Assembly: GCA_030144725.1 (NCBI GenBank)
Contig: JASKMD010000017.1
Span: 9,385,029 to 9,449,028 of the forward strand
DNA from: Haematococcus lacustris
Lineage: Eukaryota; Chlorophyta; Chlorophyceae; Chlamydomonadales; Haematococcaceae
Direction of reading: 5' to 3'
DNA: 64,000 nt
Both the position numbers and the translations under genes were made by a program. Below, piece after piece: positions 1-64,000 of this stretch (position 1 is its first letter; each line of letters opens with the position of its first letter). The notes under the pieces are model-generated. The model was not told the DNA's origin. It was given only the letters and a program-made list of their open reading frames with translations, and made no database searches.

Positions 1-2672
1 GCCTCAGCAGGCTGCTGCTGCTGCTGGGTCTTGGGTGGCTTGTCTCGCAGCCGCTTGTACCCCAGGCCAGGGTACTCCTTGCCCTTGGCTGGCAGCTTCC
101 CCTGCTCTGGCCAGTAGCACAGCTCCAGTGGGCGCCACCTGCTCTCCCCAATGCGCTGCATGTTCAGCGCTGCATTGCAGTCCCTGTCCAGCCACCTGCC
201 TGGCTGTGGGGCTGGCTTTGCCTTGGCAGCCTTGCCTTTGCCTTTGCTGGGCTCAGCTGCCGGCTCAGCCTTGGTGCGCTTGGTGCGCTTGGCTGGCTGG
301 GGAGTGCTGGGCCCTGGCTCTGAGGCTGCTGTCGGTGTGGCTTCCTGGCTGCTGCGTGGGGCCTGTGGGGGCTTGCGGGGGGCTACTACCGGGCACCACA
401 TCATGCCCCGCACTGGCTGGCCACGCCCCTGGCTCCAGGCTGGGCGCACCAGGCGAGGTTCCACCTGCCCTGCTGGTGGCTTCCTGCCTGCAGGCCTGGT
501 GGCACTGAGTTTGTCCAGCTCCTCACAGGGCTGCTGGCCATTCACTGCTGAGCTGACCCGGCTGGTGCGGTGCTCATCCACAAGCACCACCCTGCCCCGC
601 CGCTGGTCTGTGCCCCTGGGCCTGCACACCACCTTGCGGCAGGCACGCAGCACCGCATCAGCACCCCACCCACCCCCAGTGCCAATGGTAGCAGCGCCAA
701 AGAACACCACCAGCTGCTTGGCATGCCCATGGCGCTCCATGGACACCTCAGCCACCTCCTCCTCCAGCTGCAGCCATGCACACAAGGCACATACATGGTG
801 GCTGACATGGTGGCACCAGGTTAGGCATGGCACAGTCAACTACTCCTTCATATCATGCCCAACCCACCACCTCCCAGTGCCTTACCCTCCCTCCCACACA
901 CCTACCCACCCACCCACCCTCACCTTGTTGAAGAACTGCTCCAGCGCCCGGTCCTGGGCTCCGTACAGCCTCAGCCGCTGCCGTGCCCACTTGGGGTCCA
1001 GGTACAACTCACACACCGCATCCCAGGTGGCCAAGGTGACGGTGATGTGCTTCAGGTTTGCCTCCAGGGAGGTGCCGGCTGAGCTTGCTGCTGCCAGGTG
1101 CTGGAGGTGGGGCTTGATCGGTGCTAGCCACCGCTCAGTGTCACGGCGGGCATTGTTCAGGCCGCTGGAATGCTTCACCTGGCCCTTGGTCAGCTTCCAC
1201 CGGCGCAGCTGGTCTGCCATCAGCTGGCCTGACTGCGGATCCCACACCCCAGAGGCTGCGCTGACTGCCTGGGTGACGCCGGGGTCGATGCCCACCCCAA
1301 TCTGGGTCAAACACAAACTCACGCATCTCAGCTATGCCCCTGCCTATGGGGGAGCCCCACTGCATGAGCCGCTGCTGCTGCTGCACTTGGGTGGCTGCTG
1401 GTGCTGCTGCTGCTGGCAGCTGGGGGTGGGCCTGGAGGATGGGGAAGGGGGCGCGTGTAGTGCACGCACACGCTGACACCATCTGTGTCCACCAACCTCT
1501 CGAAAGCAAACTCCTTGTTACGGAGCTTCTTGGTGTCGAACCACCTGGCCCATAATGGCTCAGTGCTGGCTCTGAAGTGAATGCTGCCCGGGCACCTTGG
1601 TTAGGCCCAGCTGCTTGCACACCCCATGCAGTACCCTGCTGTCCACCTTGCTGAAGTGCACCCCCACCCTGGCCATGGGGGTGAGGGTGAAGGGGGGTGG
1701 GCAGGTCAGAACCCGGGGACCAACCCCACGCCTCTTGCCGCGCTTTGGCTGCCCTGGTGCGGGTGGGGTGGGGGGCTGCTGCCACCGCTCTAGCCACCGG
1801 CACACATGCACTGCATGGCGCATGCGGCAGGGTAGGGGCAGGGTGTCCTGCAGGGAGCCTTGCTTCTTCATGCCCAGTAGGCGGCGGTGCGTGTTGGCCT
1901 CCTCTATCAGGTCCACCACATGCCCCTCGTCCAGGGTGGCGGCCTTCAACTCCGAGCTCTTGGCGTTGATGCCATACCCGCACGCCATCCTGATGAACAG
2001 CTGCGCCTCCTCGCCACTCCAGCCTAGCTGGGCCCTGGCTGCCTTGGCGTACAGCTTGACAATGCGCTCTGCAGGTCAGGTCAGGTCAGGTCAGGTCAGG
2101 TCAGGTCAGGTCAGGTCAGGTCAGGTCAGGTCAGGTCAGGTCAGGTCAGGTCAGGTCAGGTCAGGTCAGGTCAGGTCAGGTCAGGTCAGGTCAGGTCAGG
2201 TCAGGTCAGGTCAGGTATAAGGTCAGGTATAAGGTCAGGTATAAGGTCAGGTATAAGGTCAGGTATAAGGTCAGGTATAAGGTCAGGTATAAGGTCAGGT
2301 ATAAGGTCAGGTATAAGGTCAGGTATAAGGTCAGGTCAGGTATAAGGTCAGGTCAGGTCCAGATCCAGATCTAGGTCCAGGTCCAGGTCCAGGGTCTAGT
2401 CACCACCATCACTTGCCTGGGTTGGAGTAATGCTGCTGCATGGCCACCGCCAGCTGCATGGAGCGTGCGTCGATGGTGTTGGCGTCACCCGCCAGGTTGA
2501 TGCTGCCCAGCTCCTGCAGCTTGGCCAGCAGCGCCTGGTTGCTGGGGTCCTCAAAGGCTGGCATGAGCATGCGGTGGCGGTGCCGAACAAGGCGCCGCTG
2601 CAGCTGGTTGTAGACTGTCTTGAAGTTTGGGTTGGCAAAGAACTTGCAGAAGTCTTTCAGCTGCCTCAGCAT
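1..2672 (-). pseudogene. Fanzor-type RuvC nuclease, family 2 (copy A), frame-broken, 3' end outside window
   Basis: Reads leftward. The first recognised coding block (2397-2672) is followed by an intron holding a pentamer array (about 2071-2396). A block then runs from about 2070 to 1560 and includes CPPPFTLTPMARVG and KVDSRVLHGV, the segment that precedes RuvC in Fanzor/TnpB proteins. Next comes FERLVDTDGVSVCVHY near 1500. RuvC-I is GVGIDPGVTQ near 1290. The exon ends at 924 and the next begins at 767 in the same frame. RuvC-II is VVLVDEHRTSRVSS near 580 and RuvC-III is LDRDCNAALN near 190, after a K/P-rich linker. All three acidic residues are present and mutually in frame from RuvC-I on. 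Between about 1600 and 1330 the reading frame changes at least twice with no plausible intron, so this copy is probably inactive unless these are sequencing errors. The stop lies left of the window. The assignment rests on motif order and on similarity to the other copies here. Confidence 0.75.
2073..2355. repeat. (AGGTC)n array with AGGTCAGGTATA variant units
   Basis: Pure 5-bp AGGTC units run from about 2073 to 2215, then a 12-bp derived unit (AGGTCAGGTATA) repeats to about 2350. The array fills an intron of the copy A nuclease. On the minus strand it reads CTGAC-CTGAC and leads directly into the CAG acceptor at about 2071, so it forms the polypyrimidine and branch-point region of that intron. 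Confidence 0.85.
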
Positions 2673-2989
2673 CGCCGCATCTCAGCCACGTGGGTTCTAT
2701 TTATGCTACGCACATCCCCGGATAGAGCACTCAGTAGGCTACGGGGTGAAGCTTTTTTTTGAAGTTTCGGATGCCCTGGCGACTCTGCAAGGCCCCACAA
2801 GGTGTGTAGGCCATAGTTACATTACCTTGCTGGGCAGTTTGTGTCCAGTCTCTCACGCCCGCCCTGCGCTTGTGTGACGAGCTCGTGTTCATCTCCGCTG
2901 TGGTCCCCTGCTGCTTCTCAGCTGCAGGAACAAGTGGATGGGTGAGCAGCCCTCGGGGTGCAGCAGGAGGGGTGGGCAGCCCAGGGGCA

Positions 2990-3125
2990 ACACCAGCACC
3001 AGCTGCCTGCTGCTGCCAGGGGGGGCAGCAGGAGGGGGGGGCAGGTCAGGGGCGGCACCTGCACCAGCTGCCTGCTGCTGCCAGGGGGGGGCAGCAGGAG
3101 GGGGGAGCAGGTCAGGGGTCGGGGG
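2990..3125. repeat. two-copy GC-rich tandem repeat of about 65 bp
   Basis: Two near-identical units, about 2996-3058 and 3060-3122, each contain CACCAGCTGCCTGCTGCTGCC followed by a G-rich tract. No convincing gene is seen from 2680 to 4100. Open frames here are GC-rich shadows without motifs. Confidence 0.6.
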
Positions 3126-3547
3126 GCGGGGCTGGGGCTGGGAGGGGTTAGGAGGGGCTGGGAGGGAGTTAGGTCACGCCAACGTATGTTCCCACAGGCG
3201 TACTTAATAAAATGACGTGCTTATTTCTCCAACAGCTGTGTCGTTGGGTTAGGAACAAAGTTGACACTCGAAAGTCTGGAAAGTTATAGTGGTCAGCTCA
3301 CAGCATGCCGATTTGTGCAAGGGGGTCCCTTTTTCTGTGTGGCTGGCTAGAGAGACCTCTTTCCATTCGCACCTCGCTGCAATGTCGAGTGTCAACTTGC
3401 CCAACGACGGTCCTCCGACACCGCCTGCACCAAGAAAAGACTCGCGAAGCCCGGCCCGGCGGGCTGAACATTGGATGTACTTCCTGCTCGATAGCAGTCG
3501 CAGTCCAATCACTGATGCCGCTACATACCAGTTTTACAACTAATGGT

Positions 3548-3745
3548 GAGCAGCTCAGATGTGTCCGCGATCGCTTGCGCCGGCATGGCCTCAAACACTA
3601 GAACTGACGCGCCGCTTGCCAGAAGACGCGCAGTAACTCGCAGCTGCCAATGTGACAAACGCTATCGAAAACGGTGCAGTATTGATAGAGTATTTGCATG
3701 AAGATTACCAACCCCATGGTGGGACCACCTGAGTTACACCGCGAT
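3548..3745 (+). repeat. dispersed repeat, copy 1 (second copy at 20128-20285)
   Basis: The segments around 3555-3595 and 3698-3740 match 20135-20175 and 20230-20270 (shared strings CGATCGCTTGCGCCGGCATG and GCATGAAGATTACCAACCCC). The middle has diverged by indels. Both copies could encode a short peptide starting ATGGCCTC, but the reading frames differ, so I treat it as a dispersed non-coding repeat of unknown type. Confidence 0.55.
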
Positions 3746-3898
3746 TTCAATGAGGCGAGGCGAGGCGAGGCGAGGCGAGGCGAGGCGAGGCGAGGCGAGG
3801 CGAGACGACCATGTGTGCATCCTGGCCACTGATTTCAAATGTCGACGATTCCTGGCCACACATGGTCGTCTCGCCTCGCCTCGCCTCATTGAAATCGC
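3741..3898. repeat. long inverted repeat with GGCGA-rich arms
   Basis: The left arm (3741-3817) starts GCGATTTCAATGAGGCGAGG and runs through about ten GGCGA pentamers to ACGACCATGTGTG. The right arm (3856-3898) is its reverse complement with only about three pentamers. About 38 nt separate the arms. It would form a stable hairpin and may be a small foldback element; only the pentamer count differs between arms. Confidence 0.75.
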
Positions 3899-4084
3899 AG
3901 TGTTAGGGACCTAGGTTAGGGACGGTCACTCACCGGCACCACGCGAGCAGTTACGCGCTCGTTACCCTGTTATCTGATGTAGTTGGGTTGTTTGGATCTT
4001 AAACAACCCTCACCCCCTATCACGACCTCCTAGATGAGCCAGACGGCCTCCTTAACGGTCTCTTGATCGCCAGTAAAACCCACC

Positions 4085-4098
4085 TATATCATAAACAA
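4085..4098. repeat. 14-bp direct repeat, left flank of Fanzor copy B
   Basis: TATATCATAAACAA here is repeated exactly at 7367-7380 on the other side of Fanzor copy B. Bases outside the 14 differ. It may be a target-site duplication or a site of flanking homology. Confidence 0.5.
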
Positions 4099-4108
4099 CT
4101 CCTGAACC

Positions 4109-4330
4109 CCACAGCCCTCATGCTACACCAAAATAAAGCATGAGTTGGAATCGAACCAGGCTGCGAGCTCATCATTGTAAAGGCTACTGACAGTGTGCCT
4201 ACTGCCCACTTCAGCTCAGCCTTCTGGTGTGTGTGCCTGTTGCCAGTGCCTGCGCCTGTGCCACACACATCCCCTTTGTTAGGGGTTCATTGTTTTTTTT
4301 GTTGGGATTGTCTTGAGCTGTAGCTGGCTA
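4109..4330 (-). ncRNA. candidate omega (guide) RNA / right end of Fanzor copy B
   Basis: This non-coding segment lies directly 3' of the copy B stop. It is conserved with the segment 3' of copy C (18096-18342) and the remnant at 52680-52800, although copy C is badly decayed. Conserved pieces are a CCCCT/AGGGG stem (4271-4275 with 4281-4285) whose loop varies between copies; a block around GGCACACACACCAGAAGGCT; a block around GTAGCCTTTACAA; and a terminal hairpin with perfect 8-bp arms CTCATGCT/AGCATGAG (4117-4124 and 4137-4144). Similarity stops near GGGCTGTGGG. In TnpB/Fanzor elements the guide RNA is encoded at this place and its guide is the DNA just beyond the element end. The RNA itself is inferred, not seen. 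Confidence 0.55.
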
Positions 4331-7222
4331 TTGCTGCAGCTTGCGCTGCCACTTGAGCAACAGGGGCTTGTCGGCTATCTCCACCCACTCCTGGCCTGGC
4401 TGGCCTGGCTTTGGCATGGCTGGGCGGTTAGTCCAGTAGCACAGCTCAGTGGGATGTGGCCCTGGGCCGACTGCACAGCGGCGGATGTTTAGCGCGGCTG
4501 AGACGTCCCGGTCATAGAACCTGCACATGGGTGTGGGAGATGCATGAAGTCACCCCATGCGCCATGTCATGTGGGATATGCTCATGGCATGCACATGTGT
4601 AGGATTGGGTCTGTGCTTACCTGGTGATGTTGTTGATGCTTGTTGAGCACATCAGGCCCCGGACTTGGGAACGCTTTGCCATGCTTTTCACTGGCCGCAG
4701 CCACCTGCATGGACACATGGGGCAATGCACATTTGTAAGATGTCTCATCTTGACCCTACCTAGTCACCTTGATTCCACCACCTCCCAGCACTGCCAACAA
4801 CCCCCTATCCTCGCCCCCCTCACCTGAAGGACTCAGGCGGCGTGTCAAGGAGGGTCTCGCTGGGGGTGTTGTCGGCTGAGCTGACCCGGCTGGTTCGGAA
4901 CTCGTCCACCAGCACCACACGCTCTGGCCTGAACTGCTTCACTGCCTCCTTCTGCATCTGGCTGACAGGGACACCCCTGCAGCCAATGGTGCCGCTGCCC
5001 TTGAAGCCAGCTGCCCCATAGGCCAGGGCCAGGATGCGGTCCGGCCACAGCTTCTTTGCCTGCTTGTTGACCTGCAGCCACATATAGCAAGGCACAGTGG
5101 CACACATGTGTAAGGTCAGGTATAGCAGTAGCAACAGAGGCAACAACAGCAGCAGCTGGCTAGGTGAGCTGACTTTGGTTGGCTGCTGCCTAGCTCGTGG
5201 GTTAGGGTTCTTGGGCCTTACCTTGGCCCAGAACGAAGCAACCACGCGCTTCTTGCCACAGTACAGCCGGAACTTGGCGTTGGCCCAGCGCTTCTTCGAG
5301 ACCTCGGCCCACATGGCGTCGTACGTCTCCAGGACGGTGTCGGCGAACCGCCGGTATGAGGCCAGCGAGCTGGGCTTGCTGCTGACCTGGGACAGGGCTG
5401 TGAGCTGCGGCTTCACCTTGGCCAGCCAGATCTTCGTAGCCTGGGCCTGCCGCGTGATGCCACTGTCCCGGTAGTACTGCCCGGCGGTTAGCGTCCAGTG
5501 GCGCACTGACACCACTGAGCCGTCGGCGCTGCGCTCCTCGTGCGCCACCGTGGCCATATTCGTCTTGCCCGGGTCCACGCCAAGCCACTCCGCGTGGAGG
5601 TTGGCCAGCGGGTTTACTGCGCCCATGCCCTTGGCCATCCGCGGCAGCTTTGCGGGTGGCGCTGCAGGCTTGGGCCGCAGGAACATCACGCTGATGGCGA
5701 CTCCATCGGTGTGCACGACCTGGTCGAATCTGTGATTGGGGCTGGCGAGCTTTTGGCGGCGAGGGTCAGGCAGCAATGCATCCCACCGGCTGGCCACCTG
5801 CAGCCACCATAAACACCACCAAGGCACCTCATCTGAAGGCTGCCTGAAGGCTCACAAGGCAGGCACAAGGCAGTTGACAACACACATGGCAACTGACTGA
5901 GCAAAGGCTGGTACCTGACTGCAAGGAGCACTCACCTTGCTGTTTGAAGGCCCTTCGATGTAGTGGCCCGGCCTCGCTGGGTCAGGTAGGGCACCGTTCC
6001 TGAACTTGTCCAAGGAGGTGACCCCTGCCTCCGTCAGCACCCCCAGCATGCCGGCGTCACTCATCAAGCCGTAGAGGACGTTGGTGTCGATGAAGATGTG
6101 CCGAGCCTGGCACTTGCTGGTGGGGGTGAGGGCATAGGGAGTGGGGGGGCGGGGGGGCCTTGTCGACAGGTTGGTGGGCTGAGACTGCTCCCAAGGCACC
6201 ATATCAAGCTGCCAGGCTGCCATGGCTGCCTCCATTTCTCTGGTGGTGTGCACCGCATGGCGCAGTAGCCGGCCACGGTTTGCTGGATCCTCCACCCAGT
6301 CATCATCCACCTTCTCCCCCTCCCCCAGCTCAAGCAGGCCCCGCTGCAAAGCCACCTCAGCCTGCATGGCTGCAGTCACCACCACCCCACCCTCCCCCAC
6401 CAGCCAGGTGACCTCCCAGCCGCACACCATACGGCGCACGTAAGTGCACTGCCGCTTGGACCAGGCTGGCAGGTGCCCACCAACCAGCCCCCTCACCCCG
6501 AATCGGCGCTGGTGCTCGTTGGTGCCCAGCAGGACCTTGGCCCCGGCCAGGGACACTGACTTCTTCAGCCTGCCAGCGAAGAGGAGTATGAGGATGTTGC
6601 TGAAAGCTGTCTCCAGCTGCTTGCCGACTTGGTCCACCATGTTCGTGTCGGACAGGTGGCGGGGGATAGCTTCGAGGCGGGCACACAGGTCGGGGTGCGC
6701 TGCCAGCACGGCAGCGACTGCTGCACTCGGCTGAGTATTCTCGCCCTCTCCGGGCAGGCCGCGGCACAGCTGCAGGAACAGATTCCTGCAGCTCAGGTTC
6801 GGGATGTCTGCTGCGGAGACTGGGATGTCTGTGTCTGTGTATGACAGTGGCTGGCCTTGCGCGTCAAGCTGGTCGGCTACGTGCAGGGTAAACAAGTCGC
6901 GCACGAGGAAGCCCAACAGCAGGCTGCCAATCACCCCTCGCTCGCTGATGCCCTTCACTCGTGGGCGCACAGCCTTGTCAAGGAAGGCATCCCAAAGCGC
7001 TTGCGGAAGGTGGTCGATGAGGTGGTCTAACTTGGCCTTTCTTGCGTGGAACGTATTGTCTCTGCTGCGGGCAGCGCGGGCCTCTCCTGAAGCCTTCCTT
7101 TTGCGCTGTGCCTCGGTCAAGTCGGGTTGGCCTGCCTCGTCGCGGTCAACTATGTCGAAGTCCGGGTCCTCCGGCACTGCTCTAGGCCCACCCACACCGG
7201 TTCGTCTCTTCTTCCTCGCCAT
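4328..7222 (-). CDS. Fanzor-type RuvC endonuclease, family 1 (copy B), apparently intact
   Basis: Five exons read leftward: 7222-5936, 5797-5222, 5071-4824, 4704-4621, 4520-4328. All have GT-AG junctions and compatible phases, and the exons sum to 2388 nt (795 residues plus stop). I chose the start MARKKRRTG at 7222 because it opens a basic, NLS-like N-terminus shared with copy C. Residues 1-429 form the N-terminal half, including YALTPTSKCQARHIFIDTNV. HTDGVAISVMF lies near 460. RuvC-I is WLGVDPGKTN (Asp near 504), RuvC-II is VVLVDEFRTS (Glu near 678) and RuvC-III is FYDRDVSAALN (Asp near 737). This motif order is that of TnpB/Fanzor RNA-guided nucleases. The zinc-ribbon region is reduced to one Cys (RGLMCSTS). 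Host-type introns exclude a bacterial contaminant. Activity is inferred from intact motifs only. Confidence 0.82.
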
Positions 7223-7299
7223 AAACAATAACAACGCGAGGCAGCAACATATACTAAGGATTTTCGGGTTTGTCACACACATGTCTACATTCAATTAGA

Positions 7300-7348
7300 C
7301 AATTCTGCCAAGCCCAGGCCAATTTCACCGATGTCACGGCGCGAGTAA
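7300..7348 (+). repeat. 49-bp duplicate of a receptor-kinase exon segment
   Basis: This stretch matches 7743-7791, inside the first exon of the downstream receptor kinase, at all but two positions. It lies between the start of Fanzor copy B and the 14-bp direct repeat at 7367-7380. It may be a captured host fragment within the element or a relic of a truncated paralogue into which the element inserted. Confidence 0.7.
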
Positions 7349-7366
7349 AATTAAACTATAATAAAG

Positions 7367-7380
7367 TATATCATAAACAA
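7367..7380. repeat. 14-bp direct repeat, right flank of Fanzor copy B
   Basis: Exact partner of 4085-4098 (TATATCATAAACAA). The two copies enclose the nuclease gene, its 3' tail and the 49-bp host-exon fragment. Confidence 0.5.
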
Positions 7381-7538
7381 AGGAAGATGCAATTGAATAA
7401 TGGTGCATTAAGGAGACGACATGAAAAACAACACAGAAAGTTCTGAATGCTCTGACTGACCTATGAGCTTGTGCCTAGGAGCTCGTGCACCACCGGCCTT
7501 TATAAGCTTGTCATTAATCCCAGGCCGAGGACGCGCAG

Positions 7539-10500
7539 ATGAGCTATTTTCTCTGGCTGTGTCTGCTATGGGCCACTGTCCGTAGCCAATCGATGATTAA
7601 TCTCGCGTCAGACATTGCAATCCTTACGGAGGCAGATGGTATACGCGCGGTGTTGACGACGTCAGCATTTCAGCTCCCTGGCGTGTGGAACGCAAGCACT
7701 CTGGTCTTGGAAACCCGCACAAACCTGACCACGCTGGGTGCTCAATTCTGCCATGCCCAGGCCAATTTCACCGATGTCACGGTGCGAGTAACACGGTTTT
7801 CCCTGGCTTTTGGTTCGGATGGCCATTGCAGGCCAGCTGCCGCCAAGTCGGACTTAGAACGCCGCTTTCTCTTAAGCTCTGCTCTTCTGTACCTGATGCA
7901 GGTGTCCAGTTCTTCAATAGTGATCGGTGATTGGAGCTTTCGAGCACAGGCCATCAAAAGCTTGACCATTACATGCAGTGGTGTCACCTCTACCTCCGTG
8001 GTCTCACAGACAAGATGTGCGGCAGGGCATGTGAGCAGCAATAAAACTTTTGCAGCAACCGTCATGGGTTTACAAGAGGGCCATGACAACATCACAGTGT
8101 TTCTGGCACCAGAAGCACCGTTTTGGATGCTTCCTTCTCATGGATGGGGTAACACTTCCAAAGAAGCAACCACTGCCCCGGTGATTATCAGCAAGAACGT
8201 TGTCTGGAGAGGTGCTGATCCTGGCAGCTACACATGGCTGGACTTTCAAGCAGCTGGGGCGCAAATCCTCATTCGTAATAATGCCACCCTCCTTCTCTGG
8301 TAAGCCCACGATAGACAGTACCAGATCGGTTGTCCATGGCAATGCTTGTCTCACAATTGTACATCTGATTTGCTTTGCAAATGCAGGGGCCTGGGCCTGA
8401 ATAATTGTGACATGGCAGCACCGTACACGTTCCCTGCGTCATCAATGATTGCATTCTACTGGAATTTTGTGAGGTAGGCACATACATTTTTTTCACTGAA
8501 CACACACAAGCACCACTCCCAATTGTCCCCAAGACCTTTCTCCCTGACAATGCATTCCACATTGAAGCCCGTTGTGGTCCTGCCTGTGCCACTTGACCTG
8601 TTTCCTGCTGCAGCCATTGCTTGGGTAGCTATTGTGAACAGAACCCCTTGTACTCTGCACCCTCAACCACCTTCCTGATGTCTTGCATGGAAGGGATCGC
8701 GGGATTCAATGGCTGTACCACACCGCAATGAACGACAGTCAGTAGGCTCCCTCACCCCCGTTTCACTGCCCCTGGCCTACCCACCCATACATCAGCTGAC
8801 ATCATGCAGCTGGCACAGGCAAGGAACACTGGAACCACTAACTAGCGCAATAGACTGGACACAGGGAGAGCGACACCTTGCTTGCTAGGGAGTTGAGGAC
8901 TATGTGTGAGTAGGCACCTTCATGAGCTGGGAGCTGATGGGAGCCATCCAGTCTGCTACATTCCATGCCAGGTGTTGAGTCATGCCTTCCCTCACCACAC
9001 CTTGGAGTCAGGGTGCGGTTGCAGTGGCCATGCGCTGTCGTCTGTGCTGCAGGAATGGCACCTCCACAGTGCGGCTGACGCTGCAGAACGTCCTGCACAT
9101 TGCCTCACCAGACACCTACTCTTACCTTGCTTACTGGTACGTAGCTGGCTAGTGCACTGCCTGCACATTGCTTGCACTCGGCCCATGCTGGGCCGTCACC
9201 CTCCTGCCACTTGCACTACTGAAGGCACGTCAATGGCGCATGTGCTATGGCTAGGCACAGCTCAGTTGCATGTGTCACCATGTACTGCATGCTGCAGGTA
9301 TGCCCGGTACCTGTCTCCCATCTCCGTCATCTCTGACTCTGCCAACTGGATCTCAGGGGCGAGCAACTTCAGGCTAGAGCGTTTCACTGTCAGTACGTGG
9401 GAATGTATGGAATGTATGGGAATGTATGGCTGCAACTCGCTCATAACCTCAGTAGTTTGCGGCTTCGGCTCAGATCACTCAAGGTCCCTATCCCTTTGGT
9501 TACTCAGTTTGATGCCCAGCGACCTTTGCTCTACAGCAATCACTTGCCTGGCTGCACATGTCCTGCTGCACATCACCACATACACCTTCACCTGACCGGA
9601 CCTGCCCTGACCTTCCTCCAGCATTTTATACTGTCCTTCCCTGATGGCTGCTCCTCTCTGCTGCAGCCTTCACTTGTCTCACCTGTTTCTCTACAGCTGT
9701 CTGTTGCCTAAGCGTCAGCCTTCATGTCAATCCCTAGTTGCGGCCAAACTTACTTCCTTGCCCTGATACTGCAGCTCGCCTTGTCACCCAATGGCAGCAA
9801 CACAATCGTGGTCGCAGTCAAGCACTACAACAGCTGGTTGACCCGCAACGTCACCATGATCCCGGTGCGTGGGCAGTCAATGTCCGGTTTGTGAACCCAG
9901 CTGGCACAACGCCTGCCTGACGCACAGGGTTGGAGCACCCCTGCCCCTTCATACTACCCCACCAGTACATTGCACAGCCACTTGTTCCATCGTATCACCT
10001 TTGCCACCGCAGGGCAGCTTGGACAGCAAGCCATGGCCCTTGCTGCCAAGCCTGCAACACACAGGCATCCTGGACTGGGCTGTGGACCCATTCACGGCCC
10101 TGCCTTCTGCAGCCACAGCCAGCACACTGGGCAGGTTACAGGCGTCCCTGGCAGCTGCAGCAGTGCAGCCATATGTGATCCAAACCAGTGACCTCCAAAT
10201 TCGCACTTGCACCAACTCTAGCTCCAGCGTTATGACCCCCCTCGCAAAAAACAGCGGTGGGCGGCAACTTCTCGCCTCCCGCCCCATCCCCTTCTCATCT
10301 CCAGTGCCTGGGCCCTCCTGCATCCCGCCCATAAATGTCCTAGCCGATGCCACCATGTGGTGGCAGGGCCACCCCTTGCTTAACTTGACAGCTGACCTTC
10401 AAAACCAGGCTTCCCTGCTCAAGCTGAACACCACCACGCACATCACCATCCGCAACCTAACGCTCATGAACCTCGCTTACCAGAACCATGACAGCCGAGG

Positions 10501-13500
10501 AGAGCCGCACCCACTGGCCAGCTTCAGTGCCGCTCTGTGGGCCATCGAGGGTGTGAGGTACGGCCTGCCAGTGATTCCCTGAGCACATGCTCAGGATCAG
10601 GAGCATGCTCAGAGGCCTAGACTGCCCGACTCCAGGGATGTGTTGCCATGGCATCCGTTGGTCACACAGCACTCCACCCTGCACACCCTGTCCTGGGTTG
10701 CTGCATCCCTGCTGTCGCAGTGACGACACCAGCATCGAGCTGGACAGGGTGACCCTGGTGGTGCCTCCCGTGGAGTTCCGCCTGCTCCACATCTTTGCAA
10801 CTGGCGCCAGCTCCTGTGACTGCACCCTACCCGCACAGACTCAAGCGCTGCTTGCGCGCTCGCTGAACTCCGCCTCAGTGAGTGCTGCAGCACTGGGCAG
10901 GGATGTCACCTGTTTTCATGTTGGTATGGAAGTGTTGCGGCTAGGCAATTGCCACGTGTTACAAACTGCCACATGTTACAATTGGATTGTGGACTGTCAT
11001 GTCATCACCATGTGACTCACTCCCATAGACAGTCGCCCTTAGACAGTCTGGACACCCCTTCAGTAAATGTGCCAGGTCACTCCCAGGCACTCACAGCTTC
11101 AGATAGCCACTGTTCAAGCGTGCTGTTGCTTTGCCTGCTGACATGAACCTGTATCCTGGCCGCAGCTGACTAGTGCCAGCAATGACACACTTACCTTTGC
11201 TATCATACATCTGAGTCGTTGGAGTGGGACGCGCGTGACCATCACAAGCAACGATGAAGGCCTACCGTACGAGCTCGTGCTCGACTCACCCTTGAACACC
11301 ATCGTCAGTTTGCCAGCCCCTGCCAGCAACGGCTCGAATGCTACCCTGCGCTGGGCAGTCCCGCTTGCAGTGCTGGGCTCCTTGGTCATTGCAGGGCTGG
11401 GGCTGGGTTTGCTATGGCGAGCTAGACGCAAGGCAGCCACAAGCTCCTCTCCTCAGCAGCCGGTAAGATATCATATCTATAAGATTTGTGCACGTAAAGT
11501 CCACGCATGCAGCAGGCACTATGCAGTGGCAAGGTCACAATGGTATCTCCTCCTTTGCCCTGTTTGCATGCTGCCCCAGCCAGGCGACACCTCTGGTAGG
11601 CTGTTGCTTGCAGGCCCAAGACCAGATAAGCTGCACAGTGCACCTGGCTAAGCAGGGCTTGGCCAAGCCATTTTGCCGCCATCCTGGCACTCTAGACTTT
11701 GGCAGGGCCAACGCCGCCGCCCACGTCTCTCTGCTTCCACACTTTGATGATGGCGACCCTGAGCTCACTGCCAAGGCCGAGGAGCTGGTCATGGGCGCTC
11801 CAGACTGGCACCTGCGCCACCAGGGTGCTACCAGTCCTCCACCCACTGTGGACATGTCTGGTGCGCTGACCTCTGAACACATGATGGACATTGACACCGT
11901 TCTACAACAGGTAAGATCACGCTTTATGATTGACCACTGGGCTGTTTCAGCACTGTCACATGCCATCTCTGAGGCGTGCCAGCTGCCCCACACCTACTTG
12001 GGTGGTTTAATCAGGCAATCAGACAACACAGCCCAGTCCATCTTGACGGCGTAGCCCTACAGGGGTTTTAGGGGGGGAAAAGGAGCTTTGGAGAGGTTGG
12101 GAGTCTGGGAGGAGGTGTCAGTTTTGAATTGTGACTGCCCCTAACTTTGCCACCTAGCTTGTCGACACATGAGGGGGGGGCTCTGCATACATGTCTTTGG
12201 CTGCGTTAAAGCAGCTTGGCGACCTTGCTGACCCACCTTGCTGACGTGACGCACTTTTGCTGACCCACCTTGCTGACGTGACTCACTTTTGATATGGCTG
12301 CATGCGCGCGGGCATATTACAACTATCAACATGTGCAATGGCAAGCATTGGAGTTAAACACAAGTATGTGCCTCACTGCACTCTGCTCCTCCCCCCTACC
12401 ACTGGATGCAGGTCAGCACCACAGAAGGTGCGGACTCAGCCTCTGCCAGCCAGCTGGTCATCAGTGGCGTGTTGGGCGTAGGAGCTAATGCCGTTGTGTA
12501 TGAAGGTATGCCTCAGCATCATCCAATGGGCACAGGGCCAAGTATTTCACAGGTCAGGTGGACACCACACCATTCTACCTGTTGTTGTGCGTCGAGAGTG
12601 TGACATGTGATTTGTTCATGTGCCTTGGCATTCATGCAGGCCTGTGGAGAGGCATCAGGGTAGCTGTGAAGTGCATGCTCTTCCAAGAAGCCCGCTCCAA
12701 TGCCAAGCGGCAGGCGCTGCAAGAGGCTGCCATCAACTCAAGGTGTGCCGACCTACATTGTGTGGTGAAGTGCAGTACAGGTGCAGTGCAGGTGCAGTGC
12801 AGGTGCAGTGCAGTGCAGGTGCATATACAGTCATAGGTGAGGTGGCTGCTACTGCTCTGTGTGTGTGCGGGACTGTTGTTCATGTTCATGTGCGCCATGT
12901 CTATACCCCCAACTGCCCTGTTGTTGACATCTCCAATTTCCTTGTTGGCTGCTGTCTGTATGCAGGCTGGCTCACCCCAACATTGTGAACACCTTCACTT
13001 TTCAGCTGCGGCCTGTGGGCAGCACCATCTCACCAGACCAGACTGAGCAGCAGCTGCTGGAGTCAGGGACCATGACCATCGCAGAAGAACAGGAAGTGGC
13101 TGGCGACTGGAAGATGTAAGTCAAGGCTGGAGGTGTACAGGTGCTTTGCACCTGCTCGGTGCACAGCTGTCAGGCCTGGTGGTGTCAGGGCATGTGGTGC
13201 CGGTGTGTGGTGCAAACGCTGCTGTACTGGCTGCTGGGCACCCACCAGGTACATCATCCAGGAGTACTGTGACGGCGGCACCCTAAAAAGCGCGGTGGAC
13301 TCTGGCGCCTTCAAGCTCGACGGCCACACCCCTGACATGCTGACAATAGTGCAGGTCGGTTCAGCTGGCTGGTTGATGCACCCATGTTTGTCTGCTGCCG
13401 CTGGCTCAGCACCCGGTTAACCTAGGACACCAAGAAGCAGATGCAGTGTGCACCTCCCTAGCTCGCTCTCGGTCCAAGTATCAACCGCCTACGTGGCCCG

Positions 13501-15159
13501 TGTTTAGAGTGTTGTCGAGCCAGTGCCTGACATCCTGTGCACATGCCTGCCGAACAAGACAGTGTAGCAAGCCGGGCCCTGTTGCTCCTCCTATGGTGCA
13601 GGTTGCCCTGGACATTGCTTGCGGTCTGCAGCACATCCACAGCAACAACATCATCCACGGGGTGAGGTGGCTGCAATGATGTGGGGGGTGCAAAGCCTGT
13701 GTGGGGTGCAAAGCAGCATGGCTCCCTGGCCATCCCTGGTTGGCAGACGTGTGATGGTTTGAGAATGGTGGCGCACACCAGGTGCTCCCAGCCGGTACAG
13801 CCTTCATGCAGCCCTTCCAGACACATCAACACATTCCTAGTGTCATCATCACCACCATGACATCCCCCCATACCTGAGGTGTGGCGGGCTGCTGCTGCAC
13901 AGGACCTCTCGCCAGCCAACCTGCTGCTCAAGTCAGAGGCCGGTCGGCCAGGCTGCCTCAATGCTATAGCAAAGGTGAGCGCCTCCACAGTCGAGCATGC
14001 TGGGCAGGTGGCCGCATGGCTGTGCAGTGTCAGAGGCTGATGTGCAGCAGCGTGCTGGTGTGTGCAGGTCGGGGACTTTGGACTGTCGCATGAACACCAG
14101 GAGGGGCAGACCCATGTCTCCAACAAGCGTCAGGGCACACCTTACTACACTGCGCCTGAGGTAGGCAGCAGCAGCAGCAGTGGTGGCAGCAGCAGCAGAG
14201 GCCGCCACTGCAGCAGCAGCGTCAGCAGCAGCAGCAGCATGGGCATGGGCATGGGCATGCATCATCTCGCCATGAGTCAATCAAGACTGAGCTGTGGAGT
14301 GTCCTGAGCATGTGCTGCAGCGCAAGTGCCCTGTTGCCAAACAGGCTCTGTAAACATCATCAAGCCAGTTCACATCCAGGCCACCGTGCCCCTGGCATTG
14401 TAGGTGCTGCTGGATGGGCACATGACTAAGGCTGCGGACATCTTCAGTCTAGGGGTCATCCTCCACGAGCTCTACAACGGCAGGCCTGCATGGCGCTGGC
14501 GACCTCCCACCCTTGCTGCACCTACTGCACGCATTGGTGCCGTGAGCCCAGCTGCCAGCCAGCCTGGCGGCGGCAGCGGCCAGACCCCTCCTGTTTTCCA
14601 CAACCCCGCCAATAGCAGTGGCAGCGTCGGCAGCAGTGGCACCAAGGGTGGGCCCGCTGGCAGCGACCAGGCCTGTCCCATGTCAGGGACTCCCATGAGC
14701 ACCCAAACCGGCAGCTCCGGCGCTGGCTCTGGCTTCTCGCTGCCCGCTGCTGGCCCTGAGCAGGGTAGGCACCTGGACAGGAGCGACATGGCACTTAAAG
14801 CTGGTGCTGGTACAGCCACGAGTGGGGCATTCCTAGACAGTTCAGGAGGCGTGCCACCTGCCTCGAAAGTGTCGTGCACATCAACGGAAGCCAGCCAGTG
14901 CTTGCTGGACCATCAACAAGCTCGAGCAACAATGAAGGCCTTGCAGCGATGGCTACTGGCGCCGGAGAAGATGCTCGCGAGTTGCCCACTTCCCTTCCCC
15001 AGCCAGTGCCCTGCCTGGTATGTAGGGCTGGCCTCAGCCTGCATGGCATCTGTGCCTGAGGCACGGCCAAAGCTGTTCGATGTCATTAAGCTCCTGCTGC
15101 TCCACCACCAGCTGCTGCTAGCTGAGCACTTTGCCTCGTCGCCCATCGGACCAGCCTAG
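7539..15159 (+). CDS. receptor-like protein kinase (TKL-like), single-pass membrane
   Basis: Multi-exon gene. Readable exons: 7539-8299, 8387-8473, 8615-about 8730, 9053-9136, 9298-9392, 9775-9864, 10013-10557, 10721-10877, 11166-11462, 11614-11910, 12412-12505, 12640-12742, 12966-13115, 13249-13354, 13602-13661, 13903-13974, 14068-14160, 14404-15159. The first exon opens with a signal peptide (MSYFLWLCLLWATVRS). The ectodomain has many N-glycosylation sequons and no domain I recognise. The membrane segment is AVPLAVLGSLVIAGLGLGLL followed by basic RARRK near 11360-11430. Kinase motifs in order are GVLGVGANAVVYEG (P-loop), RVAVKCM (Lys), YIIQEYCDGGTL (hinge), IIHGDLSPANLLL (catalytic loop), VGDFGLS, GTPYYTAPE, AADIFSLGVILHEL and PEARPKLFDV. 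The final exon carries a Gly/Ser-rich insertion. A TTTATAAG sequence lies 39 bp upstream of the start. The frame in the third exon and between 9393 and 9774 is uncertain, so an exon may be missed there. The catalytic Asp and Asn are present; the usual Arg before Asp is Gly. Confidence 0.8.
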
Positions 15160-15537
15160 GATTGTCTGAGCCTGCGCCGTTGCTGCCATGGCAGCAGTGA
15201 TAACAGTAGCAGAAGGTTTTACATCGCATTATGCCACAGCATGGTGATGGAGGGGTGCAAGCACCATGCTGCAGCTGATGACCACAAGTGCCCAGCAGGC
15301 TCCTCCACTGAGGACAACCAGCTTCACTAGACGAAGATGCATCAATGCCAGGCCACTTTGCCAAAGCAGGCTGCTGCCAGCCCATCAAGCCCAGGTGGGG
15401 CAGCTGGCCAGGTTACTGAACTCAGACATCTAGACGAGCTGAGCTGACTAGACGACAGCTGTGCAACATGCAGCGTCGGGACCAGGTAAGTGTTATGCAT
15501 GCATTACAAGCCTGCTACCCATACGCCGTGCCACTAG

Positions 15538-15568
<31 letters not shown>

Positions 15569-16306
15569 CAATAGCATGTGGTTTGTCGAAGCAGCCAAAC
15601 CTCGACCTGTGGTGTGGATGCTGCTGCTTGTGCGAGCGCATGATGTGACGACCATGCTGCTGCTTGTCCATGCTGCTGACGTGCGGCTACCATTTCACAA
15701 CTATTACTCCACAGTTTGCTAGGTGCCTGCCATGGTCATACACTCTCCTGCACACTCTGCACACAGCTGAGAAAGGTCCACACACGGTACAGGGGATCAG
15801 CAGGGCTGACGGGACAGGGCCAAGGATTGGGTGAATGAGTTCAGGGAAGATGAAGAGTACGCGATAGTGCTGGAAGCAAAACGTTGTGCATAACCGTCTT
15901 ATGTGACACCGTGAGATGTCTTGCATTTCTAATTTGATTGAGGCTCACCATGGCGGCTGCTTTGTGGTAGTGCCCACCTTGACCACCTTGCTTTGTGGTA
16001 GTACCCACCTTGACTGTCATTGGTGAGTCCTCTAGCTATTTCCATCTGCTTCGGGGGCGCGTCGAGTTGGCATAGTGATGCAGGTTTGTCATTGCTCGTC
16101 GAGGTGCTGGCTGGCTTCCCTCCCCCACTAGATCGGGGTCTCCTCCAAAGGCAATAGTGGACCTAGACGGAACCTAATCCAATCAAATAGCTGGTGGAAG
16201 GTGTGACTGCTGATGTTATTTTGTTAATGATGATGTGGCTTACACCGCTTAAGCCGTCAGCCGTTAGTGCAAACAAACAAAACTAACAATTGTTCGCGGC
16301 TTAAAG
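15160..16306. other. intergenic; no gene recognised
   Basis: No coding signal is seen. It holds the probable 3' flank of the receptor kinase, a CA-dinucleotide run at 15538-15565, and AT-richer DNA from about 16180 that leads into Fanzor copy C. Confidence 0.5.
15538..15565. repeat. (CA)n microsatellite
   Basis: About 14 uninterrupted CA units, followed by GGTCA. Confidence 0.9.
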
Positions 16307-18098
16307 ATGTTTCGTATGGCTAAAAAAAGACGAACCGTCCCTAGGCCAGTGCCAGAGGACCTGCCCGCGAAAGGGACACCACACACCACGGCAGGAAATG
16401 TAAGCTAGCCCACCTCATCGACCACCTGGCGCAAGTTCTTTGGGATGCCTTCCTGGCCGACGCGGTGCAGCCACGAGTGGAGGCCATCAGCGAGCGGGCG
16501 GTGCTCGCCAGCCTGCTGTTGGGCTTACTCGTGCGCGGCTTGTTTACCATTCACGTAGCCGACCCGCTCGGCCTGCACGACCAGCCCGTATACACAGGTG
16601 GTGAAGCCGCAGCCAAGCAGCCATCCCGGACCTGAGCTGCAGGAACCTGTTCATGCAGCTGTGCCGCGGCCTGCCCGGAAATGGCGCGAACACACGGCCA
16701 AACGCAGCAGTGGCTGCCGTGTTGGCAGCGCACCCCGACCTTCGCGCCCGCCTCGCAGCAATCCCTCGCCACCCCTTAGACACCAACATAATGGACCACG
16801 TCGGGAAGCAGCTGGAGACAGCTTTCAGCAACATGCTCACGCTGCTCTTCGCTCGCAGGCTCAAGAAGTCAGTGTCTCTGGCTGGAACAAAGGTCCTGCT
16901 AGGCACTAACGAGCACCAGCGCAGGTTTGGGTTTAGGGGGCTGGGTGGTGGGCACCTGCCAGCCTGGTCAAAGCGGCAGTGCACCTATGTGCGCCGCATG
17001 GTGTGCGGGCTGGACGTCAGCTGGCTGCTGGAGGACGGTGGGGTGGTACCGACTGCAGCCATGCAGGCTGAGGTGGCTTTGCAGCGGGGTCTGCTTGAGC
17101 TGAGGGAGGGGGGGCGTGAATGATGGATGATGACTGGGTGGAGGATCCAGCCAACCGGGGCCGGCTGCTGCGCCATGCGGTGCACACTACCAGATGGAGG
17201 CAGCCATGGCAGCCTGGCAGCTGGATATGGCAGCAGGCTGAGCTCACAAACCCTGGGCTGTTGCCCAGGCCCCCCGCCCCCCCACACCCTATGCCCTCAC
17301 CCCCACCAGCAAGTGCAGTGTTCGGCATGTCTTCTTTGACAGACGGGGCCTCTACGGCATGATGCGTAAGACGGCATGCTGGGGGTGCTGACGCGGATTG
17401 GCTAGGCGTGGACCCGGGCAAGACCAACCAAAGTCAGCTCATGCTCTTACACCTGGCCAACTGCTGTTGTTGCTGCTGTTGCTGCTGCTGCTAAACCTGA
17501 CCTTACTCATGTGTGCCATGTGTCTTATGTGTGGCTGCAGCTCATCAAGCAGGCCAAGCAGCGGTGGCCGGACCGCATCCTGGCCCTGGCCTATGGGGCT
17601 GTTGGCTTCAGCGGCAGCGGCAGCATTGGCTGCAGGGGTGTCCCAGTCCCAGAGTCAAGGTGGCAGGGTAGGATCAAGGTTGGGAAGGTACGAAAAATCT
17701 TACAGATGTGCATTGCCCCATTTGTCCATGCAGGTGGCTGCGGCCAGTGTACAGCGCGGCGAAGCGTTCCCAAGTCCGGGGCTTGATGTGCTCAACAAGC
17801 AACAACATCAGGTAAGCACTGGCCTGGCACTGCACATGGCCGCAACATATCCCACATGACATGGAACATGGGGTGACTTTATGCACCTCCCACACCCATG
17901 TGCAGGTTCTATGACCGGGACGTCTCAGCCGCGCTGAACATCCACCGCTGTGCAGTCGGCCCAGGCCCACGCCCCACTGAGCTGTGCTACTGGGACGGCC
18001 GCCCAGCCATGCCAAAGCCAGGCCAGCCAGGCCAGGAGTGGGTGTACTTGCGTGACAAGGCCCAGCTGCGTAAGTGGCGGCGCAAGTGGCGGCAATAG
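16307..18098 (+). pseudogene. Fanzor-type nuclease, family 1 (copy C), decayed
   Basis: Close relative of copy B in the opposite orientation. It starts MFRMAKKRRT at 16307 (second Met at 16316). The N-terminal half is recognisable (16400-17100, for example KRQCTYVRRMVCGLDVSWL) but is frameshifted, with a stop near 16400. RuvC-I survives as WLGVDPGKTN near 17400, but the rest of exon 2 is deleted. The exon with KQRWPDRILALAYGA (17540-17650) ends early, so RuvC-II (VDEFRTS) is missing. The last exons are preserved: WLRPVYSAAKRSQVRG, LMCSTSNN and FYDRDVSAALNIHRC, with the stop at 18096-18098. It cannot make an active nuclease, yet its 3' non-coding tail is well conserved. Confidence 0.85.
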
Positions 18099-18342
18099 CC
18101 AGCTACAGCAAGACAATCCAAGAAAGCAAGATACCAAACCCCTCACAAAGGGGATGTGTGTGAGGAAGAGCTATAGAGTAGGGTAGAGCTCTTGCTAGTA
18201 GTAGACCTGGAGGCACACACACCAGAAGGCTGAGCTGAAGTGCGCAGTAGGCATACTGTCAGTAGCCTTTACAACAACTGCCTCGCAGCCTGTATTTGAC
18301 TACAACTCATGCTTTATTTTGGTGTAGCATGAGGGCTGTAGG
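18096..18342 (+). ncRNA. candidate omega RNA / right end of Fanzor copy C
   Basis: Homologous to the tail of copy B. The CCCCT/AGGGG stem is at 18139-18143 and 18149-18153, with a loop different from copy B. It has an extra stretch of about 45 nt near 18160-18205, the shared GGCACACACACCAGAAGGCT block, and the terminal 8-bp-arm hairpin at 18306-18313 and 18326-18333. Similarity to copy B ends at about 18342, so the flank from 18343 would be the guide position. Confidence 0.5.
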
Positions 18343-18559
18343 TATTAGAGCTTGTTGGAGGCAGCCCGTTATAACTGGTTAAAGGCCAACCGTACAACTT
18401 CCCTATTCCTGAGTGACACGACTGGAATTTTCTCGTTTAGCACGCGCACATGTGTGGATTGCACCTAGGGTTGGGGTGAGAGGGGATGTGAAGGGGTGCG
18501 AGGCGGTCGGAGTGGGTTAGTCATTTCTGCAAGGCGATGTCGGTCCATCAACAGCATGA

Positions 18560-19907
18560 GGTCACCCCGGCCATTGGCCATGCCAATCCGTGACAGGCCT
18601 GCCGCTCACACCACGCGCTGGCGAAGGGTAGCTGAGGCTATCGCGGTAAGTCACGCGCGCTGAAACTCGCGTTTTGGACTGAAGCCTTGTCCCAGATCAC
18701 CGCCCGCCACCAGGTCGAAAATTGAGATAGCGCAAACAAGCAGCGACCCACATTTAAGAGCATGGTGGCGAGGCGCTCCGTGGCGTCCGTAGCAAAGTTC
18801 GCACTAAAGAGGCAGCCCTCGTAGTGCGCCGCAGGCCATCGCAGAGCGCCATGCTACCTAGCCACGTCACTACACCACGAGACTGATCACGCCACGCTTC
18901 GCTGAATCGGTGCAAGTTGGGTGCATGGCACTGTTAATTGTTTCGACTCTACTGGCTCAGTTTCTCTATTGGCTCAGTTTCTCTACTGGCTCAGTTTGTG
19001 CTGTACTGGCTCAGTTGCTGCTGCTGGTTATAATCGAAGGTGCTTGGCCTTGCATGTCATCTGCCTCGTCCCCGCCACAATTTAGGCTTCCGCCACTGCC
19101 ACTGCCACTACTTAGCAGCTTGGCACGTATCGCATTTCCGCGTGCCAGGGCAGCGCGGCGTCGGGGTCCAGGAGGGCTCATCACATTTTTCAGCTTGAGT
19201 TTCGCGTACAGTGCGAGAAACGCAGCGATGTGGGCGCCCAGCGACTACACAGGGTCCAAGCCATCGGGGATGTGCTGAAGGACGCCGCCAATCGCCCCCT
19301 GTGATGAGCTCGCCCCATGCCACATTCACCCTCTGCCACATTTTGTCATTGTATGTACCACACGCATGTCTGGAGCACAACCCGGAATATAGACCCGCCC
19401 AGCTATTAGTGAAAGGTGGAAGCACGTGGAAAGGACCACTGGCCAAAAAGTTGAAGGTCTTGACAGAAGCCCCAGAATGATGGGGACAAGGCTTCAGCAG
19501 GGTGCACGGTAGTGAAACAAAGTCCACGCACGGTGATGCTGACACCTAAGTGAGATGCTCTGCTTGCTTGGAGGCAGGGTTAGGCAGGTCTCGGGCCAGG
19601 TGTCATGCAGGTCCCGGGCCAGGTGTCAGGAAGGGCCCGGGCCATGAGGGGTCCCGACCCAACCCAGGGAATCTTGCGCTTCGACCTGCGACCCACGTAC
19701 GGTCGCACCCCGTTGAGCCCCAGGTTGCAGCGAGCGACCATGTTCACAGCCGCGGGAATGGCGGGCGGTGATCTGGGACAAGGCTTCAGTCCAAAACGCG
19801 AGTTTCAGCGCGGGTGACTTACCGCGATAGCCTCAGCTACCCTTCACTAGCGCGTGGTGTGAGCGGCAGGCCTGTCACGGATTGGCATGGCCAATGGCCG
19901 GGGTGAC
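18560..19907. mobile_element. terminal-inverted-repeat element, about 1.35 kb, no transposase seen
   Basis: Inverted repeats of about 150 bp lie at 18560-18709 (starting GGTCACCCCGGCCATTGGCC) and 19760-19907. They are near-identical over their length. The roughly 1.05 kb interior holds no open frame with recognisable domains. This fits a non-autonomous DNA transposon. No clear target-site duplication could be read. Confidence 0.75.
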
Positions 19908-19949
19908 CATGAGTGGAAGGGGAGGCCGGTAATAGATGGCGATGTTTGA

Positions 19950-20098
19950 CCCTGAGTGCAGCTATGACGGCCTGAGCGCTATGAGTGCAGCTATGAGGGC
20001 CTGAGCGCTATGAGTGCAGCCGGGCGTGCCGGGTCTTAAGTCTTAAGGCGTCTTAAGTCTAAAGTCTTAAGTCTAAGGCGTGCCGGGTCTTAAGATAG
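19950..20098. repeat. short tandem repeats (30-bp unit, then CTTAAG-rich repeats)
   Basis: A unit of about 30 bp (TGAGTGCAGCTATGA...GCGCTA) occurs about two and a half times at 19953-20020. It is followed by reiterated GTCTTAAG / GTCTAAG and CGTGCCGGGTCTTAAG at 20025-20098. Confidence 0.65.
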
Positions 20099-20127
20099 TT
20101 CCCCCTCTTCACCACTAGAACAATCGA

Positions 20128-20285
20128 CAGTGAGCAGCTGAGGTGTGTACGCGATCGCTTGCGCCGGCATGGCCTCACTCGCAGGAGTAAACGCACCGCT
20201 TGCAAAGGTTCCCGCTCTGACTTTGACGTACTTGCATGAAGATTACCAACCCCATCTTGGGGCCACCTGACCGCGGTATCTCACA
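20128..20285 (+). repeat. dispersed repeat, copy 2
   Basis: Partner of 3548-3745. It lacks the GGCGA foldback that follows copy 1. A 33-codon frame starts at the ATG near 20168 but matches nothing I recognise. Confidence 0.5.
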
Positions 20286-20338
20286 CCACGTCACACGAAC
20301 ACGAACCGCCGCGTAGGGACGTTCTAGAACGTTTAGTC

Positions 20339-20339
<1 letters not shown>

Positions 20340-20375
<36 letters not shown>

Positions 20376-20441
20376 TTGGTGTTGGTGATGGTGGTGGTGG
20401 TGCTGCTGCTGCTGCTGGTGGTGTTGGTGCTGCTGCTGCTG
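20340..20441 (-). repeat. CAG/CAC triplet-rich tract in GRV2 3' UTR
   Basis: Interrupted GCT, GGT and GTT triplets (plus strand) just downstream of the GRV2-like stop. Read on the minus strand they lie in its likely 3' UTR. Confidence 0.7.
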
Positions 20442-21296
20442 CTACGATTGCAGCAGCAGGCGCTCGGGGGCAGGCAGCGCAAAGCTGGCGGCGCCCTGTG
20501 CCGTGAGCAGCCCCACCACGCTGCCCTGCGCCGCTGCCCCCGCGGGCAGGAACATGTCGTGGCGCTGCCCCCGGTACGCCTGCCACACCTCGCTGCCCTC
20601 AAGCAGTGCCCACACCTGCAGGCGGGGTCAGCCTGGCAGGTGGGGGGGCGGCAGTGGCACCGGCACCGGCAGTGGCAGGGCAGCTTTTGCATGCTTACCA
20701 GGTGCATGACAGCTTACAACTGGCTCTGAATCCCTGGCCCAGGCCCTGCCCCCTGGTGCAGCTCCGCCCTGCTTCCCCCATCACTACACCTGACCCTGGC
20801 CCCACACCCTTGACCCGACCACTGCATTCCCACCGCTGCCGCCCCCCCCCCCCTGCCGCCCCCCCCCCCCCTGCCGCCCCCCAGCCCCCCCCTTACTCAC
20901 CACAGGCGCCTGGGCCCCCGGGTGGCACAGCAGCGTGAGCAGCTCCACCACCACCGTCCTCAACACGCCGCTGTCCTGCGCCTCAGCCTGGCCGGCAGCC
21001 CCCCGCACCCCTCCCGCCCCCCCCACCCCGCTGACCTGCCCAGGGGGGCCCGCGAGCACCAAGGCCGTGCTGCTGCTGCTCCCGGCGGGAGGGGTGTGTG
21101 AGGGAGTGGGGGGGGAGCTGGACTGGCCTGCCTGGCTGCTGCCTGGCTGGTGCTGCTGGCCTGCCCCCTGGCCTGCGTGGCTGCTGCTGTCGCTGCGGCT
21201 GCTGCCTGGCTGTTGGTGGGGGGGGGAGGTAGGGGAGGGGGCAGGAGGGGGCCGCCGCCAGTCTAACAAGGCCAGCAGGGCAGGCACCAGGTCCGC
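20442..21296 (-). CDS. GRV2 / RME-8 (DNAJC13) homologue, last two exons only
   Basis: Two exons read leftward, 21296-20901 and 20615-20442, joined in phase 0. The first begins ADLVPALLALLDWRRP, has a Pro/Ser/Gln-rich insertion, then TVVVELLTLLCHPGAQ. The second reads VWALLEGSEVWQAYRGQRHD then MFLPAGAAAQGSVVGLLT. This matches the C-terminal end of plant GRV2 and animal RME-8/DNAJC13, whose last segment is a WSAYKDQKHDLFL-like motif. RME-8 is a very large endosomal J-domain protein that acts in retromer-linked trafficking. Everything upstream is missing: the preceding intron becomes the AGGGTC array and then the assembly gap. The family call comes from the C-terminal motif alone. Confidence 0.7.
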
Positions 21297-21299
21297 CTG

Positions 21300-24076
21300 C
21301 AGGGTCAGGGTCAGGGTCAGGGTCAGGGTCAGGGTCAGGGTCAGGGTCAGGGTCAGGGTCAGGGTCAGGGTCAGGGTCAGGGTCAGGGTCAGGGTCAGGG
21401 TCAGGGTCAGGGTCAGGGTCAGGGTCAGGGTCAGGGTCAGGGTCAGGGTCAGGGTCAGGGTCAGGGTCAGGGTCAGGGTCAGGGTCAGGGTCAGGGTCAG
21501 GGTCAGGGTCAGGGTCAGGGTCAGGGTCAGGGTCAGGGTCAGGGTCAGGGTCAGGGTCAGGGTCAGGGTCAGGGTCAGGGTCAGGGTCAGGGTCAGGGTC
21601 AGGGTCAGGGTCAGGGTCAGGGTCAGGGTCAGGGTCAGGGTCAGGGTCAGGGTCAGGGTCAGGGTCAGGGTCAGGGTCAGGGTCAGGGTCAGGGTCAGGG
21701 TCAGGGTCAGGGTCAGGGTCAGGGTCAGGGTCAGGGTCAGGGTCAGGGTCAGGGTCAGGGTCAGGGTCAGGGTCAGGGTCAGGGTCAGGGTCAGGGTCAG
21801 GGTCAGGGTCAGGGTCAGGGTCAGGGTCAGGGTCAGGGTCAGGGTCAGGGTCAGGGTCAGGGTCAGGGTCAGGGTCAGGGTCAGGGTCAGGGTCAGGGTC
21901 AGGGTCGGGGTCGGGGTCGGGGTCGGGGTCAGGGTCAGGGTCAGGGTCAGGGTCAGGGTCAGGGTCAGGGTCAGGGTCAGGGTCAGGGTCAGGGTCAGGG
22001 TCAGGGTCAGGGTCAGGGTCAGGGTCAGGGTCAGGGTCAGGGTCAGGGTCAGGGTCAGGGTCAGGGTCAGGGTCAGGGTCAGGGTCAGGGTCAGGGTCAG
22101 GGTCAGGGTCAGGGTCAGGGTCAGGGTCAGGGTCAGGGTCAGGGTCAGGGTCAGGGTCAGGGTCAGGGTCAGGGTCAGGGTCAGGGTCAGGGTCAGGGTC
22201 AGGGTCAGGGTCAGGGTCAGGGTCAGGGTCAGGGTCAGGGTCAGGGTCAGGGTCAGGGTCAGGGTCAGGGTCAGGGTCAGGGTCAGGGTCAGGGTCAGGG
22301 TCAGGGTCAGGGTCAGGGTCAGGGTCAGGGTCAGGGTCAGGGTCAGGGTCAGGGTCAGGGTCAGGGTCAGGGTCAGGGTCAGGGTCAGGGTCAGGGTCAG
22401 GGTCAGGGTCAGGGTCAGGGTCAGGGTCAGGGTCAGGGTCAGGGTCAGGGTCAGGGTCAGGGTCAGGGTCAGGGTCAGGGTCAGGGTCAGGGTCAGGGTC
22501 AGGGTCAGGGTCAGGGTCAGGGTCAGGGTCAGGGTCAGGGTCAGGGTCAGGGTCAGGGTCAGGGTCAGGGTCAGGGTCAGGGTCAGGGTCAGGGTCAGGG
22601 TCAGGGTCAGGGTCAGGGTCAGGGTCAGGGTCAGGGTCAGGGTCAGGGTCAGGGTCAGGGTCAGGGTCAGGGTCAGGGTCAGGGTCAGGGTCAGGGTCAG
22701 GGTCAGGGTCAGGGTCAGGGTCAGGGTCAGGGTCAGGGTCAGGGTCAGGGTCAGGGTCAGGGTCAGGGTCAGGGTCAGGGTCAGGGTCAGGGTCAGGGTC
22801 AGGGTCAGGGTCAGGGTCAGGGTCAGGGTCAGGGTCAGGGTCAGGGTCAGGGTCAGGGTCAGGGTCAGGGTCAGGGTCAGGGTCAGGGTCAGGGTCAGGG
22901 TCAGGGTCAGGGTCAGGGTCAGGGTCAGGGTCAGGGTCAGGGTCAGGGTCAGGGTCAGGGTCAGGGTCAGGGTCAGGGTCAGGGTCAGGGTCAGGGTCAG
23001 GGTCAGGGTCAGGGTCAGGGTCAGGGTCAGGGTCAGGGTCAGGGTCAGGGTCAGGGTCAGGGTCAGGGTCAGGGTCAGGGTCAGGGTCAGGGTCAGGGTC
23101 AGGGTCAGGGTCAGGGTCAGGGTCAGGGTCAGGGTCAGGGTCAGGGTCAGGGTCAGGGTCAGGGTCAGGGTCAGGGTCAGGGTCAGGGTCAGGGTCAGGG
23201 TCAGGGTCAGGGTCAGGGTCAGGGTCAGGGTCAGGGTCAGGGTCAGGGTCAGGGTCAGGGTCAGGGTCAGGGTCAGGGTCAGGGTCAGGGTCAGGGTCAG
23301 GGTCAGGGTCAGGGTCAGGGTCAGGGTCAGGGTCAGGGTCAGGGTCAGGGTCAGGGTCAGGGTCAGGGTCAGGGTCAGGGTCAGGGTCAGGGTCAGGGTC
23401 AGGGTCAGGGTCAGGGTCAGGGTCAGGGTCAGGGTCAGGGTCAGGGTCAGGGTCAGGGTCAGGGTCAGGGTCAGGGTCAGGGTCAGGGTCAGGGTCAGGG
23501 TCAGGGTCAGGGTCAGGGTCAGGGTCAGGGTCAGGGTCAGGGTCAGGGTCAGGGTCAGGGTCAGGGTCAGGGTCAGGGTCAGGGTCAGGGTCAGGGTCAG
23601 GGTCAGGGTCAGGGTCAGGGTCAGGGTCAGGGTCAGGGTCAGGGTCAGGGTCAGGGTCAGGGTCAGGGTCAGGGTCAGGGTCAGGGTCAGGGTCAGGGTC
23701 AGGGTCAGGGTCAGGGTCAGGGTCAGGGTCAGGGTCAGGGTCAGGGTCAGGGTCAGGGTCAGGGTCAGGGTCAGGGTCAGGGTCAGGGTCAGGGTCAGGG
23801 TCAGGGTCAGGGTCAGGGTCAGGGTCAGGGTCAGGGTCAGGGTCAGGGTCAGGGTCAGGGTCAGGGTCAGGGTCAGGGTCAGGGTCAGGGTCAGGGTCAG
23901 GGTCAGGGTCAGGGTCAGGGTCAGGGTCAGGGTCAGGGTCAGGGTCAGGGTCAGGGTCAGGGTCAGGGTCAGGGTCAGGGTCAGGGTCAGGGTCAGGGTC
24001 AGGGTCAGGGTCAGGGTCAGGGTCAGGGTCAGGGTCAGGGTCAGGGTCAGGGTCAGGGTCAGGGTCAGGGTCAGGG
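21300..24076. repeat. (AGGGTC)n hexanucleotide array, about 460 units
   Basis: Almost perfectly pure AGGGTC for about 2.78 kb. The only interruption I see is four GGGGTC units at 21907-21930. It lies inside the GRV2-like intron: on the minus strand it reads CCCTGA-CCCTGA and runs straight into the acceptor CTGCAG at 21297-21302. It ends at an assembly gap, so the true length is unknown. Long open frames across it (VRVR or LTLT) are artefacts of repeat periodicity. Confidence 0.95.
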
Positions 24077-24576
24077 NNNNNNNNNNNNNNNNNNNNNNNN
24101 NNNNNNNNNNNNNNNNNNNNNNNNNNNNNNNNNNNNNNNNNNNNNNNNNNNNNNNNNNNNNNNNNNNNNNNNNNNNNNNNNNNNNNNNNNNNNNNNNNNN
24201 NNNNNNNNNNNNNNNNNNNNNNNNNNNNNNNNNNNNNNNNNNNNNNNNNNNNNNNNNNNNNNNNNNNNNNNNNNNNNNNNNNNNNNNNNNNNNNNNNNNN
24301 NNNNNNNNNNNNNNNNNNNNNNNNNNNNNNNNNNNNNNNNNNNNNNNNNNNNNNNNNNNNNNNNNNNNNNNNNNNNNNNNNNNNNNNNNNNNNNNNNNNN
24401 NNNNNNNNNNNNNNNNNNNNNNNNNNNNNNNNNNNNNNNNNNNNNNNNNNNNNNNNNNNNNNNNNNNNNNNNNNNNNNNNNNNNNNNNNNNNNNNNNNNN
24501 NNNNNNNNNNNNNNNNNNNNNNNNNNNNNNNNNNNNNNNNNNNNNNNNNNNNNNNNNNNNNNNNNNNNNNNNNNNN
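24077..24576. other. assembly gap (500 N)
   Basis: Exactly 500 N, the usual placeholder for a gap of unknown length. The upstream exons of the minus-strand GRV2-like gene and the 5' part of the plus-strand gene at 24577 should both lie here, so the real distance is likely much larger or the join is wrong. Confidence 0.95.
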
Positions 24577-25360
24577 TGCGGCAGAAGGTGTAGCCGGCAG
24601 TGCTTTGGGCCACTCCTCCGCACCAACGCCCGCAGGGCCCGATGCTCCTAGTAAACCCAGCCCGCCGGCAGGCGCTCAGGGCTTGGCACGCTCTGAGCGA
24701 CCCTCGCTCGCGGAGCGACGGAAGCAGGTTGCAGCGCGGCTGGTTGAGAGTGAGGTCACACAAGTAGCGCGCACCCTCGGCCTCGGGGTTCGACCCAGAG
24801 CCCACGTCGCGACGCGCGAAGCGGGCGCGGATGGCAAGGCGACACCCGCCGGGGAAAGTGTCATGTGTGCGTCGCACGCGCAGCAGAACGGCGGGGCTGA
24901 CAGCACGCGGCATGCGACGGAGTGTGGGAAGCAGGACGACGAGCGGGATGTGGGGGCCCAGGGTAAGGGAAGCAGTAGCAGTCGCGAAGAGGGCCGACAC
25001 GATGGTGGCGAAGGCCGGCAGCGTGGCAAGAAGCGCGACCGGCACAAGCACAGAAGCCGGAAGCAAGGCGAAAGGCGGCGCCGCTCCGGGGAAGATGAAG
25101 AGGACGAAGAGGATGAAGGCGAGGTGGTTCACGGAAAACGCGCCCGTAGCAATGTCGATTACAGGCAGCTGTACCAGGACATGTTCGGTGACGAGGAGAA
25201 GAGTGATGCGAGTGACGCCGACATGGAGGGCACTGGTGGGGGTGGCGACGAGCCGGAAGCGGAGGCTGCAGATAAACCACGCGAAGCTAAGGGCAAGCGA
25301 AGCAGATCGCGGGGTGCTGAGTCAGAGTCGGATCATGAGTACATTCCACGGAGCCCTTGA
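24577..25360 (+). CDS. unidentified charged protein, 3' terminal exon (5' end in gap)
   Basis: An open frame enters from the gap and stops at 25358-25360; about 260 residues are visible. It is Pro/Ala-rich at first (PTPAGPDAPSKPSPPAG), then highly charged: a Lys/Arg/His-rich block (KKRDRHKHRSRKQGERRRR), an acidic block (GEDEEDEEDEGE), then DYRQLYQDMFGDEEKSD and a C-terminal KGKRSRSRG...SDHEYIPRSP. The composition suggests a nuclear protein, perhaps linked to RNA or chromatin, but I do not recognise the family. It is convergent with SPB1 on the other side (stop to stop about 325 bp); 25361-25685 shows no gene. Confidence 0.55.
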
Positions 25361-25685
25361 TTGCTGCAGCGGATGCACGAGCGTGGCTTTTGTTGAGCAC
25401 TACTTTGTCGGACGCGCCACTTGCTACTGCTGTCATGGCCACGCGTTACAGGGGTGGAGACTGTCGTCAATGCAAGCAGCCCAGGTTGACGGCAACACAT
25501 GAATCATGGCACCCTAACCCTCATCGTCTTTGTGCTGACGCAAATGACGTGCTCCACTGGTTTCTTGTGCTTGCCTGCTTAGTCATGTTACATCTTCACC
25601 AACATTGCCCAAGTCGTCAACGAAGCCAAGCTTTGAACGGAATGTTACAAAACAACAAAAATACATGCCGCCAAGCACACGGCTT

Positions 25686-28600
25686 TCAGCGCCTGCCTTT
25701 ACCCGACCCGCCCTTTCCGCTGCCACCTTTTCCGCTACCTCCCGCCGTCCCCCGTCCGCCCTTGCCACTACCGCCCGCCGGCCCCCGCCCGCCCTTGCCA
25801 CTACCGCCTGACTTTCTTTTAGCACCGCCCGATCGGCCACCCTTCTTCGCCTTCTTCGCGTTGCTCTTGTCAGCACGCTTATCTTTGAGCATGCGCTTGT
25901 CGAGCGGGGGGCCCCGGCTCTTGCCCCGCGGGCCACCCTTTCCGCCCTTCCCCTTCTTCGCCGTGGACCGCGCCCTCGCATACAGCTTCTCAATCTCGCG
26001 CATTTTGCTGCCCAGCGGCACATCCTCCTGCGGAGCAAACGGGCCACATTCGCCCAAGTCGGCCGACAGCGGCAGAGGGCATGGTGGCAGGCCTCCTGGT
26101 AGCCCCTTGAGCGGCAACGCCAGGATGTTTCTCTCCGAGCAGATGACCGGGTATGTCGTGTGCACCCTCATAGTGTGTACGGTGTATGCGGCCATCCACG
26201 AGTCGAGTCTGGCCCCTGCCCTTCACAACGCTCACCTGAGCAGCCACAGCCTCCGCCTTCTCGCGAGCCTGGGCCAGCTTTCCCTGCATCTTCTTATGCT
26301 GCCGTGCCTTAGCTTCCGCCACCTTCTTGATAGGCCGGGCATCCACGGCCCGCAAGCGCGCCTTCTCCTCTGCCACCTCTTCCTTGGTGACGGGCAGGAT
26401 GGGCCTGCAGGGGGGCCAGGGGCAGGCGGAGGTGGCTTGGTGCGTGATGGCCTGTCATAGGCTGGGTGGGGTGTAGAGTAGGGAGGGAGGGGCAAGGCGG
26501 GAGCTCGTTCAGGGAGGGCAGCCTGTAGCTATCACACAGGGGAATGGCCTGGTGGTACATGATGGCCTGCAGGAGGGAGGGTGCAGGGGAGCAGGGCAGG
26601 CAGCAGGGCAGGTCAGGAGGGAGGGGCTGGGTGGCAGGCGCTTGGGCCCAGAGCAGGCTATGCGTTCCACAATGCAGACGCAGCAGCAGCAGCAGACAGC
26701 GATAGCAGCAGCAGGGCGGCCTACCCAGCAGCGGCGCCGTGGCACGCACCGCATGTGTCTGCGCTCATCCTCGGCGAACCAGCGCGGTAGCCCGGAGTCA
26801 TGGAACGCGTAACGGTTGTAAGCAGCATCCACGATGGTTTCCTTGTCTTTCCGCCGCAGCATGCGCTTGGCCAGTGCCAGCACCTCAGCCTTGCCCTGCA
26901 TGGTGCCACGCAACCAAGCCTCAGTGTCGTGCTGTAGCAGCAGCAAGGTATTGGGCACATTGTGCCCACCAGGTTGCGCTTAATGCAGCAGACAAGCAAG
27001 GTGGCCGAGGGGTTATTGAGGGCTGCAGCAGGGCCCTAGACCAGGCTGCTAGGCTGGGTGCTCACAAGCATGACATCATGCAGAGCCTGCACGCATTGCA
27101 TCTCACAAACAGGGAACTGCAGGGCCCCGCACGCAGTGACTGCGCAGTGTCTGCTGCCTGTGCGTGCCTGGCGGTTGTGGGAGATGTGGAGGGGCTTTTG
27201 CACCATGCAGCAGCAAGTGATGGGACAGTCATGGCGTGGGGCCATCGTGTGCCGGAATGACTGCACCATGAGGATATAAAGATGCATTGCGCGGCGGTCA
27301 TGCGAAAAGGCTACAGCACGCTGCACACCGTGCGCCGCGGCCCACCTGGTCGTCTAGCAAGTCAAACTCGTCTTCGCTGTCGGAGTCGCTGCTGCCTGGA
27401 CCCGACTCCCCGTTTGCATCACCACGCCGTGCTCCGCCACTGGTCTTCCGCGATTTGCTCGGCGGCACCACTTCGAAGCCGTCTCGCTGCTTGTTGCTGC
27501 TGGCTGACTTCCGCTTGCCAAGCACGCCCGCAGCGGCCGGCTTACCCCCCACACCACCCTCGTCTTCGTTGCTGTCCGACTTGGGTTCTGCTGCACTGGC
27601 GCTGCCATTCGCGTTCTTTGGTTGCGCGGTGGCTGCCTGGCTCTTGGCCGACTTGGTGGTTGACTTCCTGGAGGCAAGACCTGAAGCAGGTCAAGGCGAA
27701 TTGCAGCGAGGCGGCTTGGTGGGGTGCATGACCCCACTATTTGCCTCCAGCGTTCCTGCCAGCACATACCACCCCCTCCACCTTACTCTCCCCCTCCGCC
27801 ACCCAGACGTCCTCCAGCCTGCCTGCCAGTATGACTACTCCCTACTCACCTTCCCTGCCACCACTTCCCCCGACCCAGCTGACCCCTTTGGGGACCTGAC
27901 TCCTCCCCACCTTCGGCCCATCACCACCAGCCTCCCACCGGACCCCTTCTACCCCCCTCCTACCCCCTGCCCCGCCCTGCACCACCTCTGCCCCCTCCAT
28001 CACCCCCTGCCCTGATGTTACCCCTCCACCCTCCACACCCCTGAGCCAATCATCAGCACTGCTCTCACCAGCCGCCTCCTCATCTTCGTCCTCCTCCTCC
28101 TCCTCCTCCGCAGCCAGGAGGTCAGGATCATCAAACAGATCTTGCCCGAACCACTGGGCTGCCATGGCTGCCCCAGTGCATGCCACCCCCGCCCTGCTCT
28201 CGTCCAATTGCACCAGCAGCCCCCCACCCCCCAGGTCCTTCTTGGCCCCCAGCTTTGCCAGCCGCCGCTGCTGCTCCTGTGCCGCCTGCCTCTCTCCCCT
28301 TTTTGTCACTTTAGTTGCAGCTGCTCGGGTCACACCCAGGTCACTCCCCGCCTCACTGTCCTCCTCACTCCCCTCTTCACTCTCATCGTCTGCATCACTG
28401 CCGCTTGCCCCAGTGAGGTCTTGGCTAGTGCGTGCAGCAGGCTTGTCTGCCCCCTCCTCCCCCTCAGCCGCATCCTCCCCCTCAGCGTCGTCCAGCTCAC
28501 CCACCATGCCAAGCCGCCTGCGCTTCTCCTGCGGCACCAGCAAGGCAGCAGGATGGCACACCCGCCAAAGCACCCCTGCTGCTGCTGCTGCTACTGCGGC

Positions 28601-31600
28601 TGCGGCGGCGAGGCCGATGTCAGCCACCCCAGAGCACCCCTACTGCTGCCGCTGCTGCCGTGGGTGATAGTGCTGCTGCTGCTGCTGCGATGGGTGCTGC
28701 TGCTGTGGCTGCTGCTGCAGGGGCGGTGGGTGCTGCTCCTGTTTGAGGTGATGAGAGAGGGGTCAGGAGTAGGTGATGGGCAGCTTGCCCTGGAACGCTA
28801 GGCAGGCAGCCTGCTGACTGCTGCTGCAGCATGGCAGGTCGGGGAGCCGCCGGCCCTAGCCCTGGTGTTGACCGCGGTGCTGGGCCTGCTGGTGGGTGCT
28901 GCTGGTTTGGGGAGCGGCTCATAGGGCATTCAGGTGAGAGCAGCGGGGTAGGGCAGCAGGGTGAGGTCAGTGGGGTAGAGCGGGGGCAGCTGGTGTGCAG
29001 TCACCTGCAGGGCGTCCTCCCGCTGGCCCTTGCGTTCAAGGAACTGCGTGTAGGAGCGCTCCAGGGCCGCCTCCAGCTGTGCCTCGTAGGCCAGACTGTC
29101 CTCATCACTGTCAGCCTCCCCTGCTGCACCTGGACACCCAGCAACACGGCACAGCCTGTCTGGGTGCTGGTCACACACCAGCAACAGCAGCAGCAGCGGC
29201 GGCGGCAGCAGCAGCAGCAGCGGCGGCAGCAGCAGCAGCAACGGCAGAGGCGGCGGCAGCTACGGCGTGGCAAACACACATGTCAGTGTTTGACAGCTGG
29301 GTCACTCGCTGCCATGCCCAACTGCTGAGATGTGCATTGAGCTGTTCCCAATCAATGCAGTATGGGAAAACCGATGCGGTGGCAGTGGCGGTGGCAGTGG
29401 CAATAATCAACTGACAGAGGCGGAGCAGGGGTGAGAGGGACCAGTTCGGGCAGGTGAGGGCAGCCCTCTGACAACACCCCCCAAATCCTCCACTGCCCCA
29501 GCACCCACCAGTATGCTCAAGGCCCTGGTACTCATCATCGCTGGAGTCAGGCGCCCCCAACTGCTCCATGTCCTCATCGCCTGGCGCTGACACCTCCACC
29601 ACCTGCACGCCAGCCGGGCAGCCAAGAGCGCATGGAGAGTGCCAGGTCATGGCAGTGAACGGCCAGCAGTGGTGGTCAGGCAGACAGTGGGCAGGGCGAG
29701 GGCGGGGCAGAGCCAGGGTGAGAGCAATGCTATCGCGGCTGTCCCACAGGCGTGCCCGCAGGCTGGTGAAGAGCATGAGGCAGTTTGAGAGCAGGGGAGG
29801 AGGATTAGGGGCTGCGTTTGCATGCGGTTGTTGTGGCGCACAGAGCCACGATTAGCGCCAGACCTGGCCAGGTCTAGCTGAGGTTTGCCTGTGTGCTGTC
29901 CTGTAGCTGTATGCTGCTGCTGCTGCTGCTGTAACCGGCACACAGTGTGTAACCAGCACCCAGGCAGGCTGCCCTGCCTGCAACCAAACCTGGTGCCAGA
30001 CTTTGGTGGCAGCTATCGACACGTCCATGGGGCTCCTCAGCATCCCCTCTCTTGAGCTGCTTCTCCACCCTTCCCTCTCCTCCCTGCCTCCCTCACTTCC
30101 AACCCACCTTGTTCAATGCTGCGGAGTCGCTGGCCTTGAGGGCTGACGCAAGGCTGAACAGCCCCTCTGGCCCGTTGTCCTCCAACGCACCCTGACCCAG
30201 CCCCAGCTGCGCCGCCCTGCGCCACCAGCACCATGACCGCCATCATTACCATCATTACCACCACCACCACCACCCCATCATGGTTCAGACAGGCCAGCGG
30301 CAGAGCTGCAAAACACTGCCTAGCAACCAGGACTAAATCTCTGTTTCCCACTACATCCTGACCATGCAGCCGGTTGCGGTCAGGCTGGGATGCTGTGTCC
30401 AAGGAAGCAGCCTAGCTGGTTGGAGTGCCATAGGCTGCGACTAGGGAGGGCCCCTGCATCTCACCAGCTGCTGCTGGTGCTGCTGCTGGAGGGCTGCAGC
30501 CAGTGCAGCATGGGGCAGCCAGGAGCTGAAAGTGGTGGGGTGCTGAGAAGGGGTGCAGCGGTTCAGCTGGCATGCGAGCCCCGCGGGAGCCATGGGGTGT
30601 GGCCGGCGCGGTGTGATACAGCTTACAAGCAACTGCGGCTGGGAGCACACCGGTAGGGAGAAGGTGAAGGGGCAAGCAGGAGGAGGAGGAGGAGGATGAG
30701 GAGGAGCCGGAAGGCAGTTGTTAGGGTTGTCTGTGCCATTGCCATAACAGACAGTCCTCTGGTGGTCGGCATGTGATGACCCTTTGAAGGCCAGGGAGCG
30801 GCTGCTGCTGCTGCACCCCTCCTCGCCCCCTCCCTCCCCTGCTGCCTACCCATCTCCACCCCCTCCCTCCCCTGACGCCCTCCTCCTCATCCTCTGCTCT
30901 GTAGGTGCCGTCATGCAGGTCAGCTTCCTCCTACCTTCCTGCACCTAGAGCTGCCTGTTCCCTTCCTGCCCGTCCTGGGGCCCACCTGACGCGTGCCTTC
31001 CTCTTGGCCTCCCTGCTCTTCTTCTTTTCCCGGCGCTGGCGGGCCTCCATTGCGTCTCGCACCGCAGCCATCTCAGCCAGCAGTGCAGCCTCTGGATCAG
31101 CCTCCTCTGTCAAGTGGAGCAGGGTGGAAAGCAATCTAGTAACAAAGCAGTCTGGCCAGAAAGCAGGGCTGGCTGGCAATGTGGCTGGCAAAGCAGCAGG
31201 CAGCTGAAAGCCTGGGTGGGCAGGTGATGATGCAGCATGATGACCCATGTCACACTGTCACTAGGAGTGACGGCAGTCCCGCACATGCCACAGTCCCAGC
31301 GAGGGCAACATGAGACCTCACCAGCCCCGGCCTCTGTGTCTTCATCTTTCTGCCCAGCTGTTGCCTTGACAGCTTTCACGTTCTTGCCAGCTTTCCCAAG
31401 GAGGGCGTCCTTTCCGCCGGAGAGCCCGAAGCTGGATTTCAACTCCTTGCGCACCGCTAGTCTCCAGCGCAGCAGCGACTTGAATTCCGTGCGACCCAGG
31501 ACCTGCAGGAACGATGGGTCCACTGGGGGTGTGACTTCGCGACCCTGCAAGGTTCTTGAGCAGTCAAGGCGCTCCTTTGCTAGCCCGGCAACACAGAGCG

Positions 31601-34600
31601 GGTTCCTGCCCTTGGACATGTGGCTTCCTTCTGAGCCCAACCTCAGCGACCAAGTGCCTCCTACACAACAGCACACACATGTCTCAATGACCCAAACACA
31701 CCTGCAAGTCTCCACAGAGAGCGCGAACTTCCGGCGTGGTGGCGGCTGAGCGGCGCACGGCATCCGCAAGCTCCTTCAGATCCGCACCCTCTGGGAGAGC
31801 AGCGGAAGAAGCGTCAGGCAGCGGTGCCCAAGAGTCGGGTCCCTCTAGTGCGATGCGTGTGACCTGCGGCAGCAGGCTTGAACCCAGTTTAGGACATGGC
31901 ATGAGACAATCCGTCGCAAGTTGCGAAGGTCGCGAAGTTCAGCGGCTGCAGCAATCAGACTGCGTAGCAGCAGCTGCGCACACCTTGCCCAGCACCTCCA
32001 CGGGAGTGTCGGTGATGAGGAACGCGACAGCGCTGGCCACCTTGTGCGAAGTCGACAGCCCTTCCTCGTAACCTTCGCGGTGGCGAACCTGAAGAACCCG
32101 GAACCAGCCAGGCCACGCAGCTACGCACACGGCCACCACGTGAAATGTACGAGGAAGGCAGTGGAGGAAGGCAGTGAGTAGTGGGCGAGAAGAGACAAAA
32201 AGGTAATCGCATGAGGCGTGCAGCCTGCCTGCCTACCTGCCTGTGGATCTGGGTGGCTTGTTAGTGGTGTGCAGTCTTTCCTCTTCTCCAGCTTTGCCAT
32301 CCAAGCTAGTGCGGGGGTGCCAGTGAGGGTTCTATACAGGACAGTGAGCATGCCTACATCAGTGGCAGCTGTGGGCATCTTGCCTCAGTTCGCATCAACT
32401 GCACAACCATGGCAGGTGGCAGAGTGAAAGCATGACAGATGTGAAGAGCAGTGCGAGAGCACAGACCGTGGACAGCAGGCCCTGGCCTGCGCTGGCACCG
32501 CCCACCTGCTTGATCTTCTGCTTCATCAGCGCGTCAGGGCCCATCACCTTCTTCACCTCCGACACCTCCTGTGCAGCAAACCCAGCAGCACACTCAGGCC
32601 AGTGGGTAGAGGCAGCTGCCACACCCTGTCACTCTCTGCCACACCCTGTCACACTCTGCCACACTCGGTCTCTAGCTGCCAGCGGCTCAGGGTGCATGGG
32701 TGAGGTAGGGGTGAGAGTCATCCAGTGGTCACCTTCCGGCCAGCTACCTTGTTGTGCTGCTCCTTGGCCGCTCTGGCGTGTGTGCTGCCGGCCCTGACCA
32801 GCTGCCCACCCTGACCGCTACTGCTCTTCACTGCCCACAGCCCAGAGCCCACCCCGCTGACCAGCAAGGGATCCACCTGTACCTGCAGGCTTGCTGAAGC
32901 GTTGCCACACCTCGCACTGCCTGCTGCTCTCGGCAAGGCGCGCAAGGCTAGTGCCGCCGCAGCCCTTGCTGGCAGTAAGGGCATGCCAGCTGAGCAAAAG
33001 TGGCCTCCTTACCTGCTGCCACCCTGCCACCCGCCAGCCACCCCCACCACCCTGCTGCCTGCCAGCAGCCAAGGACCTACAGCGAAGAGATGGCGCGGGT
33101 CCAGCAGCCGGGGGTCGATCTTGGCCGGTGCTTTGTAGCCTGTGCACACAACAAAGATCTCCGCGCTTGTGTTTCGCGATGCGGTGGGCTTGGTGCTGTC
33201 CACCTTGGTGAACAGCTGGTTGAAGGCGTACAGCAACGCGTTGTAGTCCTGAGGGCGTGGCAGCCAGCCAGCAAGGCAGCCAGGCCAGCGTATCAAGCAG
33301 GGAAAGCAGGACCAGGTGCACGGCAGCTGGGCAACAATCAGTCAGGCATGGCCACCACAGGGGTATAGCAGGCACAGGGACAAGGCAGGGGGAGGGGCAC
33401 AGCAGCCACAGGCATTGTTGCAGGCGGGTGAGCACAACGTGTCAGCATAGTGCTGTTAGGAGGAGGGGGGTTGGGGTGGGAACAGTGGTGTGGTGTGAAG
33501 TGGGAGGTGCTGGCTAGGGGCCCTGCCTCAGCGTCAAGCCCTGCTGGGTCATCAGGCTGTGCTGTAGCCGCGGGCTGCGCTGGGCCAGCAGCCTGTGCTG
33601 ACCTTGGACCTGAAGACCTTTGTGATGAAGGTCCCCTGGGGTACCAGGAACTCGGTGGCCAGCTTCAGGGAGTCCAGCACCAGGGCAGCCTGGGGGCAAG
33701 GGGCCAGGGGGCAGGGGCAGCACACCCTAACGCTGTGTGACCCTGTCCCCACACCCCGGCCAAGTGTCAGTAGAGCAGCTAGCTGTGCTTACAGCCTGCA
33801 GTGGCTGCCATGCTGGTTGCTGTGGCTGCTGCCAGGCGTGAGCAGGCGAGGGGCGTCAGGCGCAGGGTCTAATAGCTGAATGAAGGGTGGGGGGTCCCAG
33901 CTGCTTGCCTCTCAACACCCTGGCCATGTCCCAACACTCGGTAGGGTGCGGCAGGGCCAGGGTGGCTGCAGTCAGGTTCCTTTGGCTCTGTGGTTGGGTA
34001 AAGTGTTAAGTGTGAATTGTTGAGGGATAAGTCACCTATGGCCATGGCCAGGGGCAGTATGGCAGGCGGGAGGGGCCAAACTGGGTTTGGGGTGTGTGTG
34101 AGTGTGTGTGAGTGTGTGTGAGTGTGTGTGTGTGAGTGTGGACACACCTGGGTATAGGCCTCATTGGACCAGGCACCACCAATGTTAGGCGCCCCATCAT
34201 GGACCACCACGTCGAACATGTTGCCCCCCGCCTCCTTCTTCAGGGCAGACCGCGTCTCCTGTGGGGGTGGAGGAGGGTAGAGGGGGGTGTAGGGGGGGGG
34301 TAAGGAGGTATAGGGGTTGTAGGGGGGGCCAATGGGCGGGGGGTCTGAGGGGAGGTAGGGCGCAATGGGGTCACGGTGGGGGCATAGCCATGCGCGAGGA
34401 GCTGCCCCCTGGCCCCCCTGGCTGGCCAGGCGCAAGTGATAGCAGGAAGCGGAGGTGCTGGTCAGGGGCGTGAGGGGACTCACACTACTTGCTTCATTCA
34501 CACCGACCTTCCTGCGTCACACTATGTCACTCCCAGCCTGTCACCCTAGTGTGCCATGTGCGGCTGCTGTCACCCCTCCCCCTCTGAGGCCCCCCCCCGC

Positions 34601-35529
34601 TTGCCTGTGTGGTGATGTCACCTATCAGGGTCTTCACACCCCGGATGGGCTTAATGGGCACCAGGTCCACCCCAATGATGATGGAGGCCAGGGGCATGTT
34701 CTTGGCGGCCACCTGCACAGACCAGCAGGCAAGCGCTGAGCACACTCGCACTGCCTGCCCCACAGCAGCTTCCAGCCTGCTTCCGTCCCAACAAGCCCCG
34801 CGCCCTGCCCCTCATCAGTTCCTAGCCAGTCACTGCCCTGACACTCCCGTGAGGCCTGCCGCGTGACAGACCCTGGCACAGCACCACTGGACAATGCCTG
34901 TTCATGGCTGCTCACGAAACACAGCCAGTCCCCAGCAGCTGGTGTAAGCCACTCCTCAACAGAGGTCACAGGAGGCAGCAGGGGCTGTGGCAGGGCCTAC
35001 ACGCCAGCAAGGTGCCACTGACCCCTGGCCAGCGCTGCACAGCTGCTTACAGCTGCAGTGCCAGCCCTTGTGACAGGCCCTTGTGACAGCCCTGGCTCAA
35101 TGCACTGGCCAGTGCTGGCAGATGGGACTTGGGCCGTTGGGAAGGGAGGAGTGGGGTGATGGCATAAGGCTGCAGGGAGGAGTGGGGTGTTACACTCAGG
35201 TGGCTGGCAGTGCTGCCGCCGTGAACATTACGGCACCTGAAACACTTCTTGCCTGGCTAAGCACTGACCTGAAGCCATCCTCCTGGAGCTGCACATAAGT
35301 CCAGTAAGGCTCGGCAGCTCCCTAAGAAATTGTACTTGCGGTTGAGCTGGATGAGCTTGAAGGCTGCACGGGAACGGTAGCTGTAGGGCAGACGGCCATC
35401 CATACAGTGTTAGCAATGTATACAAGGCATGCAACAATGTGTCAGGACAAAGCTGACGCACCCTTGCTCCTTTGCCAGGTGATAGTATTTGTCGAGCCGT
35501 CCCTTTCCTTTCTTTGTTTTGCCGCCCAT
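25686..35529 (-). CDS. SPB1: SPB1/FTSJ3-type pre-rRNA 2'-O-methyltransferase
   Basis: About 20 exons read leftward: 35529-35462, 35380-35269, 34712-34605, 34258-34148, 33689-33603, 33248-33081, 32568-32506, 32088-31984, 31863-31702, 31502-31322, 31106-30986, 30930-30850, 30216-30108, 29602-29508, 29123-29015, 28528-28021, 27667-27346, 26931-26750, 26404-26236, 26027-25686; about 1,070 residues. It starts [20 protein letters not shown]. The FtsJ domain follows: [19 protein letters not shown] motif [25 protein letters not shown] and [12 protein letters not shown]. Next come [33 protein letters not shown] in the acidic part, [36 protein letters not shown], and a Gly/Lys-rich tail after [13 protein letters not shown]. 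All match the Spb1/FTSJ3 family, nucleolar enzymes that methylate 25S/28S rRNA. The intron after 34605 uses a GC donor. It is divergent from the dynamin gene. Confidence 0.9.
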
Positions 35530-35884
35530 GCTGTGTGCACCCTGGTTCTGGTAGCTAGCTGTAGGTACGCGCCGGTGTCAGAGTAAGCAGGCGCCGCCCC
35601 TGCTGTGCAGTCTCACGGGATGTAAAGGGCCAACACCGACGTTGCAGAGATGCCAGACGCTACTGCGGGTCACTTCTCTGCTCTTCGCACAAATCGCAGC
35701 TTGCCTAACGACCAACAACCGACCGACCGGCGAAGAAGTAGTGGGTAAGGCTGTACCTTAGCGAGTTTTGCATAGGTGGGTTGCCGCCTTTACGCTAGTA
35801 CCCACACACTCGCAAACTTTGACCAAGTCAAATTGTATCGCTGCGGCATAGGCCATAATCTGTGTCCAGGGCTGCGGAGGCTCA
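35530..35884. promoter_or_regulatory. divergent intergenic region between SPB1 and DRP5A-like genes
   Basis: About 355 bp separate the two start codons, which point away from each other, so both promoters and 5' UTRs should lie here. No TATA box or other defined motif was recognised. Confidence 0.5.
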
Positions 35885-38800
35885 ATGTCAGCCACTCGGT
35901 CAATGCCTGGCGCAATGGGCCGCAACAGCGGAGTGGGAGCGAACCATATGGATGGCATAAATGAGGCCAAGCTGCGGTATCAGGTGTACAGGTCAGAACG
36001 CATCACTCATGTTGACGCGACAGCTGGCCCGCTGGACAGCTGCTGGGTAGGGCAGGCTTTCAGGATGGGCAAGATGTTTAGTTGCTGTGGTACTCATGCT
36101 CTTGATGGCCAACACAGGTCAGAGTATCAGCGATATGAAGCATTCAGGCGAGACACCCACCTGGCAGAACAACCTTTGACACATGCACCCATGACCTGGG
36201 TCTGCCTGCTTACTGCTGGACTGCAGTCGCCTGCAAGCCACGTCTGTGGCTATTGGAGAGAGCTTTCCCATTCCTGAGATTGTAGCTATTGGGGGCCAGT
36301 CAGATGGCAAAAGCTCCCTGTTGGAGGCTTTCCTCGGGGTAAGGACGCCACCATGAACACAATCAACACAACTGGCTAGCCAGGGGTGGATTTCTGAACA
36401 TGATGGTGTTGATGCTGGTGGCACCGAGTCTGCAACATTGACGTGGTCGGCTAGTGACCATGTGATTCAACAGTGTGATAGTATCGCAGACTGCTGATCA
36501 CTCTCATCACTAGAATACAGGTGACAAAGCAGCACCTTGGCCCTCAACCTTGCGCCTTCATTGCAGTCAAACACACTAATTGCGGACCACTACAAAACGG
36601 TGTTTTGTCTGTGTGGTGTTCCCATCACATGGCATGCTCATGGCCTATACATGGCATACACATGGTCATGGTCGCCTACCACCTACAGCATTGCCCTGAC
36701 CCCTGTGACATGGCTATGCATAGAGTTGGCATGACAAAACATGCACTAATTGAAAGCTGATGACAGCTCAACAAAGGGGGGGCACACACTACTGTGCCTC
36801 AGCAGGCTGCTGCTGCTGCTGGGCTGTGGGTGGCTTGTCTCGCACCCGCTTGTACCCCAGGCCAGGGTACTCCTTGCCCTTGGCTGGCAGCTTCCCCTGC
36901 TCTGGCCACCAGCACAGCTCCAGCGGCCGCCACCTGCTCTCCCCAATGCGCTGCATGTTCAGCGCTGCATTGCAGTCCCTGTCTACCCACATGCCTGGCT
37001 GTGGTGCTGGCTTTGCCTTGGCAGCCTTGCCCTTGCCCTTTGTGGGCTTAGCTGCCGGCTCAGCCTTGGTGCGCTTGCTGCGCTTGGCTGGCAGGGGACC
37101 CGGCTCGTTACAGCACCTGCCTTTCTGAACTGCTGTATTGAGTTTGTGAGGTGATGAGGCAGCAGCAACCAACCCTGATGGTGGGGTGTGGCCATGCACT
37201 GCGCAGTTCCGCTTCAATGTCCGAGAGGTGGAGATGGGGACACGCAGGCCACTAATCGTCCAGATGTACCATGACCCGACAGCCCAGGAGCCCCGCTGCA
37301 GGCTGCAAGAGGAAGACACAGATGACTATGGGCCGCCCATCATCCCCGAGACAGCTGTGGCAGATGCCATCATGAAGCGCACGGAGGATCACCTGCGGAG
37401 GCTTGAGGGCGCAACTGTATCTGCCAAGCCCATTGTGATGAAAGTAGAGTGAGTATGGCATGCGTGTCACACAACTGTTTGTCACAGAACACAACCTGAA
37501 GACATGCTGCTGATGCTGTTTCTGTTGGTTGAAGGTATGCATATTGCCCAAACCTCACAATCATTGATACGCCAGGCTTCATATTGAAGGTGGGTGGCAG
37601 TGCAGTGTGGCAAGGCTGTACTCACTCCCGCCTAACCCAGTGCACCTTACCATAGGCAAAGAATGGCGAGGCTGACCGCACTCCTGAAGACATCCTGGCC
37701 ATGGTCAAAGCTCAGGCTCAGCCTGCCCACAGGTACAGTTATGAAGTAGTTTTAAACAGGTCTGTTGAACCTGCATACTGTTGTGTAGCAAAACCAGTGT
37801 GCTGTTTCTTGTTATTGAGTGCAGGCTTATCCTGTTCCTCCAGCAAAGCAGCGTGGAGTGGGCCAGCTCTCTTTGGCTCAATGTGGTCCAAGAAGTCGAC
37901 CCAGGCTTCCAGCGCACGGTAATGGCGCCAGACAGAGGTGCAGAGGCCCCCTGCCTATGTGGCTGAACCCTCAGTGACATGACTATTTCAGGGTGCCCAG
38001 TGCTGGGCAGTTGTGTGGTGGGCGTGGCACGTAGCTGGGCAGCTAGCTTTAGAGGCCATGCAGCTTAGTGATGCCACCAACCTCAGGCCTGCACATTTGG
38101 TCCTCACTGCACTATCTGCTCCCACTACCATGCAGGTGTTTGTGGCCAGTAAGTTTGACAACCGATTAAAAGAGTTTGCGGAGCGGTGGGAAATTGACAA
38201 GTGAGTCCTGGGTCTTCTGCTGCACAGTCCTTGCCGCCAGGCCTGCCCAGGCATGTGACATCATACTCTCCTGCTGTGCACCCAGGTATCTGGCTGCCAC
38301 TGGGTATCTGCCATCCAATGTGCGCCCTTTCTTTGTCGCACTGCCAAAGGTGAGCCACCAGCCACCGCTTTGCTGTAAACAACAGCCTAGCAAGGGAGAT
38401 GGAGGGGCAAGGGCAAGTAAACAAGGTACCAAATTGCTCACGTCATGCTCACAGGATCGGGCTATTCAAAGCAGCAGTGACTGGCGCAAGCAGATGAGTG
38501 AGGTGAGCTGGAGCTTTGGGAGTGACACGTTGCTGCCAGGTGCAAATCATGACTATGCCTGATACCCACTGGGCGTGTAGTACCAGACAGCAAGGCATGC
38601 AAACAGTGCTTAACACCTCCCTGGCAACAAGTACCGACGCAAAGGCTGAGTCGTAGGATGCTGAACCCAGTCACCAGCGTCAAGCAGGGGAGGTCCATTG
38701 CTGCAAGTGAACCCTTGCACGCAGGTGGATGTCAGCATCACCAAGCATATGCGAGAAGGAATCAAGGTGGGAACTATGAAACACCTGGTATGCCGCGGAG

Positions 38801-41800
38801 TATCTGCTCAACTGCGCAAGCTGTGATGTTAGCCTGCAATTCAACTCACACCACCTAGTGGTTATGTGCACTCGCTGCAGGGTGGGTTTGATGAGGAGCG
38901 GTTTGCGTCGCGGATTGGCTTCAACAACCTCAAGAAGTGAGGCTGCCCACCGCACTCAATCCTGCTTGTGTCAACTACAGGCCAGCAAGCGCACTCACCC
39001 TGCCCTTCTATTCCCTAGCGCCTGGACACCTCCATGTTGTGTGTTGATATATACTTGCCTCCTGCTTGCTCCTGCCCCCTGCCAGGTTCCTTGAGGAGGA
39101 GCTTGCTCGCAGATACCGTGAAGCAGGTCAGTGCCGCTGCACTGGGCAGCATGCAATGCCCGACTATGTTGATATGTGCAGCCAACACGCCCACCTTGCC
39201 CCTGATGTCCAACGTCGTGACCATGAGCAACTCTTAGCGACATGTGGCATATGCTTACTGCAGCACCGCACACACTGAGCGTGCTAGTGGATCGTGTGGA
39301 GTCAGCTGCCAGGGAGCTGCAGAAGGCGGAGGCCGAGCTGCGTGCTGCGGAGGATGTGGCAGCTGTGAGAGCTACAGGTGTGGTGGCTTTGGACTGCCTG
39401 CACTGCAGGTGGCCTGGCTGCACTGACCTGGATCCCAGTGGTGCGACATGGGTGTGCACTGCTGCTGCCAGGCTGCCCACCTGACCCCTGGGACTTGTGT
39501 GTCAGGCTTCCATTGTCTTGTGTGCTCTGCGTCCCCGCCTTGCAGCCATGAGGTTTTCCGACTCAGTTTCCTCAGGGGTGCAGCAGCTGCTTGAAGGCTC
39601 CACAGATCCAGACCCAGCACAGCACGGCATGACAACAGAGGAAGAGCGCACAGCATGCAGGGCCGGCGCAGCAGGCTGGCCTGGGACATCCACTCCAGTC
39701 GTCCCACCCAATGCTGGGTTGAAGTTGTTTGGGGGTGCAGCCTTTGAGCGCTGCCTGCACGAGTTCCAAGAAGCAGCACATGCGCTGCGCTTCCCCGCAG
39801 GTCAGAGGCACATGAGGGTAGCCACATGAGCCCACTAGCCCCCAACTCCCGCTCTGCCTTTACTCCGACTCTGCATTCACATGAAAAACTCTCCTCACAG
39901 CAACCACCAGCACCTCCATCATGAGCGCAGCGGGCAACAAGTCCTGCGCTTCGAGACGTTTGTGATTTGTTGGTAGCTACTTTGTTTGAACTATTGGCTT
40001 ACACTGTTCATAGGGTCTGTAGGGTGTTCTGCCACCCAACATCAGTATAATGCCGTCGTCAGTACATGTGCTCTCATGACTGCTGTTCCTGCAGCCCTGG
40101 CCTTGGTGGGTGGTGTCCTCCTCCCCTCCTGCTCTACTTGCATCGCCTGCCTGTCCGCAGCTGTTGCTACTGACCGAGTGGCCAACCTGCTGCTGGCCTA
40201 CAAAGGCCGCAGCGCCTACATGGCCTCCAGCCGGGCTGCTGAGGACATTGCACGGCAGATGGCGCGGGAGGTGCTGGGACCACTGCTGGACATGGCATGT
40301 GCCAGGCTGGCGTTTGTGTTGCGCCGTATGTTCGACATTGCAGTGGACCGAGCTACGGCACTAGGTGAGTGAGGGGCAGCTCCAGTCGCCCCTACTGGAA
40401 ATGTATGGTTTCAAACATGCCCCAGCAGTACTGGAGTGGGTGGCTGGCATTTGAATCTGTGTCAGCATCATGAGGGGTGGTGATGCTGGTTGCATGTGAA
40501 GGGAGCAGCAAGGAGACGCTGCGGCCACATGTAGCCTTCCATGCCACGCTGCGGGGAGCGTACCAGGCCTTCCTGTCCCGACTAGAAGAGGGCACACGCG
40601 GAGTGCTGCGCCAAACCCTGGACGCTGCCACGTCTGAGTTTGCAGGTGGGCATTGGTATAGTGGTGTACATTGTGATCATGCTCCTCCTGTGTCATGTAC
40701 GCTGTCACCAACACCCACAAAGAGCCCAATACTGCTTCTTCTTGGGTAAGGCCTGGTGGGTTGCCTGTCCCTACAGCCTTGTGCCTCGTACTGTGTATAC
40801 TTGCAGTGCACAGTAGCATGGGCATATGCATGGGCTCAACTGGGTGCTGCTCTTGGCTTGCTCTTTTCAACCGCGCAGTCAACCTGCTTGCCTCCATCCC
40901 GGATGTATACCCACCAGAAACCGACATGGCAGGGAATGGGTCAGATGAGGAGGCCGAGGCTCCCAATGGATCCACAGGTGTCTTGCCCCTCGAAGGTGGA
41001 GCTAACTCCATCCACATGCTTCAGGTGTGCCCTGCGTAGCCAGTAGCAGCACCAGCACCACATCCCCTGGTTAATCCACTCTTGATCCTACCCAACCTTG
41101 GCTGCAATGGCGCAAAGGGGGCGAGAGCGGCACCCAGTCAGATAGCTTTGTCTGCTGCCCTGTAGGCTGCAGCCCGGACGCCCCATGCAGTACGCCCCAC
41201 TGGCGCCAACGGACTGACCATTCCTGAAACGCCGGCCCCGGCAGCAAACCCTGCTCCTGTTCCTGGCCCTGGTGAGCCTGCCCCCTGCGCACCACAACTG
41301 GTTACAGACTGTTAGAAAGACACGAACTCATTACAGCAACCACAGCCAACAGGCAAGCAAAACCCATATAACAAGGAACATGTTTCACTGTGGGTAATCT
41401 CACTCAACTACTACAAACAATTTATAGCATCCTCGGTCGCACCCTTGATGACCACAACTCCCACACCGGTGGCACGTTCCATGGGCAGACCCCACGACCA
41501 CTGCACGTCCAACAGAAACAACCAACCCTCCAAAGGGCACTTCCAAAGGGCACTTCCAAAGGGCACTTCCAAAGGGCACTTCCAAAGGGCACTTCCAAAG
41601 GGCACTTCCAAAGGGCACTTCCAAAGGGCACCTCCAGGGGCACAGCCCAGTGCAGTGTGTAGGCAGCATGCATCAGGAGGCAGCCACGGCTCGTTACAGC
41701 ACCTGCCTTTCTGAACTGCTGTATTGACTTTGTGTTCTGTGTGCCCAGCCATTCAGTGGAACAGGCAGGGGTGCAGCGCAGTAGAGCAGCACAGGGGACA

Positions 41801-42738
41801 CATGCATACCTGTGTGGTCGCATACCTGTGTGGTCGCAGGCCGCATGCTGGACAATACCCCCAGCAAGAGGGCTGTCAAATCACAGCGGGTGCAGCAGCA
41901 GCAGCAACTATCTCATGGTGTGTGGAAGCCTGTGCTGCCTCCTGCTCCTGCTCAGCTCACTGCTATTGCAGCTTGCAGTTGAACTCATCACTCCCAACTG
42001 CTTGTCAGTGGCAAGTCAGCGCCGCCTCCCCCCTGTCACAACCCGCAGCTGACTCAGGCTCTTCACAAACAGCAGGCAATTCATCTGACAATCATCCTGA
42101 CACCAATGCTGCCTGACCCTTTCTCCACCGCGTGCCCTCAGGAAGGTTTGGCATGCCTTACCAGTCCTCCTCCCAAGGCGGTGAAGGCTATGACGAGGTG
42201 ATACAAAGAGCTGAGCGCCTGTTCAACCGCCTGCGCTACAGCGTGGCGCAGCAGTCCGCCCCGACCAGCCTGAAGGCCGCCTTCCTGGACCCCCTGAAGG
42301 CCCGGCTAGGCCTGGAGGTGGCCCTGGACCTGTTTGCTCGATCAGGTGATTGGCACACACCCGGTCTCATGCGTGAGGGTAGCCCCTGCACACATCCCCG
42401 CAGCCTGTCTATGGGCCCAAGCTAGGAGCACTCTTGGCTCAGCACACCTTGCCCACTGCTGCATCACTGCGGGCGCGATGGTCATGGCCAAGGAACCTCA
42501 CTGTGATGCTGGTTTGGACCGCAGGGCACTAGCCTGTGCCAATGGTTTGTCAGTCTGAGACAGTCCATGACTGCTGTGACTGCACCTCCACCTGTGTGCA
42601 GACACTGACTTCATGAGCATGTTCGCCTCGCCCAGCGCCCTCCAAGCGCTCCAAGTCAAGCGAGACAGCTTGCAGAAACGCACAGAGAGCCTGTTGCGCC
42701 TCAAGAACGAGTTTCAGGAGCTGTCCAAGGTGCTGTAG
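35885..42738 (+). CDS. DRP5A: DRP5A-like dynamin-related GTPase
   Basis: Exons read include 35885-35991, 36118-36147, 36227-36338, 37207-37448, 37535-37589, 37656-37732, 37825-37918, 38136-38200, 38286-38349, 38455-38502, 38725-38766, 38881-38936, 39086-39126, 39264-39364, 39506-39800, 40161-40364, 40502-40645, 40879-40977, about 41166-41270, about 42142-42345 and 42602-42738. G1 is IVAIGGQSDGKSSLLEAF, G2 region FNVREVEMGTRRPL, G3 LTIIDTPGF and G4 ASKFDNRLKEF. Then YLAATGYLPSNVRPFFVALP, PNAGLKLFGGAAFERCLHEF and a C-terminal region ending DFMSMFASPSAL...FQELSKVL. This order and the C-terminus match plant DRP5A (cytokinesis) better than its sister DRP5B/ARC5 (plastid division). I see no PH domain. 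A GC donor follows 36147. Two Fanzor-derived elements lie in introns (36530-37147 and 41352-41735), both antisense. The start at 35885 is the first Met upstream of a conserved exon, so it is tentative. Confidence 0.85.
36530..36788 (-). ncRNA. family 2 conserved 3' region, candidate omega RNA (copy E)
   Basis: Matches 59061-59320 (copy G) over about 250 nt with few substitutions, and 43370-43520 (copy F) in part. It ends at CAGCACCTTGG on the left, where similarity stops, and abuts the nuclease stop on the right. Conservation beyond the stop codon in truncated copies suggests function or recent spread. Confidence 0.45.
36530..37147 (-). mobile_element. Fanzor family 2 deletion derivative (copy E) in a DRP5A intron
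   Basis: Carries the family 2 3' region (36530-36788), then minus-strand codons for the nuclease C-terminus (stop at 36789-36791; VDRDCNAALNMQRIGE and KEYPGLGYKRVRDKPP), a K/P-rich linker, and an abrupt join near 37102 to a 5'-end segment CGTTACAGCACCTGCCTTTC (37105-37124) that is shared with 41688-41735. RuvC-I and RuvC-II are absent. About 0.6 kb, so a short non-autonomous copy. Confidence 0.75.
41352..41735 (-). mobile_element. Fanzor-derived miniature element (copy J) in a DRP5A intron
   Basis: The left part (41359-41505) matches the family 3 3' region found at 44194 and 62452 (GTGGGTAATCTCACTCA, GGCACGTTCCATGGGCAGAC). The middle is a 14-bp tandem repeat (41527-41640). The right part (41660-41735) is the same 5' end seen in copies E and F. 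No nuclease codons remain, so it looks like two element ends with a repeat spacer. Confidence 0.65.
41527..41640. repeat. (GGGCACTTCCAAAG)n 14-bp tandem repeat
   Basis: About eight near-perfect units inside copy J. The same unit occurs about four times at 59784-59838 in copy G. Confidence 0.9.
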
Positions 42739-43369
42739 GCGTGGAGGGTACACATGCATGTGAACTGCAAAGACATCTCGTCCCTTGGCAGCTGCTCACA
42801 TCTGGCCAAAGCGTGAGGAACTGTGAGGGTATGGGCAGCGGGTAGGATCCCCGTTCAAGGTGGTGAGGGGAGACTGGCTGCCCGCCTTCAGCATGAGAGG
42901 GCCTGCACCATACGTTTAGCGAGAAGAGCCATGCTTCATCTGTTCTGTTTTTTTATCATGCAGTAGTGCACCACCATGCTGGCGGCACCATGACTAAGCA
43001 CCCTCTCTTTAGTCAAACCAACACTACTTCTCCTGCAAAGATATCTATTGCATGAGTGTTTCATGCCGCTTTGATGTCATCGAGCTGCTTCGACACCCTG
43101 CCATGATGCAATGTTACAGCATCAGCAGGCAATGCAGGAATGCAAGTGCTTGTTGTCGTTCGCACAAACCAGAGCTGGTCATTGACGTGGATGCTGTGTA
43201 GAGTTAGGCAACCATCAGAGCCCATGCAAGAGTGGCCGTTTCAATCGGCTCCAGTGTGCAGCTTTGTCCTTGCATAAAGGTCCATTTGAGCCGGACCAGT
43301 AGTGGCCACTAGCAGCCACTAGCGGGAATGTACTAGTGGCCAATAGTGGCCCGACTCAAATGGTGTTAT
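42739..43369. other. intergenic, DRP5A 3' flank
   Basis: No coding signal recognised. It contains a foldback at 43281-43364 (TCCATTTGAG ... CTCAAATGG, with AGTGGCCACTAG repeats between), which may be a tiny inverted-repeat element. Confidence 0.5.
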
Positions 43370-43790
43370 TGGGCTGTGTGGAGTAAACCCAGTGCACATG
43401 GCACATGAGCCGCCTACCACCTACACTATTGCCTGACCACGAGGGCTATTGTGTAGAGTTGGCATGACAAAATAAGCACTAATTGTAAGCTGATGACAGC
43501 TCAACAAAGGGGGGCACATACACTACTGTGCCACAGCAGGCTGGGTCTTAGGTGGCTTGTCTCGCAGCCGCTTGTACCCCAGGCCAGGGTACTCCTTGCC
43601 CTTGGCTGGCAACGCTCCCTGCTGTGGCCACCAGCACAGCTCCAGCGGGCGCCACTTGCTCTCCCCAATGCGCTGTATGTTCAGCGCTGCATTGCAGTCC
43701 CTGTCCAGCCACCTGCCTAGCTGTGGCTGTGAGTAGGCAGCATGCATCAGGAGGCAGCCACGGCTCGTTACAGCACCGACTTTCCAGATA
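43370..43790 (-). mobile_element. Fanzor family 2 deletion derivative (copy F)
   Basis: Partial family 2 3' region (about 43400-43520), then minus-strand C-terminal codons (43523-43730: LDRDCNAALNIQRIGE, KEYPGLGYKRLRD, stop), then a direct join to the shared 5' end (GTAGGCAGCATGCATCAGGA and CGTTACAGCACC, to about 43780). RuvC-I and RuvC-II are deleted. Confidence 0.7.
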
Positions 43791-44193
43791 CAACCAGCTT
43801 GTGACCAGATGTCAATCCCAAACATTGTCAGTCTGTCGTGCAAATAAATGCTCACTTTACAACACCCCAGAGACACAAAGCCTACACATGCTGGGCACCA
43901 TGCTATGCAGGAGCACAACCTACTGCTGTGCCCTGTCAACTGTGGGTGCAAAGCATGTCATCCCAGCATTACACTTACAAAGCATTTCCACCTCCCATGG
44001 CACCTGCCTGGTCACCAAGGCACGAGTATAGCAACCCATCCCCCCTTCCCTCTACTCCTTGGCAGCACACTAGCCTGCACCTGAAGCCTGCATGCAAGAA
44101 ATGCCATGCTGACGGTGAAGATGGCCTAGACTGTAAGCCATTAGGCTGCTTGGTCGCTCGTGCTTGTGACATGTTGCTCGGTGCTGCAGTTCC

Positions 44194-44395
44194 AACAAAA
44201 CTTATTCAACAAGGAACAACATGTTGGACTGTGGGTAATCTCACTCAGCTACTACAAACAAGTTGTAGCATCCTCGGTCGCATCCTTGATGACTGCAAAC
44301 CCCACATCGATGGCACGTTCCATGGGCAGACCCCACGACCACTGGGCACCTCATCAACAGTAACAGCGTAAGGCTAACAGCCTGTGCAAACTACT
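44194..44395 (-). ncRNA. family 3 conserved 3' region, candidate omega RNA (copy H)
   Basis: Aligns with 62452-62665 (copy I) nearly end to end and with copy J over about 150 nt. Shared blocks are CAAGGAACA, GTGGGTAATCTCACTCA, TCCTTGATGAC and GGCACGTTCCATGGGCAGAC. It lies immediately downstream of the nuclease C-terminal codons, the usual guide-RNA position in TnpB/Fanzor loci. Confidence 0.4.
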
Positions 44396-45000
44396 AGGGC
44401 CTATGCATTGTTGCGGGCCCCGCCATCAATACCCCGCCGGTACTCTGCAGCGCGGTGCAACCTCTGCCTGACCTTGGGCAGCCGGTCATTGACCAGCTTG
44501 TAGCGCTGATGGTACTCCTTGCCAATGGGGGGCAGAGCCTCAAGGTCATCCCATCTGCACAGCTCCAGGGGGCGCTGCATGCTCTCAACAATACGCTGGA
44601 AGTTGAGGCAGGGGTTGGTGTCCCGGTCCAGTCACCTGCCCAATGGGGGGGCCTGGGGTCATCGCACTGGGCCAGGTGGGGGCTGGGCAGCGGGAGGGTC
44701 CTGGGCAGGGGCAGGGGGGTCCTGGGGAGGGGCAGGGTGGTGCTGAGCTGGGGCAGGGTGGTGCTGAGGGAGGGGGAGGGGGGTTGGGCGGCACCTCATG
44801 GCACCACTTCAGGCCCCGCACACACTTAGCATGCCGCTGGCTCCAGGCTGGGCGCAACAGCCGGTGGTTGAGCTGGCCTGCTGGGGGTACCAAGTCTGCG
44901 GGCCTAGGCCGGTCAGGCGGCAGGTGCAGCTCACATGGCTGGCGGGCATGCACGGACGAGCTGACACAGCTGGTGCGGAACTCATCCACGATCACCAGCC
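44194..45000 (-). pseudogene. Fanzor family 3 nuclease remnant (copy H)
   Basis: Minus-strand codons encode the RuvC-II region LVIVDEFRTSCVSSSV near 44990-44950, RPAWSQRHAKCVRGLKWCHE, a Pro/Ser-rich low-complexity linker, then LDRDTNPCLNFQRIVE (RuvC-III, near 44630) and KEYHQRYKLVNDRLPKVRQR to a stop near 44400. An in-frame TGA replaces the Trp codon just before LDRD, so it is broken. RuvC-I and the N-terminus are absent. Its 3' non-coding tail (44194-44395) matches 62452-62665 and part of 41359-41505. It lies just 3' of the VFL1 stop and on the same strand. Confidence 0.75.
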
Positions 45001-45072
45001 TGTCAGGCCGGGCATGTCAGCCCGGCAGGCATGCCCCCCCCCCTGCATGCGGTGCAAACCTAATGGTTGCAG

Positions 45073-47363
45073 CTACTGCCCCATGTCCGTGAGGAATGTG
45101 GCCAGCTGCTTCATCTTGGCTGCTGAGGCCGCCTTCTGCCGCTCCACCACCGCCAGCAAACCCCTCAGCTCCTCCTCTGCCTCAGCCAGCCTGGCACTCA
45201 GCCCCTGCACCTCAGCCTGCGCCTGATCAGCCGTGGCAGCTGCTGCGCTGTGTGCTTGCTGCTCAGCCTGCAGCACAGCCGCCACCAGCACAGCAACAGC
45301 TCGGCCGCCTCAGTCACAGCAGCCTTGCACAACAGCTCTAGGCCAGGGCTGTGTGACCCTCCAGCGTGCAGTGGCAACAGTGCAGACCTGCTGGCTGCAG
45401 TATTAATTCACGCCGATGGTGATGGCTTACACCGCTCCAGCCGTGCAGTTGGGCCCAGCTGTACGGTCCAAGGTCGAGGCGTAGGGTCTCGGGTCAGGGT
45501 CTAAGGTGATGTCCCCGCACTAAGCTACACACCCTGGGTATGGTCTAAGGTGTGCTTGGCTCTAGTGCTCAGGGTCTCAGGTCAAGGTGAGGTAAGTCAA
45601 TGAAAGTTTAGTCGAGGTAAACTCATTTGAAATAAGGTAAGGTGAGTCAAGGTAAGGTATGGTGCGGTGAGTGAAGGTCATCTGGCATAGGCTTAGTCTG
45701 TAGAGTGCATGGCTGAGGGTCACCGCAAGTCCCACATACCATTCCCACTACAGCTGCTGCCGGCCTCCTGCACCTGCCATTGCTGCTGCGGCTCCCAGTC
45801 CCACTGGAGGCAAGGCACAGCGTGGCTATGCGTGTGATCAGCCAGCGGCTCCGGCCCTCCATTGAGCTCCCCTCACCTTGAGCTCGACAGCCTTGGCCTG
45901 CAGCTGCTCCCTCAGGCTGACAGCAGCCGCCTGCACCTCCTGCACCTGGGCCTGTGCACCCTGCACCTCCCGGGCAGCGGCCTCTGCTGCGCCCCGGGCG
46001 GCGTCCCGCTCTTCCCGCAGCCGCGCCTCACGCCGCTCATACAGCTCTGCAGGGAAAGCGCAGCACACAGCACCACACACCTGCTGCTGTTACAGCTGCG
46101 GCTGCGGCTGATGCTGCAGCTGCTGCTGGTATCAAACAAACGCTGCCCACAGTGCAGCTCCGTGTGCAGTCATGAGTGCAGCGCTGATAGCTGTACCGCT
46201 CAGCCGCACACTGTGAGCACTGACGAGCTTGACTCAGCAGCCTCCCTGCGCCTCCCTCTCTGCCTCTGCGAGACCTGCAGGGCGCCTCCCCTGCTGCTCA
46301 CGTTTCCCCTCCCCCGCCCTCACCCTTCACACGCTCCACCTCCTCCGCGACATGGTGGATCATGCCATCCTTGGCGGCCAGGTCCCCCTCCAGGCCCTTC
46401 AGCCGTGCTGCAGCCGCCTGTGCCGCTGCCTCAGCCTCAGCCTGCTTAGCGCTGGCCTCGGCCACCTGCACGCTCATCGCCTCCAGCGCCGCCTCTCCTG
46501 CCTCAACCTCGGCTCTGGGCAAGGTGCAGCGTGCGGTACAGAATGAAGTGTGACTCCATGGTGTGACACCAGCAGGACACCCTTCTCCCTCCGCCCTCCA
46601 CTCTGCCTGCCCCCTCCTAAACCCCCCAGACCATCAACACCCCTCCCCTGCCATCCCACCCCCTGCCATCCCTGTGCTCTCACGCCTCCTGCCCCTCCTC
46701 TCCCTTCCCACTCCTGGCCCTTCCCATCCCATCCCATCCCATCCCATCCAACCCTCCCTCTCCCGCCTACACCTCCCCCCTCCTGGCCCTTCCCACCAAG
46801 TCCACCCCTCCCACCCCTTCCCCATCCTTGCCCCTCCCACCTCATCCACCCCTCCCACCCCTCCCTCCCTACCTGAGGCTGGCCTTCTCTGCAGCGTCCT
46901 CCTCCGCCTGCCGGGCCGCCTGCCCCTCCACCTCCTCCAGCCCGCGCCGAGTGTCATCCAGCTCAGCCGCTAGGTCCTGCAGCTCTGCCTTGAGGGAGGA
47001 GATGGTCTCGTGGGCGCTGTCCAGCATGGCCTTCTTGATCTGCACTCACACCCCAACACCAGCCCTTGCTCCAGCCCTGCCAGGCGTCACACTCAGCCAG
47101 GGCTTGCTCCAGTATGCCAGCAGCACTGGGGGCCAACTACCACGCAGCTGGTGATGATGCTTGCATGCTGCCACGGCTCTACCACCAGCTCCGCACGCGG
47201 CTCGCCCAGGCCTTCACCACTGCCGCTCTCATCAATGCTGCCGAGCAGACTGACAGTGAAAACAGGTGGGTTGCAAACAGCAGCAGCACCAGCAGCACCA
47301 GCTCCAGTTGACCCGTTTGGTAGTCCAACACACGTGCTACAGCAGGCACGGTCCTCTGCTACA

Positions 47364-47412
<49 letters not shown>

Positions 47413-50400
47413 CCCAGCCTAAGCTCAGCCCAGCCTACACCTGCCAGCCCAGCCCTAGTGCCTGCACCTGGCCCCTGCCACAACACCGACTCGCAGACCT
47501 GCCGCCATCGTCAGCTCCCTCACAGACCTCATCAGACACACAGCACCAGCAGCTGCAGCCCACCTTGACTGCGTCTTCGGCCGCAGACAGTTTGCTGGTC
47601 AGCAGCTGCAGCTGGGCAGCGGCCTGCCGGGCCTCCTCCTGGACCCTGGACAGGCTGGTTTCCAGAGCTGCCACCCGCTGAGCCGCCTCGTCCGCCTGCT
47701 TGCGCTGGTGAGCCTGCAGGCAGGCTGGCAGGCAGGGAAGCTCGCTCACGCCATGATGCTGTGACTCTCAACTCTCTGGGGCTCATACGGCAAAGCCGCA
47801 GGGGCGATGCAGGTGACGATTGCGGTACCTCACAGGGTGCAGCACACCTGTGAACTCGAGTGTGACTTGGGCGGTGTCACACAGCAGTGATGCGTGGGTC
47901 AGCGGAAAAGCGTCACGGAAACAGTGGAGGGCGGCGTCGGCACCAACACCAGCACAGCGCCAATGAAATACCCTGCCGCACTCGACCACTAACTTGTGCA
48001 TCGCTCAGCCGCCTCTCCGCCTCTTGCCAGGCCTGCTTCGCGCGCTGTGCCTCCTCCCGCAAAAGATCGCGCTCGGCCGCCACGTTGCGCAAGGTGGACA
48101 GCTCCGCGGTCAATGCCTCAACACGCTGCGGCCCCACACCTCGCAGCTGCGCCGCCAGAGAGTCGCGCTCCTTTTGCAATATCTGCATCTAGCGCGGAGT
48201 TCAAGGTCTTCAAAAGGCGGTTTAAAAAGGCGAGGTCGAGGCCCTGGCGCGGGGCAGCTCGAGACCGAAGCCAGCGGACACGGAGCGTAGCGACGTGGCC
48301 GCTGGCTGAGGTCGAGAGCTGTCCCGCGCCAGGGCCGAGACCGAGCCTTTTTCAACTGCCTAAACCGGCCCAGGCGACTCCATTATCTAGTGTAATTGAG
48401 TTTTACGTAGGCGAAGCTCTATTGGCGCGGCGAAGCCGCGCAATGTGATGCTTCTTGTCACCTGCGATGGTGTTGGCCGGCTGTTACGAGTTCGTTGGCA
48501 ACCACTTTTGTTAATACACCAGGTCGCTGCAGTTAATGATTCTTAAAACGAGGTCTATTAACGATTAGAATTGAGTAAAACTCAATTACAATATGATAAA
48601 CCCCCGGGACCAGGGTGGCGGGCCGTTAGGACCTGTGACGCGGTGTGACGTACCTGGATGTGGCTCTTCTGCTGCCCAACCACGGTGCTCAGGTCCGCGA
48701 CTAAGCTCTCGTGCTCGCGCTGCTTGCCAGTCGCGACCCGCAGTGCCGCCTGCACCTCCAGCAACTCCGCGCGAGCTGCACTGGCTGCTTCCTGCAGCCC
48801 GCTGCTCTCGCGCTCCCCCTCCTACGGCGTTTCAGTGCGCGGGGGCTACAGGCATCAAGGGTGAGAGCGAGAGGCTGCAGTTGACAAGGCTGCGCAGCAC
48901 TCGCCTTCAGCGCGAACTGCAGCTGTACTTTTAGGAAGTTCAGCTGCTCCTGCAGCACGCTGCGCTCTTGGGCGGCGATGGCACTCGCTGCTGCTTTGCC
49001 CCGCTCCTCTGCGACGGCAGCCTCTGCGGCCAGTGCCACGCGCAGCTCCTCAGCGGCTGCCTGCTTGGTTGCTTGCACGTCCTGCAGGAAGGCAGGCAGG
49101 CAAGCAGGCAGGCAGACGCTGGATACAGGTAGAGGTCGGGGCCAGGGACGTGGAGTAATGTGTGCACCTTACACGTGAGCTATGATGCCAGCAAGCAACC
49201 TGCATTACTGGGCAGGTGCAGAACACTTCCTGCTTCAGAGCATGCTTAGCTCTGGCTGGGCTGGGGCGTGAGGGGCAGAGCCAAGGGGGCAGTGGCTCAC
49301 CCCTCAGCCTACCATGGGACGCAGGAGCCCACGCCTGGCTAGTGCTGTGATTGGCACACAAGCACGCATCCCAGTACACTGGTCAAAGCGCTTGGTGCAC
49401 TAGCTGGCACAGGTCTTTGTGTGGCAAAGTGGCTAGGCAAAACAGCAACCAAGCTCGTGGGGAAATGAGGGAGAAGGGGGCGCTATGCACTGACAAACAA
49501 GAACGGCATGATGGCACAGGGCAATGTCCTGTTGGCGCATGTGTTAGGCTGGTGGTGGCTGAGTTGACTAGAACTGCCCGCACCTTGCTGTGCTGCTGCT
49601 GCTGGGCACCCAGGCTGCTGCTGAGCACACTGATCTGGGCGGTCAGCTCCACCTCCCTCCGCCCAGCTTCCTGCAGGCCCTGCTCTGCGACAGCCAGCTT
49701 GGCCTTCAGGCTGTCCACCTGGGTGCATGACCCCACACCCGCACCAACCCCTCATCAAGGGAAGCGGCTCCGTGAAGTGTGACTGCCAGCACGAAATGTG
49801 AGGGAGCACATGTGGCGCGACTGCCATGGCTGAATGTGACTTCTGACGTGCAATGTGGTCTTGCATCTTGTGGTTTTGCTCGCCTAGATGCGCGCCGGGC
49901 GGGCCCGGAACTGGCAGCGGTACCTGAGCGGTTGCGTCTGCCATTGTCTGCGCAATCTGGGTCGTCATGCCCACCGCCACCGCGTTGCTCTGCTGCACGG
50001 CGGCCTCCATGGCACTAACGCGCTGCTCCGCTGCGGCAACCGCCGCCCGTGCTGCTGACGCATCCGCCATCGCGGCCTGCAGCTTGTCGGCCAGCGCCTT
50101 CTCGGACTCCTGTGCCCGCCGCCTGTCTTCCTCTAGTGCGGCAGCAGCGCGGCGAGCCTCGGCCAGGCTCGCCTCAGCGGTCGCCCGAGCTTCGTCACGA
50201 ACCCTGCAACGCCAACCACGTGATGCCGACATCGAATGCTCACTCGGGTTCTGTGCGCGTGTCGATCCGACCTTGCCGTGCTGCCGCTTGCTTGCGTGTG
50301 CTGGCTGGCAACACTGCTGCGCAACGCCGCATGCTGGCTGATGACGCTGCTCCTGGCTGTGCTTACCTGTGCAGCTGTTCATCCAAGACTGATATCCTGC

Positions 50401-52322
50401 TCTTGGCAGCTTCCTCCTGCCGCATCAGCTGACCTGCCTTCTCCTGTGCCTCGCTGGCAGCACGGCGTGCAGCCTCAGCCTCTGAGCTGCAGGTGATAGC
50501 AATGCCAAGGACCACAGCTCAGCTTGAGCTGGGCCACGGCTGGAGGCCAGCAGATGTTGGGCAATGCTGGCAGGCAGTGAGGCACAAGTCAGATACAAGC
50601 ACAAGCAGTTGACCCTTAGACCTGCCTGGAGTTATGACTCCCCGCTGCCTACTGTCCCCTTCCCACTGGCCACCTTCCACCCACAGAGCGCGGGACACAG
50701 CCTGGGCAGCCTCCTTGTAGCCCTCCTCCACCCTGCGATGCGCCTCGTCCTCAGCAGCAGCCACGGCGGCGGCCATGCGCTGCTGGGCTGCGCTGCTCTC
50801 CTCACTGCGGACCCGGAGCTCCTCTGCGCTATCACCAGGGGCAGCAGGGGGGCCAGGAGCAGGCCCAGGGCACAGGGCTGTGAGCAGCGACAGCCTCCAA
50901 CACCACTGCCATCACCACTCGCAGCATCAGCAGCAACACAATCAGCAGTGGCTGCAGCAGCAGGAGCAGTGGGGCCCTGCAAAGCAGCAGCGCCCTCTGT
51001 CCCTGTGCACATGCCAGAGCTGCTGCCAGCGGAGGCACTCAGAGGTGTTGATGCAAGCAGGCAGCTGTCCCACCTGCCAGGGCCACCAGCTGTTTGCGCA
51101 GCTGCTCACACTCTGCCTTCAGGGCACGCAGCGCCCGCTCCTCCAGCTGCCCTGTCTGCACCGCCGCATCCACCAAGTACACCTTGCGCACCAGGGACAC
51201 AGTGCCGGGCCCCACCCGCTGCTGCTGCTGCCACTGGCCACCGGCTGTGGGCCCAGTCCAGGTAGTCTGGTCCCAGGCTGCTGTTTCGCCCCCTGGGCCC
51301 GGGGCAGGCCCTCCCTGCCCTGGGCCTCGTGGGGGGCCGGCTGGGCGGCGTGAGGCGTTCATGTTCATGGGGTTGGTGGGCTGGCGCTGACTGGCACTGA
51401 TGCCTGAGGGTGGGGGGGGCCCCAGCTGCTGCTGCTGCTCATGCTGGGAAGGCAGTGGGGCCGAGGACCACAGCTGCTGCTGCTGCTGCTGCTGTGATCT
51501 GAGCCGAGTAGGTGATGTCTGCCAGGGGGCAGTGTGCATGTCCGCCCCTGTGCTGGCCCCAGTGTGCTGCTGCTGCTGCTGCGTCTGGCGCTTGTGCAAG
51601 CCTGCCATGGCCGCATTGATGTGGGGTGTGTGCAGAGCCTGAGCGGGCTGCTGCTGCTGCAGGCTGCCTGGCTGCACTGCTGCCGCCCCTGTCCCTGCCG
51701 CTTCAAACGTCTGCAGCTGCACAGCTGCTGACTGCTGCACCTCATGCACATCAAAGATAGTGGTCATGGCCTGTGCACTCGACATGTTGTCCAGCTGGCT
51801 GACTTGTGGCAGCACGCTCAGCAGTGCTTGCCGGTAGTTGCTGAGCTGGCACAAGGGGTTTCCAGCTACTGACAGCTCCCTCAGGGCAACGCAGGCCGCC
51901 AGCACGGCGCAGGGCTGCAAGCCAGCCAGCAGGTTGCTCTTGATGTTTAGTATGCGCAGCCTGCTGCCTGGGCCTGACAGCGGAGTCAAGCCTTGCAAAC
52001 TGGTGAGGCTGTTGTACGCCAGGTTCAGGTGCACCAGGTTGGTCAAACCGTGGAGGTTGCCTAGCGTCCCAGCTAGGCGGTTGCTTGCCAGGTTCAGGGA
52101 TGTCAGGCTGACCAGGCTGGACAGGCCTGCCACGTGGGCTATAGCGTTGGATGACAAGTTCAGCTCCACCAGGGATGTGCAGTGCTCCAAGCCCTCTGTG
52201 CTGGAAATGTTGTTCGCATGGAGGCACACACTCTTTATGCCTGGCAGGCGCTGTTGCAGCTCAGGCACCTGGAAGCAGCTGACCAAGCCTTGGCCAATGC
52301 GTGAGACCGAACGATCAGCCAT
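45073..52322 (-). CDS. VFL1: VFL1 / LRRCC1 homologue: leucine-rich repeat plus coiled-coil basal-body protein
   Basis: About 13 exons read leftward: 52322-51074, about 50820-50690, about 50487-50366, 50203-49922, about 49720-49585, 49082-48905, about 48818-48655, about 48188-47996, about 47714-47572, about 47046-46873, about 46515-46321, about 46050-45881, and a last exon ending at the stop at 45073; about 1,100 residues. It starts MADRSVSRIGQGLVSCF. Leucine-rich repeats follow (VCLHANNISSTEGLE, VELNLSSNAIAHVAGL, HLNLAYNSLTSLQGL, RILNIKSNLLAGL), capped by AGNPLCQLSNYRQALLSVLP as in LRRCC1. A Gln/Pro-rich linker comes next, and from residue about 390 an almost unbroken Ala/Glu/Arg coiled coil. 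This architecture and size match human LRRCC1 and Chlamydomonas VFL1, which mark one side of the basal body and control flagellar number. The intron after 48905 has a GC donor. Two small inverted-repeat insertions lie in the intron between 48188 and 48655. Confidence 0.8.
48224..48352. repeat. imperfect foldback in a VFL1 intron
   Basis: Arms 48224-48278 and 48299-48352 are imperfect reverse complements (AAAAAGGC...GCCCTGGCGCGG against CCGCGCCAGGGC...GCCTTTTT), with about 20 nt between. Confidence 0.75.
48391..48590. mobile_element. 200-bp MITE-like element in a VFL1 intron
   Basis: Perfect 16-bp terminal inverted repeats: TGTAATTGAGTTTTAC at 48391-48406 and its reverse complement at 48575-48590. 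The interior is AT-richer than its surroundings and non-coding. Confidence 0.65.
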
Positions 52323-52636
52323 TCGTGTGCAGGACCGCTGGTCCTTCTGCTACCACCATCGCATTATCAATTGGCGAACCACGTGGTATGAGAGATGCCC
52401 CTACACAAGACCCTGCCTGCTGCGCGTGGGTGTATGTGGCGCAGGATGTCGCCTGTATATTTGTACTTTTGAAAGTGGGATGTAAAGTTTTGATGAAAAC
52501 ATGCTGCCTTGATACAGAGCACGACACGCATCGCAGCACTAAGGGGGTGTCGCCAGCACATTCACAGGTATTGCTTGCCGGTGGCAACATGTATTCAAGT
52601 GTATGTTACTCATGCCATACTCATGCCATGTAAGTT

Positions 52637-52678
52637 ACACTGTAGCCAAAGATCCCTACACTGTAGCCAAAGATCCCT
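52637..52678. repeat. 21-bp tandem duplication next to Fanzor copy D
   Basis: The unit ACACTGTAGCCAAAGATCCC plus T occurs twice in tandem, abutting the hairpin end of copy D. Confidence 0.8.
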
Positions 52679-52679
52679 A

Positions 52680-52905
52680 CAGCCCTCATGCTGCACCAAA
52701 ACAAAGCATGAGTTGTAATCAAACACAGGCTGCGAGCTCATACAACCCACACACATCCCCTTTGCGAGGGGGTTGATGTTTGTTTTTGTTGGGATTGTCA
52801 TGCTGTACGCTCAGCGGTACAGCTCAGTGGGGCGTTTCCCTCGGGCGACGGCACAGCGGCGAATGCTCTGCGCGGCTATCTTGTCCTGGTCATCCGGCCT
52901 GCGGT
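52680..52905 (-). pseudogene. Fanzor family 1 remnant (copy D): 3' tail and last codons
   Basis: Minus strand. Codons at about 52816-52905 give a diverged RuvC-III and tail (DDQDKIAAQSIRRCAV then KRPTELYR and stop), homologous to YDRDVSAALNIRRCAV of copy B. Downstream, the CCCCT/AGGGG stem is conserved (52757-52761 and 52767-52771; loop changed) and so is the terminal hairpin (52685-52692 and 52705-52712). The middle of the tail is deleted. It lies in the upstream region of VFL1. Confidence 0.75.
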
Positions 52906-53401
52906 GAAATGCGATGTTAATGTGTCATGTCATGCGGAACATTTTCAGCTCATACACGTGTGTAGCGTCAGGCTAGTATTAATGATGCAGAAATACAAAG
53001 TTACAAAGTTACTTACGCCGTGTGATTACGTAATTACGTGTGTAGTTACATGTAGTTTACATGTAATTACATACGAATTGGCATGTATATGCATTGTTAC
53101 ACATCTACATGTAATCACAAAGACACAAAGTTACGCGCGTAATTACATGTAATTACGTACTGTTACATGCAGTTCTGCCTTCGCGTTGACGCCGGTGCAG
53201 TTTGGGACGCCGGCGCAAGGACACGATGTAACCTGGCACATAACTACATCGGCTGTTGTGCATTGCTTTGCGTACACACTCGCATACTTCATTATTGCCA
53301 ATTGTCAAAGCAATTGTTGCAACCGGTTTCTCGTTCATTGCGTGTCAGTAACGTGAAAACAGTGTTAGCAACACCATCGCCGTGTCCAGACAAGGCAGGC
53401 C
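52906..53401. other. intergenic, AT-rich low-complexity DNA
   Basis: Reiterated TTACATGTAATTACGT-type motifs at about 52990-53170 form many short palindromes. No gene seen; the right part is the probable 3' flank of the ClpP gene. Confidence 0.5.
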
Positions 53402-55598
53402 CTAGGCTAGTGCACTGTCAATCTTGTCGCGCGCATTGCGCGTCCTCGGTACTGGCTTCTCCGTCGCATCCTCAGGCAATGCATCGGGCGGGCTGTCAGG
53501 CTCATCGGCAAGCTCGCTAGACTGCTCCATCATCTCCTTGTACTGCTCCTTGCTGATCTTCTTGACTTTGAACCATGGAGTGCCTGCAAGATTAAGCGGC
53601 ACCCCCTTTGATGGCATTCCAAACAATGTTAAGGTGCACTGAGCTGCCCCTTTTTACACCAACATAATGCTTTGCTGACCTAACCTGCCACTGACCTGGT
53701 GCCTGGCTGGGCATGTACGGCTCAGTCTCTACGCTCCTGAACCTCCAAGAAGGTGTGGTGACCAGGAAGGGGTCCCCGTCCATGATGCTGCGCTTGTTCA
53801 TGTCGTTGTAGTCGGTGACATGCTCCTCCTTCACCTGTGCTCACGCCACCATGTGCACTGGGCCCCATGGCATCAGCACAAGCATTGCTGTGTGACAGTG
53901 TGACAACTGGTATGCAAAGGTATGAGGCACCAGATGATCATGACGACACAGCAAGCCAGCTAAGTGCAGGTATGATGGCCCAATCAGGGTGGCGGCTCAA
54001 TCCTGCTAACCCCACAGCTGCATGGTTGCATGGTCACAGGTGCAGCCTGTCTGCTCCCATGCTAGCCAGCGCTCGCTGCCAGACAGTGCACTGACCTTGG
54101 GGAAGCGGCGTGTGGAGCCTGACACCTCGAACACCGCCTCTGGGCCACCAATGATGTGGTCTATGATGCCATACTCCTTGGCCTCCAGCGGTGACATGTA
54201 GCGGTCACGGTCTGTGTCCTCCTCAATCTTCTTCAGTGGCTGGCCCTGAGCCATCAGCAAGGCGCACCAAGCAGCAACACCAGGAGTGAGTTGGGCAAGG
54301 CAGCAGCTGAGGCTGAGGCTGAAGTGCAGGAGCAAAGGGGCAACTGGCCAGACACAAACTAGGGCATGCAGCTATAGGAGGCAAAACATCCATAGCCTGG
54401 TTTACAGAGCTCTGCCCAAGAAGTGGCTGGTGTAACCTTCCTACATGATGTGCTCATATCACACTAAAGCTCAGGTGCCATATCAACTGCCACATGACAT
54501 GTGTGATGACACACAGAGCAGCCTCAGCTTCAGGAGCAGCTCATGTCAGGCACCCTGGCGACCCAGTCCTGCTACCTTTGCTGTGCTGCCTCCAGGAACT
54601 CACCGTGCAATCTGCCATAATGCGGTTCAGGTTAGCCTTGTGGTACATGATCTCCTTGGCCTGCAGTGCCATGCAATACAAAGGCATGACCATAACTTTG
54701 ACTCCAGTCTCCATGAGCCATCACCGCACCCAGCTCACCACCTGGCCCATGCTGCTGTGTGTCAGTGCCACTTGTGCTGCCGCTGCCGCTGCTGCTGCTG
54801 CTGCTGAACCTCATTTGCTAGCAGCTGGCGTCGCAACTCGTCTCTGCATGTAGCCAGCCGGGTTCATATAAAGCTGCCAGTCTAGTGGGTCTGCCAGTCA
54901 AGCACACCTGGATTTCAATGTCCACTGCTTGCCCACTGGCACCGCCCAATGGCTGGTGAATCATGATGCGAGAGTTTGGCATGCTGTACCGCTTCCCTTT
55001 CTTGCCCGCCCCAAGGAGGAAGGCACCCATAGAGGCTGCCAAGCCAAAACAGTAGGTTTGCACATCTGCCCGGCATAGAAGCATTGCATCATAGATGCCC
55101 ATGCCTGCTGTGACAGAGCCACCTGCAAGCAACGAGGAGCTGACCAGTGTGTCAGCCCCACATGGTTAGCACAGACTGGGTGGGCAAGTTGTGCCAAGCC
55201 CTGCCTGGTGAATTGATAAAGATCTTGAGGTCCTTTGTAGGGTCTTGCGAGTCAAGCAGCAGCAGCTGGCTGATGATGGCGTCGGCGCTGAAGTCCTCAA
55301 CTTCCCCGCCCATGAAAATGATCCGCTGCCGGAGCAGCAGGCCAAAGGGATCGCCTTGCATTTCGGCTGTCCGTGGCGCCAAAATTGGCTGATTGTTCAG
55401 CACAGGCTGCACCCATGGCCGATCCCAGCCCTTTGGCTTCAGCACATTCTCCCGGCTGCCGTGCTCTGTCCAGCCCCGCGAGCTCCCTGATAGGCTAGCA
55501 AAAGTCCGCAGGGTTGAGCGTCGGCAAGGGGAGCGTGGCGTGATGGTGGCCGTTGAGCCGAAGCACTGTGCAGTTAGGGCCATCGCTACGTGACCCAC
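53402..55598 (-). CDS. CLPP4: plastid-type ClpP protease subunit, CLPP4-like
   Basis: Six exons read leftward: 55598-55205, 55122-54908, 54660-54604, 54245-54096, 53834-53696, 53583-53402. Phases agree and the exons sum to 1137 nt (378 residues). The N-terminus ([20 protein letters not shown]) is Ser/Thr/Arg-rich, like a plastid transit peptide; the second Met at 55583 is an alternative start. ClpP core: [35 protein letters not shown], catalytic Ser in [13 protein letters not shown], catalytic His in [15 protein letters not shown], catalytic Asp in [18 protein letters not shown]. The triad is intact, so this is a ClpP rather than an inactive ClpR. The GKRYSMPN...QAVDIEIQ segment resembles plant CLPP4 more than CLPP5. 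About 110 residues extend past the core and end in an acidic tail. The first intron has a GC donor. The exact subunit name is a judgement from memory of the family. Confidence 0.85.
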
Positions 55599-55817
55599 CG
55601 CTGGCCGTCCACAAGCAGCGACTAGGTTACCAAGCTTTGTAAACTCGATTAAGTCTCACATTCTTACTATGCCGCAAAACTCATAGCCGGCTGGGCTGAC
55701 AGTGTCACGAGCATACAATTCAATTACATGCTACTGTCGCTGCATCAGCCCGGCAACCCCGCTGCTCTCCTGCAGCTTAGCTTATAGACGTGCTGGCTTT
55801 TGACGGATGTTCTGCAC
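55599..55817. promoter_or_regulatory. divergent intergenic region between CLPP4-like and SIZ1-like genes
   Basis: About 220 bp separate the two divergent start codons, so it should hold both promoters. No defined motif recognised. Confidence 0.45.
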
Positions 55818-58800
55818 ATGACTGACCGCGTTGCAACCGCACGGGTGAGGCATTGGATGCCTTGCTGCTTGATTTAAGTAGCTGGTGAAGCAGGCCACAT
55901 TGGGACACTGTTCTTGCCCACTTGCAGGCAAAAGTAAGCAGCTTGCGTATAAAAGAGCTGCATGAATGCCTAGATGGACTGAGGCTGAAGAAGACAGGGC
56001 GCAAGAGTGACCTGCAGCAGCGCTTGCTGGCAGTCTTACAGCCCGCGGATGGGTGAGCACTGGTTCTGTGCGGATCAGCAACAGTAGGGACGAAGCCACT
56101 ATAGCAGCTTTCAGCTCTCAACTACAGCTGCAGTATGGACCAGTATGTACCATGTTCCATGCTTGCCTCAGGTTATCCAGCAGTGCAAGCGCCGGAGCAG
56201 CCCAGCTTGAGCTTGCGGCCAGGCTCATAGATGATGCGTACCGTGCCATGTACGAGCAGCGCAGCCATTGGGGAGCCCATGCAGCGCAGTCTGCACTTTC
56301 AGCCGCAGCCCAGGCTGCGCAGTCACACCCTCAGCCCCACGGTGCAAGGCTCCAAGGCACCCACCAATCTCCACCCAGCCACCCCCCCCAACCACAGCCA
56401 GCTGCCCCTCCGCCCCCAGGTGCCCACCCACCCCACCATGCCCATCAAGCAGCACACCCACCGCAGCACCCACAGCACCCAGGCACCCATGCCCCTGGGC
56501 AGGCAGGCAGCGCCCAGCCCGGCTATCCCCCAGAGGCTTTAGTGGCTTCAGCAGAGCGGCAGGGCTTGGCAGGCCAGGGGCTGGGCGCCCAGCTCCCCAA
56601 CGGCAGCGCACACACAGCAGGCCAGCTGGCAGCCCTGGCTTCCGGGCTTCGCATGGCCAATGGGGGTCACGCTGCGCCAGCCAATGGGACACAGCAGGCC
56701 CCTCCTGGGGGCCCTCTCCCTGCCGCCCCCTGGGCACCCAACGCCCGTGCAGCACAGGCAGCGGCTGCTGTGGCTCGCATGTTCAGTGCTGGGGGCCCCC
56801 CTGGGTCCCGGCCCCCCCACATGGAGTCTGGGGGGGGCCTGCTATCCTCCACCCTGCCCCCCGGTCTGGCAGCTTCAGCGGGGCCACCGGCCATGCCTGC
56901 GCCCAATGCATGGCCTGGCATGACGGGCAAGGCCACCATACGCTGCATATGCGGGGAGGCAGTGCAGCGGGGGGAGATGGTGCAGTGTTCGGGGTGCGGC
57001 GTGTGGCTGCATGCGGACTGCGCAGGCATGCCAGCCCTGGCCCCAGGCGCTGTGAGGCCGCCTGACAGTCGCCACTGTGAGCGGTGCAGGGCGGAGCGGG
57101 CTGACCCGTTCTGGGAGCCAGTGGCTGTGGACCTGATGACCCCGGCCAAGCTCAAGCCCACAGGCCGCTATGCATCAGTGAGTGGCACCGCCTGGGGCCA
57201 GGGGCAGCAGCGGCGGCAGGTGCAGCAGGTGCAGGTGCAGCAGGGAGTGGGTGAGTCAGGGGGCTGCTGCCAACGACGCCTGCCATGAGCTCCCTGGGGC
57301 GGTGCAAGGAGCAGGAGGGGCAGGGCCCTGGTGAGCTTGGCTGTGTCGATCACTGCTGAGTCAAGCACCAGCTGGAGCCAGGCTGCTGGTACTTCACTAA
57401 ATGTAGTGTGGGGTTTTGTCAGTAAGCATGGAGGTGTGGGGCAAGCACGTGGTGTAGGAGGCTGGATTGGGCACCTTAATGTGTGGAACCGCTGTGTCAA
57501 ACAGGTTTAGAACCTGCTAAGCTGCTTGATGGCCTGCGTGCCGGAGGGTGCCTGAGGGTGCACAATGACGTAGGTAGCTGCAGCACAAGAGCTATCACAC
57601 ATTGCCGCAGGCTGCAGCAGTGGGGAATCACCCATGGTGTGGGCTGCTGTCCGGCTGCTGGTCATGGTGTCTCCTGCAGCAGATCAGCCACAGCCCAGAG
57701 GGCCTCTGGGCCAGGTGTGACCTGTGACCTGCACTGCAGATCGGCACCAAGACAGAGACGCAGCTCTTCACGGAGCGCCACTTCACCCCCACAGCTGACC
57801 AGCATGACAAATACCGCAAGAACCCGGCATACAGGCTGCAGGTCAGCGGCTGTCAGTCGGGGAGGAGTCAGTGGGGTGGCTCTATGATCAGCACTAGCCC
57901 AGACCAGACCAGCTGCCCAGGCAGCCTGCTGTGTCCATGTGAGCCGCGAGTAATGGCTTTGCAGCCTAGTCAGCTGCGCGGCTGTGCTGCATTAGCCATT
58001 GCCTGGGCAGTGTGTGGGCTTCATTGTTGGTGTAGTGCCACTAGGCCCTAGGTTGGGGTAAGGGTTAGGGTGAAGCTAAACCCTAACCCTAACCCGCCAT
58101 CTGCCTCATCACCTGCCCGGTCACCCACATACCAGAGGTCCCTGACTGCAACCGATGGGCCTGCCTGCTCACAGGCCCTGTGCCTGCAGCTGAACGACCC
58201 TGTGCCCTTCCGCTTCCATTGGCCCACTGGAGCTGAGTTGAAGGTGGGGCAGAACCAGTACCGGGTGTACGGGCGCCAGCCCCACCTCAAGCTGGGCGTC
58301 AACCAGCGCGATGAGGCTGCCAACATCGGCGTGCTGTGCCCACCAGGTGCAGTGCACGCAAGCTTGCATGACTTCATGCAAGCATGGCCATGCAGGACAG
58401 CATGAGACCAGTTAGCAGCGGCCTGCCTGCGTGACATCATGCATGGAGTAGCGCCCTGCCTCTTGCAGGGCGCAGCCGTATCACTTTGCAAGCGACAGAC
58501 AGCGGCAGCTACGTGCTGCTGCTGCAGCTCGGGCGCAAGCGCAGCCTGGAGCAGGTGAAGGCGCTGATGCGCCCGCCGCTCAGCCTGGAGGATGCGGTGG
58601 CGGAAGTGAAGAAGCAGGTAGGGTGCAGCTGCAAGGGCGCTCAGCCCCTATGCTGTGTGGTGGGAGGGTGGAGGGTGATGCTGGGCAGCTGCTCCTTTCA
58701 TAAGCTGAGGCGCACAGGTGCAGTCATGCAAGCCAGTTGTTTGACCAGGTCTCATGACAACATGCCGGCTTACTTGATTGGACCTGAAGCCTCCTACCTG

Positions 58801-61800
58801 GCATGTTCTGCTGTTTGTTTTTGACACCCTGCTGATCCTGACATTCTCCTGGTCCTGATGCCCTGCTGATCCTGACACCCTGCGGGTCTGTCTGACAACG
58901 ATAGGCATGTCTTCTCTGTAGATCCAGGCTTGCACAGGCTATCGCAGCAGGAGGGCAGTGGGCCAGGGTGCTGCGGCAGGCAAGCAGCAGGCAGCGGCTG
59001 GGTGATGATCCCAGAGGATTCAGCACCACCAGCACACCTCACTCTTGGCTATGACTTAGTCAGCACCTTGGCTCTCAACCTTGAGCCTTCATTGCAGTCC
59101 AACACACTAATTGTGGACCACTACTAAACAGTGTTTTTTCTGTGTGGTGTTCCCATTGCATGGCATGCTCATGGCCTATAAATGGCATACACATGGTCAT
59201 GGTCGCCTACCACCTACAGCATTGCCTGACCCCTGTGACAGGGCTATACCGTAGAGTTGGCATGACATGCACTAATTGAAAGCTGATGACAGCTCAACAA
59301 AGGGGGGCACACACTACTGTGCCTCAGCAGGCTGCTGCTGCTGGGCCTTGGGTGGCTTGTCTCGCAGCCGCTTGCACCCCAGGCCAGGGTACTCCTTGCC
59401 CTTGGCTGGTAGCTTCCCCTGCTCTGGCCACCAGCACAGCTCCAGCGGGCGCCACTTGCTCTCCCCAATGCGCTGCATGTTCAGCGCTGCATTGCAGTCC
59501 CTGTCTACCCACCTGCCTGGCTGTGGTGCTGGCTTTGCCTTGGCAGCCTTGCCCTTGCCCTTTGTGGGCTCAGCTGCCGGCTCAGCCTTGGTGCGCTTGC
59601 TGCGCCTGGCTGGCAGGGGAGTGCTGGGCCCAGGCTCTGCGGCTGCTGGCTGTATGGCCTCCTGGCTGCTGCGTGGGGCCTGTGGGGGCTTGCGGGGGGC
59701 TGCTACAGGGCACCACATCATGCCCCGCACTGGCTGGTCACGCTGCTGGCTCCAGGCTGGGCGCGATGTCACTCACTCTCGCACTTCCAAAGGGCACTTC
59801 CAAAGGGCACTTCCAAAGGGCACTTCCAAAGGGCTTAGTCAGCCACGGACTATACGCCACGGGCAATATGATTTAGTCAGCCACGGCTGGTTGTCCAGGG
59901 CCAGGGCTAGGGCCTTGCTGGAGACAGGCGCACAAGTGGGGCACCTCCTGAGCTAGGTTGGCTGTGTGCTGCATGGCTCCAGGGGGGTGGCGGGGAGGCC
60001 CCTGACGATGATGACGACGAGCTGCGCGTCACCCACACCTGCCTCTCCCTGAAGTGCCCCCTCAGTGGCTCACGCATAGCCACCCCGGCTCGCTTTGCGG
60101 AGGTGCCTGGCTTCAGCTGCTTCGACCTGGACACCTTCCTGGCCATGGCAGAGCGCAGCAGGAAGTGGCAATGTCCCCACACGTGAGCCCGGCAGCAGCA
60201 GCAGCAGCAGCACGGTCAGCAGTAACGACAGCAGCAACAGCAATGTCAGCACCAGCACCAGCATCACGTGTTTGACAGACGAAACTGGCCACCTGACATG
60301 GCGCGGAAGTTTTGCAGCTGACACAACTGTCAGCCTAGTACAGCTGCTTAGCCTTGCACGCTACAAGCAACACGACGGACAAGGCTTGAAAACGGACAAC
60401 CCACTCCATGACAGCATGCACATGGATGGGTGCACACAAGTCACCATACATCACTCCATGTCCCTGCGTCCATGCGGCCATGATAGCGTGCTTGTGCCCA
60501 TGTGGCTCAGTGCTGAGTAGTCAGCAAGTCATCAGGGATGTACGTTGTCGATGGGAAACCACAGCAAGCCCAGATGCTGTGCGGAGTGCCTGCATCAGGC
60601 CCAAGCACCTGCCCAACTCACTGCTTTAGAGCTGAGAGGAGAATCTAGACCAGCCAGACTGAAGCAGCACTGGCCACCACGTTGCCACTGCTCCCCTTGT
60701 CCACCATTGCCCCTGCTCCCTCCCCATCCTGACCCCTCATGACCTTTCAATGCCTGCTGCAGGATGCGCAACTCCTGCGTGCAACAACTGCAGATAGACT
60801 CATACGTGGCAGCAGTGCTGGCTGGGCTAGCCAACAGGCCTGATGTGTCCGAGGTGTGACCCTTTGACTATAGGCGTGTCACACACCCACACACCCAGTG
60901 CCACACTTCACTCCACTCCCATCACTGCCCTCGTTTCTCTCACCTCAACTCCCATCACTCCCATCACTCCCCTGACATTCTGACCTCCTGACCCTGACCC
61001 CGTTGACTATTGGCCCTGACCTCCTGGCCCTGACCTACTGATCCCTGACCTATACCCTGACCCCTGACCCTGACTCTCCACAACCCTGATCACACAACCC
61101 CTGATCACACAATCGTGATCACACAACCCTGATCACACAACCCTGGTCACAACCCTGACTCTCCACAACCCTGACCCCGGTCCTCTCCAGGTGGACATTG
61201 CTCCCGATGGCACCTGGCGGCCTGCAGCCCCGGGCAGCAAGCAGCCACCTGAGCGCTGGTACTCGCCAGGCGAGGCAGCCCTCAGCGCCGCCGAGGTTGC
61301 TGCCCAGCGTGGAGCCGTGCCCCAGGTAGCTCCAGGCTCTGAGGCCGGCCCCCTGATCAAGCCAGAGCCCGGTGTGGACCCAGGCCTGCCTCAAGGCCCC
61401 GCGTCTGCCCCCCGCCCCCCTGGGGACTTCCCCGGCAGCAGTGACGAGGAGGAGGACGAGATGGAGGAGTTGCGCAAAGCTGCTGCCGCAGTGAAGCGTG
61501 GGCGGCCTCCCTCCCCAGACGTCATCATCATAGACTCGGACTCGGATGGCGAGGCCGCATCGTCCAGCCCCACCCCTGCACCTGCCCAGAAGCGCATGTC
61601 TAATGGGCAAGCTCCAGGCGCCATGCCCCGAACAGACGGGGCCAGCCGGGCGCCACAGCCCACCGAGCAGGTGCTGGCAGGGGGCCGCATAGGGTCAAGC
61701 TCAGCAGCCTGGCCCTCGGCTGGCCAGCAGCAGCAGCAGCAGCAGCAACAGCAAGGGCAGGTGGCAGCAGCAGGATCCTCCCACAGTCGGGAGGCAGCCC

Positions 61801-62438
61801 AGTCTGCCTCATCGCTGGCCGTCGGGGGGCGCAGCGGTGAGGTGGCTGGGGGCCCGCACCAGATACGGATACGCTTTGCAGGCCCAGTGCCAGGGGAGGG
61901 GGCCAGTGACAACATGCACAACTTGTCCATTCCTGGATTGGGTCCTTTACATTCAAGTTACCAGCACCAATACCAGCAGTTCCAGCAGCAGCAACAGCAG
62001 TATCATCATCATCAGCAGCAGCAGCAGACCCAGCACCCACAACACTCTGGAGCTGGGTATGCTCACCAGCAGCAGCAGCAGCAGCAGCTCAATGGGCTGC
62101 CGGCACACGTGGAGGGTGCTGCAGGGCTGTTGCCCAGCTACAATCAGGCCATAGGGCGCGGGCCCCACATGGGGCAGCCAGCGCCACACCCCTCGCACCT
62201 CCATGCATTGAGCCAGCTGCAGCCGCAGCACCCCAGCCTGCTGCTGCCTCATGGGTCAGGCGGGATGCAAGGGCCAGGCAGCCCATCCACCAGGCTGTCT
62301 GCTGGCCAGGCTGCTGGGTCAGGGGGCCATGCACAGGGCCACCGCCCTGCCTGCCAGCCCCATCAATCCAGCAGGCAACAGCAGCAGGAGCAGCGACCCC
62401 CACGGCCGCATGATGTGATCGTCATTGACTCTGACTGA
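55818..62438 (+). CDS. SIZ1: SIZ1/PIAS-type SUMO E3 ligase
   Basis: Exons: 55818-55844, 55928-56052, 56172-about 57250, 57740-57841, 58175-58346, 58469-58617, about 58921-59000, 59983-60182, 60763-60853, 61191-62438. MTDRVATAR opens the protein. A SAP domain follows (RIKELHECLDGLRLKKTGRK), then a Pro/His-rich linker. The PHD finger is IRCICGE...MVQCSGCGVWLHADC...CERCRA. The PINIT region includes GTKTETQLFTERHF and PVPFRFHWPTGAELKVGQNQ. The SP-RING/MIZ region is SLKCPLSGSRIATPARF, CFDLDTFLAMAERSRKWQCP, then DIAPDGTWRP. The tail is Gln/Pro-rich with two hydrophobic-acidic SUMO-interaction-like motifs (PDVIIIDSDSDG, and VIVIDSD as the last residues). SAP, PHD, PINIT and SP-RING in this order define plant SIZ1. 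It is nuclear and transfers SUMO from Ubc9 to substrates. The SP-RING lacks most usual zinc ligands. A Fanzor fragment lies in the intron before 59983. Confidence 0.88.
58053..58097. repeat. short interstitial telomere-like repeats in a SIZ1 intron
   Basis: GGGTAAGGGTTAGGGT followed within 10 nt by AAACCCTAACCCTAACCC, giving head-to-head TTAGGG-like units. Only two to three units each way. Confidence 0.6.
59061..59850 (-). mobile_element. Fanzor family 2 derivative (copy G) in a SIZ1 intron
   Basis: The family 2 3' region at 59061-59313 is nearly identical to copy E. Minus-strand C-terminal codons run from about 59770 down to the stop at 59314 (RPAWSQQRDQPVRGMMWCPV, a K/P-rich linker, VDRDCNAALNMQRIGE, KEYPGLGCKRLRDKPP). 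It breaks at about 59765 and is followed by a (GGGCACTTCCAAAG) repeat at 59784-59838. RuvC-I and RuvC-II are missing. It is antisense to SIZ1. Confidence 0.75.
59784..59838. repeat. (GGGCACTTCCAAAG)n, second locus
   Basis: About four units, the same 14-bp unit as 41527-41640. Confidence 0.9.
60955..61185. repeat. CTGACC / ATCACACAACCCTG repeats in a SIZ1 intron
   Basis: Irregular reiterations of CTGACC and CCTGAC, then four GATCACACAA units, end at the acceptor preceding the exon at 61191. Confidence 0.75.
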
Positions 62439-62451
62439 CCTTTCCAGGCAA

Positions 62452-62800
62452 ACAAAACTCATTCAACAAGGAACAACATGTTTGACTGTGGGTAATCTCA
62501 CTCAGCTACTACAAACAAGTTGAAGCATTCTCGGTCGCACCCTTGATGACTGTAAACCCCACACCGGTGGCACGTTCCATGGGCAGACCCCACGACCACT
62601 GGGCACCTCATCAACACTAACAGCTTAATGCTTTGTAAGGCTACAGCTTGTGTAAACTACTAGGGCCTATGCATTGTTGCGGGCCCGGCCATCAATACCC
62701 CGCCGGTACTCTGCAGCGCGGTGCAACCTCTGCCTGACCTTGGGCAGCCGGTAATGGACCAGCTTGTAGCGCTGACGGTACTCCTTGCCAATGCACACAG
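62452..62800 (-). pseudogene. Fanzor family 3 remnant (copy I): 3' tail and last codons
   Basis: Minus-strand codons from about 62795 to the stop at 62667 read CIGKEYRQRYKLVHYRLPKV and then a tail ending GIDGRARNNA, matching the C-terminus of copy H. The non-coding tail (62452-62665) matches copy H with few changes. Upstream of the break the frame runs into unrelated DNA and satellite. It starts 14 bp after the SIZ1 stop, so it lies in that gene's 3' UTR or terminator region. Confidence 0.75.
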
Positions 62801-63720
62801 GCAAATTAGTGCGGATATTCGTCATCCTAGGGGGGTAGTTTTTTGATGCGGTTCGCCTCGGATTGTCCTTGCGACTCCAACGCCACTTGACGCTTGTTGA
62901 AATTTTGAGTATGTGAGCAGTTGGAGTGTAGGTACCTACATTACTGTAGACATCTACAGTACTGTAGATGTCTACAGTACTGTAGATGTCTACAGTACTG
63001 TAGAGGTCTACAGTACTGTAGGTCAGATTTGACAAGGTCTCTTGTAAATAGGGTACCATGTTGTTCTCCACATTCAAACCACCATTTGCTACCGCGATTG
63101 CACCGTCAGCTTCTGCGTGCTATAAATAGTGAGAGGCGTCGAAGCGTAGGCCCGCAAGCTCAATATAGATATTTGTGCCGAAAGTTGTGTCCACGCAATA
63201 AGGTCGCCATAGGGAGCTACATACATACGTGTAAGGTCTAAGGCCGGGGCCCGTCTCTATCGCAAGCTAGGTCCGTTCTGTCGGTTGTACTGGGTAGCTC
63301 GGCTTGCAAGCTCCCGCAAAGCTGTGGATGTTGATGATGCCCCGCAATCACAACAACCTCCTGCACCGCACCCTCCCGTGTAATATCGAGTGCGGCAGAG
63401 ATTGCCCCAAAAGTTGTTTGCGGTTGGCCCTCAACCATCCATCATTACATATAACCTCACATCATTACATCATGACTCTTAGCCTACATCATTACATCGC
63501 CACTTGTGTTCCTAACACAAGGGCTAGGCTCAGGGTCGGTAACGAATCCTAGAGGCTGAGTAGGGCTGGGCAGGGCTGGGCTGGGCTGGGCAACATAGGC
63601 ACGCTTTGTTGTCAGCGCATTTGCATAGCACTGTCGGGATAGCAAACGAGCTTGGGCTACATTGAGATGTTCCTGCATGGGGGCGAAGGGGGCATGGGGG
63701 TTAAGGATGCATGGGGGGAA
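62801..63720. other. intergenic, no gene recognised
   Basis: Contains a short block of the palindromic satellite at 62935-63025. The rest has lower GC and no frame with recognisable motifs. Confidence 0.5.
62935..63025. repeat. palindromic satellite, small block
   Basis: About five CTACAGTACTGTAG cores spaced every 18 bp, separated by AT(G/C)T or similar. Same family as the array at 63721-64000. Confidence 0.85.
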
Positions 63721-64000
63721 GGCACCTACAGTACTGTAGACATCTACAGTACTGTAGACACCTACAGTACTTTAGACCCCTACAGTACTGTAGACATCTA
63801 CAGTACTGTAGACACCTACAGTACTGTAGACACCTACAGTACTGTAGACCCCTACAGTACTGTAGACATCTACAGTACTGTAGACATCTACAGTACTGTA
63901 GACATCTACAGTACTGTTGACCCCTACAGTACTGTAGACACCTACAGTACTGTAGACATCTACAGTACTGTAGACACCTACAGTACTGTAGACACCTACA
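63721..64000. repeat. 18-bp palindromic satellite array, runs off the window
   Basis: Unit CTACAGTACTGTAGACAT/CC of 18 bp, about 15 copies with few substitutions. Each has a perfect 14-bp palindrome CTACAGTACTGTAG and a 4-bp spacer (ACAT, ACAC or ACCC). The array continues past base 64000. Confidence 0.95.

Follow-up and report, generated by a model that had tools for sequence, protein, structure and literature searches.

A zinc-less relative of Fanzor1, possibly an RNA-guided nuclease, in a one-ended mobile element of the green alga Haematococcus lacustris

Does a gene on the minus strand of a 64,000-nucleotide stretch of Haematococcus lacustris DNA (the window) encode a Fanzor that still cuts DNA under the direction of an RNA, and how did it reach its present place? 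We lean toward the reading that it encodes a RuvC nuclease of the Fanzor1 clade that carries out guided cleavage without the TNB zinc finger, and that it is carried by a one-ended element that moved recently. Published accounts are cited below by their PMC identifiers, for the excerpts that bear on these points.

Gene model and signature residues

The gene consists of five exons (2388 nt of coding sequence, 795 residues followed by TAG) without an internal stop, and its four introns of 138, 150, 119 and 100 nt all begin with GT, end with AG and have compatible phases.

5936..7222, minus strand: exon 1, residues 1-429, the N-terminal half
5222..5797, minus strand: exon 2, residues 430-621, with TDGV and RuvC-I GVDPG (D504 codon at about 5573-5575)
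4824..5071, minus strand: exon 3, with RuvC-II VDEFRTS (E678 codon at about 4901-4903)
4621..4704, minus strand: exon 4, part of the TNB region, the expected site of the zinc finger
4328..4520, minus strand: exon 5, with RuvC-III FYDRDVSAALN (D737 codon at about 4505-4507); the stop codon ends at 4328

When the exons, phases and open frame were recomputed, the five-exon, GT-AG, 795-residue model of the first-pass annotation was borne out, and the motifs were located in the translation in the order that it had claimed: VHTDGV, GVDPG (D504), VDEFRTS (E678) and FYDRDVSAALN (D737). The splice sites are predicted from the sequence and from agreement with annotated relatives. Read through in frame, intron 2 contains no stop, and its retention would therefore leave translation going. 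The annotated protein P0007 (QJQ45_004276), from a cluster of 16 member sequences, likewise has 795 residues and is 96% identical across residues 430-770; together with the 24 full-gene genomic matches described below, this argues that the gene model is not a product of chance. That the locus is an artefact, a non-coding repeat with chance exons, is hardly credible. The window protein gave no profile match above the cut-off, as such a repeat would, but annotated relatives have the same length and the same residues, a fold match was obtained, and dN/dS is below 1.

Fanzor1 is characterized in PMC10711439 by DPG, a rearranged RuvC-II glutamate and TDG. The window gene belongs to a family that we call A, and all protein counts refer to the 120 matches listed out of 268 for this family, all from Haematococcus lacustris, and to the 120 listed out of 686 for a second family, B, all from Haematococcus. 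The RuvC-I aspartate of GVDPG is retained in 104 of 112 listed family-A proteins. E678 lies in the rearranged position, followed by FRTSRV and then, six residues on, by S685 at the site of the first cysteine, and the glutamate is kept in 109 of 115. The TDG motif of the WED domain is present as VHTDGV (D460 in 95 of 103), and the RuvC-III RD as YDRD (D737 in 97 of 105). The triad is complete in 82 of 98 listed proteins; relatives with about 53-56% identity were the lowest in the sample compared. The DPG-to-Glu spacing of the window protein, 171, exceeds the 120-160 of the expression given for TnpBs in PMC10711439; its D-to-TS spacing lies inside the range of 125-275 in PMC3627910.

The closest fold was that of Fanzor1, with structural alignments at 8-13% identity, and this match was obtained from a weak model of P0007 (pLDDT 53) instead of the window protein. 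A first AlphaFold model (pLDDT 37.6) was discarded. Pfam returned a single match for the spliced protein, GUN4, at an E-value of 0.082, below the cut-off; PF07282 matched 5 of 10 relatives below threshold, and NCBIfam and PHROGs gave sub-threshold matches only in the same number of relatives. Among these was TIGR01765 ("transposase, putative, N-terminal domain", 2 of 10), which we take to be a TnpB-type model. Fanzor was not found in the PDB with phmmer and profiles A2, A3 and A4; PF07282 had no match in the genome at E ≤ 0.001 (six candidates scored); and none of 17 pattern matches to profile A2 in viral contigs was confirmed. Of the checks proposed in the first-pass annotation, the search against TnpB/Fanzor profiles does not by itself place the protein, and the structure prediction yields a Fanzor fold for P0007. 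Signature residues and fold support a relationship to Fanzor1; the missing zinc finger, the mobile element and the further copies in the window come in addition to the first-pass annotation.

The motif with its C4 zinc finger is described as strictly conserved by Bao and Jurka (PMC3627910). Between RuvC-II and RuvC-III of the window protein this finger is missing, and the four positions hold a single cysteine, C723, in exon 4. Cysteine was present at these positions in 0 of 114, 0 of 114, 74 of 106 and 0 of 106 listed family-A proteins, and two or more in 0 of 105. A CxxC between RuvC-II and RuvC-III occurred in 1 of 83 family-A and 0 of 88 family-B proteins, the counts taking in those of the 120 listed for each in which the Glu-Asp interval could be delimited. 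On these counts we place the window gene in the Fanzor1 clade as a relative that lacks the zinc finger, outside Fanzor1 as strictly defined in print. GtFz1 is active with Asn as its third catalytic residue (PMC11423790) and has a smaller TNB, so departures can be tolerated. If the window protein is active, a Fanzor can cut without the TNB zinc finger, which would be relevant to smaller editors.

Element ends, copies and age

The gene lies within a mobile element with defined ends, flanked by a target site duplication and present in many copies; other members of the two families also occur in the window.

4096..7367, minus strand: the mobile element in full, about 3,272 bp, flanked by target site duplications
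7368..7377, minus strand: 5' target site duplication TTTATGATAT, with TTTG before it
7300..7348: 49-bp filler inside the 5' end of the element, 96% identical to the neighbouring gene at 7743-7791
4096..4327, minus strand: stop codon to element end, candidate omega RNA scaffold by position only
4117..4144, minus strand: 3' hairpin CTCATGCT/AGCATGAG, 28 nt, with 21 nt between it and the element end
4086..4095, minus strand: 3' target site duplication TTTATGATAT, with the element end GAGTTG before it
1..2690, minus strand: family-B Fanzor-like gene that extends beyond the edge of the window and changes frame near 1563-1600
16300..18354, plus strand: second family-A copy, degenerate, with in-frame stops
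52668..52877, minus strand: family-A 3'-end fragment, 5'-truncated

The element is one-ended: its 3' end is constant and its 5' end variable. The 3' end was defined by comparing copies in the window and the 220 kb around it, and it consists of the hairpin and 21 further bases, ending GGTTCAGGAGTTG at 4096. The 5' end of the window element is occupied by the filler. Terminal inverted repeats were sought at positions 1-14000, and of the 82 inverted pairs there, the 25 longest do not include the element ends. The duplication at the window element amounts to 14 shared bases when TTG and the following A are counted. Similar repeats flank two other family-A copies (TTGCTGGGAACTGGGC, GTTGCATTACGGCT) and copies of family B (GGCTGAGATGCGGCG, GGCTGAAGGGTTCTTTT, GGGCTGACACAAGT), the duplications being 8-13 bp long, or 14-17 with the bases common to the element end; TTTG precedes the duplication in 2 of 3 family-A copies. 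With the ends fixed after a first look, 14-17 shared bases were present in 6 of 15 copies and not in 9, namely 10-11 bases in three (B27k, B203k, B38k), 8 in two (c228k, B13k) and zero in four (c203k, c190k, c53k, c34k). Left out of this count, for a 3' end that was unclear or not intact, were c143k and c262k of the ten family-A ends and 253k of the eight family-B ends; family-B matches that end earlier were also set aside. At 4,000 random non-tandem places, 14-25 shared bases occurred in 1.2% (2.65% with no upper limit); a first control, inflated by tandem repeats, had given 5.0-8.7% at 14 bases or more. In all six long duplications the repeat takes in the final three to six bases of the element, and hence target and element agree at the 3' end. 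The matching bases are TTG, TTG and GTTG in family A and GGCTG, GGCTG and GGGCTG in family B, with CTG in a shorter, 11-base repeat.

The surroundings hold further structures. Just beyond the 3' end of the element, at 3736-3903, is a GAGGC-rich foldback whose two arms, 38 bp each, are 95% complementary. The source of the filler, at 7518-9600 on the plus strand, has open frames like those of a multi-exon gene, whose start, MSYFLWLCLLWATVRS, looks like a signal peptide. Elsewhere (L019, about 7068-7215; C64 near 9212096), a family-A copy has a longer variant of the 3' end, with additional bases ahead of the common terminus GGGTTCAGGAGTTG and a clean duplication of 10 bp.

A 28-mer over the family-A hairpin was found at 838 places in the genome, allowing one mismatch, and a 26-mer at the family-B 3' end (...GACAAGGGGGCTG) at 3,206; the reversed control patterns of both had none. 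A 29-mer over family-A RuvC-I occurs at 130 places, so that there are about six 3' ends for each coding core, a ratio to be read with the proviso that subfamilies may keep the words unequally. The 40 candidates scored out of 2,240 for the family-A 3' end, the window copy included, are 95-100% identical across 220 or more of the 228 bases, and the full gene (2,895 bases) has at least 24 other genomic matches at 93-97% (40 of 3,288 candidates scored). Four of these 24 lie on one small contig (G000:C151) at a spacing of ~5.1 kb with identical scores, either a tandem array or an assembly effect. Sequence like that of family A or B was present in 5 of 8 evenly spaced 10-kb chromosome samples, one of them with a 34-base match only. 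High-identity copies on many contigs imply that part of family A has spread recently and widely.

Compared with three other copies, the window gene has dN/dS values of 0.48, 0.59 and 0.45, and compared with a family-B copy 0.75; all four contain stops. Constraint at the protein level is thus visible in these sequence comparisons. In the degenerate copy at 16300..18354, tblastn did not find residues about 396-614, and a short GVDPGKT piece is left. The family-B gene has the motifs TDGV, GIDPG, VDEHRTSRVSS and WLDRDCNAALN, and the two families are 30-34% identical. Family B, at 1-2690 and in L001, is arranged in tandem in the same orientation. Among the evenly spaced chromosome samples, divergent Fanzor-like copies at L026:641-1108 and L023:6523-8328 (42% identical to B and 42-67% to A, respectively) hint at further subfamilies. 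Some annotated H. lacustris Fanzor-like proteins, e.g., P0010, P0027, P0039 and P0118, have unrelated Pfam domains, which suggests fusion of element genes with host gene models; many genes of these elements seem to be entered in the alga's annotation as host genes, either ordinary or fused.

Mobility and the role of the protein

As to how the element moves, the evidence divides between target-primed copying and a one-ended transfer of the Helitron2 type. One scenario, a realistic one although we hold it tentatively, is SINE-like reverse transcription in trans, in which a LINE enzyme would recognize the 3' hairpin and the last 3-6 bases of the RNA would pair with the nicked target. The constant 3' end, the excess of 3' ends (838 versus 130 RuvC-I sites), the target duplications of variable length and the 5' filler are consistent with it, and the agreement of target and 3' end, seen in both families, favors priming. 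The introns speak the other way: copies such as that at 16.3-18.4 kb of the window keep them, and the template was therefore not spliced mRNA. Another scenario, in which we place a little less confidence, is that the element is a non-autonomous Helitron2 and moves by rolling-circle transfer from one end, the mechanism suggested for CRe-1, 2 and 3 of Chlamydomonas. The hairpin, the 3'-end excess, the duplications and the filler also agree with this scenario, as does TTTG before the duplication in two of the three family-A copies, a variant listed for CRe too. Against it, family B inserts after GGCTG, and the hairpin, 21 nt from the terminus, is farther in than the 20-30 bp described at the Helitron2 3' end; since it is 28 nt long, anything upstream of it lies at least 49 nt from the terminus. 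A third possibility is that the zinc-less Fanzor is abundant because the nuclease opens the target itself. The RNP would nick DNA behind a short stretch identical to the RNA's 3' end (TTG in one family, GGCTG in the other), the RNA would be copied in from that end, and guide scaffold and insertion template would be one molecule. It would fit with two unlike 3' ends that obey one rule, with copies that keep introns or are 5'-truncated, and with the target duplications, but we regard this possibility as very unlikely.

The most likely function of the protein, in our analysis, is RNA-guided cleavage with a guide from the 3' end of the element, in keeping with the guide logic of TnpB and Fanzor (PMC10432273, PMC10711439). 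The region 4327-4096 is predicted to fold and contains the conserved hairpin; no compensatory changes were seen among nine copies of the family-A 3' end, and an Rfam search of the region gave no match. The bases just outside the element (TTTATGATATAGGTGGG...) would serve as the guide, the enzyme would cut unoccupied sites in which a TTTG/GTTG-like motif is followed by the guide sequence, and repair from an occupied copy would restore or spread the element. Alternatively, the protein might be a Fanzor1 derivative that is no longer a guided nuclease, the loss of the zinc finger marking a lost or changed function; it would persist as a DNA- or RNA-binding factor or be merely carried while the element spreads by other means. 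This view draws on the disappearance of the finger from both families, the stops in all four other copies read, several 3' ends without the gene in the window and the 220 kb around it, and the finding that 33-77 of 331 positions in the listed family-A proteins exceed the three catalytic residues in conservation. We think it rather unlikely, given a triad that is complete in 82 of 98 listed proteins, with relatives down to about 53-56% identity, dN/dS below 1, and the tolerance of GtFz1 for a triad Asn (PMC11423790) and a smaller TNB. The first-pass suggestion of a candidate active RNA-guided nuclease is possible, with triad and near-identical copies in its favor but the zinc finger lost. If guided cleavage does occur, the many near-identical native copies with their target sites would make guide and target motif predictable. 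The two families make Haematococcus a system for studying the spread of Fanzors in algae and the role of the nuclease in mobility.

Comparison with known systems

Among the matches listed, literature joining Fanzor and Haematococcus names the alga in other contexts. No account of the Haematococcus family or of the zinc finger loss was found in the papers listed by this and related searches, which covered few subscription journals. The excerpted text of the Haematococcus genome paper (PMC10400597) gives 50.8% transposable elements and does not contain the terms Helitron or transposase, and that of PMC8226300, on Chlamydomonas relatives, names Helitron2 elements and not Fanzor.

The window protein resembles the Fanzor1 proteins SpuFz1, GtFz1 and PpFz1 in DPG, the rearranged RuvC-II glutamate, the TDG of the WED domain and the RuvC-III RD, in having Fanzor1 as its closest fold, and in being encoded inside a eukaryotic mobile element. 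Unlike them, it has no C4 zinc finger, and SSA...RGLMCSTS stands in that place. With TnpB and Cas12f it shares the RuvC fold, and its relatives have the sub-threshold PF07282 matches. Abundant Fanzor elements are known from other algae: about 150 copies in the red alga Cyanidioschyzon (PMC3627910) and, by a one-sentence description, a Fanzor-encoding repeat that is the most abundant in the green alga Auxenochlorella (PMC12633428). The nearest parallel, drawn from published description and not from protein sequence, is with the Fanzor1 elements CRe-1, 2 and 3 of Chlamydomonas reinhardtii, at about 150, 70 and 35 loci (PMC3627910). These too come from a green alga, and CRe-1 has five exons; they include copies truncated at the 5' end whose 3' end is intact, their target duplications vary in length, some 5' ends carry additional sequence, and TTTG is among the pre-target variants listed. 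The Haematococcus elements differ in that the bases before the target are identical to the 3' terminus of the element itself, GGCTG in family B, and in abundance, with 3' ends at 838 and 3,206 places.
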